A stretch of 26,719 nucleotides of DNA from positions 1 to 26,719 of IMG/VR virus record IMGVR_UViG_3300008448_000520. One strand, 5' to 3'. The notes below the pieces were generated by a model, which did no database searches, had not been told where the DNA came from, and saw nothing but the letters and a program-made list of their open reading frames with translations. Shown here in pieces: positions 1 to 26,719 of the stretch (positions are counted from its first letter, which is position 1; every line of letters begins with the position of its first letter). The position numbers and the translations under genes are program-made. Origin of the DNA: a virus.

Positions 1-102
1 TTAGAAGGTGATTCAATTTATCCACCAACAGGAGTATATTTAAGAATACCTAAAGATTTATCAATTCTTTTGTCAAAATACAACCAATCAAATAATATAT
101 AA
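1..102 (+). CDS. C-terminal end of a protein starting outside the window (partial)
   Basis: Frame 1 is open from the first base to a TAA at 100-102 and gives 33 residues, including GDSIYPPTGVYLRIPKDLSI. The codon use (TTA, AGA, ATA) matches the genes downstream, and the stop lies only 6 nt before the next ATG, so it is probably the end of the preceding gene of the same operon. Its neighbours are baseplate proteins, so a virion structural role is likely but is inferred from context only. No motif is recognisable in this short piece. Confidence 0.6.
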   Translation, partial: LEGDSIYPPTGVYLRIPKDLSILLSKYNQSNNI

Positions 103-108
103 TAAGTT

Positions 109-2607
109 ATGGCTAATTTAGATTACACTAATATTGCTGGTTCTGCTTTCCAACCTTACGTAGCCACCCAAATAGAAAAACGTAAAGCTTTAGTTAATAA
201 AGACTATAGAAGTTCATCAGAATTAAATTGGCTATCAAATAAAAATGTTTGGATCCGAATTAGCTCAGGTGCTAATGTTAAATCTGAAAATAAAAGATAT
301 CAAGGATTAAAAGGAGATGAACTCTCTAAAAAATATATTTTACAAGGGGGAGTATTAAACCATTTAGGAGGAGCAGATTCTTATGTTTTACGATCAGGAG
401 TAGGCCCTGATGGGGCTTATGGTATAGGAGGAACTGATTTTGGTTTAGTTCCTATGCCTGGTTTAACTAACATTTCAATAAAAACTGGAGGTAAATTAGG
501 TACTTTAAAAGAAACTACTTTTGATTTTGTATGCCACAATATAGAGCAATTAAATATAATGGAGGCTCTTTATATGAAACTAGGATTTGGTGTTTTAGTT
601 GAATGGGGTCATACTTACTATATTAATAATGATACAGAAAAAATAGAAACTACTCCAACACCTCTTCCTTTCTATGGTATTCATACTAAAGAAGATTTAA
701 TGGAAAAGATAGCAGCTAACCGAAAAAATCATTTTGGAAATTATGATGCTTCTTGGGGAACTGTTAAAAACTTTACTTATAGTCTAGATGGAAATGGAAG
801 ATTTAACTGTCAAGTACAATTAGTAGGAGCAGGTGATATTTTAGAATCATTAAAAGTAAACTTATCAGGTGAATTTCAATCTAATGTTACGGGTTCAATT
901 AATACAGGTTCAATATATCCTGTAGTAGCAGATCAAAATTTATCATTATTAAATAGTGCCCTATTTAATATATACCAAAATAATGTAATTAACTCAAATA
1001 ATGTATCAGGTTCATTAGTAGATTTTGATAAAACCTATAAAGATTGGCTAGATTCCATATTTAGCATAGATAATATAAGCATATCTAATTGGTCTCAAAA
1101 TTCAGAATTGATAAGAAAAGGTTATAATTATCGTTTAATTAATACTCCTGGTATGAATGAACCCCATACTAGTAATATAGATTCTATAGTTCCTGAAATT
1201 GATCCTATGAAATTTTTTGCTAGACTTGTTGCAGGGTATGAAATTGATGGAGAAGGTTTAAATAATAATGATGATACAAAACCTGGATTAGAACAAGTTT
1301 ATATTACATTAGGACATTTATTATTATTAATAAATAAATTAGGGATGATATATGAACGAGGTGAAAATGATACCAATTCAACTAATCAAAAACCTTACAT
1401 CTATATAGATGTAAACCCTGAAACTAATAGATGTTATACATTTCCTGGACATTGTTCTTTAGATCCTACAATATGTTTAATAGGATCTCAACAATTACCT
1501 TTTGGAATAACTTCTAACTATTTTGATAATTTTAAGAATACTTTTACTTTTTACGGAGATAATATTAATGCTCCTGGAATTGGAGATGCAGACTTAGGAG
1601 GAAAATTTATGTATACCTTAGTAAACATAAATTATGTAGCAAATTTAATGAAAAAATGGAGGGCTACTAACACTAAAGGAGATATCTACTTTGTAGATTT
1701 AGTTAAAGATATATTAGATGGGATCTCAAAAGCTACAGGCGGTTATAATGAATTTAGAATAGTTCCAGATGACGATACTAGATGTATTAGAATATTAGAT
1801 GATAGAAGAACAGTAGGACCTAATCAATCTATTCCTGATAATTATTATACCGAAATACCTATTTTAGGTAAAAAAAGTATAGTATATAATTTTAGTTATA
1901 CTTCTAAAATAGCTCCTAATACCGCAGCTATGATTGTAGTAGCTGCTCAAGCTCAACCATATGGAGTACAAGGAGCAGAAAATGCATTAGCTTTTTCTCA
2001 CCTAAATAAAGGTCTATATAATAGATTAGGTACAGTTAGAGTAGACTCAGCAAATGATTTAAACAAAAATGCTAGTACTAATGATGATGTTACACAAAGA
2101 TATATAGAATTAAGAGATTATATTCTAAATATTTATGATGGAGAAGGAGGAGCTAGTGCTCTTACTGAAGAAGAAGTTAATGAAGAAATAACTAAAGCAA
2201 ATGAAGCTAGTAAAAATAGAGCAGCAGCTGAAAGTGGAACTGATATAGAAGATAATAAATTTAAAGATATATTTAGAGATTTCTTCTTCAAAGCTAAATC
2301 AGGTTATAAATCATTTTACTCTAAATATCCTACTTTAACTTCTGAAATAAAAGAAATGGACGAAGTTTTAAAGACAGTAGAAAGAGATATTAGAAATCTA
2401 TCTGTAGATGATATAATAAATAATTTTGATGGGATAGATAGAGATAGTAATAATAAAATTTCATATAGTGAGAGAGCTTTAATTAGAGCTGTTAATGAAT
2501 TAATAGAAGATAAATATAATTCACCTAACACTTTTGATAGTGATATAGAAAATGATTGGGATGCTTACTATATAAGTGTAACAGGATTAGATGGAAATTA
2601 TTTTTAA
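109..2607 (+). CDS. Large virion protein, probable baseplate hub-like protein
   Basis: This 832-residue protein most resembles the large baseplate/hub-type structural proteins of T4-like phages. The segment around residues 135-172 (HNIEQLNIMEALYMKLGFGV followed by LVEWGHTYYI) is the sort of conserved block seen in these proteins; this is recognition from memory, not alignment. The next gene is a tail lysozyme whose N-terminal part also looks hub-like, which fits a gp27/gp5-type hub module. The C-terminal region (about residues 690-790) is charged and predicted helical. It contains one EF-hand-type 12-residue loop, DRDSNNKISYSE at residues 777-788, with acidic or polar groups at positions 1, 3, 5, 9 and 12, so calcium binding is plausible. 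There is no signal peptide or membrane segment. The start is preceded by AATAAGTT without a Shine-Dalgarno sequence. The exact baseplate position is uncertain. Confidence 0.6.
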   Translation: MANLDYTNIAGSAFQPYVATQIEKRKALVNKDYRSSSELNWLSNKNVWIRISSGANVKSENKRYQGLKGDELSKKYILQGGVLNHLGGADSYVLRSGVGPDGAYGIGGTDFGLVPMPGLTNISIKTGGKLGTLKETTFDFVCHNIEQLNIMEALYMKLGFGVLVEWGHTYYINNDTEKIETTPTPLPFYGIHTKEDLMEKIAANRKNHFGNYDASWGTVKNFTYSLDGNGRFNCQVQLVGAGDILESLKVNLSGEFQSNVTGSINTGSIYPVVADQNLSLLNSALFNIYQNNVINSNNVSGSLVDFDKTYKDWLDSIFSIDNISISNWSQNSELIRKGYNYRLINTPGMNEPHTSNIDSIVPEIDPMKFFARLVAGYEIDGEGLNNNDDTKPGLEQVYITLGHLLLLINKLGMIYERGENDTNSTNQKPYIYIDVNPETNRCYTFPGHCSLDPTICLIGSQQLPFGITSNYFDNFKNTFTFYGDNINAPGIGDADLGGKFMYTLVNINYVANLMKKWRATNTKGDIYFVDLVKDILDGISKATGGYNEFRIVPDDDTRCIRILDDRRTVGPNQSIPDNYYTEIPILGKKSIVYNFSYTSKIAPNTAAMIVVAAQAQPYGVQGAENALAFSHLNKGLYNRLGTVRVDSANDLNKNASTNDDVTQRYIELRDYILNIYDGEGGASALTEEEVNEEITKANEASKNRAAAESGTDIEDNKFKDIFRDFFFKAKSGYKSFYSKYPTLTSEIKEMDEVLKTVERDIRNLSVDDIINNFDGIDRDSNNKISYSERALIRAVNELIEDKYNSPNTFDSDIENDWDAYYISVTGLDGNYF

Positions 2608-2622
2608 AAAACTAAATAATTT

Positions 2623-3612
2623 ATGGCAGGTATAAAAAAACTTACTACAGATAAAATAGACTCATGTCTAAATTCATTTAGAGAAGTATTTTCTGACCCA
2701 CTAAAATCAGGAGATGATAATGCTTTTAATGCCGGAGTTATTCTACCATTAGATTTTAGTCTAGAAATGGATGGATTAAGTGGAATAATACCTCATTCTG
2801 CATTTACTATACCTTCAGATTCATTACCTTCATCTTATTTAATTCAATCAGGTTCTGATATAGGAAAACAAAAAATTGCTTTTATTTTACATACAATTGA
2901 ACAAGATTTTAGTAATAATAAATGGACAACTAAATTAACAGGACAAACTCTTAATATTAGATTTGAACCACTAACCGAAGAAGAGAAAAAAGCAATTCAA
3001 GCAGCTAAAGATAAACAAAAATCTCTATCAGATTTTCAAAATGCAGGAAATAGTGGTTCTCAAACTTCTAATGCAAGTAAGCAAGCTGCTTACAATAAAG
3101 CCGAAGCAACATATCCTGGATTTAAAAATAAATTAAAACAAGTAGCTGCAAATATTGGGGTAACTGAAGATGCTTTAGTAACAGTAATATATAAAGAATC
3201 AGCAAGAACTTTCTCTCCATCTATTAGAAATAGTATAGGGTGTGTAGGATTAATTCAATTTTGTCCTGATGTAAATAGAGGATCTACTAAAACTATAAAA
3301 GGAAAAACTTATAGTTTATCAGCAATTCAAAACATGGATGGTTTAACTCAATTAGATTTAGTTGAAACCTATTTTAAATCTTTAGGTTTTTCTAGTGGGA
3401 AACCTGCTTCAGCTGTTGATTTATATATTGCTACTTTTTATCCACTTGCTAAAAATAAACCACAAAACTTTATTATAGGTAGTGAAAAAAGTGCTACATA
3501 TGCTGCTACAGTAGCTGAACAAAACCGTGGTATAGCCGTATTTAGTGATAGATTCTTAAATGGTAAAAAAGTAATTGATAAAGCTGCTATTGAAAAATTT
3601 ATTCTTTCTTAA
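2623..3612 (+). CDS. Tail-associated lysozyme / baseplate hub protein with SLT-like transglycosylase domain
   Basis: This 329-residue protein has two parts. Residues 1-120 resemble a baseplate hub or tail-tip domain: DFSLEMDGLSGI, then F-x-IPSDSLP, then a segment ending in NNKWTTKLTGQTLNIRF. A Lys/Gln/Ser-rich linker (about 120-160) leads to a lysozyme-like domain at about 165-329. YKESART carries the probable catalytic Glu192, and GCVGLIQFCPD (207-217) matches the G-x-x-GLxQ-x-x-P signature of SLT/lysozyme-fold hydrolases. Its job would be to open the peptidoglycan locally during DNA injection, as the gp5 tail lysozyme of T4 does, rather than to lyse the cell; the GH19 endolysin at 18992 is the lysis enzyme. 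It lies 15 nt after the hub-like gene and 6 nt before the next structural gene. Hub membership is inferred. Confidence 0.7.
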   Translation: MAGIKKLTTDKIDSCLNSFREVFSDPLKSGDDNAFNAGVILPLDFSLEMDGLSGIIPHSAFTIPSDSLPSSYLIQSGSDIGKQKIAFILHTIEQDFSNNKWTTKLTGQTLNIRFEPLTEEEKKAIQAAKDKQKSLSDFQNAGNSGSQTSNASKQAAYNKAEATYPGFKNKLKQVAANIGVTEDALVTVIYKESARTFSPSIRNSIGCVGLIQFCPDVNRGSTKTIKGKTYSLSAIQNMDGLTQLDLVETYFKSLGFSSGKPASAVDLYIATFYPLAKNKPQNFIIGSEKSATYAATVAEQNRGIAVFSDRFLNGKKVIDKAAIEKFILS

Positions 3613-3618
3613 TAAAAT

Positions 3619-4218
3619 ATGAAATATTTCCCTAAATCACGTATAAGAACAAACCAAACAGCTAACCCAGGTCAGTTTGTAACTCCTAGTGGTAAAGATT
3701 ATACTGGTCCTTATTATACTACTTTTGATGGTAAATCATTTACAGGAATTGATCCTAGTAAAGGATCTTCAACTCCTTTAACTGAGACTCCTCCAATAGC
3801 TAGTTTTGATTTTGGTAATCCTGCAGTTGAAAATTATAAAAGATTAAATTCTAGTATAGATGCTAATTTAATAGATCCTACCCCATTTACTCCTTCTCCC
3901 ACAGAAGCAGACTATAGAATAGGTAGAATTACAAGATATATTGCAAGACAAAAAGGTGGTACTCAATTTAAAATAATGGAAATAGATAAAACCACTTTTG
4001 ACAACTTAACTAAACAACGAGGAGATGTCAACTTCTCAGTTTGGAGAGCAATTTCCATCCAATGGCAAATTTCAGGTCCTTTAAATGATGAGTTAGTAAA
4101 CGGAATTAAAGTAAGACCTGGTATAATTGATACTAATGAAAAAATACTAAATCAAGCTGAAAAGAATTTTATAGGTATAAAACAATATCTAAATAATTTA
4201 ACTCAGTTTGCTAGATAA
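3619..4218 (+). CDS. Phage structural protein, baseplate/tail associated
   Basis: This 199-residue protein begins 6 nt after the tail-lysozyme stop, so it is co-transcribed with the baseplate genes. The N-terminal half has the pattern TPSGKDYTGPYY-x-TFDGKSFTGIDPS, a Gly/Tyr/Phe-rich motif I associate with small conserved structural proteins in the baseplate regions of T4-like phages of marine bacteria and Bacteroidetes (from memory, not checked). The C-terminal half is mixed alpha/beta with no catalytic motif. There is no signal peptide or membrane segment. A wedge or hub accessory role is inferred from position; the specific function is unknown. Confidence 0.5.
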   Translation: MKYFPKSRIRTNQTANPGQFVTPSGKDYTGPYYTTFDGKSFTGIDPSKGSSTPLTETPPIASFDFGNPAVENYKRLNSSIDANLIDPTPFTPSPTEADYRIGRITRYIARQKGGTQFKIMEIDKTTFDNLTKQRGDVNFSVWRAISIQWQISGPLNDELVNGIKVRPGIIDTNEKILNQAEKNFIGIKQYLNNLTQFAR

Positions 4219-4230
4219 AATATTTTTTGT

Positions 4231-4238
4231 ATATTTAT
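4231..4238 (+). promoter_or_regulatory. ATATTTAT motif (candidate phage late promoter)
   Basis: ATATTTAT ends 21 nt before the ATG of the 24-codon membrane peptide. It is one of at least eleven intergenic copies in this window, all in gene leaders. By analogy with the single -10-like T4 late promoter TATAAATA it could be read by a gp55-like sigma factor; that is inference. Confidence 0.4.
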
Positions 4239-4259
4239 TATAAAACAGTTTATTAAAAA

Positions 4260-4334
4260 ATGGGCTACGGTCTTATAGTTGGAATTATAATTTTTGGTTG
4301 TATTTTAATAATTAAAGAATACAATCAAGAATAA
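4260..4334 (+). CDS. 24-residue single-span membrane peptide (hypothetical)
   Basis: A short reading frame encodes MGYGLIVGIIIFGCILIIKE plus four polar residues (YNQE). Residues 4-18 form one hydrophobic segment followed by a charged tail, so it would be a tiny bitopic membrane peptide. The ATG sits in an A-rich context 21 nt after an ATATTTAT motif, and the stop is 11 nt before the next gene. No function is recognised. The ORF is short enough to be accidental, but the hydrophobic codon pattern, promoter-like motif and tight spacing favour a real gene. Confidence 0.4.
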   Translation: MGYGLIVGIIIFGCILIIKEYNQE

Positions 4335-4345
4335 AAAATTAAAAT

Positions 4346-4576
4346 ATGAGTAACATTAAATTAAATGATATCTTACAAGATATCCTGGCAGAATCTACTG
4401 AGGAAAAAACATATGAAGTTGAATATTCATATCGTTATGGTAAAGATGGAGATGATACAGATTTTGATACTATAGAAGTAAAAGCAACTTCTGAAGCAGA
4501 TGCAATTAAAAAAGCTAAAGAAAAAGCAAGAAAATTAGCAATCCAATCTTCATTCAAAGCAAAATTAAAAAAATAA
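4346..4576 (+). CDS. Small hypothetical protein, possible internal head protein
   Basis: This 76-residue protein has an amphipathic N-terminus, MSNIKLNDILQDILAES, ending in L-A-E, which fits the (I/L)-x-E cleavage motif of T4-type prohead proteases. It is a weaker match to the leader shared by the genes at 4605, 8315 and 9067. The rest has a beta segment (TYEVEYSYRYGKDGDDTDFD) then a Lys/Ala-rich helix ending in basic residues. If the leader is a capsid-targeting sequence, this would be a small basic internal protein. The layout resembles small domains in which a beta sheet is followed by an A-x-x-A-x-x-K-A-helix. Function is unknown. Confidence 0.5.
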   Translation: MSNIKLNDILQDILAESTEEKTYEVEYSYRYGKDGDDTDFDTIEVKATSEADAIKKAKEKARKLAIQSSFKAKLKK

Positions 4577-4606
4577 TAATTTAAAAAAATAATAATTTAA
4601 AAAAAT
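4567..4606 (+). repeat. 16-bp tandem duplication (two and a half copies)
   Basis: AAAAAAATAATAATTT occurs twice in direct succession (4567-4582 and 4583-4598), followed by a third partial AAAAAAAT that runs into the ATG at 4605. The first copy covers the end of the 4346 gene, so the duplication includes that gene's stop codon and the spacer. It looks like a recent slippage or duplication event next to the frameshifted gene. Confidence 0.85.
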
Positions 4607-4830
4607 GGAAAAATTTTGATTTCAAAAAATACCTTGCTGAAGGGAAACTCCAAGAAGAACAAAAAGATTACGAAACTCTATATGATTTTTTAGCCCGTAA
4701 AATGGGATACCAAGACTCTGATCAAATGTTCCAAAATTCAGATAAAATTTCAGATCAAGCTAAAATTCTAGCAAATTATATATGTGAATTAAATAATAAA
4801 TCATCAATATTTCATGATGTTAAATCTTAG
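4605..4830 (+). pseudogene. Frameshifted gene for a small leader-bearing (capsid-targeted?) protein
   Basis: The ATG at 4605 gives only M-E-K-F before TGA. Removing one A from the A5 run at 4609-4613 gives a continuous frame to TAG at 4828-4830: MENFDFKKYLAEGKLQEEQ, then a helical region including DYETLYDFLARKMGYQDSDQ. The restored N-terminus matches the leaders of the proteins at 8315 (MENTFNLKQFLAEGK) and 9067 (MGNSFNLKKFLTEGK), which strongly supports a single-base insertion, real or from a homopolymer read error. If real, the gene is dead unless ribosomes slip on the A run. The intact product would be about 74 residues. No enzymatic motif is visible. Confidence 0.6.
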
Positions 4831-4857
4831 TAATAAAATTTTTAATAAATAATATTT

Positions 4858-4879
4858 GGCTCCCATAGGGAGCCTTTTT
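4858..4879 (+). terminator. Intrinsic terminator
   Basis: GGCTCCC-ATA-GGGAGCC is a perfect 7-bp stem followed by TTTTT (4875-4879). It closes the 3619-4830 gene group ahead of the first HNH gene. Confidence 0.85.
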
Positions 4880-4919
4880 ATATTTAAATAAATAAAGGTT
4901 ATGTTTTACATCTTATTTA

Positions 4920-4927
4920 ATATTTAT
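4920..4927 (+). promoter_or_regulatory. ATATTTAT motif (candidate phage late promoter)
   Basis: The motif ends 18 nt before the HNH start at 4946 and lies directly after the terminator at 4858-4879, so the HNH gene seems to have its own transcription start. Confidence 0.45.
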
Positions 4928-4945
4928 TAGTATAAATAATTAATT

Positions 4946-5503
4946 ATGAAAAAATGTAATCAATGTTTAACTGAAAAATCCTTAGAAGATTTTAGTAAAA
5001 GTAAAATTACTAAAGATGGGTTTCAATATAAATGTAAAAGTTGTGAATCACAAAATAATAAAATAGCTAGACAAAAAAATCCAACTTCTAAATATTATAA
5101 TGAAAATCCTAATTATTATAAAGAATATAGTAAAAAATGGATATTGGAAAACCAAGAAAGATGGAAAGAATATTCTAATAATTGGCAAAAATTAAATAAT
5201 AAAACTAAATACAACACTGACCCATTATATAAATTAAAAATGTGTATAGGGTCTAGAATACGTTTAGCTTTAAAAAATAATAACAAAATTAAAGAACAAC
5301 AAACTATTGAATATCTAGGATGTGATTACAAATTCCTAAAAACCTACTTAGAAAATCAATTCCAACCTAACATGACTTGGGAAAATTACGGAGAATGGGA
5401 AATAGATCATATAATTCCAGTTTCTAAAAATGGAAGTTTTCATTATTCTAATCTTCAACCCTTATGGAAAATAGATAATAGAAAGAAAAGTAATAAATTA
5501 TAA
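4946..5503 (+). CDS. HNH homing endonuclease (free-standing)
   Basis: This 185-residue protein starts with a zinc-ribbon-like pair, CNQC (C4, C7) and CKSC (C30, C33). A Lys/Asn-rich linker follows, and the HNH core is at about residues 150-185: WEIDHIIPVSKNGSFHYSNL, then QPLWK and DNRKKSNK. The DH, central N and final N-R-K pattern matches HNH nucleases. It is paralogous to the HNH genes at 12554 and 15324 (same architecture and same C-terminal QPLWK/NRKKS block). It sits between a terminator and the DNA polymerase gene, a typical insertion site for a mobile endonuclease targeting replication genes. It probably cuts a conserved DNA site in related phages lacking the element. No intron boundary is evident. 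Confidence 0.85.
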   Translation: MKKCNQCLTEKSLEDFSKSKITKDGFQYKCKSCESQNNKIARQKNPTSKYYNENPNYYKEYSKKWILENQERWKEYSNNWQKLNNKTKYNTDPLYKLKMCIGSRIRLALKNNNKIKEQQTIEYLGCDYKFLKTYLENQFQPNMTWENYGEWEIDHIIPVSKNGSFHYSNLQPLWKIDNRKKSNKL

Positions 5504-5519
5504 TTAAAAAATAAAGGTT

Positions 5520-6866
5520 ATGTCATTTTGGATAGTAGAAACACAAGATCAATTATCACAACTCCAACCACAAGAGAGTTGCTATATTAATGTTATTCCA
5601 CTATCATCAAACTATCATCCTATATTAACTGAAGTATCTTTAATTTACTATAAACCAAAATATGGTAAAGGATTAATCTTTACAATTAACCATAGTGAAG
5701 GATTTTATCTTGCTTTAGATAAAGTAAAAGAATTTATTTTAAAACACGAATTAATTTACGTTTTAGATAAAAAAACAACAGCACATTTAATAGGGGAAGA
5801 ATTTTTACAAAATAAAGTACAAGATATAAATTTGCTTTCACTACACACCACCCTAATCACTCCGTATATACAAGATTGTCAAACAAGCATTCACACTCAT
5901 TTTGAAAGACTTTATGGGGATAAACCTTATTTAAACTCAATTATTCCAATTTGTAAACATTATGAGACTCAAGAAAAAATTTATAATGTAGTACAACAAT
6001 GGACCGAAAAACAACATGAAATCTCATATTATAACGAGGATTATATCAAAGTATTCTACGGTATTGAAAAGCAAGGTATTGCGTTGAATATGCCTGTTTT
6101 TAACGAGAGTTTTAAGCCTAATAATCCTAAATTCAATATACAAGAAGATAAAATTTATACTCAATATAACTTGTATAATTTTACCTCAAGACCTACAAAC
6201 TCGTTTAATGGAATTAACTTTGCGGCTTTAAGTAAAAATAACGGTTCCCGAGCCTCTATTGTACCTCAAAACGATTATTTATTTGAATTTGATTATGACT
6301 CGTATCATCCACGTATTTTAGCAAAACAAATTGGATATGAATTTACAGAAGCCTCGGTTCATACTCATTTAGGGAAAATGTATTTTAAAACAGAAACTCT
6401 AACGGAAGAGCAATATCAAGCCTCCAAAGAATTAACATTTAAACAACTATATGGAGGAGTATTTGAGCAATACAAAGACATACCATTTTTTGCCAAGGTA
6501 AAAGAATATACAGATAAGATATATCAAGATTACAATTCCCTGGGATATATAGAGTTAATAGGAGGGAGAAAATTATTTAATATTGAGAACCCAACCCCTC
6601 AAAAACTATTAAATTACATTATACAATCAGGGGAGACTTTTTATAATGTAAATTCAATAAAAAAAGTATTAGAATATTTGGAGAATAAAAAAAGTAATAT
6701 TATACTTTACACATATGATTCGATTTTAATAGATTATAATAGAGATGATGGGAAGGAGGTATTAAAAGAAATAAAGAATTTATTAGAGCATAGCTTTGGG
6801 TTTAAGGTTAGAATTTCTTGGGGGTATGATTATGATAACCTTAAAAAAATAAAAGCCTCTGAATAG
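5520..6866 (+). CDS. Family A (Pol I-like) DNA polymerase with degenerate exonuclease region
   Basis: This 448-residue protein has the family A palm and fingers motifs: motif A FDYDSYHPR with catalytic Asp258, motif B K303-x3-F307-x3-Y311-G, and motif C YTYDSILID with Asp400. The position of the Klenow steric-gate Glu710 is His263, and the motif C Glu is Ser401. Residues 1-200 occupy the place of a 3'-5' exonuclease domain, but the usual D-x-E and N-x-x-F-D metal motifs are not visible (for example VIPLSSNYHPILTEVSL), so proofreading is probably absent or supplied by another protein. Genome replication is the likely role, although T4 itself uses a family B polymerase. The thermophilic phage RM378 is recalled as having a family A polymerase with a separate exonuclease, a possible parallel. 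HNH and GIY-YIG genes flank it. Confidence 0.85.
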   Translation: MSFWIVETQDQLSQLQPQESCYINVIPLSSNYHPILTEVSLIYYKPKYGKGLIFTINHSEGFYLALDKVKEFILKHELIYVLDKKTTAHLIGEEFLQNKVQDINLLSLHTTLITPYIQDCQTSIHTHFERLYGDKPYLNSIIPICKHYETQEKIYNVVQQWTEKQHEISYYNEDYIKVFYGIEKQGIALNMPVFNESFKPNNPKFNIQEDKIYTQYNLYNFTSRPTNSFNGINFAALSKNNGSRASIVPQNDYLFEFDYDSYHPRILAKQIGYEFTEASVHTHLGKMYFKTETLTEEQYQASKELTFKQLYGGVFEQYKDIPFFAKVKEYTDKIYQDYNSLGYIELIGGRKLFNIENPTPQKLLNYIIQSGETFYNVNSIKKVLEYLENKKSNIILYTYDSILIDYNRDDGKEVLKEIKNLLEHSFGFKVRISWGYDYDNLKKIKASE

Positions 6867-6874
6867 AGGCTTAA
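6855..6874 (+). terminator. Hairpin overlapping the polymerase stop codon, possible weak terminator
   Basis: GCCTCT-GAAT-AGAGGC (6855-6870) is a perfect 6-bp stem with a 4-nt loop; the TAG stop at 6864-6866 lies inside it. Only a short TT follows, so termination may be weak. It could equally protect the 3' end of the mRNA. Confidence 0.5.
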
Positions 6875-6881
6875 AGAAGTA

Positions 6882-6889
6882 ATATTTAT
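6882..6889 (+). promoter_or_regulatory. ATATTTAT motif (candidate phage late promoter)
   Basis: The motif ends 27 nt before the GIY-YIG gene at 6917 and 11 nt after the polymerase-end hairpin. The leader between motif and ATG contains ATTGT-TGCAAC-ACAAT, which could form a small hairpin. Confidence 0.45.
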
Positions 6890-6916
6890 TGTTGCAACAC
6901 AATTAAACATACAACA

Positions 6917-7819
6917 ATGATAAATATTACAACTCTTCCTCAAACTACAAAAATTTACCTAATTACTAATTGTTACGGAGATCCTAATAAAATTTATATA
7001 GGTAAAACTAATAACAAATTTAGAAAAAATAACCATAAAAAAAGATTTGGTAAAGATTTAATTTTTACTTATATTGATGAAGTTAATTCTTTAGATAGAA
7101 AGTATTGGAAACCCTTAGAATCATTTTGGATAGAATATTTTAGATATTTGGGTTTTGATTTACAAAATAAACAAATGTGCGGTGGAAGTGGGGTAGAATT
7201 TCATACAAAGAATACAAGGGAAAAAATTAAATTAGCTAGAAAAGGGGTTGGGAAGAAAAAAATAATCCAATACGATTTAGAAGGTAATTTTATTAAAAAA
7301 TGGGATGGAGCAATTTGTGTAGAAAATGAATTAGGATTAAAAGCTTCTAACATATTAGCTAATTGTAGAAAACAAACAAAATATGCTTTTAATTTTATTT
7401 GGAGATTTGATTTTGATAAAATTAATAACAATTTTATTCTTTTAAAAGATAGAAAAGGAAAATCAGTTATACAGTACGATTTAAAAGGTAATATTATACA
7501 AGAATGGGATAGTATAACTAAAGCTTCCAAATATACTAGTACTAACCTATCAGATATCTATGCATGTTGTAATAAGCTCCAAGAAACCTCTAATAATTTT
7601 ATTTGGAGATATAAAACCTCTCCATTAGATTTTAATTTTGAATTGAAACCTAAAAAGAAAATTTTACAATTTAATAAAAATGGAGAATTTATTAAAGAAT
7701 GGGATAATATAAAAGAAATAGAAATTAATCTTCATATATACTCCTCAGGAATTGTTATGTGTTGTAAAGGAAATATTAAAACCTCTAAAGGATATATTTG
7801 GAAATATAAAAATAAATAA
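6917..7819 (+). CDS. GIY-YIG homing endonuclease with three NUMOD1-type repeats
   Basis: This 300-residue protein has an N-terminal GIY-YIG nuclease domain: KIYLIT (residues about 12-17) and KIYIGKT (about 25-31), followed by an HKK...W-x-PLE-x-F-W block. A NUMOD3-like segment near residue 95 (TKNTREKIKLARKGVGKKK) leads to three NUMOD1-type DNA-binding repeats starting near residues 116, 180 and 245. Each has the pattern (I/L)-x-Q-(Y/F)-(D/N)-x-x-G-x-(F/I)-I-(K/Q)-(K/E)-W-D and ends in F-I-W-(R/K)-Y or similar. Modular organisation of this kind is known for I-TevI-like enzymes. It is paralogous to the gene at 19666, sharing NCYGD, YIGKT and HKK. It lies just after the polymerase gene, a likely target region. 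Confidence 0.85.
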   Translation: MINITTLPQTTKIYLITNCYGDPNKIYIGKTNNKFRKNNHKKRFGKDLIFTYIDEVNSLDRKYWKPLESFWIEYFRYLGFDLQNKQMCGGSGVEFHTKNTREKIKLARKGVGKKKIIQYDLEGNFIKKWDGAICVENELGLKASNILANCRKQTKYAFNFIWRFDFDKINNNFILLKDRKGKSVIQYDLKGNIIQEWDSITKASKYTSTNLSDIYACCNKLQETSNNFIWRYKTSPLDFNFELKPKKKILQFNKNGEFIKEWDNIKEIEINLHIYSSGIVMCCKGNIKTSKGYIWKYKNK

Positions 7820-7843
7820 AGAATTTTACCAAACAGTTACGAA

Positions 7844-8311
7844 ATGGATAAAACATACACAATTATCAATGATTTTAACATATTTATAGATAATGAAAAT
7901 TTTTCATTAGACTATAATAACATGAACAACAAACTATTTTGTACATTTTCAAGTAAAGAAGACTTGGATTTTACTTTATCTACTATAAAAACTAAATATA
8001 CAGTATTATTTAATAAAATATTTGTATTATATATTGCTTCAACCGAAGAATACGTTTGCACCTACAATATAGATCATAATAATCTAGTTGATGGTTTATT
8101 ACACAATACTATTTTGTTGCATAGAAAAAAGGAATCTAATACATTATATACTATAAATGCTTTAAATGATTTAATCAAATCATTAAATAGAGGAGTATTG
8201 GATACTTCATTTACAATTAATTGGAAAGATTACCAAAATTGTATATTATTGACACATACGGGTGAATTAAGAAGATTAGATACTAAAATTTACAAGATTA
8301 TTACACTATAA
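7844..8311 (+). CDS. Conserved-looking phage hypothetical protein
   Basis: This 155-residue soluble protein has no signal peptide or membrane segment. The N-terminal 60 residues look like a small alpha/beta fold (SKEDLDFTLSTIKTKY then VLFNKIFVLYIA). The C-terminal half contains LYTINALNDLIKSLNRG and SFTINWKDYQNCILLT. I do not recognise the family. It ends 3 nt before the kinase-like gene, so the two are probably co-translated. T4 places regA in its replication region and this protein is of similar size, but I see no RegA motif and do not make that call. Confidence 0.5.
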   Translation: MDKTYTIINDFNIFIDNENFSLDYNNMNNKLFCTFSSKEDLDFTLSTIKTKYTVLFNKIFVLYIASTEEYVCTYNIDHNNLVDGLLHNTILLHRKKESNTLYTINALNDLIKSLNRGVLDTSFTINWKDYQNCILLTHTGELRRLDTKIYKIITL

Positions 8312-8314
8312 ACT

Positions 8315-9028
8315 ATGGAAAACACATTTAACTTAAAACAATTTCTTGCTGAAGGAAAAATGTTAAAAGAATTTACTCAAACTGATTTTAATAAAGCTAA
8401 AACTTGGGGGGAGATAGTAAATTTATTTTCCCAATATAAAAGAGATTTAACTCCCTTTACTAAATATCAAGAAGAACATTCCTTTTTAGGTAGTGGGAAA
8501 AATGGAAAAGTATTTAGAATTGGGAACTCTGATAAAGTTATAAAAATAACAAAAAATATATATGATATATATGTCGCCGAAGATTTATTAGGATCTTTTT
8601 ATAAACATTTACCTAAAATATATAATGTAGTAGGATATGAAGAGGGGGTAAAAAACCCATATTCTAAAAAAAGTAAATATGCCGGGGTTATAGTTATGGA
8701 GTATTTAAATGAACTCCCAAAAGATTTATTTAATTTATTTTTAATGTTATTTCCTCACTATAATAAAAAAGAATTCTATCTTAATAACTTTATAGAGGGT
8801 GAAATAGAAATAGATGAAATAGGTAAAATCCTAATAGAATTAGACCCTAATAATGAAAACATTATAAAAAAATATAATTTTTTAAACCAATTAAAAGGAA
8901 TAAGAAATGACCTAAATTCAGCTTTTGATTTAGAAGAAATGACAGATCAATTAGACCCATCACCCGGAAATTTTTTAATGAGAGGAAATACTATAGTATT
9001 TTCAGATATAGTCCAATCTGATAATTAA
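8315..9028 (+). CDS. Minimal protein-kinase-like protein with N-terminal capsid-targeting-like leader
   Basis: This 237-residue protein opens with MENTFNLKQFLAEGKMLKE, nearly identical in pattern to the leaders at 4605 and 9067 and ending in L-A-E|G, which fits prohead-protease cleavage. The rest has kinase-fold landmarks: Gly-rich loop GSGKNGKV (59-66), the ATP-contacting Lys77 in KVIKIT, a candidate helix-C Glu89, the hinge VMEYL (127-131), a catalytic-loop-like DPSPGNF with Asp214 and Asn219 (spacing D+5=N as in kinases), and a DFG-position Asp231 in FSDIV. It stops right after that point, so the usual C-lobe helices after the DFG are missing. A phosphotransferase packaged in the head and injected with the DNA is a reasonable hypothesis. 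A pseudokinase or small-molecule kinase is also possible. Confidence 0.6.
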   Translation: MENTFNLKQFLAEGKMLKEFTQTDFNKAKTWGEIVNLFSQYKRDLTPFTKYQEEHSFLGSGKNGKVFRIGNSDKVIKITKNIYDIYVAEDLLGSFYKHLPKIYNVVGYEEGVKNPYSKKSKYAGVIVMEYLNELPKDLFNLFLMLFPHYNKKEFYLNNFIEGEIEIDEIGKILIELDPNNENIIKKYNFLNQLKGIRNDLNSAFDLEEMTDQLDPSPGNFLMRGNTIVFSDIVQSDN

Positions 9029-9039
9029 TTAAAATTTTA

Positions 9040-9047
9040 ATATTTAT
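9040..9047 (+). promoter_or_regulatory. ATATTTAT motif (candidate phage late promoter)
   Basis: The motif ends 19 nt before the start of the leader-bearing gene at 9067. Late expression would fit a head-packaged protein. AAATAACAAATAACAA between motif and start is a short direct repeat. Confidence 0.45.
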
Positions 9048-9066
9048 AACAAATAACAAATAACAA

Positions 9067-9405
9067 ATGGGAAATTCATTCAACCTAAAAAAATTCCTTA
9101 CTGAAGGAAAACTTTTAAAAGAAAATTTTAATATTGATATAGATGATGATTATGTGGAGATAACATCTGACAGCGGAGACTATTCAGGATTTATAGAAGA
9201 TGATGGAACTGTATCTTTTTCTGTAGTATATGAAGATGAATATGATAGAAAGGGTATGGAGTTTGATGACAATAACTGGAAAGATATTTTAGGACCTAAC
9301 CATGCATTTGTAAAAATTATAGATTCTATAGGTGGTGAAGTTGAAGCATTAGGAGATTATGTTCAAATAACAGTAGATGCAAATAAATTAAAAGATTTAA
9401 GATAA
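9067..9405 (+). CDS. Small acidic protein with capsid-targeting-like leader
   Basis: This 112-residue protein starts MGNSFNLKKFLTEGKLLKEN, matching the leader of the kinase-like protein and the frameshifted gene at 4605, with a candidate cleavage after L-T-E. The mature part is strongly acidic (IDIDDDYVEI, DDGTVSFSVVYEDEYD) and looks like a small all-beta domain, ending in DYVQITVDANKLKDLR. Virion internal proteins are often small and dissimilar apart from the leader, so an injected protein is the best guess. An acidic, DNA-mimic-like inhibitor is possible but untested. A promoter-like ATATTTAT precedes it. Confidence 0.55.
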   Translation: MGNSFNLKKFLTEGKLLKENFNIDIDDDYVEITSDSGDYSGFIEDDGTVSFSVVYEDEYDRKGMEFDDNNWKDILGPNHAFVKIIDSIGGEVEALGDYVQITVDANKLKDLR

Positions 9406-9421
9406 TTACTTTATAAAAATA

Positions 9422-9453
9422 TTTGGCTGTCTGAATTATCTTTATTATATTTA
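9422..9453 (+). promoter_or_regulatory. Candidate host-type (Bacteroidetes) promoter for the gp32-like gene
   Basis: TTTG (9422-9425), a 20-nt spacer and TATATTTA (9446-9453) fit the Bacteroidetes primary-sigma consensus TTTG-N(19-21)-TAnnTTTG with one mismatch. It lies 41 nt before the SSB start. An early or middle promoter read by host polymerase is the likely role, distinct from the ATATTTAT sites. Confidence 0.45.
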
Positions 9454-9494
9454 CGGTCACATAAATTAGTTTTAACATTTAAATTTAAAAAGTT

Positions 9495-10331
9495 ATGAAT
9501 TTAGACTTGATTCAAAGCAAGCTGAACGCCCTATCTGCCCCTAAAGGAGGTGGGCAAAAATCTAACGAAAAAGCATTAAGCTTTTGGAAACCAACTGTTG
9601 GAAAAGCCTTAGTAAGGTTTGTTCCTTCAAAGTACAATCCCGAAAACCCGTTTAGAGAATTATATTTCCATTATGGAATCGGAAAACGAACAATTATTTC
9701 ACCTTCAAACTTCGGTGAAAAAGACCCAATTATCGAATTTGCAAAAGAACTTCGCAAAACTAAAGAACCTGAAAACTGGAAATTAGCTAAGAAACTTGAA
9801 CCAAAAATGAGAGTTTTTGCTCCTGTTATCGTTAGAGGTGAAGAAGATAAAGGAGTACGTTTATGGGAATTTGGTAAAGAAATTTATCAATCATTACTAT
9901 TATTAGCTGCTGATGAAGATATCGGAGATTTTACTGATATTATGGAAGGTAGAGATATGAAAGTTGAAACAGTAGGACCTGAAACTACAGGAACTGAATA
10001 CAACAAATCTCGTATCATGCCTGCTTTAAAAGTTTCAACACTAACTGATAATAGTGATGAGTTAAATAAATGGATGGAAAATCAACCAGATCCAGTTTCA
10101 TTCTCAAAACGTTATACTTTTGAAGAAATTAAACAATTTTTAGCTGAATGGTTAAACCCTGAAGAAGAAACTAAAGAAGAAGGAAGTATTGTAGATGGTC
10201 CAGCTACTGATTTTGAACCTACAAATGATCCTAAGTTTGCTTTAAGTTCTAAACCAATCGCTAATAAAGCTTTTCCTCCTAAAAAGGAGATTCCAACTGA
10301 GGATGAATTTAATGATTTATTTAAAGATTAA
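9495..10331 (+). CDS. 32: Single-stranded DNA-binding protein, T4 gp32-like
   Basis: This 278-residue protein coats single-stranded DNA at replication forks and recombination intermediates. Its family features are an N-terminal helix with a basic Gly/Lys stretch (SAPKGGGQKSNEKALSFWKP), an OB-fold core (ALVRFVPSKYNPENPFRELY and VFAPVIVRGEEDKGVRLWEF), and an acidic C-terminal tail (PTEDEFNDLFKD), the usual partner-docking tail of SSBs. T4 gp32 coordinates zinc through His and Cys residues; no cysteine is present here, so the zinc site is lost. It is immediately upstream of uvsX (7 nt), as expected for partners in recombination-dependent replication. Confidence 0.85.
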   Translation: MNLDLIQSKLNALSAPKGGGQKSNEKALSFWKPTVGKALVRFVPSKYNPENPFRELYFHYGIGKRTIISPSNFGEKDPIIEFAKELRKTKEPENWKLAKKLEPKMRVFAPVIVRGEEDKGVRLWEFGKEIYQSLLLLAADEDIGDFTDIMEGRDMKVETVGPETTGTEYNKSRIMPALKVSTLTDNSDELNKWMENQPDPVSFSKRYTFEEIKQFLAEWLNPEEETKEEGSIVDGPATDFEPTNDPKFALSSKPIANKAFPPKKEIPTEDEFNDLFKD

Positions 10332-10338
10332 TTAATTT

Positions 10339-11409
10339 ATGGCCGGTAAAAAAACAGAAAGCCTTTCCGGCAAAGTCGGGAAGGCAGTTACTGGGACTTT
10401 CTCACTTGATAAGTTCAAAAAAGGTAAAAATCTAGGACAAGGTACTTCTAATTTTAAACCACAGGCTTGGATTAAATTTTCTGACCCTGTAGCTGAAACC
10501 CTAGAAATGCCAGGAATACCTAAAGGACATATTACTTTAGTTAGAGGTCATAGTAATACAGGTAAAACAACACTAATGATTGAGGCCGCAATTGAAGCCC
10601 AAAAAACAGGCGTACTACCCGTTATTATCATAACTGAGATGAAACATAGCTGGGAACATTGGTCTGCTATGGGGTTTGATTTAGGAGAAACGATTGATTC
10701 AGAGGGTAATAAAGAATATACAGGATTTTTCCTTTATGCTGATAGAGAACAACTTCAATCAATTGAAGATGTAGCTGCTTTTATTGCTGATCTATTAGAT
10801 GAACAGAAAAAAGGAAATTTACCTTATGATCTATTATTTTTATGGGATTCAATTGGTTCTATTCCCTGTCAGATGTCTATAGAGAAAAACTCTAATTCAC
10901 CTATGTGGAATGCAGGTGCAATGTCACAACAATTTAGTAATTTTATTAACCAAAGAATTGTAATGTCTCGTAAGGAATCACAGCCTTATACTAATACAAT
11001 GCTTTGCGTAAATAAAGTATGGGTTGAACCCGCACTTATGCCAATGGCTCAACCTAAATTACGTAATAAAAACGGTGATAGTATGTTTTTTGATGCTTCA
11101 TTTATTATTACCTTTGGTAATGTAACTAGTCCTGGTACTCAAAAAGTGAAAGCTACTAAAGGAGGTAAAGAAATTGAATTTGCGTTGAAAACTAAAATTT
11201 CTTGTGATAAAAATCACGTAACAGGAGTAACAGCTAAGGGTACTATTGTAAGTACTGCTCATGGATTTATTAAGAATTCACCTAACGAAATTGCTAAATA
11301 TAAAAAAGAACATTCCAAAAATTGGGCTAGTATTTTAGGAAGCGATGATTTTGATATCGTTGAAGAAGAAAATACAGATTTTGTAGGAATTGACACATCA
11401 GAAATTTAA
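10339..11409 (+). CDS. uvsX: RecA-like recombinase UvsX
   Basis: This 356-residue protein is the phage RecA/Rad51-type strand-exchange ATPase. Walker A is GHSNTGKTT (residues 70-78, Lys76) and Walker B is LLFLWDS with Asp170. MFFDASFIITFG and TKISCDKNHVTG fit the C-terminal core of UvsX. It would load with gp32 on single-stranded DNA to drive repair and recombination-primed replication. It follows the gp32 gene by 7 nt and ends 2 nt before the RNase H gene, so the three form one operon. A hairpin, GCCTTTCC with GGGAAGGC (10361-10385), lies 22 nt after the start codon inside the coding sequence and may affect translation. Confidence 0.9.
   Translation: MAGKKTESLSGKVGKAVTGTFSLDKFKKGKNLGQGTSNFKPQAWIKFSDPVAETLEMPGIPKGHITLVRGHSNTGKTTLMIEAAIEAQKTGVLPVIIITEMKHSWEHWSAMGFDLGETIDSEGNKEYTGFFLYADREQLQSIEDVAAFIADLLDEQKKGNLPYDLLFLWDSIGSIPCQMSIEKNSNSPMWNAGAMSQQFSNFINQRIVMSRKESQPYTNTMLCVNKVWVEPALMPMAQPKLRNKNGDSMFFDASFIITFGNVTSPGTQKVKATKGGKEIEFALKTKISCDKNHVTGVTAKGTIVSTAHGFIKNSPNEIAKYKKEHSKNWASILGSDDFDIVEEENTDFVGIDTSEI
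10361..10385 (+). promoter_or_regulatory. Intragenic hairpin near the uvsX start
   Basis: GCCTTTCC (10361-10368) pairs with GGGAAGGC (10378-10385) over 8 bp including one G-T wobble, with a 9-nt loop. It is unusually GC-rich for this genome and begins 22 nt downstream of the ATG, where it could slow translation or be a processing site. Function is unproven. Confidence 0.45.
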
Positions 11410-11411
11410 TT

Positions 11412-12440
11412 ATGAATTATAAAGATCTTTTAAACAATATAAAAGAAGATTCAACTAGCGAGACCCTACACTTAAATAGTAGGGTCTTATTAGTGGATAG
11501 TATGAATACTTTCCTGAGATCATTTGCTGTTATTAATAGTACAAATACACAAGGAACACACGTAGGGGGTATGATTGGTTTTTTAAGATCATTAGCTTAT
11601 GTGGTTAATTTAGTACAACCTACTAGAGTAATTTGTGTTTTTGATGGTGAAGGGAATACTACTAATAGAAAACATTTATATGCTGATTATAAAGGTAATC
11701 GTAAATTAAAAAGAGTAACAAATTGGTCTTCATTTGATAATCTAGAAGAAGAATCTGCTTCATTATCACAACAAATATTAAGATTAATTGATTATTTAAA
11801 AACATTACCTATCAATATTATAACCAGAGATAAATTAGAAGCAGATGATATTATTGGGTATTTAGCTCCTAAATTTGATTCATCAATTATAATGTCAGCC
11901 GATCAAGATTTCTTACAATTATGTAGTGATACTGTACAAGTATATTCCCCAATTAAGAAAAAATTTTATGGTCCTAAAGAGGTATTTGATGAATATGGGT
12001 TATGGCCCCAAAACTTTATTAATTATAAAGTATTAATGGGCGATAGTTCTGATAATTTACCTGGAGTTAAAGGATTAGGTCCTAAAAAATTATTTAAATT
12101 ATTTCCTGAACTTACTGAAGATGCTAAAGTAACTTTAAAGGAAATTATTCAAAAGGGACATGATAAGCATGAAGAGAATGGGATTTATGGCAATGTTTAT
12201 TTATTTAGAAAACAACTAGAGATAAATGAACAATTAATGTCATTAGAAAACCCTAATATTCCTGATTATGATATTGAAGTACTAGAAAGTTTATTATTAG
12301 AAGATCCTTATACTTTAAATCAAACAAGGTTCTTACAATTACACCAATCAGATTTACTAGAAAGGCAAATATCTCCCAACATAGAATTTTGGTTAAGTTC
12401 TAACTTTTCATATTTAACTAAATATTCTCATAAGTCTTAG
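11412..12440 (+). CDS. rnh: 5'-3' exonuclease / RNase H (FEN-1 family, T4 rnh-like)
   Basis: This 342-residue protein would remove RNA primers and flaps from lagging strands. It contains the FEN-1/T4 RNase H metal motifs: LLVDSMNTFLRSF (Asp29), VFDGEG followed by NRKHLYADYKGNR, EADDIIGYLA, SADQDF (D-x-D), and the helix-hairpin-helix-type MGDSSDNLPGVKGLGPKKL. All acidic ligands appear intact. It starts 2 nt after uvsX and is followed by a structured RNA and an HNH gene, which separate it from the helicase gene. A strong hairpin (11461-11487) lies inside codons 17-26. Confidence 0.88.
   Translation: MNYKDLLNNIKEDSTSETLHLNSRVLLVDSMNTFLRSFAVINSTNTQGTHVGGMIGFLRSLAYVVNLVQPTRVICVFDGEGNTTNRKHLYADYKGNRKLKRVTNWSSFDNLEEESASLSQQILRLIDYLKTLPINIITRDKLEADDIIGYLAPKFDSSIIMSADQDFLQLCSDTVQVYSPIKKKFYGPKEVFDEYGLWPQNFINYKVLMGDSSDNLPGVKGLGPKKLFKLFPELTEDAKVTLKEIIQKGHDKHEENGIYGNVYLFRKQLEINEQLMSLENPNIPDYDIEVLESLLLEDPYTLNQTRFLQLHQSDLLERQISPNIEFWLSSNFSYLTKYSHKS
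11461..11491 (+). terminator. Perfect 9-bp hairpin inside the start of rnh; possible attenuator
   Basis: AGACCCTAC (11461-11469), loop ACTTAAATA, GTAGGGTCT (11479-11487), then TATT. The perfect stem with a T-rich tail resembles an intrinsic terminator but lies 49 nt inside the rnh coding region. It may attenuate rnh relative to uvsX, or act at translation or mRNA processing. Confidence 0.45.
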
Positions 12441-12452
12441 TAAATTTCTCAA

Positions 12453-12460
12453 TATTTATA
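12453..12460 (+). promoter_or_regulatory. ATATTTAT motif (candidate phage late promoter)
   Basis: The motif lies 4 nt before the first hairpin of the kissing-loop RNA at 12464-12543, so that RNA would be the leader of the HNH transcript. Confidence 0.45.
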
Positions 12461-12463
12461 CAT

Positions 12464-12543
12464 GCATTGTCGCGGTGCAAATATAAAATATTAATTTAGA
12501 ACCTATGATGAGTAAGGACCGCGACCCCGAAAATCATAGGTTT
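12464..12543 (+). ncRNA. Two-hairpin kissing-loop / pseudoknot leader RNA before an HNH gene
   Basis: The first hairpin is TGCA (12464-12467) and TGCA (12477-12480) around the 9-nt loop TTGTCGCGG. The second is AACCTATGAT (12501-12510) and ATCATAGGTT (12534-12543), a perfect 10-bp stem followed by TTCTTT, with a 23-nt loop. GTCGCGG (12470-12476) is the exact complement of CCGCGAC (12520-12526) in the second loop; the pairing reaches 8 bp if the closing T12477-A12519 is used. The GC-rich pairing segments stand out in AT-rich DNA. It could be a regulatory leader or terminator/attenuator for the HNH gene at 12554. I recognise no known riboswitch or ribozyme class. Confidence 0.55.
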
Positions 12544-12553
12544 CTTTATCAAA

Positions 12554-13144
12554 ATGAAAAAATGTAGTAAATGTAAAATTGAAAAATCTTTAGATAATTT
12601 TTCATCAAATAAATCTAATAAAGATGGGAAAAATAATTATTGTAAATCCTGTGATAAAGTTAGAGTTAAAAGATATCAAGAAAATAATAAATCCCAAACT
12701 TTATTATATTTAAAAGACTGGAGAGATAATAATCCTGATTATGATAAAAATTATACTAAAAATAATTATGAAAAGTCTAGGAATTATAGAAAAAAATATC
12801 AAAAAGATAGAATAAAAAATAATCCTGATGTTAGATTAACTCATAATATTAGAACATTAATTTTAATTTCATTTAAAAACTGTTTAAAAGGAAGTTATAA
12901 AAAGGGTAAAAAAACTGAAGAAATATTAGGCTGCACTTTAGAAGAATTTATCCAATATTTACAATCACAGTTTATTGAAGGTATGACTTTAGAAAATCAT
13001 GGTGAATGGGAAATTGATCATATAATACCTTTAGCTTCAGCGCAAACTGAAGAAGATATTTATGTATTAAATCATTATACTAACCTCCAACCCTTATGGA
13101 AAGAAGATAATAGAAAGAAAAGTGCTAAAATATTAGGCTTTTAA
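12554..13144 (+). CDS. HNH homing endonuclease (free-standing)
   Basis: This 196-residue protein is a paralogue of those at 4946 and 15324. The N-terminal zinc-ribbon-like motif is CSKC (C4, C7) with CKSC about 23 residues later. A basic, Asn-rich linker precedes the HNH core in the last 45 residues: WEIDHIIPLAS, then N-L-QPLWK and DNRKKSAK. It separates the rnh-like and helicase genes, which are otherwise part of the same replication module, so it is probably an insertion. The structured RNA at 12464-12543 forms its 5' leader. Confidence 0.85.
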   Translation: MKKCSKCKIEKSLDNFSSNKSNKDGKNNYCKSCDKVRVKRYQENNKSQTLLYLKDWRDNNPDYDKNYTKNNYEKSRNYRKKYQKDRIKNNPDVRLTHNIRTLILISFKNCLKGSYKKGKKTEEILGCTLEEFIQYLQSQFIEGMTLENHGEWEIDHIIPLASAQTEEDIYVLNHYTNLQPLWKEDNRKKSAKILGF

Positions 13145-13182
13145 TAAAAAATATATTATATTAAATAAAATTACAATAAGTT

Positions 13183-14559
13183 ATGACATTACAAAGACTC
13201 GAAGAGTATGGACCTACTTTCCAATTAAAAGTAATTAATGCTTTATTAAAGGATAAAGCATTTCTCTTAAATGTAAGAGATATAATAGATGAAGATCATT
13301 TTCCTAATCCTAGTCATAAATGGATCTTAAAAGAATTATTAAAATTTTTTGATTTATATCATACAACTATAACACTTGATTCATTAAAAATAGAGTTAAA
13401 AAAGATTGATAATGAAATTTTACAAACTGCTGTAAAGGAACAGTTAAAATTAGTTTATACTACTCAATATGATGATCAAGAATATGTTGAAGAAGAATTC
13501 TCTAATTTTTGTAAAAACCAATTACTAAAAAACGCTTTACTAGACTCAGTAGATTTACTAAAAAATGGTCATTACGATGATATCAGATTACTAATTGATA
13601 ATGCTTTAAAAGCAGGAGCTGATAAGAATTTAGGTCATGAATATGTTAAAGATATTGAAGATCGATATAGAGAAGAAAGTAGAAAAGTTGTACCTACACC
13701 TTGGCCTTTAATTAATGATCTATTACAAGGAGGATTAGGAAATGGTGATTTTGGATTAATATTTGGTGGACCTGGTGGTGGTAAATCATGGGCTTTAGTT
13801 GCTTTAGGGGCATTCGCCGCTCAATTAGGTTACAAAGTAATACATTATACTTTAGAGTTAGGTGAAGCTTATGTTGGTAAAAGATATGATGCTTTTTATA
13901 CTAATATAAGTGTTAGTGAAATAGGTTTTAATAAAGATAAAGTAATAGATACTTTAAAAGACATGGAAGATAATGTTATTATTAAAGAATATGCTCCTAA
14001 AATTGCTTCATTAACTACTATTAAATCTCATATTCAAAAAACAAAAGATTTAGGTTTTACACCTGATTTAATTTTAATTGATTATGTTGACTTATTAAAA
14101 CCACCTTCTAAACGTAGTAGAGATAGAAAAGAAGAAATTGATGACTTGTACTACGGAACTAAAAGTTTAGCTAAAGAACTAAATTTACCTGTTTGGTCAG
14201 TATCACAAGTAAATCGTTCAGGTGCCAAAGATGAAGTAGTAGAAGGAGATAAAGCAGCCGGATCTTATGATAAAATGATGGTAATTGATTTTGGTATGTC
14301 TCAATCACGTTTAAGAAAAGATAAAACAGAAGGTACAGGACGTTTTCATATTATGAAAAACAGATATGGAATGGATGGTATGACATACTTTGCAGAAATT
14401 GATACTTCAACAGGTCACATTGTTATGGATGAAAGAGAGATAGTTGATGAATCTCCTGCTGAAAATTCGAAACCTTCATTTGGAGGAATTACAATTAATG
14501 AAAAAAATGCAATGAGTGATTTGTTCAAACACTTTACTTTAAACAATGATACTGAATAA
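13183..14559 (+). CDS. 41: Replicative DNA helicase, DnaB / T4 gp41-like
   Basis: This 458-residue protein is a ring helicase that unwinds DNA ahead of the polymerase. Residues 1-150 form the helical N-terminal (primase-interacting) domain. The RecA-like motor follows, with Walker A GGPGGGKS (195-202, Lys201) and Walker B DLILIDYVDLL (Asp300), then WSVSQVNRSG (sensor/H4-like) and the C-terminal RFHIMKNRYGMDG (R-finger/H5 region). Its length is close to T4 gp41. The start is preceded by AATAAGTT as for other genes here. No helicase loader or primase is in this window. The gene ends at 14559, right where an ATATTTAT motif begins. Confidence 0.88.
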   Translation: MTLQRLEEYGPTFQLKVINALLKDKAFLLNVRDIIDEDHFPNPSHKWILKELLKFFDLYHTTITLDSLKIELKKIDNEILQTAVKEQLKLVYTTQYDDQEYVEEEFSNFCKNQLLKNALLDSVDLLKNGHYDDIRLLIDNALKAGADKNLGHEYVKDIEDRYREESRKVVPTPWPLINDLLQGGLGNGDFGLIFGGPGGGKSWALVALGAFAAQLGYKVIHYTLELGEAYVGKRYDAFYTNISVSEIGFNKDKVIDTLKDMEDNVIIKEYAPKIASLTTIKSHIQKTKDLGFTPDLILIDYVDLLKPPSKRSRDRKEEIDDLYYGTKSLAKELNLPVWSVSQVNRSGAKDEVVEGDKAAGSYDKMMVIDFGMSQSRLRKDKTEGTGRFHIMKNRYGMDGMTYFAEIDTSTGHIVMDEREIVDESPAENSKPSFGGITINEKNAMSDLFKHFTLNNDTE

Positions 14560-14566
14560 TATTTAT
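14559..14566 (+). promoter_or_regulatory. ATATTTAT motif (candidate phage late promoter)
   Basis: The motif overlaps the last base of the helicase stop codon and ends 27 nt before the gene at 14594. Confidence 0.4.
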
Positions 14567-14593
14567 GACCACGTTTTTTAAAAATAAAAATTT

Positions 14594-15271
14594 ATGTTAC
14601 CTAAAAATAAAGAGTTGGTTAAAAAACTCTATCAAGATTATAAACAAAATTATTTAAATGAGTTATATGATACTCCTTTACAGTTTAAAAAAGAAAATAA
14701 TACTAAATATATTGTTTATAATAATAATAAAGAATTAGCTTACTTTTTATTTATTTTTAGGTATGATATGAATAATTCACCTATTGATTATAAAAAATAT
14801 AAGTTAGATAGATATTGGGATGTAAGTTGGTATTGGGTTGATAACCTACCAAAAACTGAAAAAGATACTAAAAATTTTATTAAAGTCACTTCTACTTCTT
14901 TTAAAGTAGTTAATGATTTTATAAAAAATAATAACTATCCTCCTTTATTAGGATTTGGGGGATTGACTGAACAACATGAAAGAATATATTCTAATCAATC
15001 ATTTTTAGATAGATGGAAATTTCTTTTAGGAGAAAGATACTATACTGAATGGGACTCACAGAATGATAAAGTATGGATAATAAATAAAAACTTCTATAAA
15101 ATAGATGAAGTAAAAATATATCAAGCTTCACAATTTTTTAAAAAAAGTCCATCTCTAATATTCCAAGAAGAAAAATATCCTATTAAAAGTAAATTAAAAG
15201 GAATAAATTATCATAATTTAATTAAAGAACAAATTAAAAGAGTAATATTAAAACAAATATATTTAAAATAA
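14594..15271 (+). CDS. Hypothetical protein of unknown function
   Basis: This 225-residue protein is soluble, with no signal peptide or membrane segment. It is rich in Tyr, Trp and Lys. Visible features are an alpha/beta N-terminal part (KYIVYNNNKELAYFLFIF), an aromatic WDVSWYWVDNLP segment, a Gly-rich PPLLGFGGLTEQHERIY stretch, SFLDRWKFLLGERYYTEWD, and a very basic C-terminal helix (LIKEQIKRVILKQIYLK). I do not recognise the family. It sits between the helicase gene and an HNH gene, in the region leading to nrdBA. The basic tail could bind nucleic acid, but no catalytic motif is visible. Confidence 0.5.
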   Translation: MLPKNKELVKKLYQDYKQNYLNELYDTPLQFKKENNTKYIVYNNNKELAYFLFIFRYDMNNSPIDYKKYKLDRYWDVSWYWVDNLPKTEKDTKNFIKVTSTSFKVVNDFIKNNNYPPLLGFGGLTEQHERIYSNQSFLDRWKFLLGERYYTEWDSQNDKVWIINKNFYKIDEVKIYQASQFFKKSPSLIFQEEKYPIKSKLKGINYHNLIKEQIKRVILKQIYLK

Positions 15272-15300
15272 AATTTTATTAAGATTTCATTGGCTAGTGC

Positions 15301-15308
15301 ATATTTAT
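15301..15308 (+). promoter_or_regulatory. ATATTTAT motif (candidate phage late promoter)
   Basis: The motif ends 15 nt before the chosen ATG (15324) of the HNH gene. This argues against using the GTG at 15297, which would place the promoter motif inside the gene. Confidence 0.45.
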
Positions 15309-15323
15309 AATAAAATAAAAATT

Positions 15324-15923
15324 ATGAAGAAAGTATGTATTAAGTGCAATATTGAAAAAGAATTAATTGAATTTTATATTAAAGGAAATACATGTAAAGA
15401 TTGTAAAAAACAATATTTCAAAACCTATAAAGATGTAAATAAAGATAAAGTTTATAAAAAGTGTAGAGAATGGAATTTAAAGAATAAAGAAAAAATAAAA
15501 GAGTATACTGAAATATGGATTAATAATAATAAGGAAAAGCATAAAAATATTAAAAATAAAGCATTTAAAAAATTTATATCAGTTCCTGAAAATAGAGAGA
15601 AGAGAAAAAAATACGATAAAAAGTATAAAAAATCCTTAAGAGATTCTAATATTGACTTTAAATTAAAAGATAATATTCAAAGTATGATTTCATATCATAT
15701 CCATAAAAAAATATCTAATACCCTTAAATATTTAGGTTGTTCTATTCAAGAATATAAATTACATTTAGAAAAACAATTTGATGAAAATATGACTTGGGAA
15801 AATTATGGAACTTATTGGGAAATTGACCATATAATACCATTAAGTAAGAATGGTAGTTTTCATTATACTAATACCCAACCTTTAACAATTACCGAAAATA
15901 GGAAAAAATCAAATAAATTATAA
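15324..15923 (+). CDS. HNH homing endonuclease (free-standing)
   Basis: This 199-residue protein is the third paralogue of the 4946/12554 family. I chose ATG 15324 (MKKVCIKCNIEKE) because it lines up with the MKKC starts of the other two; an in-frame GTG at 15297 adds nine residues with no counterpart. The zinc-ribbon-like part is CIKC plus CKDC, followed by a very Lys-rich middle. The HNH core lies at the C-terminus: YWEIDHIIPLSKNGSFHYTN, then TQPLTITENRKKSNK. The QPLWK of its relatives is QPLTI here. It ends 3 nt before nrdB, so insertion next to the ribonucleotide reductase genes is likely. Confidence 0.83.
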   Translation: MKKVCIKCNIEKELIEFYIKGNTCKDCKKQYFKTYKDVNKDKVYKKCREWNLKNKEKIKEYTEIWINNNKEKHKNIKNKAFKKFISVPENREKRKKYDKKYKKSLRDSNIDFKLKDNIQSMISYHIHKKISNTLKYLGCSIQEYKLHLEKQFDENMTWENYGTYWEIDHIIPLSKNGSFHYTNTQPLTITENRKKSNKL

Positions 15924-15926
15924 ATT

Positions 15927-16877
15927 ATGCTTACTAAACAAAGAGTATTTTACAAACCCTTCGAATATCCTGAAGCCTTTGAATTTTATGAAAACCAACA
16001 AAGAGCCCATTGGTTACCAAGTGAAGTTCCACTAGCATCAGACTTAAACGACTGGAAGCTAAAATTAACAGAATCAGAAAAAAACCTAATAGGAAATATC
16101 CTAAAATCATTTGCACAAACTGAAGTACACGTAAATGATTATTGGTCATCAAACGTATCAAAATGGTTTCCAAAACCAGAGATTGTAGCAATGACTTCAA
16201 CTTTTGGTTCATTTGAAGCAATTCATGCTCAAGCATATGCTCGTTTAAATGAAGAGTTAGGACTAGAAGATTTTGCTGCATTTTTAGAAGATGAAGCCTC
16301 AGCAGCTAAAATTGAACGTTTATTATCAATTCCTAATGATACTATCGAAGAAAGAGCGCAATCTTTAGCTATATTCTCTGCATTCACGGAAGGTGTTAAT
16401 TTATTCTCTTCATTCGCGATTTTAATGTCTTTCCAATTAAGAAACTTAATGAAAGGTACTTCGCAAATTGTGGAGTGGAGTGTGAGAGATGAATCTTTAC
16501 ACTCTAAAGCCGGTTGTTGGTTATTTAGAACATTACTAAGTGAGCAACCTGAATTAAACACTGATGAATTAAGAAACAAAATAACTGAAGCTTGTCATTT
16601 ATCAGTACAATTAGAATTTAATTTCATTGACAAAGCATTTGAAATGGGAGCAGTTGAAGGTTTAAATGTAGACCAATTGAAAAACTTCATCAAAGCCAGA
16701 GCAAATGAAAAAATGATTGAATTAGGTTATCACGCTGTTTACAATGATATTGATCCAAATTTATTAAAACAAATGGAATGGTTCGGTCACTTAACATCAG
16801 GCAAAACACACCAAGATTTCTTTGCGGGAAGAAATACTGATTATGCTAAATCTATAGCAGATTGGTCAGATTTATAA
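15927..16877 (+). CDS. nrdB: Ribonucleoside-diphosphate reductase, small (radical) subunit NrdB
   Basis: This 316-residue protein carries the di-metal site and tyrosyl radical for class I ribonucleotide reductase, supplying dNTPs for phage DNA synthesis. Matched to E. coli NrdB by motif: first metal ligand Glu66 in QTEVHV (Asp84 in E. coli), Glu97 and His100 in FEAIH, radical Tyr104, Glu155 in FTEGVNLF, and Glu189/His192 in RDESLH. All positions needed for activity are filled, and the Tyr is present, so it is not the Tyr-less class Ic type. The Asp-to-Glu change at the first ligand is seen in some subclasses. It is 19 nt upstream of nrdA. Confidence 0.92.
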   Translation: MLTKQRVFYKPFEYPEAFEFYENQQRAHWLPSEVPLASDLNDWKLKLTESEKNLIGNILKSFAQTEVHVNDYWSSNVSKWFPKPEIVAMTSTFGSFEAIHAQAYARLNEELGLEDFAAFLEDEASAAKIERLLSIPNDTIEERAQSLAIFSAFTEGVNLFSSFAILMSFQLRNLMKGTSQIVEWSVRDESLHSKAGCWLFRTLLSEQPELNTDELRNKITEACHLSVQLEFNFIDKAFEMGAVEGLNVDQLKNFIKARANEKMIELGYHAVYNDIDPNLLKQMEWFGHLTSGKTHQDFFAGRNTDYAKSIADWSDL

Positions 16878-16896
16878 AATAAATTAAAACAAATAT

Positions 16897-18627
16897 ATGA
16901 GCGTACACGTAGATACAACCCATTGGGTTAAAGGTAAAAATTTCCCTAATTGGATGGATCAAATAGGATTAGATATTATCTCTAAAGGATATCTTTTACC
17001 TGAAGAAGATGCATTTAAAGCATTTTTAAGAGTAAGTAAAGCATCAGCAAGAAGATTAAAACGTAAAGATTTACAACCTTTCTTTTATGAAGCAATGGTT
17101 AAAAATTGGTTATGTTTAGCATCTCCTGTATTATCAAATATGGGGACAGAAAGAGGTATGCCTATTTCATGTTTTGGTATTGATGTAGAAGATTCAATTG
17201 AAGGAATTGCTGGTTCTAACTCTGAGTTAATGAGATTATCATCTCAAGGTGGTGGAGTAGGTGTTGGTTTATCTCGTATTAGAGGTAGAGGTAAAGCAAT
17301 CAAAGATAATGGAGTAAGTGAAGGAGTTGTGCCTTGGGCTAAAATTTTTGATTCAACCATTTTAGCAACTAATCAAGGTTCAGTACGTAGAGGGGCAGCC
17401 TCAGTTAACTTAAACATCAATCACCCAGATATTGAAGAGTTTCTAGGAATTAGAAGGCCAAAAGGTGATGTTAATAGACAATGTTTGAATCTTCATCAAT
17501 GTGTTATAATTGATGATGTTTTTATGAATAAACTTGAAGAAAAAGATCCTAAATCATTAAAATTGTGGGGTGAAATTCTAAAAACACGTTTAGAGACAGG
17601 TGAACCTTACATTATGTTTGAAGATAATGTTAATAACGCTAACCCTCAACCATACAAAAACAATAATTTAAAAGTAACAATGACGAACATTTGTTCTGAA
17701 ATTGCACTTTACACAGATGAATTACATTCATTTATTTGTTGTTTATCTTCATTGAATTTAGCTCGTTGGGATGAATGGAAAGATTACAAATTTGAAAATG
17801 GAATGGACTTACCTGAACTATCTACGTGGTTCTTAGAAGGGGCATTACAAGAATTTATCGATCGTGCTAAAAACATTAAATTCTTTGAAAACACTGTACG
17901 TTCAGCCGTTAAAGGTAGAGCAATTGGTTTAGGAGTATTAGGATGGCATACATTTTTACAATCTAAAAACTTACCATTTACAGGTATTCCTGCTGATACT
18001 TATACTAGAATGATGTTTGAATTTATTGAGCAAGGTGCTTTAAGAGCCTCTAAAGAACAAGCAGAGTTATATGGAGAACCAGAGTGGTGCAAAGGAACAG
18101 GATTACGCCATACTCATCACTTGGCAATTGCTCCTACTGTATCTAATGCTCATATTTCAGGTGGTGTTTCACCTTCAATTGAACCAATCCCAGCTAATGT
18201 TTATAACTTAAAAACAGCTAAAGGTGTATTTATTAAGAAAAATAAAATACTAGAGCAATTACTTGAATCTAAAGGATTTAACATTGATAGTATTTGGGAT
18301 CAAATTTTAAAAGATCAAGGTTCAGTTTTAGGGTTACCTGATTATATCTTATCTCAAGAAGAAAAAGAGGTATTTTTAACATTTAAAGAAATTAATCAAT
18401 TAGATTTAGTAAGACAAAATGCTATTCGTCAAAAATATGTAGACCAAGCAATATCTTTAAATTTATGTTTTGATCCTAATGATACTCCTAAATTCATTAG
18501 TACAGTACACAAAGAAGCACATAAACTAGGAATAAAAACATTATATTACCTACGTACTGAATCAGTACTACGTGGTGATAATTTAAATAGAACTGCTGAA
18601 AGCGCATGTGTTTCGTGTGAAGGTTAA
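16897..18627 (+). CDS. nrdA: Ribonucleoside-diphosphate reductase, large (catalytic) subunit NrdA
   Basis: This 576-residue protein is the catalytic subunit that reduces ribonucleotides, partnered with NrdB encoded just upstream. Active-site residues by motif: Cys92 in MPISCFG, Asn264/Cys266/Glu268 in TNICSEIAL, Cys281 in FICCLSSLN, the radical-transfer pair Tyr550-Tyr551 in TLYYLRT, and the C-terminal redox CVSC (Cys571, Cys574). It is about 180 residues shorter than E. coli or T4 NrdA. The N-terminal ATP-cone is missing, so overall dATP inhibition is probably lost, plausible for a phage needing continuous dNTP supply. A terminator follows at 18654. Confidence 0.92.
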   Translation: MSVHVDTTHWVKGKNFPNWMDQIGLDIISKGYLLPEEDAFKAFLRVSKASARRLKRKDLQPFFYEAMVKNWLCLASPVLSNMGTERGMPISCFGIDVEDSIEGIAGSNSELMRLSSQGGGVGVGLSRIRGRGKAIKDNGVSEGVVPWAKIFDSTILATNQGSVRRGAASVNLNINHPDIEEFLGIRRPKGDVNRQCLNLHQCVIIDDVFMNKLEEKDPKSLKLWGEILKTRLETGEPYIMFEDNVNNANPQPYKNNNLKVTMTNICSEIALYTDELHSFICCLSSLNLARWDEWKDYKFENGMDLPELSTWFLEGALQEFIDRAKNIKFFENTVRSAVKGRAIGLGVLGWHTFLQSKNLPFTGIPADTYTRMMFEFIEQGALRASKEQAELYGEPEWCKGTGLRHTHHLAIAPTVSNAHISGGVSPSIEPIPANVYNLKTAKGVFIKKNKILEQLLESKGFNIDSIWDQILKDQGSVLGLPDYILSQEEKEVFLTFKEINQLDLVRQNAIRQKYVDQAISLNLCFDPNDTPKFISTVHKEAHKLGIKTLYYLRTESVLRGDNLNRTAESACVSCEG

Positions 18628-18653
18628 ACAATTTTCATTTAAAATTTAAAAAC

Positions 18654-18677
18654 AAGCCTTGGGAAACCAAGGCTTTT
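18654..18677 (+). terminator. Intrinsic terminator after nrdA
   Basis: AAGCCTTGG-GAAA-CCAAGGCTT (18654-18675) is a perfect 9-bp stem capped by a GNRA-type tetraloop. The T-run (18674-18677) partly overlaps the stem. Confidence 0.85.
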
Positions 18678-18678
18678 C

Positions 18679-18686
18679 ATATTTAT
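18679..18686 (+). promoter_or_regulatory. ATATTTAT motif (candidate phage late promoter)
   Basis: The motif lies directly after the nrdA terminator and 75 nt before the holin-like gene, so it may start the lysis transcript. Late timing would suit lysis genes. Confidence 0.4.
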
Positions 18687-18695
18687 CAGCATATT

Positions 18696-18733
18696 AAAAT
18701 TAGTTGTAAAAATTAGTTGTAAAAATTAGTTAC
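18696..18733 (+). repeat. 13-bp tandem repeat in the leader of the lysis genes
   Basis: AAAATTAGTTGTA occurs at 18696-18708 and 18709-18721, followed by AAAATTAGTTAC at 18722-18733. The units are in direct tandem, spaced 13 bp, and lie 28-66 nt upstream of the first holin-like gene. They could be binding sites for a regulator or simply slippage products. Confidence 0.8.
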
Positions 18734-18761
18734 ATATTGTTTAACTTAATTATTATAGCTT

Positions 18762-18989
18762 ATGAAAAAGTTTATCTCTCAAATTTTCCAAGATGAAAAA
18801 GGAAACTATTCTTCTAAAAGATTTGTAGGTATTATAACAGCTTTAAGTATATGTGCAGCTTTAATTGCGAATACTTTTAGCCATGAATCAATAAAGCCTT
18901 CTTCTGAATTAGTAAACGCAGCTACTGCATTAGCTTTTGGAGCATTAGGTTTAGCATCAATGGATAAAATTTTTACTAAAGAAAAGTAA
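18762..18989 (+). CDS. Holin-like small membrane protein
   Basis: This 75-residue protein has a polar N-terminus with charged residues (QDEKGNYSSKR), then two predicted membrane segments: about 21-39 (FVGIITALSICAALIANTF) and about 50-66 (LVNAATALAFGALGLAS). They are separated by a short polar loop, and the tail is basic (DKIFTKEK). Size, topology and position 2 nt before the GH19 endolysin gene are typical of a small phage holin. Strongly similar proteins with two membrane spans are also annotated only as membrane proteins, so holin is inferred from context. A second holin-like gene is at 20321, so this one could be an antiholin or accessory. Confidence 0.65.
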   Translation: MKKFISQIFQDEKGNYSSKRFVGIITALSICAALIANTFSHESIKPSSELVNAATALAFGALGLASMDKIFTKEK

Positions 18990-18991
18990 TT

Positions 18992-19603
18992 ATGAGTTTA
19001 AAAAGTTTACAGACAAAAATAGGAGCTACTTCAGATGGAGTATTCGGTCCTGGTACAATGAGAAAGGCAATGGAGTTTTATAAATTTACTCCAGTTAGAG
19101 CAGCACACTTCTTTGCTCAAACAGCACACGAAACAGGAGGTTTCAAGTTATTTACAGAAAACTTAAACTATTCAGCAGATGGTCTTCAAAAGATCTTTGG
19201 AAAATATTTCCCAGGTAACTTAGAAGAATCTTATGCTAGAAATCCTGAAAAGATTGCAAATAGAGTTTATGCATCTAGAATGGGTAACGGAGATGAAAAA
19301 TCTGGTGATGGGTGGAAATTCAGAGGTAGAGGAGCACTCCAATTAACAGGAAAGAATAATTACACAGCGTTTGCTCAGTACCTAGGAAAGCCTGAGATAA
19401 TGACTAACCCAGACTTAGTTGCTACAGAGTTTGCATTTGAATCTGCGATGTTTTTCTTTGACAGAAATAAACTTTGGACTATTTGTGATAGAGGTATTAA
19501 CGATGCTGCTATCTTAGCCCTAACAAGAAGAATTAATGGTGGGACCATAGGATTATCTCACCGTAATGAATTAACTAAGAAATATTACGAGTATGTAAAA
19601 TAG
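18992..19603 (+). CDS. Endolysin, GH19 chitinase-like muramidase family
   Basis: This 203-residue protein is a probable cell-wall lytic enzyme. A short N-terminal stretch (SLQTKIGATSDGVFGPGTMR) resembles a peptidoglycan-binding repeat. The catalytic domain has AQTAHETGGFKLF with a probable catalytic Glu47, a second acidic candidate Glu56 in ENLNYS, and the GH19 signature KFRGRGALQLTGKNNY (109-124), followed by INGGTIG. There is no signal peptide, so export depends on the holin, consistent with the adjacent gene upstream. It differs from the tail lysozyme at 2623, which is part of the virion. Confidence 0.88.
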   Translation: MSLKSLQTKIGATSDGVFGPGTMRKAMEFYKFTPVRAAHFFAQTAHETGGFKLFTENLNYSADGLQKIFGKYFPGNLEESYARNPEKIANRVYASRMGNGDEKSGDGWKFRGRGALQLTGKNNYTAFAQYLGKPEIMTNPDLVATEFAFESAMFFFDRNKLWTICDRGINDAAILALTRRINGGTIGLSHRNELTKKYYEYVK

Positions 19604-19610
19604 TAGAAAA

Positions 19611-19630
19611 GGGATTCATATGAATCCCTA
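19611..19630 (+). terminator. Palindromic hairpin after the endolysin gene (possible terminator)
   Basis: GGGATTCAT-ATGAATCCC (19611-19628) is a perfect 18-bp palindrome followed by TAATCTCTT. The T-run is poor, so termination may be partial. It separates the endolysin gene from the inserted GIY-YIG gene. Confidence 0.5.
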
Positions 19631-19638
19631 ATCTCTTG

Positions 19639-19646
19639 ATATTTAT
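19639..19646 (+). promoter_or_regulatory. ATATTTAT motif (candidate phage late promoter)
   Basis: The motif ends 19 nt before the inferred ACG start at 19666 of the GIY-YIG gene, the same spacing as at 9067. This supports that position as the true or ancestral start. Confidence 0.45.
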
Positions 19647-19665
19647 TATCGACTAAACAATAAAT

Positions 19666-20316
19666 ACGGTAATAAATATAACATATATCTATTTAATTGA
19701 AAATTGCTACGGGGATATTGATAAATTCTATATAGGTAAAACTATTAACCCCAAATCTCGTAAAGAGAAACATAAGAAAAAATACGGAAAAGATATTTTA
19801 TTTACTATTATAGATGAAATATCCTCAACTAGTTCTAAAGATTGGAAGCCCTTGGAAATTTTTTGGATAAAATATTTTAAATTTTTAGGATTTAATTTAT
19901 TAAACCAAAACAACGGAGGAGGTGGACATATAGGAGGTATTCCCTCTTGGAACTCTGGAAAGAAGTTAGGTCCTAATCCTAAAATAACTTTAGCTAAAAT
20001 CAATCATCCTGATCGTTCTAAAGTTATTTTACAATACGATCTAGAAGGAAATTTTATCAAAGAGTATCCTAGTATAATGGAAGCTCGCAGAAATAATCCT
20101 AAAGGAGATATTGATAGTTGTGTTCAAGGTAAACAAAAGCAAGCAGGAGGTTACCAATGGGTTTATAAAAATAAAGTAATACTTGAAAAAATACAACCAT
20201 ATGAAAGAACTAGAAAATCTAAATACCAGACAATTGAAGAAAAAAAAGAAGCTAAAAAGATGATAGATTTCAGGTATTACCAGAAGAAAAAAACAATATT
20301 AACAAACGTAAAATAG
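19666..20316 (+). CDS. GIY-YIG homing endonuclease with apparent ACG start codon
   Basis: The frame is open from the stop at 19654-19656 to 20316. Read from ACG 19666 it encodes (M)VINITYIYLIENCYGD and FYIGKT, matching the start of the paralogue at 6917 (MINITT, KIYLITNCYGD, KIYIGKT). No ATG, GTG or TTG lies near that position; the first good alternative, TTG 19852, would cut off the GIY-YIG core. ACG replacing ATG therefore looks like a start-codon mutation, and expression may be weak. The protein (216 residues) has a NUMOD3-like IPSWNSGKKLG, one NUMOD1 repeat (VILQYDLEGNFIKEYPSIME) and a basic tail. It is inserted between the endolysin and the second holin-like gene. Confidence 0.75.
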   Translation, partial: TVINITYIYLIENCYGDIDKFYIGKTINPKSRKEKHKKKYGKDILFTIIDEISSTSSKDWKPLEIFWIKYFKFLGFNLLNQNNGGGGHIGGIPSWNSGKKLGPNPKITLAKINHPDRSKVILQYDLEGNFIKEYPSIMEARRNNPKGDIDSCVQGKQKQAGGYQWVYKNKVILEKIQPYERTRKSKYQTIEEKKEAKKMIDFRYYQKKKTILTNVK

Positions 20317-20320
20317 TGTT

Positions 20321-20740
20321 ATGAAAACAGGACTAATAATTACACTATCAATGTCAACATTACTAGCCTTTGTAGGCACTTATTTCTTTAACCTTACTGC
20401 TGAGAATATTGAACAATTCCTAGCAGTTGGTGTAATTGTTTTTGCTGATGGATTTTTTGGAGTATGGGCGGGAATGAAAAGGGAAGGATTCCAAACACGT
20501 AAAGCGTTAAAAGTTCTAAGAACCTATGGATTCTGGACAGTGATGCTTGCTTGCATCCTTGCTATTGAAAAAGGATTCACAGGAACTTCTTGGTTAAGTG
20601 AAACAATCATGGCACCGTTTTTAGTATTCCAACTAATCTCAATACTAAAAAATGCCTCAATGGTAGGCATTGTACATAATGAATTACTAACTCAGATACT
20701 AGATAGGCTTGACAAGCACAAGGGTGAGAGGAAAATTTAA
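20321..20740 (+). CDS. Holin-like membrane protein (phage_holin_4-type)
   Basis: This 139-residue protein has an N-terminal membrane segment (LIITLSMSTLLAFVGTYFF), a second at about 33-51 (FLAVGVIVFADGFFGVWAG), then basic KREGFQTRKALKVL, further hydrophobic segments at about 70-85 and 95-112, and a charged C-terminus (LDRLDKHKGERKI). The Asp-Gly-x-x-G in the second segment and the arrangement around the KREGFQTRKA loop recall the phage_holin_4 / toxin-secretion holin family, recognised from memory. The location, separated from the endolysin only by a homing endonuclease gene, fits a role in lysis. It would be a second holin beside the one at 18762. Confidence 0.65.
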   Translation: MKTGLIITLSMSTLLAFVGTYFFNLTAENIEQFLAVGVIVFADGFFGVWAGMKREGFQTRKALKVLRTYGFWTVMLACILAIEKGFTGTSWLSETIMAPFLVFQLISILKNASMVGIVHNELLTQILDRLDKHKGERKI

Positions 20741-20777
20741 AATATTTAAAAAATATTAATAAAAATTTTTTTCTACT

Positions 20778-20785
20778 ATATTTAT
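20778..20785 (+). promoter_or_regulatory. ATATTTAT motif (candidate phage late promoter)
   Basis: The motif lies 10 nt before the first stem of the kissing-loop RNA at 20796, the same arrangement as at 12453. Confidence 0.45.
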
Positions 20786-20795
20786 ATTAAATAAC

Positions 20796-20883
20796 AGGTA
20801 CTAGTCCTACCTAGAAAAAACATTACGGAGATTTTAAAAACCTACTATGGACTAGATAGTTGTTTTTAATTTCTCCTTTTTTT
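20796..20883 (+). ncRNA. Kissing-loop RNA with terminator-like 3' hairpin, before a GIY-YIG gene
   Basis: Hairpin 1 is AGGTA (20796-20800), a 7-nt loop CTAGTCC (20801-20807) and TACCT (20808-20812). Hairpin 2 has apex ACTAT (20844-20848), a 7-nt loop GGACTAG (20849-20855) and ATAGT (20856-20860), on a longer stem from 20827-20841 with 20862-20876 (13 of 15 pairs), ending in a T-run at 20877-20883. The two 7-nt loops are exact complements, an intramolecular kissing-loop arrangement. The T-run makes hairpin 2 look like an intrinsic terminator, so loop-loop contact may set read-through into the GIY-YIG gene at 20891. A small RNA acting in trans is an alternative. Confidence 0.7.
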
Positions 20884-20890
20884 ATTTAAT

Positions 20891-21577
20891 ATGATAGGTA
20901 TTTATAAAATAATAAATCCAAAAGGTAGAATTTATATAGGGCAAAGTGTTAATATAGAAAGAAGAAAGGGGAATTACAGTAAATTACAAGACTGTAAAAA
21001 TCAAATAAAATTGTACCGTTCCCTAAAGAAGTATGGGTTTTCCTCACATATTTTTGAAGTACTCGAAGAGTGCACTATTGACGAGTTAAATAAAAAGGAG
21101 AGATATTGGCAAGATTTCTATAATGTTCTAGAAGAAGGTCTAAATTGTAAATTAACTAAGACAGAAGATAAATCAGGACTTATGTCTAAAGAATTAAGAG
21201 ATAGGTTGAGTAAGAGTCATTTGCAACGTAACAGCACAGAAGAGGGAAAGATTAGTATAAGAAAGCGTGTAGAAAACACAGACTACATTAAAAGAACAGC
21301 TAATACTGATTATAAAAAGAAAGTACTTAATACAGATTATGCTAAAAGAACACTCAACTTTGATTATGAGAAGAAAGTAAACAATACTAACTATAGTGAA
21401 ATAGGTAAAAAGCATATGAAAGCAGTTCAACAATTTACAAAAGAAGGTATATTTATTAGAGAATGGTCTTCCGTAAAAGAAGCAGGAGAAACTCTAAAAA
21501 TACAACGAGGAGACATCTCAGGATGTTGTAGAGGAGTGAATAAATCCTCAGGTGGGTTTATTTGGAAGTATAGATAA
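20891..21577 (+). CDS. GIY-YIG homing endonuclease with internal nonapeptide repeats
   Basis: This 228-residue protein has a GIY-YIG domain at the N-terminus: GIYKI (3-7), RIYIGQS (13-19), an Arg in the N-IERRK block, and a conserved E in ERYWQDFYNVLEEGLN (metal ligand candidate). A NUMOD3-like segment (SKELRDRLSKSHLQRN) follows, then five tandem nine-residue units of the form N-x-(D/N)-Y-x-(K/E)-(K/R/I)-x-x. The C-terminus is one NUMOD1 repeat (VQQFTKEGIFIREWSSVKEA) ending in GGFIWKYR. It differs from the 6917/19666 pair in the nuclease domain. It is inserted between the second holin-like gene and the spanin-like pair, downstream of the kissing-loop RNA. Confidence 0.85.
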   Translation: MIGIYKIINPKGRIYIGQSVNIERRKGNYSKLQDCKNQIKLYRSLKKYGFSSHIFEVLEECTIDELNKKERYWQDFYNVLEEGLNCKLTKTEDKSGLMSKELRDRLSKSHLQRNSTEEGKISIRKRVENTDYIKRTANTDYKKKVLNTDYAKRTLNFDYEKKVNNTNYSEIGKKHMKAVQQFTKEGIFIREWSSVKEAGETLKIQRGDISGCCRGVNKSSGGFIWKYR

Positions 21578-21596
21578 GAAATAAAACAAACAAGAG

Positions 21597-21950
21597 ATGT
21601 TAAAGAATAATGACCGTAATATAGTTTTATATATAGTTGCAGCTTTACTTGTTTATTTAATTTTTACTACTAACGGAATTAAAACGGACATAAAAGGGTA
21701 CAAAAATAATATTGAAAATATACAAGTAAAAATAGATTCTGCACAAGTTGTAAATAAGCAAATCGATAAAAAAATAGATACTGTACAAACAAAAGTAACT
21801 ACAGTAAACGAAGAAATAAAACATATAGATAAAACAATAATAACCGTAAAACAACAAACAAATGAAAAAGTTGCTAATATTAACAATCTTTCTAATGCTG
21901 AGCTTGAACAGTTTTTCTCAAGTAGATACAACAAAAACTTGCATCCCTAA
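21597..21950 (+). CDS. Inner-membrane spanin-like protein (i-spanin, Rz-like)
   Basis: This 117-residue protein has one N-terminal signal-anchor segment (about residues 9-26, IVLYIVAALLVYLIFTT) and then a long hydrophilic, coiled-coil-like region rich in I/V heptads (IDKKIDTVQTKVTTVNEEI). That is the usual plan of an i-spanin, the inner-membrane part of the complex that fuses or disrupts the outer membrane after endolysin action. The next gene starts within its last 89 nt in another frame, as Rz1 overlaps Rz in many phages. The lysis-region context supports the call; the sequence itself is not specific. Confidence 0.6.
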   Translation: MLKNNDRNIVLYIVAALLVYLIFTTNGIKTDIKGYKNNIENIQVKIDSAQVVNKQIDKKIDTVQTKVTTVNEEIKHIDKTIITVKQQTNEKVANINNLSNAELEQFFSSRYNKNLHP

Positions 21951-22263
21951 TACAACATTAAGAGAAGCTGCAAAGGATCTAATTAGATACGATGAATGTC
22001 GATTTGAAGTTAAACTACTTAATAAAAAAATTGAAAAACTTCAAACAAGAGATACTCTAAGAATAATCATGATAGATTTACTTGGTGAAAAAAATTCAAC
22101 ATTAGAATATATGGTTATTCAGAAAGATAAACAAATTGTTGAGTACGATAAACTTACCAAAGATCTAACTAAAGAAGTTAAACAAAAAAGAAACAGTAAT
22201 GTGTTTTGGAAAATAACAACAGGAGTTGCTACCTTTTTCACAGCTTTTTTTGCTCTAAGATAA
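21862..22263 (+). CDS. Exported protein overlapping the i-spanin gene; possible spanin partner
   Basis: This 133-residue protein begins with a signal-peptide-like segment (KKLLILTIFLMLSLNSFSQ). The mature region is a charged coiled-coil-like helix (LLNKKIEKLQTRDTLRIIM and DKQIVEYDKLTKDLTKEV), and a C-terminal hydrophobic segment (VFWKITTGVATFFTAFFAL) follows. It overlaps the upstream gene by 89 nt, suggesting translational coupling. An outer-membrane spanin is expected here, but no lipobox Cys sits at the signal-peptide end (Cys27 is outside a lipobox) and the C-terminal membrane segment is unusual for Rz1. It may be a divergent spanin, or a separate membrane-linked protein. Confidence 0.5.
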   Translation: MKKLLILTIFLMLSLNSFSQVDTTKTCIPNTTLREAAKDLIRYDECRFEVKLLNKKIEKLQTRDTLRIIMIDLLGEKNSTLEYMVIQKDKQIVEYDKLTKDLTKEVKQKRNSNVFWKITTGVATFFTAFFALR

Positions 22264-22272
22264 AATAAATTT

Positions 22273-22292
22273 GGCTCTCTAAGAGAGCCTTA
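22273..22292 (+). terminator. Intrinsic terminator after the lysis region
   Basis: GGCTCTC-TAA-GAGAGCC (22273-22289) is a perfect 7-bp stem followed by TTATTATATTT. It ends the lysis cassette before the gene at 22320. Confidence 0.8.
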
Positions 22293-22319
22293 TTATATTT
22301 AAATATTAAAATAAAAGTT

Positions 22320-22835
22320 ATGATGTATAATCCTCCTTTATCACAAGAGCAGTTAGAAAAAAAATTCAAAAAGTTACGTAAACTAAATTACAATAAATTT
22401 AGATGGTGGAGAATGTATGATGATCCTAAACCTCCATTACCTAAACAATCTCCTTTACTAGATCGAATTAAAAATGGTGATTTTGATTACTCCCACTACA
22501 ATTATCAAGCTATGTGGTGTGAGCACGAAATGAACAAAATTCATGACAAATATGGTTTCTCTGATATGGGGAGATATGTGGAAGAAACCTCTTTACTTCG
22601 CTCCAGAAGAAAACGTTTATTAGAAGATCATTATAAAGAAGAAGATAATAAATTAGAATCTATTGTTATTGAATTTACTAAAAATTTTAAAATAACTAAA
22701 GATGAAATAAAAACTCTAATGGGAGAATTTGATGGTACCCTAGAGGAGTTGTATATTCATTTACAACAAAAATTTCCACCAAAAAAATTTCAATTACCCC
22801 CATCATTAAAACATTTACAATCACGTTATGATTAA
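22320..22835 (+). CDS. Hypothetical protein, translationally coupled to the DpdA-like gene
   Basis: This 171-residue soluble protein is Lys/Arg- and aromatic-rich (KFRWWRMYDDPKPPLPKQ, then YNYQAMWCEHEMNKIHDKYG). It has no recognisable domain, signal peptide or membrane segment. The C-terminal half is mostly helical (DEIKTLMGEFDGTLEELYIH). The stop overlaps the next start (ATGATTAA), so it is probably translated together with the transglycosylase-like protein at 22828 and may work with it. Function unknown. The start is preceded by AAAAGTT, like several genes here. Confidence 0.5.
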   Translation: MMYNPPLSQEQLEKKFKKLRKLNYNKFRWWRMYDDPKPPLPKQSPLLDRIKNGDFDYSHYNYQAMWCEHEMNKIHDKYGFSDMGRYVEETSLLRSRRKRLLEDHYKEEDNKLESIVIEFTKNFKITKDEIKTLMGEFDGTLEELYIHLQQKFPPKKFQLPPSLKHLQSRYD

Positions 22836-23616
22836 AATTTCACACGAAGTACCAATTTCTCTTTTTGAACACAACATAAATTGGTCAGATTATGACTATT
22901 GTCTTCCGGTATTTATGGATAAATATCCTGAATATAGGCAATATTTCTTAGATTCTAGAGAACGAGATAGATTTATTATAATGGATAATTCTTTATTTGA
23001 GGGTTATTCTCACACTACTCAAGATCTACTTGAAAAAATTGATTTAATTAAACCAGATATCTTTATTGTTCCTGATGAATGGAATGATTCAACAATTACG
23101 GCTAAAAACGCTAAACATTGGTTACAATACAAGATGCCAATGCGTACTAAATTAATGGTAGTATTGCAAGGAAAAACCGTGAGTGATATACATTTATTGT
23201 ATCAACAATGTGTAGATTTGGGTTATACTCATTTTGCCTTCAATCATTCCTCTATTGTATACCAAGAATTAGGTGGTTCAGAAAATGCTTTAGCTAATCA
23301 ATCTGTTGGAAGAGTATTATTAATTCAATACTTATTACAACAAAAAGTAATTAAAGATCACCATTATATTCATTTATTAGGAGCATCAACACCCCAAGAA
23401 TTTACATTCTATAGAGATGCAGTACCTAATCTAGTTAATTCAGTTGATACTTCAAATCCCATTATTTGTGGTGCTTTAGGTATTAAATATACTGAAACAG
23501 GTTTATTAGAAAAACCTAAGGAAAAAATTGAAGAATTTATGGAAAAAGATTTGTCTTCTCAATTAGAAGATATTATATTTAATGTAAATAAATTTAAAGA
23601 ATTTTGTCAAAAATGA
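22828..23616 (+). CDS. dpdA: DpdA-like transglycosylase (7-deazaguanine insertion into DNA), TGT superfamily
   Basis: This 262-residue protein resembles phage DpdA proteins, which belong to the tRNA-guanine transglycosylase superfamily and exchange guanine for a 7-deazaguanine in DNA. Supporting motifs: MDNSLFEGY with Asp53 (the position of the TGT D-S/N-G acid), KPDIFIVPDEWND (76-87), VVLQGK (111-116), and NSVDTSNP with candidate nucleophile Asp207, the DpdA-like substitute for the second TGT Asp. There is no zinc-binding Cys cluster like that of bacterial TGT. A QueC-like gene 662 bp downstream in the same run of genes supports a 7-deazaguanine role. Identification is by motif recall, so an unrelated TIM-barrel enzyme is not excluded. 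Confidence 0.6.
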   Translation: MIKISHEVPISLFEHNINWSDYDYCLPVFMDKYPEYRQYFLDSRERDRFIIMDNSLFEGYSHTTQDLLEKIDLIKPDIFIVPDEWNDSTITAKNAKHWLQYKMPMRTKLMVVLQGKTVSDIHLLYQQCVDLGYTHFAFNHSSIVYQELGGSENALANQSVGRVLLIQYLLQQKVIKDHHYIHLLGASTPQEFTFYRDAVPNLVNSVDTSNPIICGALGIKYTETGLLEKPKEKIEEFMEKDLSSQLEDIIFNVNKFKEFCQK

Positions 23617-23753
23617 TAAAGTTTTATTTAATACAATTAATTAATCGCCCACTTAGATGGTTTGGATACAGTTATCAAAGAATGGCTGAGATTAATTATG
23701 AAACTTTTGAAGTAATTTATCATCCTTGGAAATTAGAAAAATTAAAAAAATGA
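23613..23753 (+). CDS. Short basic hypothetical protein
   Basis: This 46-residue frame starts with an ATGA overlap with the DpdA-like stop and encodes MIKFYLIQLINRPLRWFGYS, then YQRMAEINYETFEV and a basic tail. It ends with a stop overlapping the next ATG (AATGACC). Such 4-nt overlaps on both sides strongly suggest a translated reading frame. It is rich in aromatic and basic residues, with no predicted function. Confidence 0.45.
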   Translation: MIKFYLIQLINRPLRWFGYSYQRMAEINYETFEVIYHPWKLEKLKK

Positions 23754-23965
23754 CCGAAGTTATAAATCATATTTGTGGGGCTTGTGGGGAAAATCATCCC
23801 CATATTTTCAACCTTTCTGCTTTTCTAGTTGGAGTAGCAGGATATTTTTCGTATATTAAATTTACAATAAAAAATAAATTAAATGAACAAAAAATTAGTA
23901 TTATTATTAGTAAGATTATCTCCTGCTCAAACCTTTTCAAAAGAAAAAGTACTAGAAATTATTAA
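23750..23965 (+). CDS. Small membrane protein with N-terminal CxxC (hypothetical)
   Basis: This 71-residue protein starts at ATG 23750, which overlaps the preceding stop by four bases. A TTG further upstream (23726) is also in frame but would run back into the previous gene. The N-terminus has ICGACGENHPH, a CxxC followed by two His that could bind a metal. One predicted membrane segment follows (IFNLSAFLVGVAGYFSYI). The last 27 residues overlap the next gene in another frame and look less protein-like (KISIIISKIISCSNLFKRKS), so the useful part may be only about 45 residues. Function unknown. Confidence 0.4.
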   Translation: MTEVINHICGACGENHPHIFNLSAFLVGVAGYFSYIKFTIKNKLNEQKISIIISKIISCSNLFKRKSTRNY

Positions 23966-24221
23966 TTTAATCAAAGAACCAGTTATGGAAAAAACATTAG
24001 AACAAAAACCTTACATGATGTCATTATATGACTATTTAGGTCGAGCAGCCGGAAAACAATTAGGAGCAGAAGTAGCTGCTACTGCGGCTGCACTAAAAGA
24101 AACAATTGAAGAAAGACATATTGAAAATCCTGCTTATAAAGGGCTAGTACATCTATATCGTAGAGAATTTTTAGATGAATATTTTGGAAATAAAGTATAT
24201 GAAGGAGAACAAAAAAAGTAA
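23883..24221 (+). CDS. Hypothetical alpha-helical protein
   Basis: This 112-residue protein has an N-terminal stretch (KKLVLLLVRLSPAQTFSKEK) that overlaps the preceding gene by 83 nt. The remainder includes YMMSLYDYLGRAAGKQLGAE, an Ala-rich helix (VAATAAALKETIEERH) and LYRREFLDEYFG. The codon pattern (TTA, GTA, GAA) supports translation from 23883. An alternative start is ATG 23985, which has an AGTT upstream context and gives a 78-residue protein without the overlap. The SLYDYLGRAAG block looks conserved, but I cannot name the family. It lies just upstream of the queC leader. Confidence 0.5.
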   Translation: MNKKLVLLLVRLSPAQTFSKEKVLEIINLIKEPVMEKTLEQKPYMMSLYDYLGRAAGKQLGAEVAATAAALKETIEERHIENPAYKGLVHLYRREFLDEYFGNKVYEGEQKK

Positions 24222-24228
24222 TTATAAA

Positions 24229-24260
24229 AGGGTTTGCCTATACCCTATTAATACCTGGCA
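24229..24260 (+). promoter_or_regulatory. Compact pseudoknot upstream of queC; possible preQ1-type riboswitch
   Basis: AGGGT (24229-24233) pairs with ACCCT (24242-24246). TGCC in the hairpin loop (24235-24238) pairs with GGCA (24257-24260), giving an H-type pseudoknot of about 32 nt. It sits 18 nt before the queC-like start. Size, topology and the AT-rich linker recall preQ1-I riboswitches, and the downstream gene is in the same pathway, but the conserved preQ1-I bases are not convincingly present. The second stem is only 4 bp. Confidence 0.3.
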
Positions 24261-24277
24261 CAAATTAAATTATAATT

Positions 24278-25192
24278 ATGTCTAAAAAACACGTTGTATT
24301 AAGTTTAAGTGGTGGAGCAGATAGTAGTTCTTTATTACTTAGATTATTAAATGATGGTTATGAAGTAACCGCATTATCTTTTGATATAGGTCAAAAGCAT
24401 AAAATAGAATTGGAAAGAGCTACTGAATTAGTAGAATATTTGAATAGTTTGGAAAACAAAATGATGGAAGATGGTGGGAAACCCATGTTTCATCCAATCC
24501 AACATCAAATAATTAAATTAGATGGTTTATCCAATTTATTAGTAAGTGGTCTTATAGATAATGATTCTATGGAGATGAAGAAAGGTCATTATGCACATGA
24601 AAATGCCTTAACTACGGTAGTACCTAATCGTAATGCTATATTTGCTGCTATAACTTATGCTGTAGCTTTATCTATAGTTAAAAGAACAGGAGATGAATGT
24701 AAAATTGCCCTAGGTACTCATATGGGGGATTTTAACAATAAAACTCAAACTGGAATCTATCCTGACTGTTCAGAAGAATTTAAAGTAGCATTAGAACATG
24801 CATTTAAAATTGGGAACTGGGATTCAGATAAAGTAGATTATTATGCTCCTTATAACTCAACTGATAAAACTGGGGTAATTGGAGATGGTGTTAAATGTTG
24901 TAAAGAATTAGGTTTAAATTATAAAGAAATTTACTCCAGAACTAACACTAGCTATGCACCCATAAAAGTATTCTACCCTGGTTCAACTATGGAAGATATG
25001 AGAAATGGGGGAGGTGAAATTGTTTGGTATAGTGATTATAAATCAGGTTCAAGTATTGAGAGAATTGAATCTTTCATTAAGTTAGGATTAGAAGATCCTC
25101 TTCAATATGCTGAAGAAGATGGTACCTTAGTATCTTGGGATTTTGTAAAAAGTTATGTAGAAGAAATTTGTAAAGAATTTAATTCTAAATAA
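24278..25192 (+). CDS. queC: QueC-like enzyme (7-cyano-7-deazaguanine synthase family) lacking zinc cysteines
   Basis: This 304-residue protein belongs to the PP-loop ATPase family with QueC, which makes preQ0 from CDG, ATP and ammonia. The PP-loop is SLSGGADSSSLLLR (SGGADS at about 11-16). VPNRNAIFAAITYAVA and GTHMGDFNNKTQTGIYPDC match the conserved core. It is about 70 residues longer than typical QueC. The C-terminal structural zinc site of QueC (a Cys near TWSCY plus CGxCxSC) is absent: the equivalent stretches read TNTSYAP and SDYKSGSSIER. It may be a functional variant or a QueC-like enzyme making another 7-deazaguanine derivative. With the DpdA-like gene upstream, a role in DNA modification is inferred. 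Confidence 0.75.
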   Translation: MSKKHVVLSLSGGADSSSLLLRLLNDGYEVTALSFDIGQKHKIELERATELVEYLNSLENKMMEDGGKPMFHPIQHQIIKLDGLSNLLVSGLIDNDSMEMKKGHYAHENALTTVVPNRNAIFAAITYAVALSIVKRTGDECKIALGTHMGDFNNKTQTGIYPDCSEEFKVALEHAFKIGNWDSDKVDYYAPYNSTDKTGVIGDGVKCCKELGLNYKEIYSRTNTSYAPIKVFYPGSTMEDMRNGGGEIVWYSDYKSGSSIERIESFIKLGLEDPLQYAEEDGTLVSWDFVKSYVEEICKEFNSK

Positions 25193-25200
25193 AATTTGCA

Positions 25201-25208
25201 ATATTTAT
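25201..25208 (+). promoter_or_regulatory. ATATTTAT motif (candidate phage late promoter)
   Basis: The motif lies 33 nt before the HNH gene at 25242 and directly adjacent to a leader hairpin (25210-25238). Confidence 0.45.
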
Positions 25209-25209
25209 T

Positions 25210-25238
25210 GGGGATAAAACTAATGTAAAATTATCTCC
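25210..25238 (+). promoter_or_regulatory. Leader hairpin just upstream of the HNH start
   Basis: GGGGATAA (25210-25217) pairs with TTATCTCC (25231-25238) over 8 bp with one G-T wobble and a 13-nt loop. It ends 3 nt before the ATG at 25242 and could restrict ribosome access. In T4, hairpins that sequester the ribosome site regulate homing endonucleases such as I-TevI; here this is inference. Confidence 0.45.
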
Positions 25239-25241
25239 ATT

Positions 25242-25892
25242 ATGAATAACCTTAATATAAAAGATACAAGATATTGTAAAAAATGTAATAAAAATTTACC
25301 TAAAACTTTAGAATACTTTCCTCATAGAAAATCAGATAAATCAGGATTTGGATTATATTGTAAAGTATGTATAAATAAAGATAAAAGAGAAAAAAGAAGT
25401 GAATTAAGAAAACTATGGGATAAAGGAGGAGTAATAGAAGGACAAGAAGGAAGAAAATGTACTATATGTAAGAATATATACCCTCCCACTCATGATTATT
25501 TTGGAGTTCATAAAGGAAATTCTTTAAATTTAGATACTTATTGTAAAATTTGTAGAAAAGAAAAAGGTAGAGCTAATTACAATAAAAATAAAGAATCTTG
25601 GAATAAAACTCATAATAAAACAAAACTTGAAAAAATAAATAAAATACAAGAAATTAAAAAACAAAGTAAAGGCTGTTCTAAATGCAATGAAAAACGCCAT
25701 TACTTATTAGATTTTCATCATTTAGACCCTTCCCAAAAATTATTTCAAATAGGGCAGGGGGAATCAAAAGGGTGGGATAAAGTATTAGAAGAAATGAAAA
25801 AATGTATTTTATTATGTAAAAATTGTCATGCTGAATTCCATTACCAAGAAAAAACACAAAATATTAATATACAAGAATATTTAAAATTATGA
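25242..25892 (+). CDS. HNH endonuclease with two extra zinc-ribbon motifs
   Basis: This 216-residue protein belongs to a different HNH subfamily from the three at 4946, 12554 and 15324. Two N-terminal zinc-ribbon-like modules, CKKC...CKVC and CTIC...CKIC, precede a Lys-rich linker. A C-terminal HNH of the CxxC type follows: CSKCNEKRHYLLDFHHLDP and ILLCKNCHAEFHYQ. The HH and final H-x-x-x-H plus the two CxxC pairs are the expected catalytic and zinc-binding residues. It is a likely free-standing homing endonuclease. The leader has an ATATTTAT motif and a hairpin. Its stop overlaps the next start by ATGA, coupling it to the gene at 25889. Confidence 0.83.
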   Translation: MNNLNIKDTRYCKKCNKNLPKTLEYFPHRKSDKSGFGLYCKVCINKDKREKRSELRKLWDKGGVIEGQEGRKCTICKNIYPPTHDYFGVHKGNSLNLDTYCKICRKEKGRANYNKNKESWNKTHNKTKLEKINKIQEIKKQSKGCSKCNEKRHYLLDFHHLDPSQKLFQIGQGESKGWDKVLEEMKKCILLCKNCHAEFHYQEKTQNINIQEYLKL

Positions 25893-26299
25893 ACGATAAA
25901 ACAAATTTTTTAGGGTATAGTCAAGCAGTAGGATTAAGCACAAATGCCTCAACAACCCTTACAACAAACTGTAATGGAACAGTCAATACCTATATTGACG
26001 GTAATTGGGCAACACCTCTTAACGGAGGAAGTGGTTTAAGTTACAGTAACGGAAGTGATTATAATTCAATATCAACAATAATAACAAATCAAAATAACAT
26101 GGTAAAGCAAGTAAAAGCAGCTGTATTTACAGTAGAAAGAAACGAAGATAATAAAGTAGTTTCTGCAAAATTGATCAAGGAAGTATGGGTAGAAATTAAA
26201 AACGGTTCCTCACTAGAATTAGCTGTAGCTAAGGAACTTCCCGCAAACTTTGATCCAAGTAATACAGTAGTAAGAGAAATATATTCAGTTACTTTCTAA
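25889..26299 (+). CDS. Hypothetical protein, Asn/Thr/Ser-rich
   Basis: This 136-residue protein starts with the ATGA overlap of the HNH gene. The first 70 residues are rich in Asn, Thr, Ser and Gly (NASTTLTTNCNGTVNTYIDG, then SGLSYSNGSDYNSISTIIT), like a beta-structured surface or fibre segment. The second half is a small alpha/beta piece (VKAAVFTVERNEDNKVVSAK and VWVEIKNGSSLELA). It has no signal peptide or membrane segment. A minor virion or fibre-associated protein is possible. I do not recognise the family, and the codon use here includes more ACA, CAA and AAC than its neighbours. Confidence 0.5.
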   Translation: MNDKTNFLGYSQAVGLSTNASTTLTTNCNGTVNTYIDGNWATPLNGGSGLSYSNGSDYNSISTIITNQNNMVKQVKAAVFTVERNEDNKVVSAKLIKEVWVEIKNGSSLELAVAKELPANFDPSNTVVREIYSVTF

Positions 26300-26355
26300 A
26301 AAAGTTTGGAAAATAAAAATTAGTTTCGTATATTAAATCAAATAAAAAATAAAAA

Positions 26356-26529
26356 ATGAAAAAAGTATTTTTAGCATTAGCTATTATGGCAGCAATTACA
26401 GTAACAAGCTGTAAACAAGTAGAATCAACTGAAGCAACAACTGTAGACACAACTCAAGTAGATACTGTAAAAGCAGATACTGCAAAAGTAGACACTACAA
26501 AAGTAGCAGACGTACACGCTGCAAAATAA
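26356..26529 (+). CDS. Small lipoprotein with acidic VDT repeats
   Basis: This 57-residue frame encodes MKKVFLALAIMAAITVTSCK, a type II signal peptide with the lipobox VTSC (cleavage before Cys19), followed by a short mature peptide made of repeated T/V-D-T units (TTVDTTQVDTVKADTAKVDT). The ATG is in an A-rich leader. It would be anchored in the outer or inner membrane. Candidate roles are a small o-spanin-like lysis protein or a superinfection-exclusion lipoprotein, both inferred from size and class. It is immediately followed by the structured region at 26540. Confidence 0.75.
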   Translation: MKKVFLALAIMAAITVTSCKQVESTEATTVDTTQVDTVKADTAKVDTTKVADVHAAK

Positions 26530-26539
26530 TACTAGAAAA

Positions 26540-26595
26540 ACCTGTACCCTCGAAATACTCATTAAGATAGCAGGTTAGCTCGAAATAAAAGGGTA
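26540..26595 (+). ncRNA. H-type pseudoknot in the 3' non-coding tail
   Basis: ACCTG (26540-26544) pairs with CAGGT (26571-26575), extendable by one base to 6 bp. TACCCT (26545-26550), immediately 3' of the first strand, pairs with AGGGTA (26590-26595). The crossing stems make an H-type pseudoknot with no spacer at their junction. A second copy of AGGGTA (26650-26655) offers an alternative partner, so the fold could switch. It is probably part of a longer structured RNA with the next feature. Confidence 0.5.
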
Positions 26596-26612
26596 AGAGA
26601 ATAAGAGCAAAA

Positions 26613-26703
26613 GTAAGCCATTTGGTGTAAGTGGGAATGAATACCACCTAGGGTAACATCGAGGCTGCCTCGAGATAACAGTTCGAATCTGTTAATGGTT
26701 TAC
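26613..26703 (+). ncRNA. tRNA-like structured element, anticodon arm not found
   Basis: GTAAGCCATT (26613-26622) pairs with AATGGTTTAC (26694-26703) over 10 bp with one G-T. It is directly joined to a canonical T-arm, AACAG-TTCGAAT-CTGTT (26677-26693), with the invariant TTCGA loop. A hairpin TCGAGG-CTG-CCTCGA (26659-26673) resembles a long variable arm. No normal 7-nt anticodon loop can be placed between the D-like region and that hairpin, and no CCA is encoded. It could be a degenerate class II tRNA, a tRNA-like domain (as in tmRNA), or another RNA. Confidence 0.45.
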
Positions 26704-26719
26704 AAAAAAGGCTAAACAT

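Follow-up and report, generated by a model that had tools for sequence, protein, structure and literature searches.

A two-hairpin RNA with covarying kissing loops upstream of phage homing endonuclease genes

The window analyzed here is the whole of a 26,719-base virus record whose lysis region is related to that of Flavobacterium phage immuto. Between a holin gene ending at 20740 and a GIY-YIG endonuclease gene lie two hairpins (HP1 and HP2; Table 1), and reading the sequence confirmed what a preliminary description had reported: the positions are right, the 7-nt loops CTAGTCC and GGACTAG are exact reverse complements, and HP2 is part of a longer terminator-like stem followed directly by seven T residues. 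One downstream fold pairs the 3' arm of HP1 with the coding region. The single instance first described belongs to a family that comes in several forms, and this window contains two of them. The element at 20796 belongs to the form called type A here, and a type B copy is present at 12463-12542, upstream of an HNH gene. By our own reading of the neighboring proteins, this HNH gene appears to be inserted, with an exonuclease/RNase H-like gene on one side and a DnaB-type helicase gene on the other; its product gave no Pfam match at E<=0.001.

Table 1. Coordinates of the two elements in the window and of the genes behind them.
Feature	Position	Strand	Basis or remark
Promoter-like motif TATTTAT	20779-20785	+	ends 15 nt upstream of loop 1; putative promoter activity
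HP1: 5-bp stem AGGTA (20796-20800)/TACCT (20808-20812), loop CTAGTCC (20801-20807)	20796-20812	+	sequence, covariation
HP1-HP2 linker, contains conserved ACATTAC	20813-20826	+	alignment
HP2: outer stems and inner hairpin	20827-20876	+	fold, covariation
HP2 outer stem GGAGA/TCTCC	20827-20831 / 20872-20876	+	sequence
HP2 outer stem TTAAAAAC/GTTTTTAA	20834-20841 / 20862-20869	+	sequence
HP2 inner hairpin: ACTAT (20844-20848), loop 2 GGACTAG (20849-20855), ATAGT (20856-20860)	20844-20860	+	sequence
T7 tract, immediately 3' of HP2	20877-20883	+	sequence
GIY-YIG endonuclease gene, 228 aa, I-HmuI/NUMOD-like C-terminus	20891-21577	+	PF01541 above cut-off; PF22083 below cut-off
Promoter-like motif ATATTTAT of the second (type B) element	12452-12459	+	
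Type B HP1, loop GTCGCGG (12469-12475)	12463-12479	+	
Type B HP2, loop CCGCGAC (12519-12525), AGTA/GAAA internal loop, without long T-run	12500-12542	+	
EndoVII-like HNH protein gene, 196 aa, behind the type B element	12554-13144	+	tblastn to phage proteins annotated HNH or endonuclease VII

The preliminary description also held that a chance match of both loops and stems was unlikely. For the bare pattern this was too strong, since a pair of hairpins with complementary 7-nt loops and stems of at least 5 bp occurs in 8% of dinucleotide shuffles of the window and is therefore only mildly unusual in such A+T-rich sequence. The claim holds once energies are considered: when hairpins and duplex were scored together, the top two pairs in the window (-31.7 at 20801 and -31.0 at 12469) lay far beyond the best pair among 25 shuffles (-17.7), and the covariation described below is decisive. 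A coincidence, in which an ordinary terminator or hairpin pair happens to have matching loops, can appeal to the 8% of shuffled windows that hold some such pair, but it is refuted by conserved complementarity, by covariation over many loop pairs and by energy-scored shuffles that come nowhere near, and we give it next to no credence.

Exact-pattern matches included the same cassette at L002 and L004 and the same loops on other stems at L010 and L025. Loci retrieved through their GIY-YIG or HNH proteins, with the loops ignored, carried the pairs CTGGTAC/GTACCAG, CTGCGAC/GTCGCAG and CTGGAAC/GTTCCAG. A search with the conserved linker ACATTACGGAGATTTTA provided 22 distinct type A copies, which contain nine loop pairs, all complementary. 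In the alignment of these 22 sequences the kissing helix is 100% paired, with five of its seven pairs varying on both sides and two invariant. The covariation score of this helix was reached by none of 500 shuffles, and slid registers fail (type A, n=22; type B, n=52). Complementary loops and compensatory changes, by which a kissing-loop RNA is recognized, are thus both present, and the proposal of such an RNA upstream of the GIY-YIG gene is strongly supported by its relatives: complementarity is kept at homologous loci, where its loss had been named as the test of the claim. The stems are rich in G-U pairs, which points to RNA rather than DNA hairpins.

Several ideas and search patterns were rejected. 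The idea that kissing loops evolve faster than stems proved inconsistent, with loop diversity higher than stem diversity in type A (0.316 vs 0.243) and lower in type B (0.349 vs 0.472). The exact HP2 pattern was a poor finder when used alone, most of its 19 matches lying in unrelated sequence, and among the eight loci matching a gapped loop pattern, L026-L029 lacked such a leader. The mini-ORF ATG GAC TAG, which lies within HP2 of the leader, showed no conservation.

In type B, the second and abundant form, HP1 is short and the linker to HP2 varies; between the inner 3-bp stem of HP2 and its outer stem lies AGUA/GAAA, an internal loop that resembles in sequence the bulged-G (loop E) motif. Among the IMG/VR matches listed, an exact complement of loop 2 lies 46-59 nt upstream in 90 of 91 distinct type B sites. 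At least 21 different loop-pair sequences occur among these 91 sites, and mismatched combinations of loop and upstream region match in just 12 of 7466 cases. The type B kissing helix is 98.4% paired over 52 sequences, and again five of seven pairs vary on both sides. A search that started from the promoter-like motif and HP1, and was blind to HP2, gave 42 distinct sites; the exact complement was present at 32 of them, as compared to 0 of 1634 mismatched combinations. Seven of the other ten apparently have a different leader with AAGGAG before the gene, and the remaining three are a G-U variant (L427), a site without HP2 (L412) and an inverted site (L234). This last locus (~7085-7166) is also the sole exception among the 91 type B sites. 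The apical part of its HP2 is inverted and both loops read identically, as would result from a naturally broken lock or from an error in assembly.

Both forms are placed regularly with respect to an upstream motif. In type A, TATTTAT ends 14-16 nt upstream of loop 1 in 22 of 22 copies. In type B it occurs in 24 of 90 copies, with its end 9 nt from loop 1 in 23, and TAnnTTTG, which we take to match the known Bacteroidetes -7 element, occurs in 51 of 90, of which 44 have it 9-10 nt from loop 1. Overall, a promoter-like motif stands upstream of HP1 in 22 of 22 type A and 75 of 90 type B copies. Judging from the usual spacing between a -7/-10 element and the start site, HP1 probably lies at the extreme 5' end of the RNA. 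Elsewhere in the window, ATATTTAT is found on the + strand before many genes (e.g. at 4920, 6882, 9040, 14559, 15301, 18679, 19639 and 25201). Its 19 matches compare with 12 expected, a count as high being seen in 1 of 100 shuffles, and it may serve as a phage promoter, similar on the opposite strand to T4 late TATAAATA. At 25201-25242, before an HNH gene at 25242, GGGGATAA...TTATCTCC could fold into a hairpin that almost reaches the ATG; no kissing partner was seen.

Placement is also regular on the downstream side. A T-run of at least five residues follows HP2 in 27 of 27 type A and 87 of 100 type B copies (114 of 127 together), and an ORF starts close behind HP2 in 126 of 127, within 18 nt in 120 of the 127. 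The distance from HP2 to the ORF is 13-14 nt in type A; in type B it is 1-18 nt in 94 copies and 40-46 nt in six. At the 20796 element, HP2 and its T7 tract have the form of an intrinsic terminator (a stable stem plus a U-tract), and a consensus terminator scan listed nothing at HP2 with a pattern that disallows its interrupted stem. No T-run of four or more is present in nine of 100 type B copies, the window copy at 12463 included, so termination cannot account for all of the function. HP2 is stable by itself (-19.0 kcal/mol), which was counted against a clear added role for the kiss.

These features also bear on a stabilizing, translation-enabling leader, in which locked 5' hairpins would block 5'-end-dependent decay, keep the U/A-rich start region open and raise expression. 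Stem-loops at the 5' terminus stabilize mRNA, HP1 is apparently at the very 5' end, a U/A-rich stretch and the start codon lie directly behind the structure, and the nine type B copies without a T-run would suit such a role. The T-runs found in 114 copies are, however, terminator-like, and simple 5' protection would not need a kiss. We consider this reading unlikely.

The genes behind the leader mostly encode homing endonucleases of the GIY-YIG, NUMOD4-HNH, EndoVII-like HNH and GHH-type HNH kinds; in some phages they are non-endonucleases such as DUF6291 proteins, or replication-type genes. A near-identical leader precedes unrelated nucleases at L109 (HNH) and L049 (GIY-YIG), indicating that the element is not tied to one protein family. 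The type A cassette stands before a GIY-YIG gene in L004 and before an MKKC ORF in L002; the two L002 copies, too, are nearly alike and precede unrelated nucleases. On the minus strand at L199, a type A leader is followed only by a short ORF (MQKEGWKIKKGFVYYNKVK) and an ssDNA-binding-like gene, a locus that looks as if an endonuclease had been deleted behind the leader.

That locus fits another role that had been suggested, an independent small RNA of ~90 nt with its own promoter and a U-tract end, acting in trans or as a dimer, to which the endonuclease gene would be a mere neighbor. The promoter-like motif, the compact fold, the terminator-like end and the L199 copy without an intact endonuclease all agree with this, and the loops could also pair between molecules, giving the RNA dimers that were likewise suggested. 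It is made less likely by the ORF that closely follows nearly every copy with enough sequence, always at the same 13-14 nt in type A, and the nine type B copies lacking a T-run also count against it. We hold such an RNA to be quite unlikely.

Among cultivated phages, FCV-1 has two elements, one of them type B by the covariance model (E = 1e-9), phi10:1 has one at 10259, upstream of gp024-gp025 and the primase/helicase gp026, and elemoA has one upstream of its HNH gene. In the cultivated Flavobacterium phages of the elemo group (L323, L324 and L363), an HNH gene is preceded by yet another form, whose complementary loops CCGCCAAG/CTTGGCGG are 8 nt long. L382 (G777) and L394 (G783) show further forms: 6-nt loops GTGCAG/CTGCAC, and GCGGCAA in the contig of L010. 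Candidates before replication genes in morran (-22.5) and elemoA (-19.5) are tentative, as shuffles were sometimes as good, and the energy scan found no pair above shuffles in the Arctus and Nekkels phages. The many energy-scan matches in G+C-rich contigs were treated as background. In ~790 Bacteroidota genomes (397 + 395, from the seed's family and phylum), searched under stricter filters that lose weak matches, the type B covariance model matched only the seed genome, a MAG. The type B pattern had 31 matches in GTDB genomes, with the loop complement at L336 only, and when phage records were searched by DNA similarity, the element itself returned chance matches only. A NUMOD4-HNH query, a composite of two proteins, was used solely for finding phage records. 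Flavobacterium phage morran9-1 (L360, 12838-12872) carries a DUF805b RNA (RF02914, 52.1 bits).

In Rfam 15, no family, the purine family included, was found at the gathering threshold for the window elements, 13 type B loci and three cultivated phages. No description of this RNA was found in a search of mostly open-access literature, so one may exist; apparently it is a phage RNA that is widespread and so far undescribed. In the purine riboswitch, two 7-nt loops kiss intramolecularly above a three-way junction with a ligand pocket, using few Watson-Crick loop-loop pairs. The present RNA likewise has two 7-nt loops that kiss inside one molecule, but finds no Rfam match. ColE1 RNA I and RNA II have fully complementary 7-nt loops that pair between two RNAs in the antisense control of replication; the full-length 7-nt complementarity is shared, whereas here the partners lie in one RNA. 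As in an intrinsic terminator or leader attenuator, a stable hairpin and U-tract precede a gene, yet the apical loop here is engaged in a kiss with a hairpin farther upstream, and the U-tract is missing in some copies.

The T4-type hairpins upstream of I-TevI, SegB, Aeh1 MobE and seg43 of phage 25 are thought to limit or time expression; they hide the RBS on read-through transcripts, and a late promoter is positioned to yield late RNAs with an incomplete hairpin (PMC2988022). Those leaders and the present one are alike as structured RNAs immediately 5' of phage genes for homing endonucleases of both the GIY-YIG and the HNH kind (PMC2988022). They appear to differ in promoter placement, the promoter-like motif lying ahead of both hairpins here, and they differ in that a second hairpin takes part in a covarying kiss and no SD is hidden: the gap between HP2 and the ATG at the 20796 element, TTTTTTTATTTAAT, has no SD, and GGAGA is part of the HP2 5' arm, ~60 nt upstream of the ATG.

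The put RNA of HK022 is likewise a phage RNA of ~70 nt with two hairpins, putL lying just downstream of its promoter (PMC9378689). By analogy, the element might bind RNA polymerase as it transcribes close to the promoter, enabling it to pass terminators, and its length, two hairpins and promoter-adjacent position resemble putL, with several copies in one genome also in keeping. Put, however, acts on RNA polymerase and distant terminators, the paper shows no kissing loops (PMC9378689), and many copies of our element precede single endonuclease genes rather than long operons. A put-like action is very unlikely.

Control of read-through into the endonuclease gene, also among the roles first suggested, is the best fit to these sequence features. 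At a probability of roughly 0.5, we favor a cis-acting 5' leader of Bacteroidota phages in which a kissing-locked, terminator-like HP2 would restrict or time expression of the gene behind it, the cassette being associated mainly with homing endonuclease genes. In such a leader, transcription would start at HP1 or a few nucleotides away and HP1 would fold first; once HP2 is made, the loops would kiss over 7 bp and lock it. HP2 would then act as a gate before the gene, with RNA polymerase tending to halt at the U-tract that most copies have. On read-through mRNA, HP2 would also lie within the ribosome footprint, because the start codon is usually just 1-18 nt past the stem. The gene would be restrained by termination at the U-tract, by ribosome blocking or by both, and the outcome would be low or timed expression of the endonuclease and, in some phages, perhaps of replication genes.

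Some genomes carry several copies. Eight copies, four each of type A and type B, lie in the 102-kb record G776 and four in the 50-kb record G792, with loop pairs always different. When the distinctness of loops among same-type copies within a genome was assessed, an early Monte Carlo gave P ~0.09 and the product of per-genome probabilities ~0.12; at P ~0.1 with the loop frequencies at hand, the difference is suggestive and not significant. Tentatively, and with some doubt, the element may be a general expression leader of Bacteroidota phages that heads replication operons and has been captured repeatedly by unrelated homing endonucleases, each copy having a private loop pair; as many as eight per genome would then act as orthogonal RNA locks without cross-pairing.

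The element is a well-supported structured RNA that is common among viral contigs and missing from Rfam 15; cultivated Flavobacterium phages have one of its forms. Covariation of the kissing helix over dozens of loop pairs means that simple loop swaps can probe the kiss. If loops are indeed kept different between copies, they would provide a natural set of orthogonal RNA-RNA pairs. The proposed leader would show how phages restrain selfish endonucleases, in a phylum whose phages are poorly understood with respect to post-transcriptional control.

Follow-up and report, generated by a model that had tools for sequence, protein, structure and literature searches.

Organization of the locus

The window, i.e. 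the whole stretch of DNA analyzed, is a linear virus record of 26.7 kb, and it is a fragment, since matching viral contigs reach up to 150–175 kb. It encodes a phage baseplate-hub-type protein, a polymerase-like protein, SSB, UvsX, an exonuclease, DnaB, NrdB, NrdA and an endolysin; tRNA and Rfam scans of the whole window found nothing. The two open reading frames that the preliminary description had taken for a DpdA-like and a QueC-like gene are present where it had placed them (22828–23616, 262 aa, and 24278–25192, 304 aa), and they lie close together in about 90 related viral loci, far beyond what would be expected by chance. The smaller ORFs starting at 22320, 23613, 23750 and 23883 are real genes, being conserved in relatives too. 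The region is laid out as follows:

22320–22835, plus strand: conserved gene overlapping the start of the transglycosylase gene, found in about 45 of 100 loci
22828–23616, plus strand: DpdA-type guanine transglycosylase, DpdA3-like, 262 aa (AlphaFold2 model, fold search, orthologs and an 84-sequence alignment)
23613–23753, plus strand: small ORF overlapping the stop of the transglycosylase gene, found in 29–31 loci
23750–23965, plus strand: small ORF with a CxxC motif and a hydrophobic stretch, its cluster present in 38 loci
23883–24221, plus strand: small conserved protein of the SLYDYLG family, candidate QueC partner, adjoining QueC in most loci
24278–25192, plus strand: QueC-family enzyme of 304 aa that has lost the zinc ligands (PF06508 match and motif columns)
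25242–25892, plus strand: HNH endonuclease directly downstream of QueC (phrog_2255, 1.6e-26), possible driver of QueC exchange

A separate feature of the window is the presence, within 26.7 kb, of seven homing-endonuclease-like ORFs:

4946–5503, 6917–7819, 12554–13144, 15297–15923, 19852–20316, 20891–21577 and 25242–25892: homing-endonuclease-like ORFs (HNH or GIY-YIG)

Several of these are located at sites that are uninterrupted in close relatives (e.g. 12425–13202, 14600–15940 and 20742–21592). A homing endonuclease ORF also comes after the gene at 5520–6866, which encodes a 448-aa protein matching phage DNA polymerases in its C-terminal part only (phrog_17, 6e-7). This may represent a polymerase-like gene that is unusually short, or else part of a gene that has been split.

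A compact transglycosylase of the DpdA type

The product of 22828 gave no significant match in Pfam, NCBIfam or PADLOC, and among the PHROGs it matched only the unannotated phrog_19058 (9e-33). Weak matches of the transglycosylase and the small ORFs to DUF6610 fell below the cut-off and were discarded. Searches of PDB sequences with phmmer and hmmsearch yielded no credible match either, DpdA 7ui4 appearing at E 0.63. The AlphaFold2 model, built from a 53-sequence alignment (pLDDT 95.3, pTM 0.92), has the (beta/alpha)8 barrel of the TGT type. Its best solved structures in Foldseek were DpdA 7ui4 (E 1.1e-5) and 6rkt (2.3e-5), and all 50 of the 50 matches listed by VIA-align were TGT or DpdA, with Z of 17.1–17.9 over about 231 residues; matches among viral structures included a protein of Vibrio phage nt-1 and phage proteins that bear the name queuine transglycosylase. 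The preliminary description had held that a predicted structure departing from the TGT fold would overturn the DpdA assignment, which has come through this comparison, as the DNA preQ0 insertase DpdA 7ui4 and TGTs head all matches. Since sequence similarity to classical TGT and DpdA is not significant, the assignment rests on the fold and on close relatives.

A tblastn search of phage isolates retrieved 19 records, namely 4 of Flavobacterium ‘immuto’ phages and 15 of Campylobacter phages, CP220 and CPt10 among them. The immuto ortholog (35.6% identity), annotated as DNA guanine transglycosylase DpdA, is the closest named relative, and the orthologs of CP220 and CPt10 (32%) are annotated ‘hypothetical protein’; all of them align over 97–99% of the length. 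CP220 gp056 (L108:14995-15771) and the CC_R7 gene (L107:8001-8741) thus carry the label ‘hypothetical protein’ despite homology to an annotated DpdA. The transglycosylase also occurs on contigs assigned to MAGs of bacteria and archaea (L126-L134), which are probably misbinned phage contigs.

Conserved in 53–84 aligned sequences are D53-N54, P82-D83, Q114, H182-x-x-G185 and D207-T-S, with D53, D83, G185 and D207 invariant and Q114 at 98%. Judged by the order of motifs along the barrel, and not by superposition, these residues follow the TGT active site and supply the two catalytic Asp and the base-recognition Asp, Gln and Gly. The presumed catalytic positions are:

22984–22986, plus strand: codon of invariant Asp53 (DN[S/G]LxE), corresponding by order to the first TGT catalytic Asp
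23446–23448, plus strand: codon of Asp207 (SxDTSxP), corresponding by order to the TGT nucleophile Asp; D207-T208-S209 are invariant in the alignment

With a weak score, hhalign pairs the Asp53 stretch with ‘FLDSGAF’ of 9g DpdA. No conserved Cys/His set resembling the TGT zinc domain is found in the alignment. By analogy with its orthologs, the 22828 product probably replaces guanine in the DNA of the phage itself with a modified 7-deazaguanine.

A QueC-family enzyme without zinc ligands

The QueC-like call for 24278 is borne out by matches to the Pfam QueC family PF06508 (E 1.8e-28, above the cut-off), to phrog_1550 ‘QueC-like’ (8.4e-29) and to TIGR00364 (6.4e-27, below the equivalog cut-off). 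The catalytic motifs SGGxDS, QxHxxE, VPxRN and YPDC and the equivalent of Tyr189 are all present, and the equivalents of R99, Y131 and Y189 are conserved in 80–81 of 81 QueC sequences. The zinc motif C(x)8CxxCxxC, a hallmark of QueC (PMC13329287), is however lost, its four cysteines being replaced by S225, D253, S256 and S259 in two segments identified from the motif columns:

24938–24955, plus strand: RTNTSY, in which S225 replaces zinc Cys 1 and Y226 is the retained essential Tyr189 equivalent
25031–25054, plus strand: SDYKSGSS, in which D253, S256 and S259 replace zinc Cys 2–4 (CxxCxxC)

Each position of the Ser/Asp/Ser/Ser set is held by 75–77 of the 81 non-redundant QueC sequences (about 76 overall), and since these sequences are diverse the replacement does not represent decay. 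Zinc cysteines are retained in QueC of E. coli and of the loci L105 and L134, and the zinc motif also occurs in Campylobacter phage CC_R7; L105 and L134, where a zinc-cysteine QueC accompanies a related transglycosylase, are possibly closer to the ancestral state. Elsewhere among phage isolates, a search for zinc-less QueC matched the C-terminal region in immuto only, and this Ser/Asp version of the base-making step is apparently undescribed. Both Y35 and Y189 are essential, Y35A abolishing the activity of E. coli QueC (PMC13329287); the Tyr35 equivalent is Ile37 in the window, one of 6 among the 81 sequences with Ile there.

Because the ATP and substrate motifs are kept, the window QueC is predicted probably still to work on CDG. 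It is conceivable, but on balance unlikely, that the zinc-less enzyme no longer makes preQ0: its reaction may end at ADG, it may couple CDG to a different molecule, or it may be inactive, with preQ0 taken from the host. Such a change would affect how the base is made and would leave room for DNA modification. It would fit the replacement of the four cysteines, the Tyr35 to Ile change in the window, and the changed function of further lineages of the QueC family that lack the zinc motif (PMC13329287). Retention of the four catalytic motifs and Tyr189, unlike in QatC, LarE or GMPS, argues against it, as do the wide conservation of the replacement and the presence together, in immuto, of a zinc-less QueC and a protein annotated as QueF, an enzyme that depends on preQ0.

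Small neighbouring genes

Of the coupled small genes that the preliminary description had suggested may be partners, only 23883 is strongly linked to the two enzymes; 22320 is absent around about half of the relatives. Among 50,697 phage records, the core of the 23883 protein (about 60 residues) was found only in immuto phages. In 69 newly fetched loci with 23883, QueC or the transglycosylase lies within 6 kb in 61 and elsewhere in the record in 5 more, a linkage that partly reflects shared ancestry, since these loci are similar to the window and several of them are contigs that the earlier set already contained. The best independent case is immuto, in which the gene order is different. On a single contig, a 23883-type protein is fused in frame to QueC (L074:2125-3255). 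A fold search with the core model (pLDDT 80.6) returned no convincing match. It is plausible that 23883 is a new partner gene. The 22320 product had no family match in Pfam, PHROG or NCBIfam, and a role as obligate partner was rejected, the gene being missing near the transglycosylase in about half of the loci. Neither did the small ORFs match Pfam, NCBIfam or PADLOC significantly.

Apparent exchange of QueC between phages

Phages with a transglycosylase 86–90% identical to that of the window mostly have a QueC only 48–53% identical, whereas the window QueC is 64–81% identical to that of phages whose transglycosylase is only 32–48% identical. A short insert before YPDC is common to the window QueC and nearly all of the latter, and the same mismatch between QueC and transglycosylase is seen in L012/L099 and L048. 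The simplest reading of these identities is that the window QueC has apparently been exchanged in place from distant phages. An HNH endonuclease gene directly follows QueC in the window, L081 and L094, and a similar HNH gene is located 53–120 nt after QueC in L081, L094 and L014. Since the two QueC types are not distinguished by whether a homing endonuclease is present (6 of 23 for type B versus 11 of 54 for type A), the endonuclease is only a possible driver of the exchange.

Pathway and proposed mode of action

The search for folE, queD and queE that the preliminary description had called for came up empty in the 26.7 kb fragment but was successful in most large relatives: among 14 contigs, FolE is present in 13, QueD in 12 and a radical SAM (QueE-type) gene in 10, one of the 10 matches (G006) being a larger protein that may not be QueE. 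These genes are often within 8 kb of the transglycosylase. In L004, with a transglycosylase 89% identical to that of the window, QueD lies at +7.5 kb and QueE at +8.0 kb, and the window stops at +3.9 kb, short of these distances. The three genes are expected in the part of the genome that the fragment does not cover. No QueF was found in the 14 relatives (weak QueF family matches lying inside FolE were rejected), nor were homologs of the immuto QueF and formyltransferase, in searches run without a positive control.

The fold, the conservation of the active site, the orthology to enzymes from phages whose DNA contains 7-deazaguanine and the pathway genes in relatives together support 22828 and 24278 as 7-deazaguanine DNA-modification genes, with DNA as the target suggested by that orthology. 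We consider it highly probable that a phage-made 7-deazaguanine is exchanged into replicated phage DNA by the DpdA-type enzyme and shields it from restriction. FolE, QueD and QueE would convert GTP to CDG, and QueC would convert CDG to ADG and/or preQ0, with a conserved Ser/Asp site where zinc would otherwise be bound and perhaps aided by the small 23883 protein. The transglycosylase would then exchange the free base for guanine in replicated DNA, which, as in other phages, may be protected from restriction (PMC6884629). By analogy with CP220 and CPt10, most guanines may be replaced, and the modified nucleoside could be dPreQ0, dADG or another.

It is very improbable that the transglycosylase instead acts on tRNA, the phage boosting queuosine in host tRNA for translation and leaving its DNA unmodified: its nearest functional relatives are in phages with 7-deazaguanine DNA, the enzyme is shorter (262 aa) than E. 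coli TGT (375 aa) and has no TGT-like zinc-domain Cys/His set, and bacterial TGT requires preQ1 although no QueF was found in the 14 relatives. The fold is nevertheless the same as that of tRNA TGT, and a tRNA role has been proposed for phages that carry preQ0 genes and lack DpdA (PMC6884629). We give equally little credence to exchange of the base on free nucleotides followed by incorporation of the modified dNTP by a polymerase. The idea draws on a thymidylate-kinase gene near the DpdA ortholog in immuto and directly adjoining it in CP220 and CC_R7, on a DNA polymerase gene also nearby in CC_R7 and immuto, and on the ribonucleotide reductase genes 4–7 kb from the window transglycosylase. However, no kinase gene was seen beside the transglycosylase in the window, and Crippen and colleagues (2019) reportedly did not find dADG phosphates in cells infected by the phage. 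DpdA enzymes already known have been proposed to act on DNA (PMC6884629).

Going further than DNA modification as such, one may tentatively envisage a distinct QueC lineage, with a conserved Ser/Asp/Ser/Ser site in place of the zinc site, a dedicated 23883 partner and possibly a changed product (e.g. by stopping at ADG), that feeds a compact transglycosylase replacing nearly all guanine, the QueC allele being a module swappable between phages; we rate this combination as doubtful.

Significance and comparison with known systems

In kind, a phage pathway for 7-deazaguanine that uses a compact, DpdA3-like enzyme is already known and as such ordinary. About 100 environmental phage loci carry the compact transglycosylase, however, most of them with a zinc-less QueC, and zinc is part of the published QueC signature; at stake is whether preQ0 can be made without zinc or the product has changed. 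The 23883 protein is a named candidate partner, and the transglycosylase loci provide a well-sampled family in which to study how phages cope with extensive replacement of guanine.

Canonical QueC (E. coli, PF06508) shares SGGxDS, QxHxxE, VPxRN, YPDC and the Tyr189 equivalent with the window QueC, but has C(x)8CxxCxxC and Tyr35 where the latter has S/D/S/S and Ile, together with a longer C-terminus. The window transglycosylase has the same TIM-barrel TGT fold as bacterial DpdA (7ui4) and phage 9g-type DpdA, but is smaller (262 versus 413 and 317 aa) and has no significant sequence similarity to them. It and its orthologs probably belong to the DpdA3 subfamily described by Cui et al. 2023, which reportedly permits guanine to be replaced completely and whose example phages presumably carry orthologs of the window enzyme. 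Campylobacter phages CP220 and CPt10 (Firehammervirus) have, besides the transglycosylase ortholog (32%), their own QueC and QueD. Unlike in the window, no 23883 homolog was found in them, QueC of CP220 is far from the transglycosylase gene, and QueC of the related phage CC_R7 retains the zinc cysteines. Campylobacter phages of this kind have been listed among those that possess the pathway and lack DpdA (PMC6884629), and PMC8306585, citing Crippen 2019, gives 100% of dG in CP220 and CPt10 DNA as replaced by dADG. Flavobacterium phage vB_FspM_immuto_2-6A (NC_055915) differs from the window in gene order, and it has, beside DpdA, a QueF and a formyltransferase-like gene unmatched in the 14 relatives of the window phage; it shares DpdA (35.6%), the zinc-less QueC (49%) and the 23883 protein (63%), and encodes FolE, QueD and QueE.
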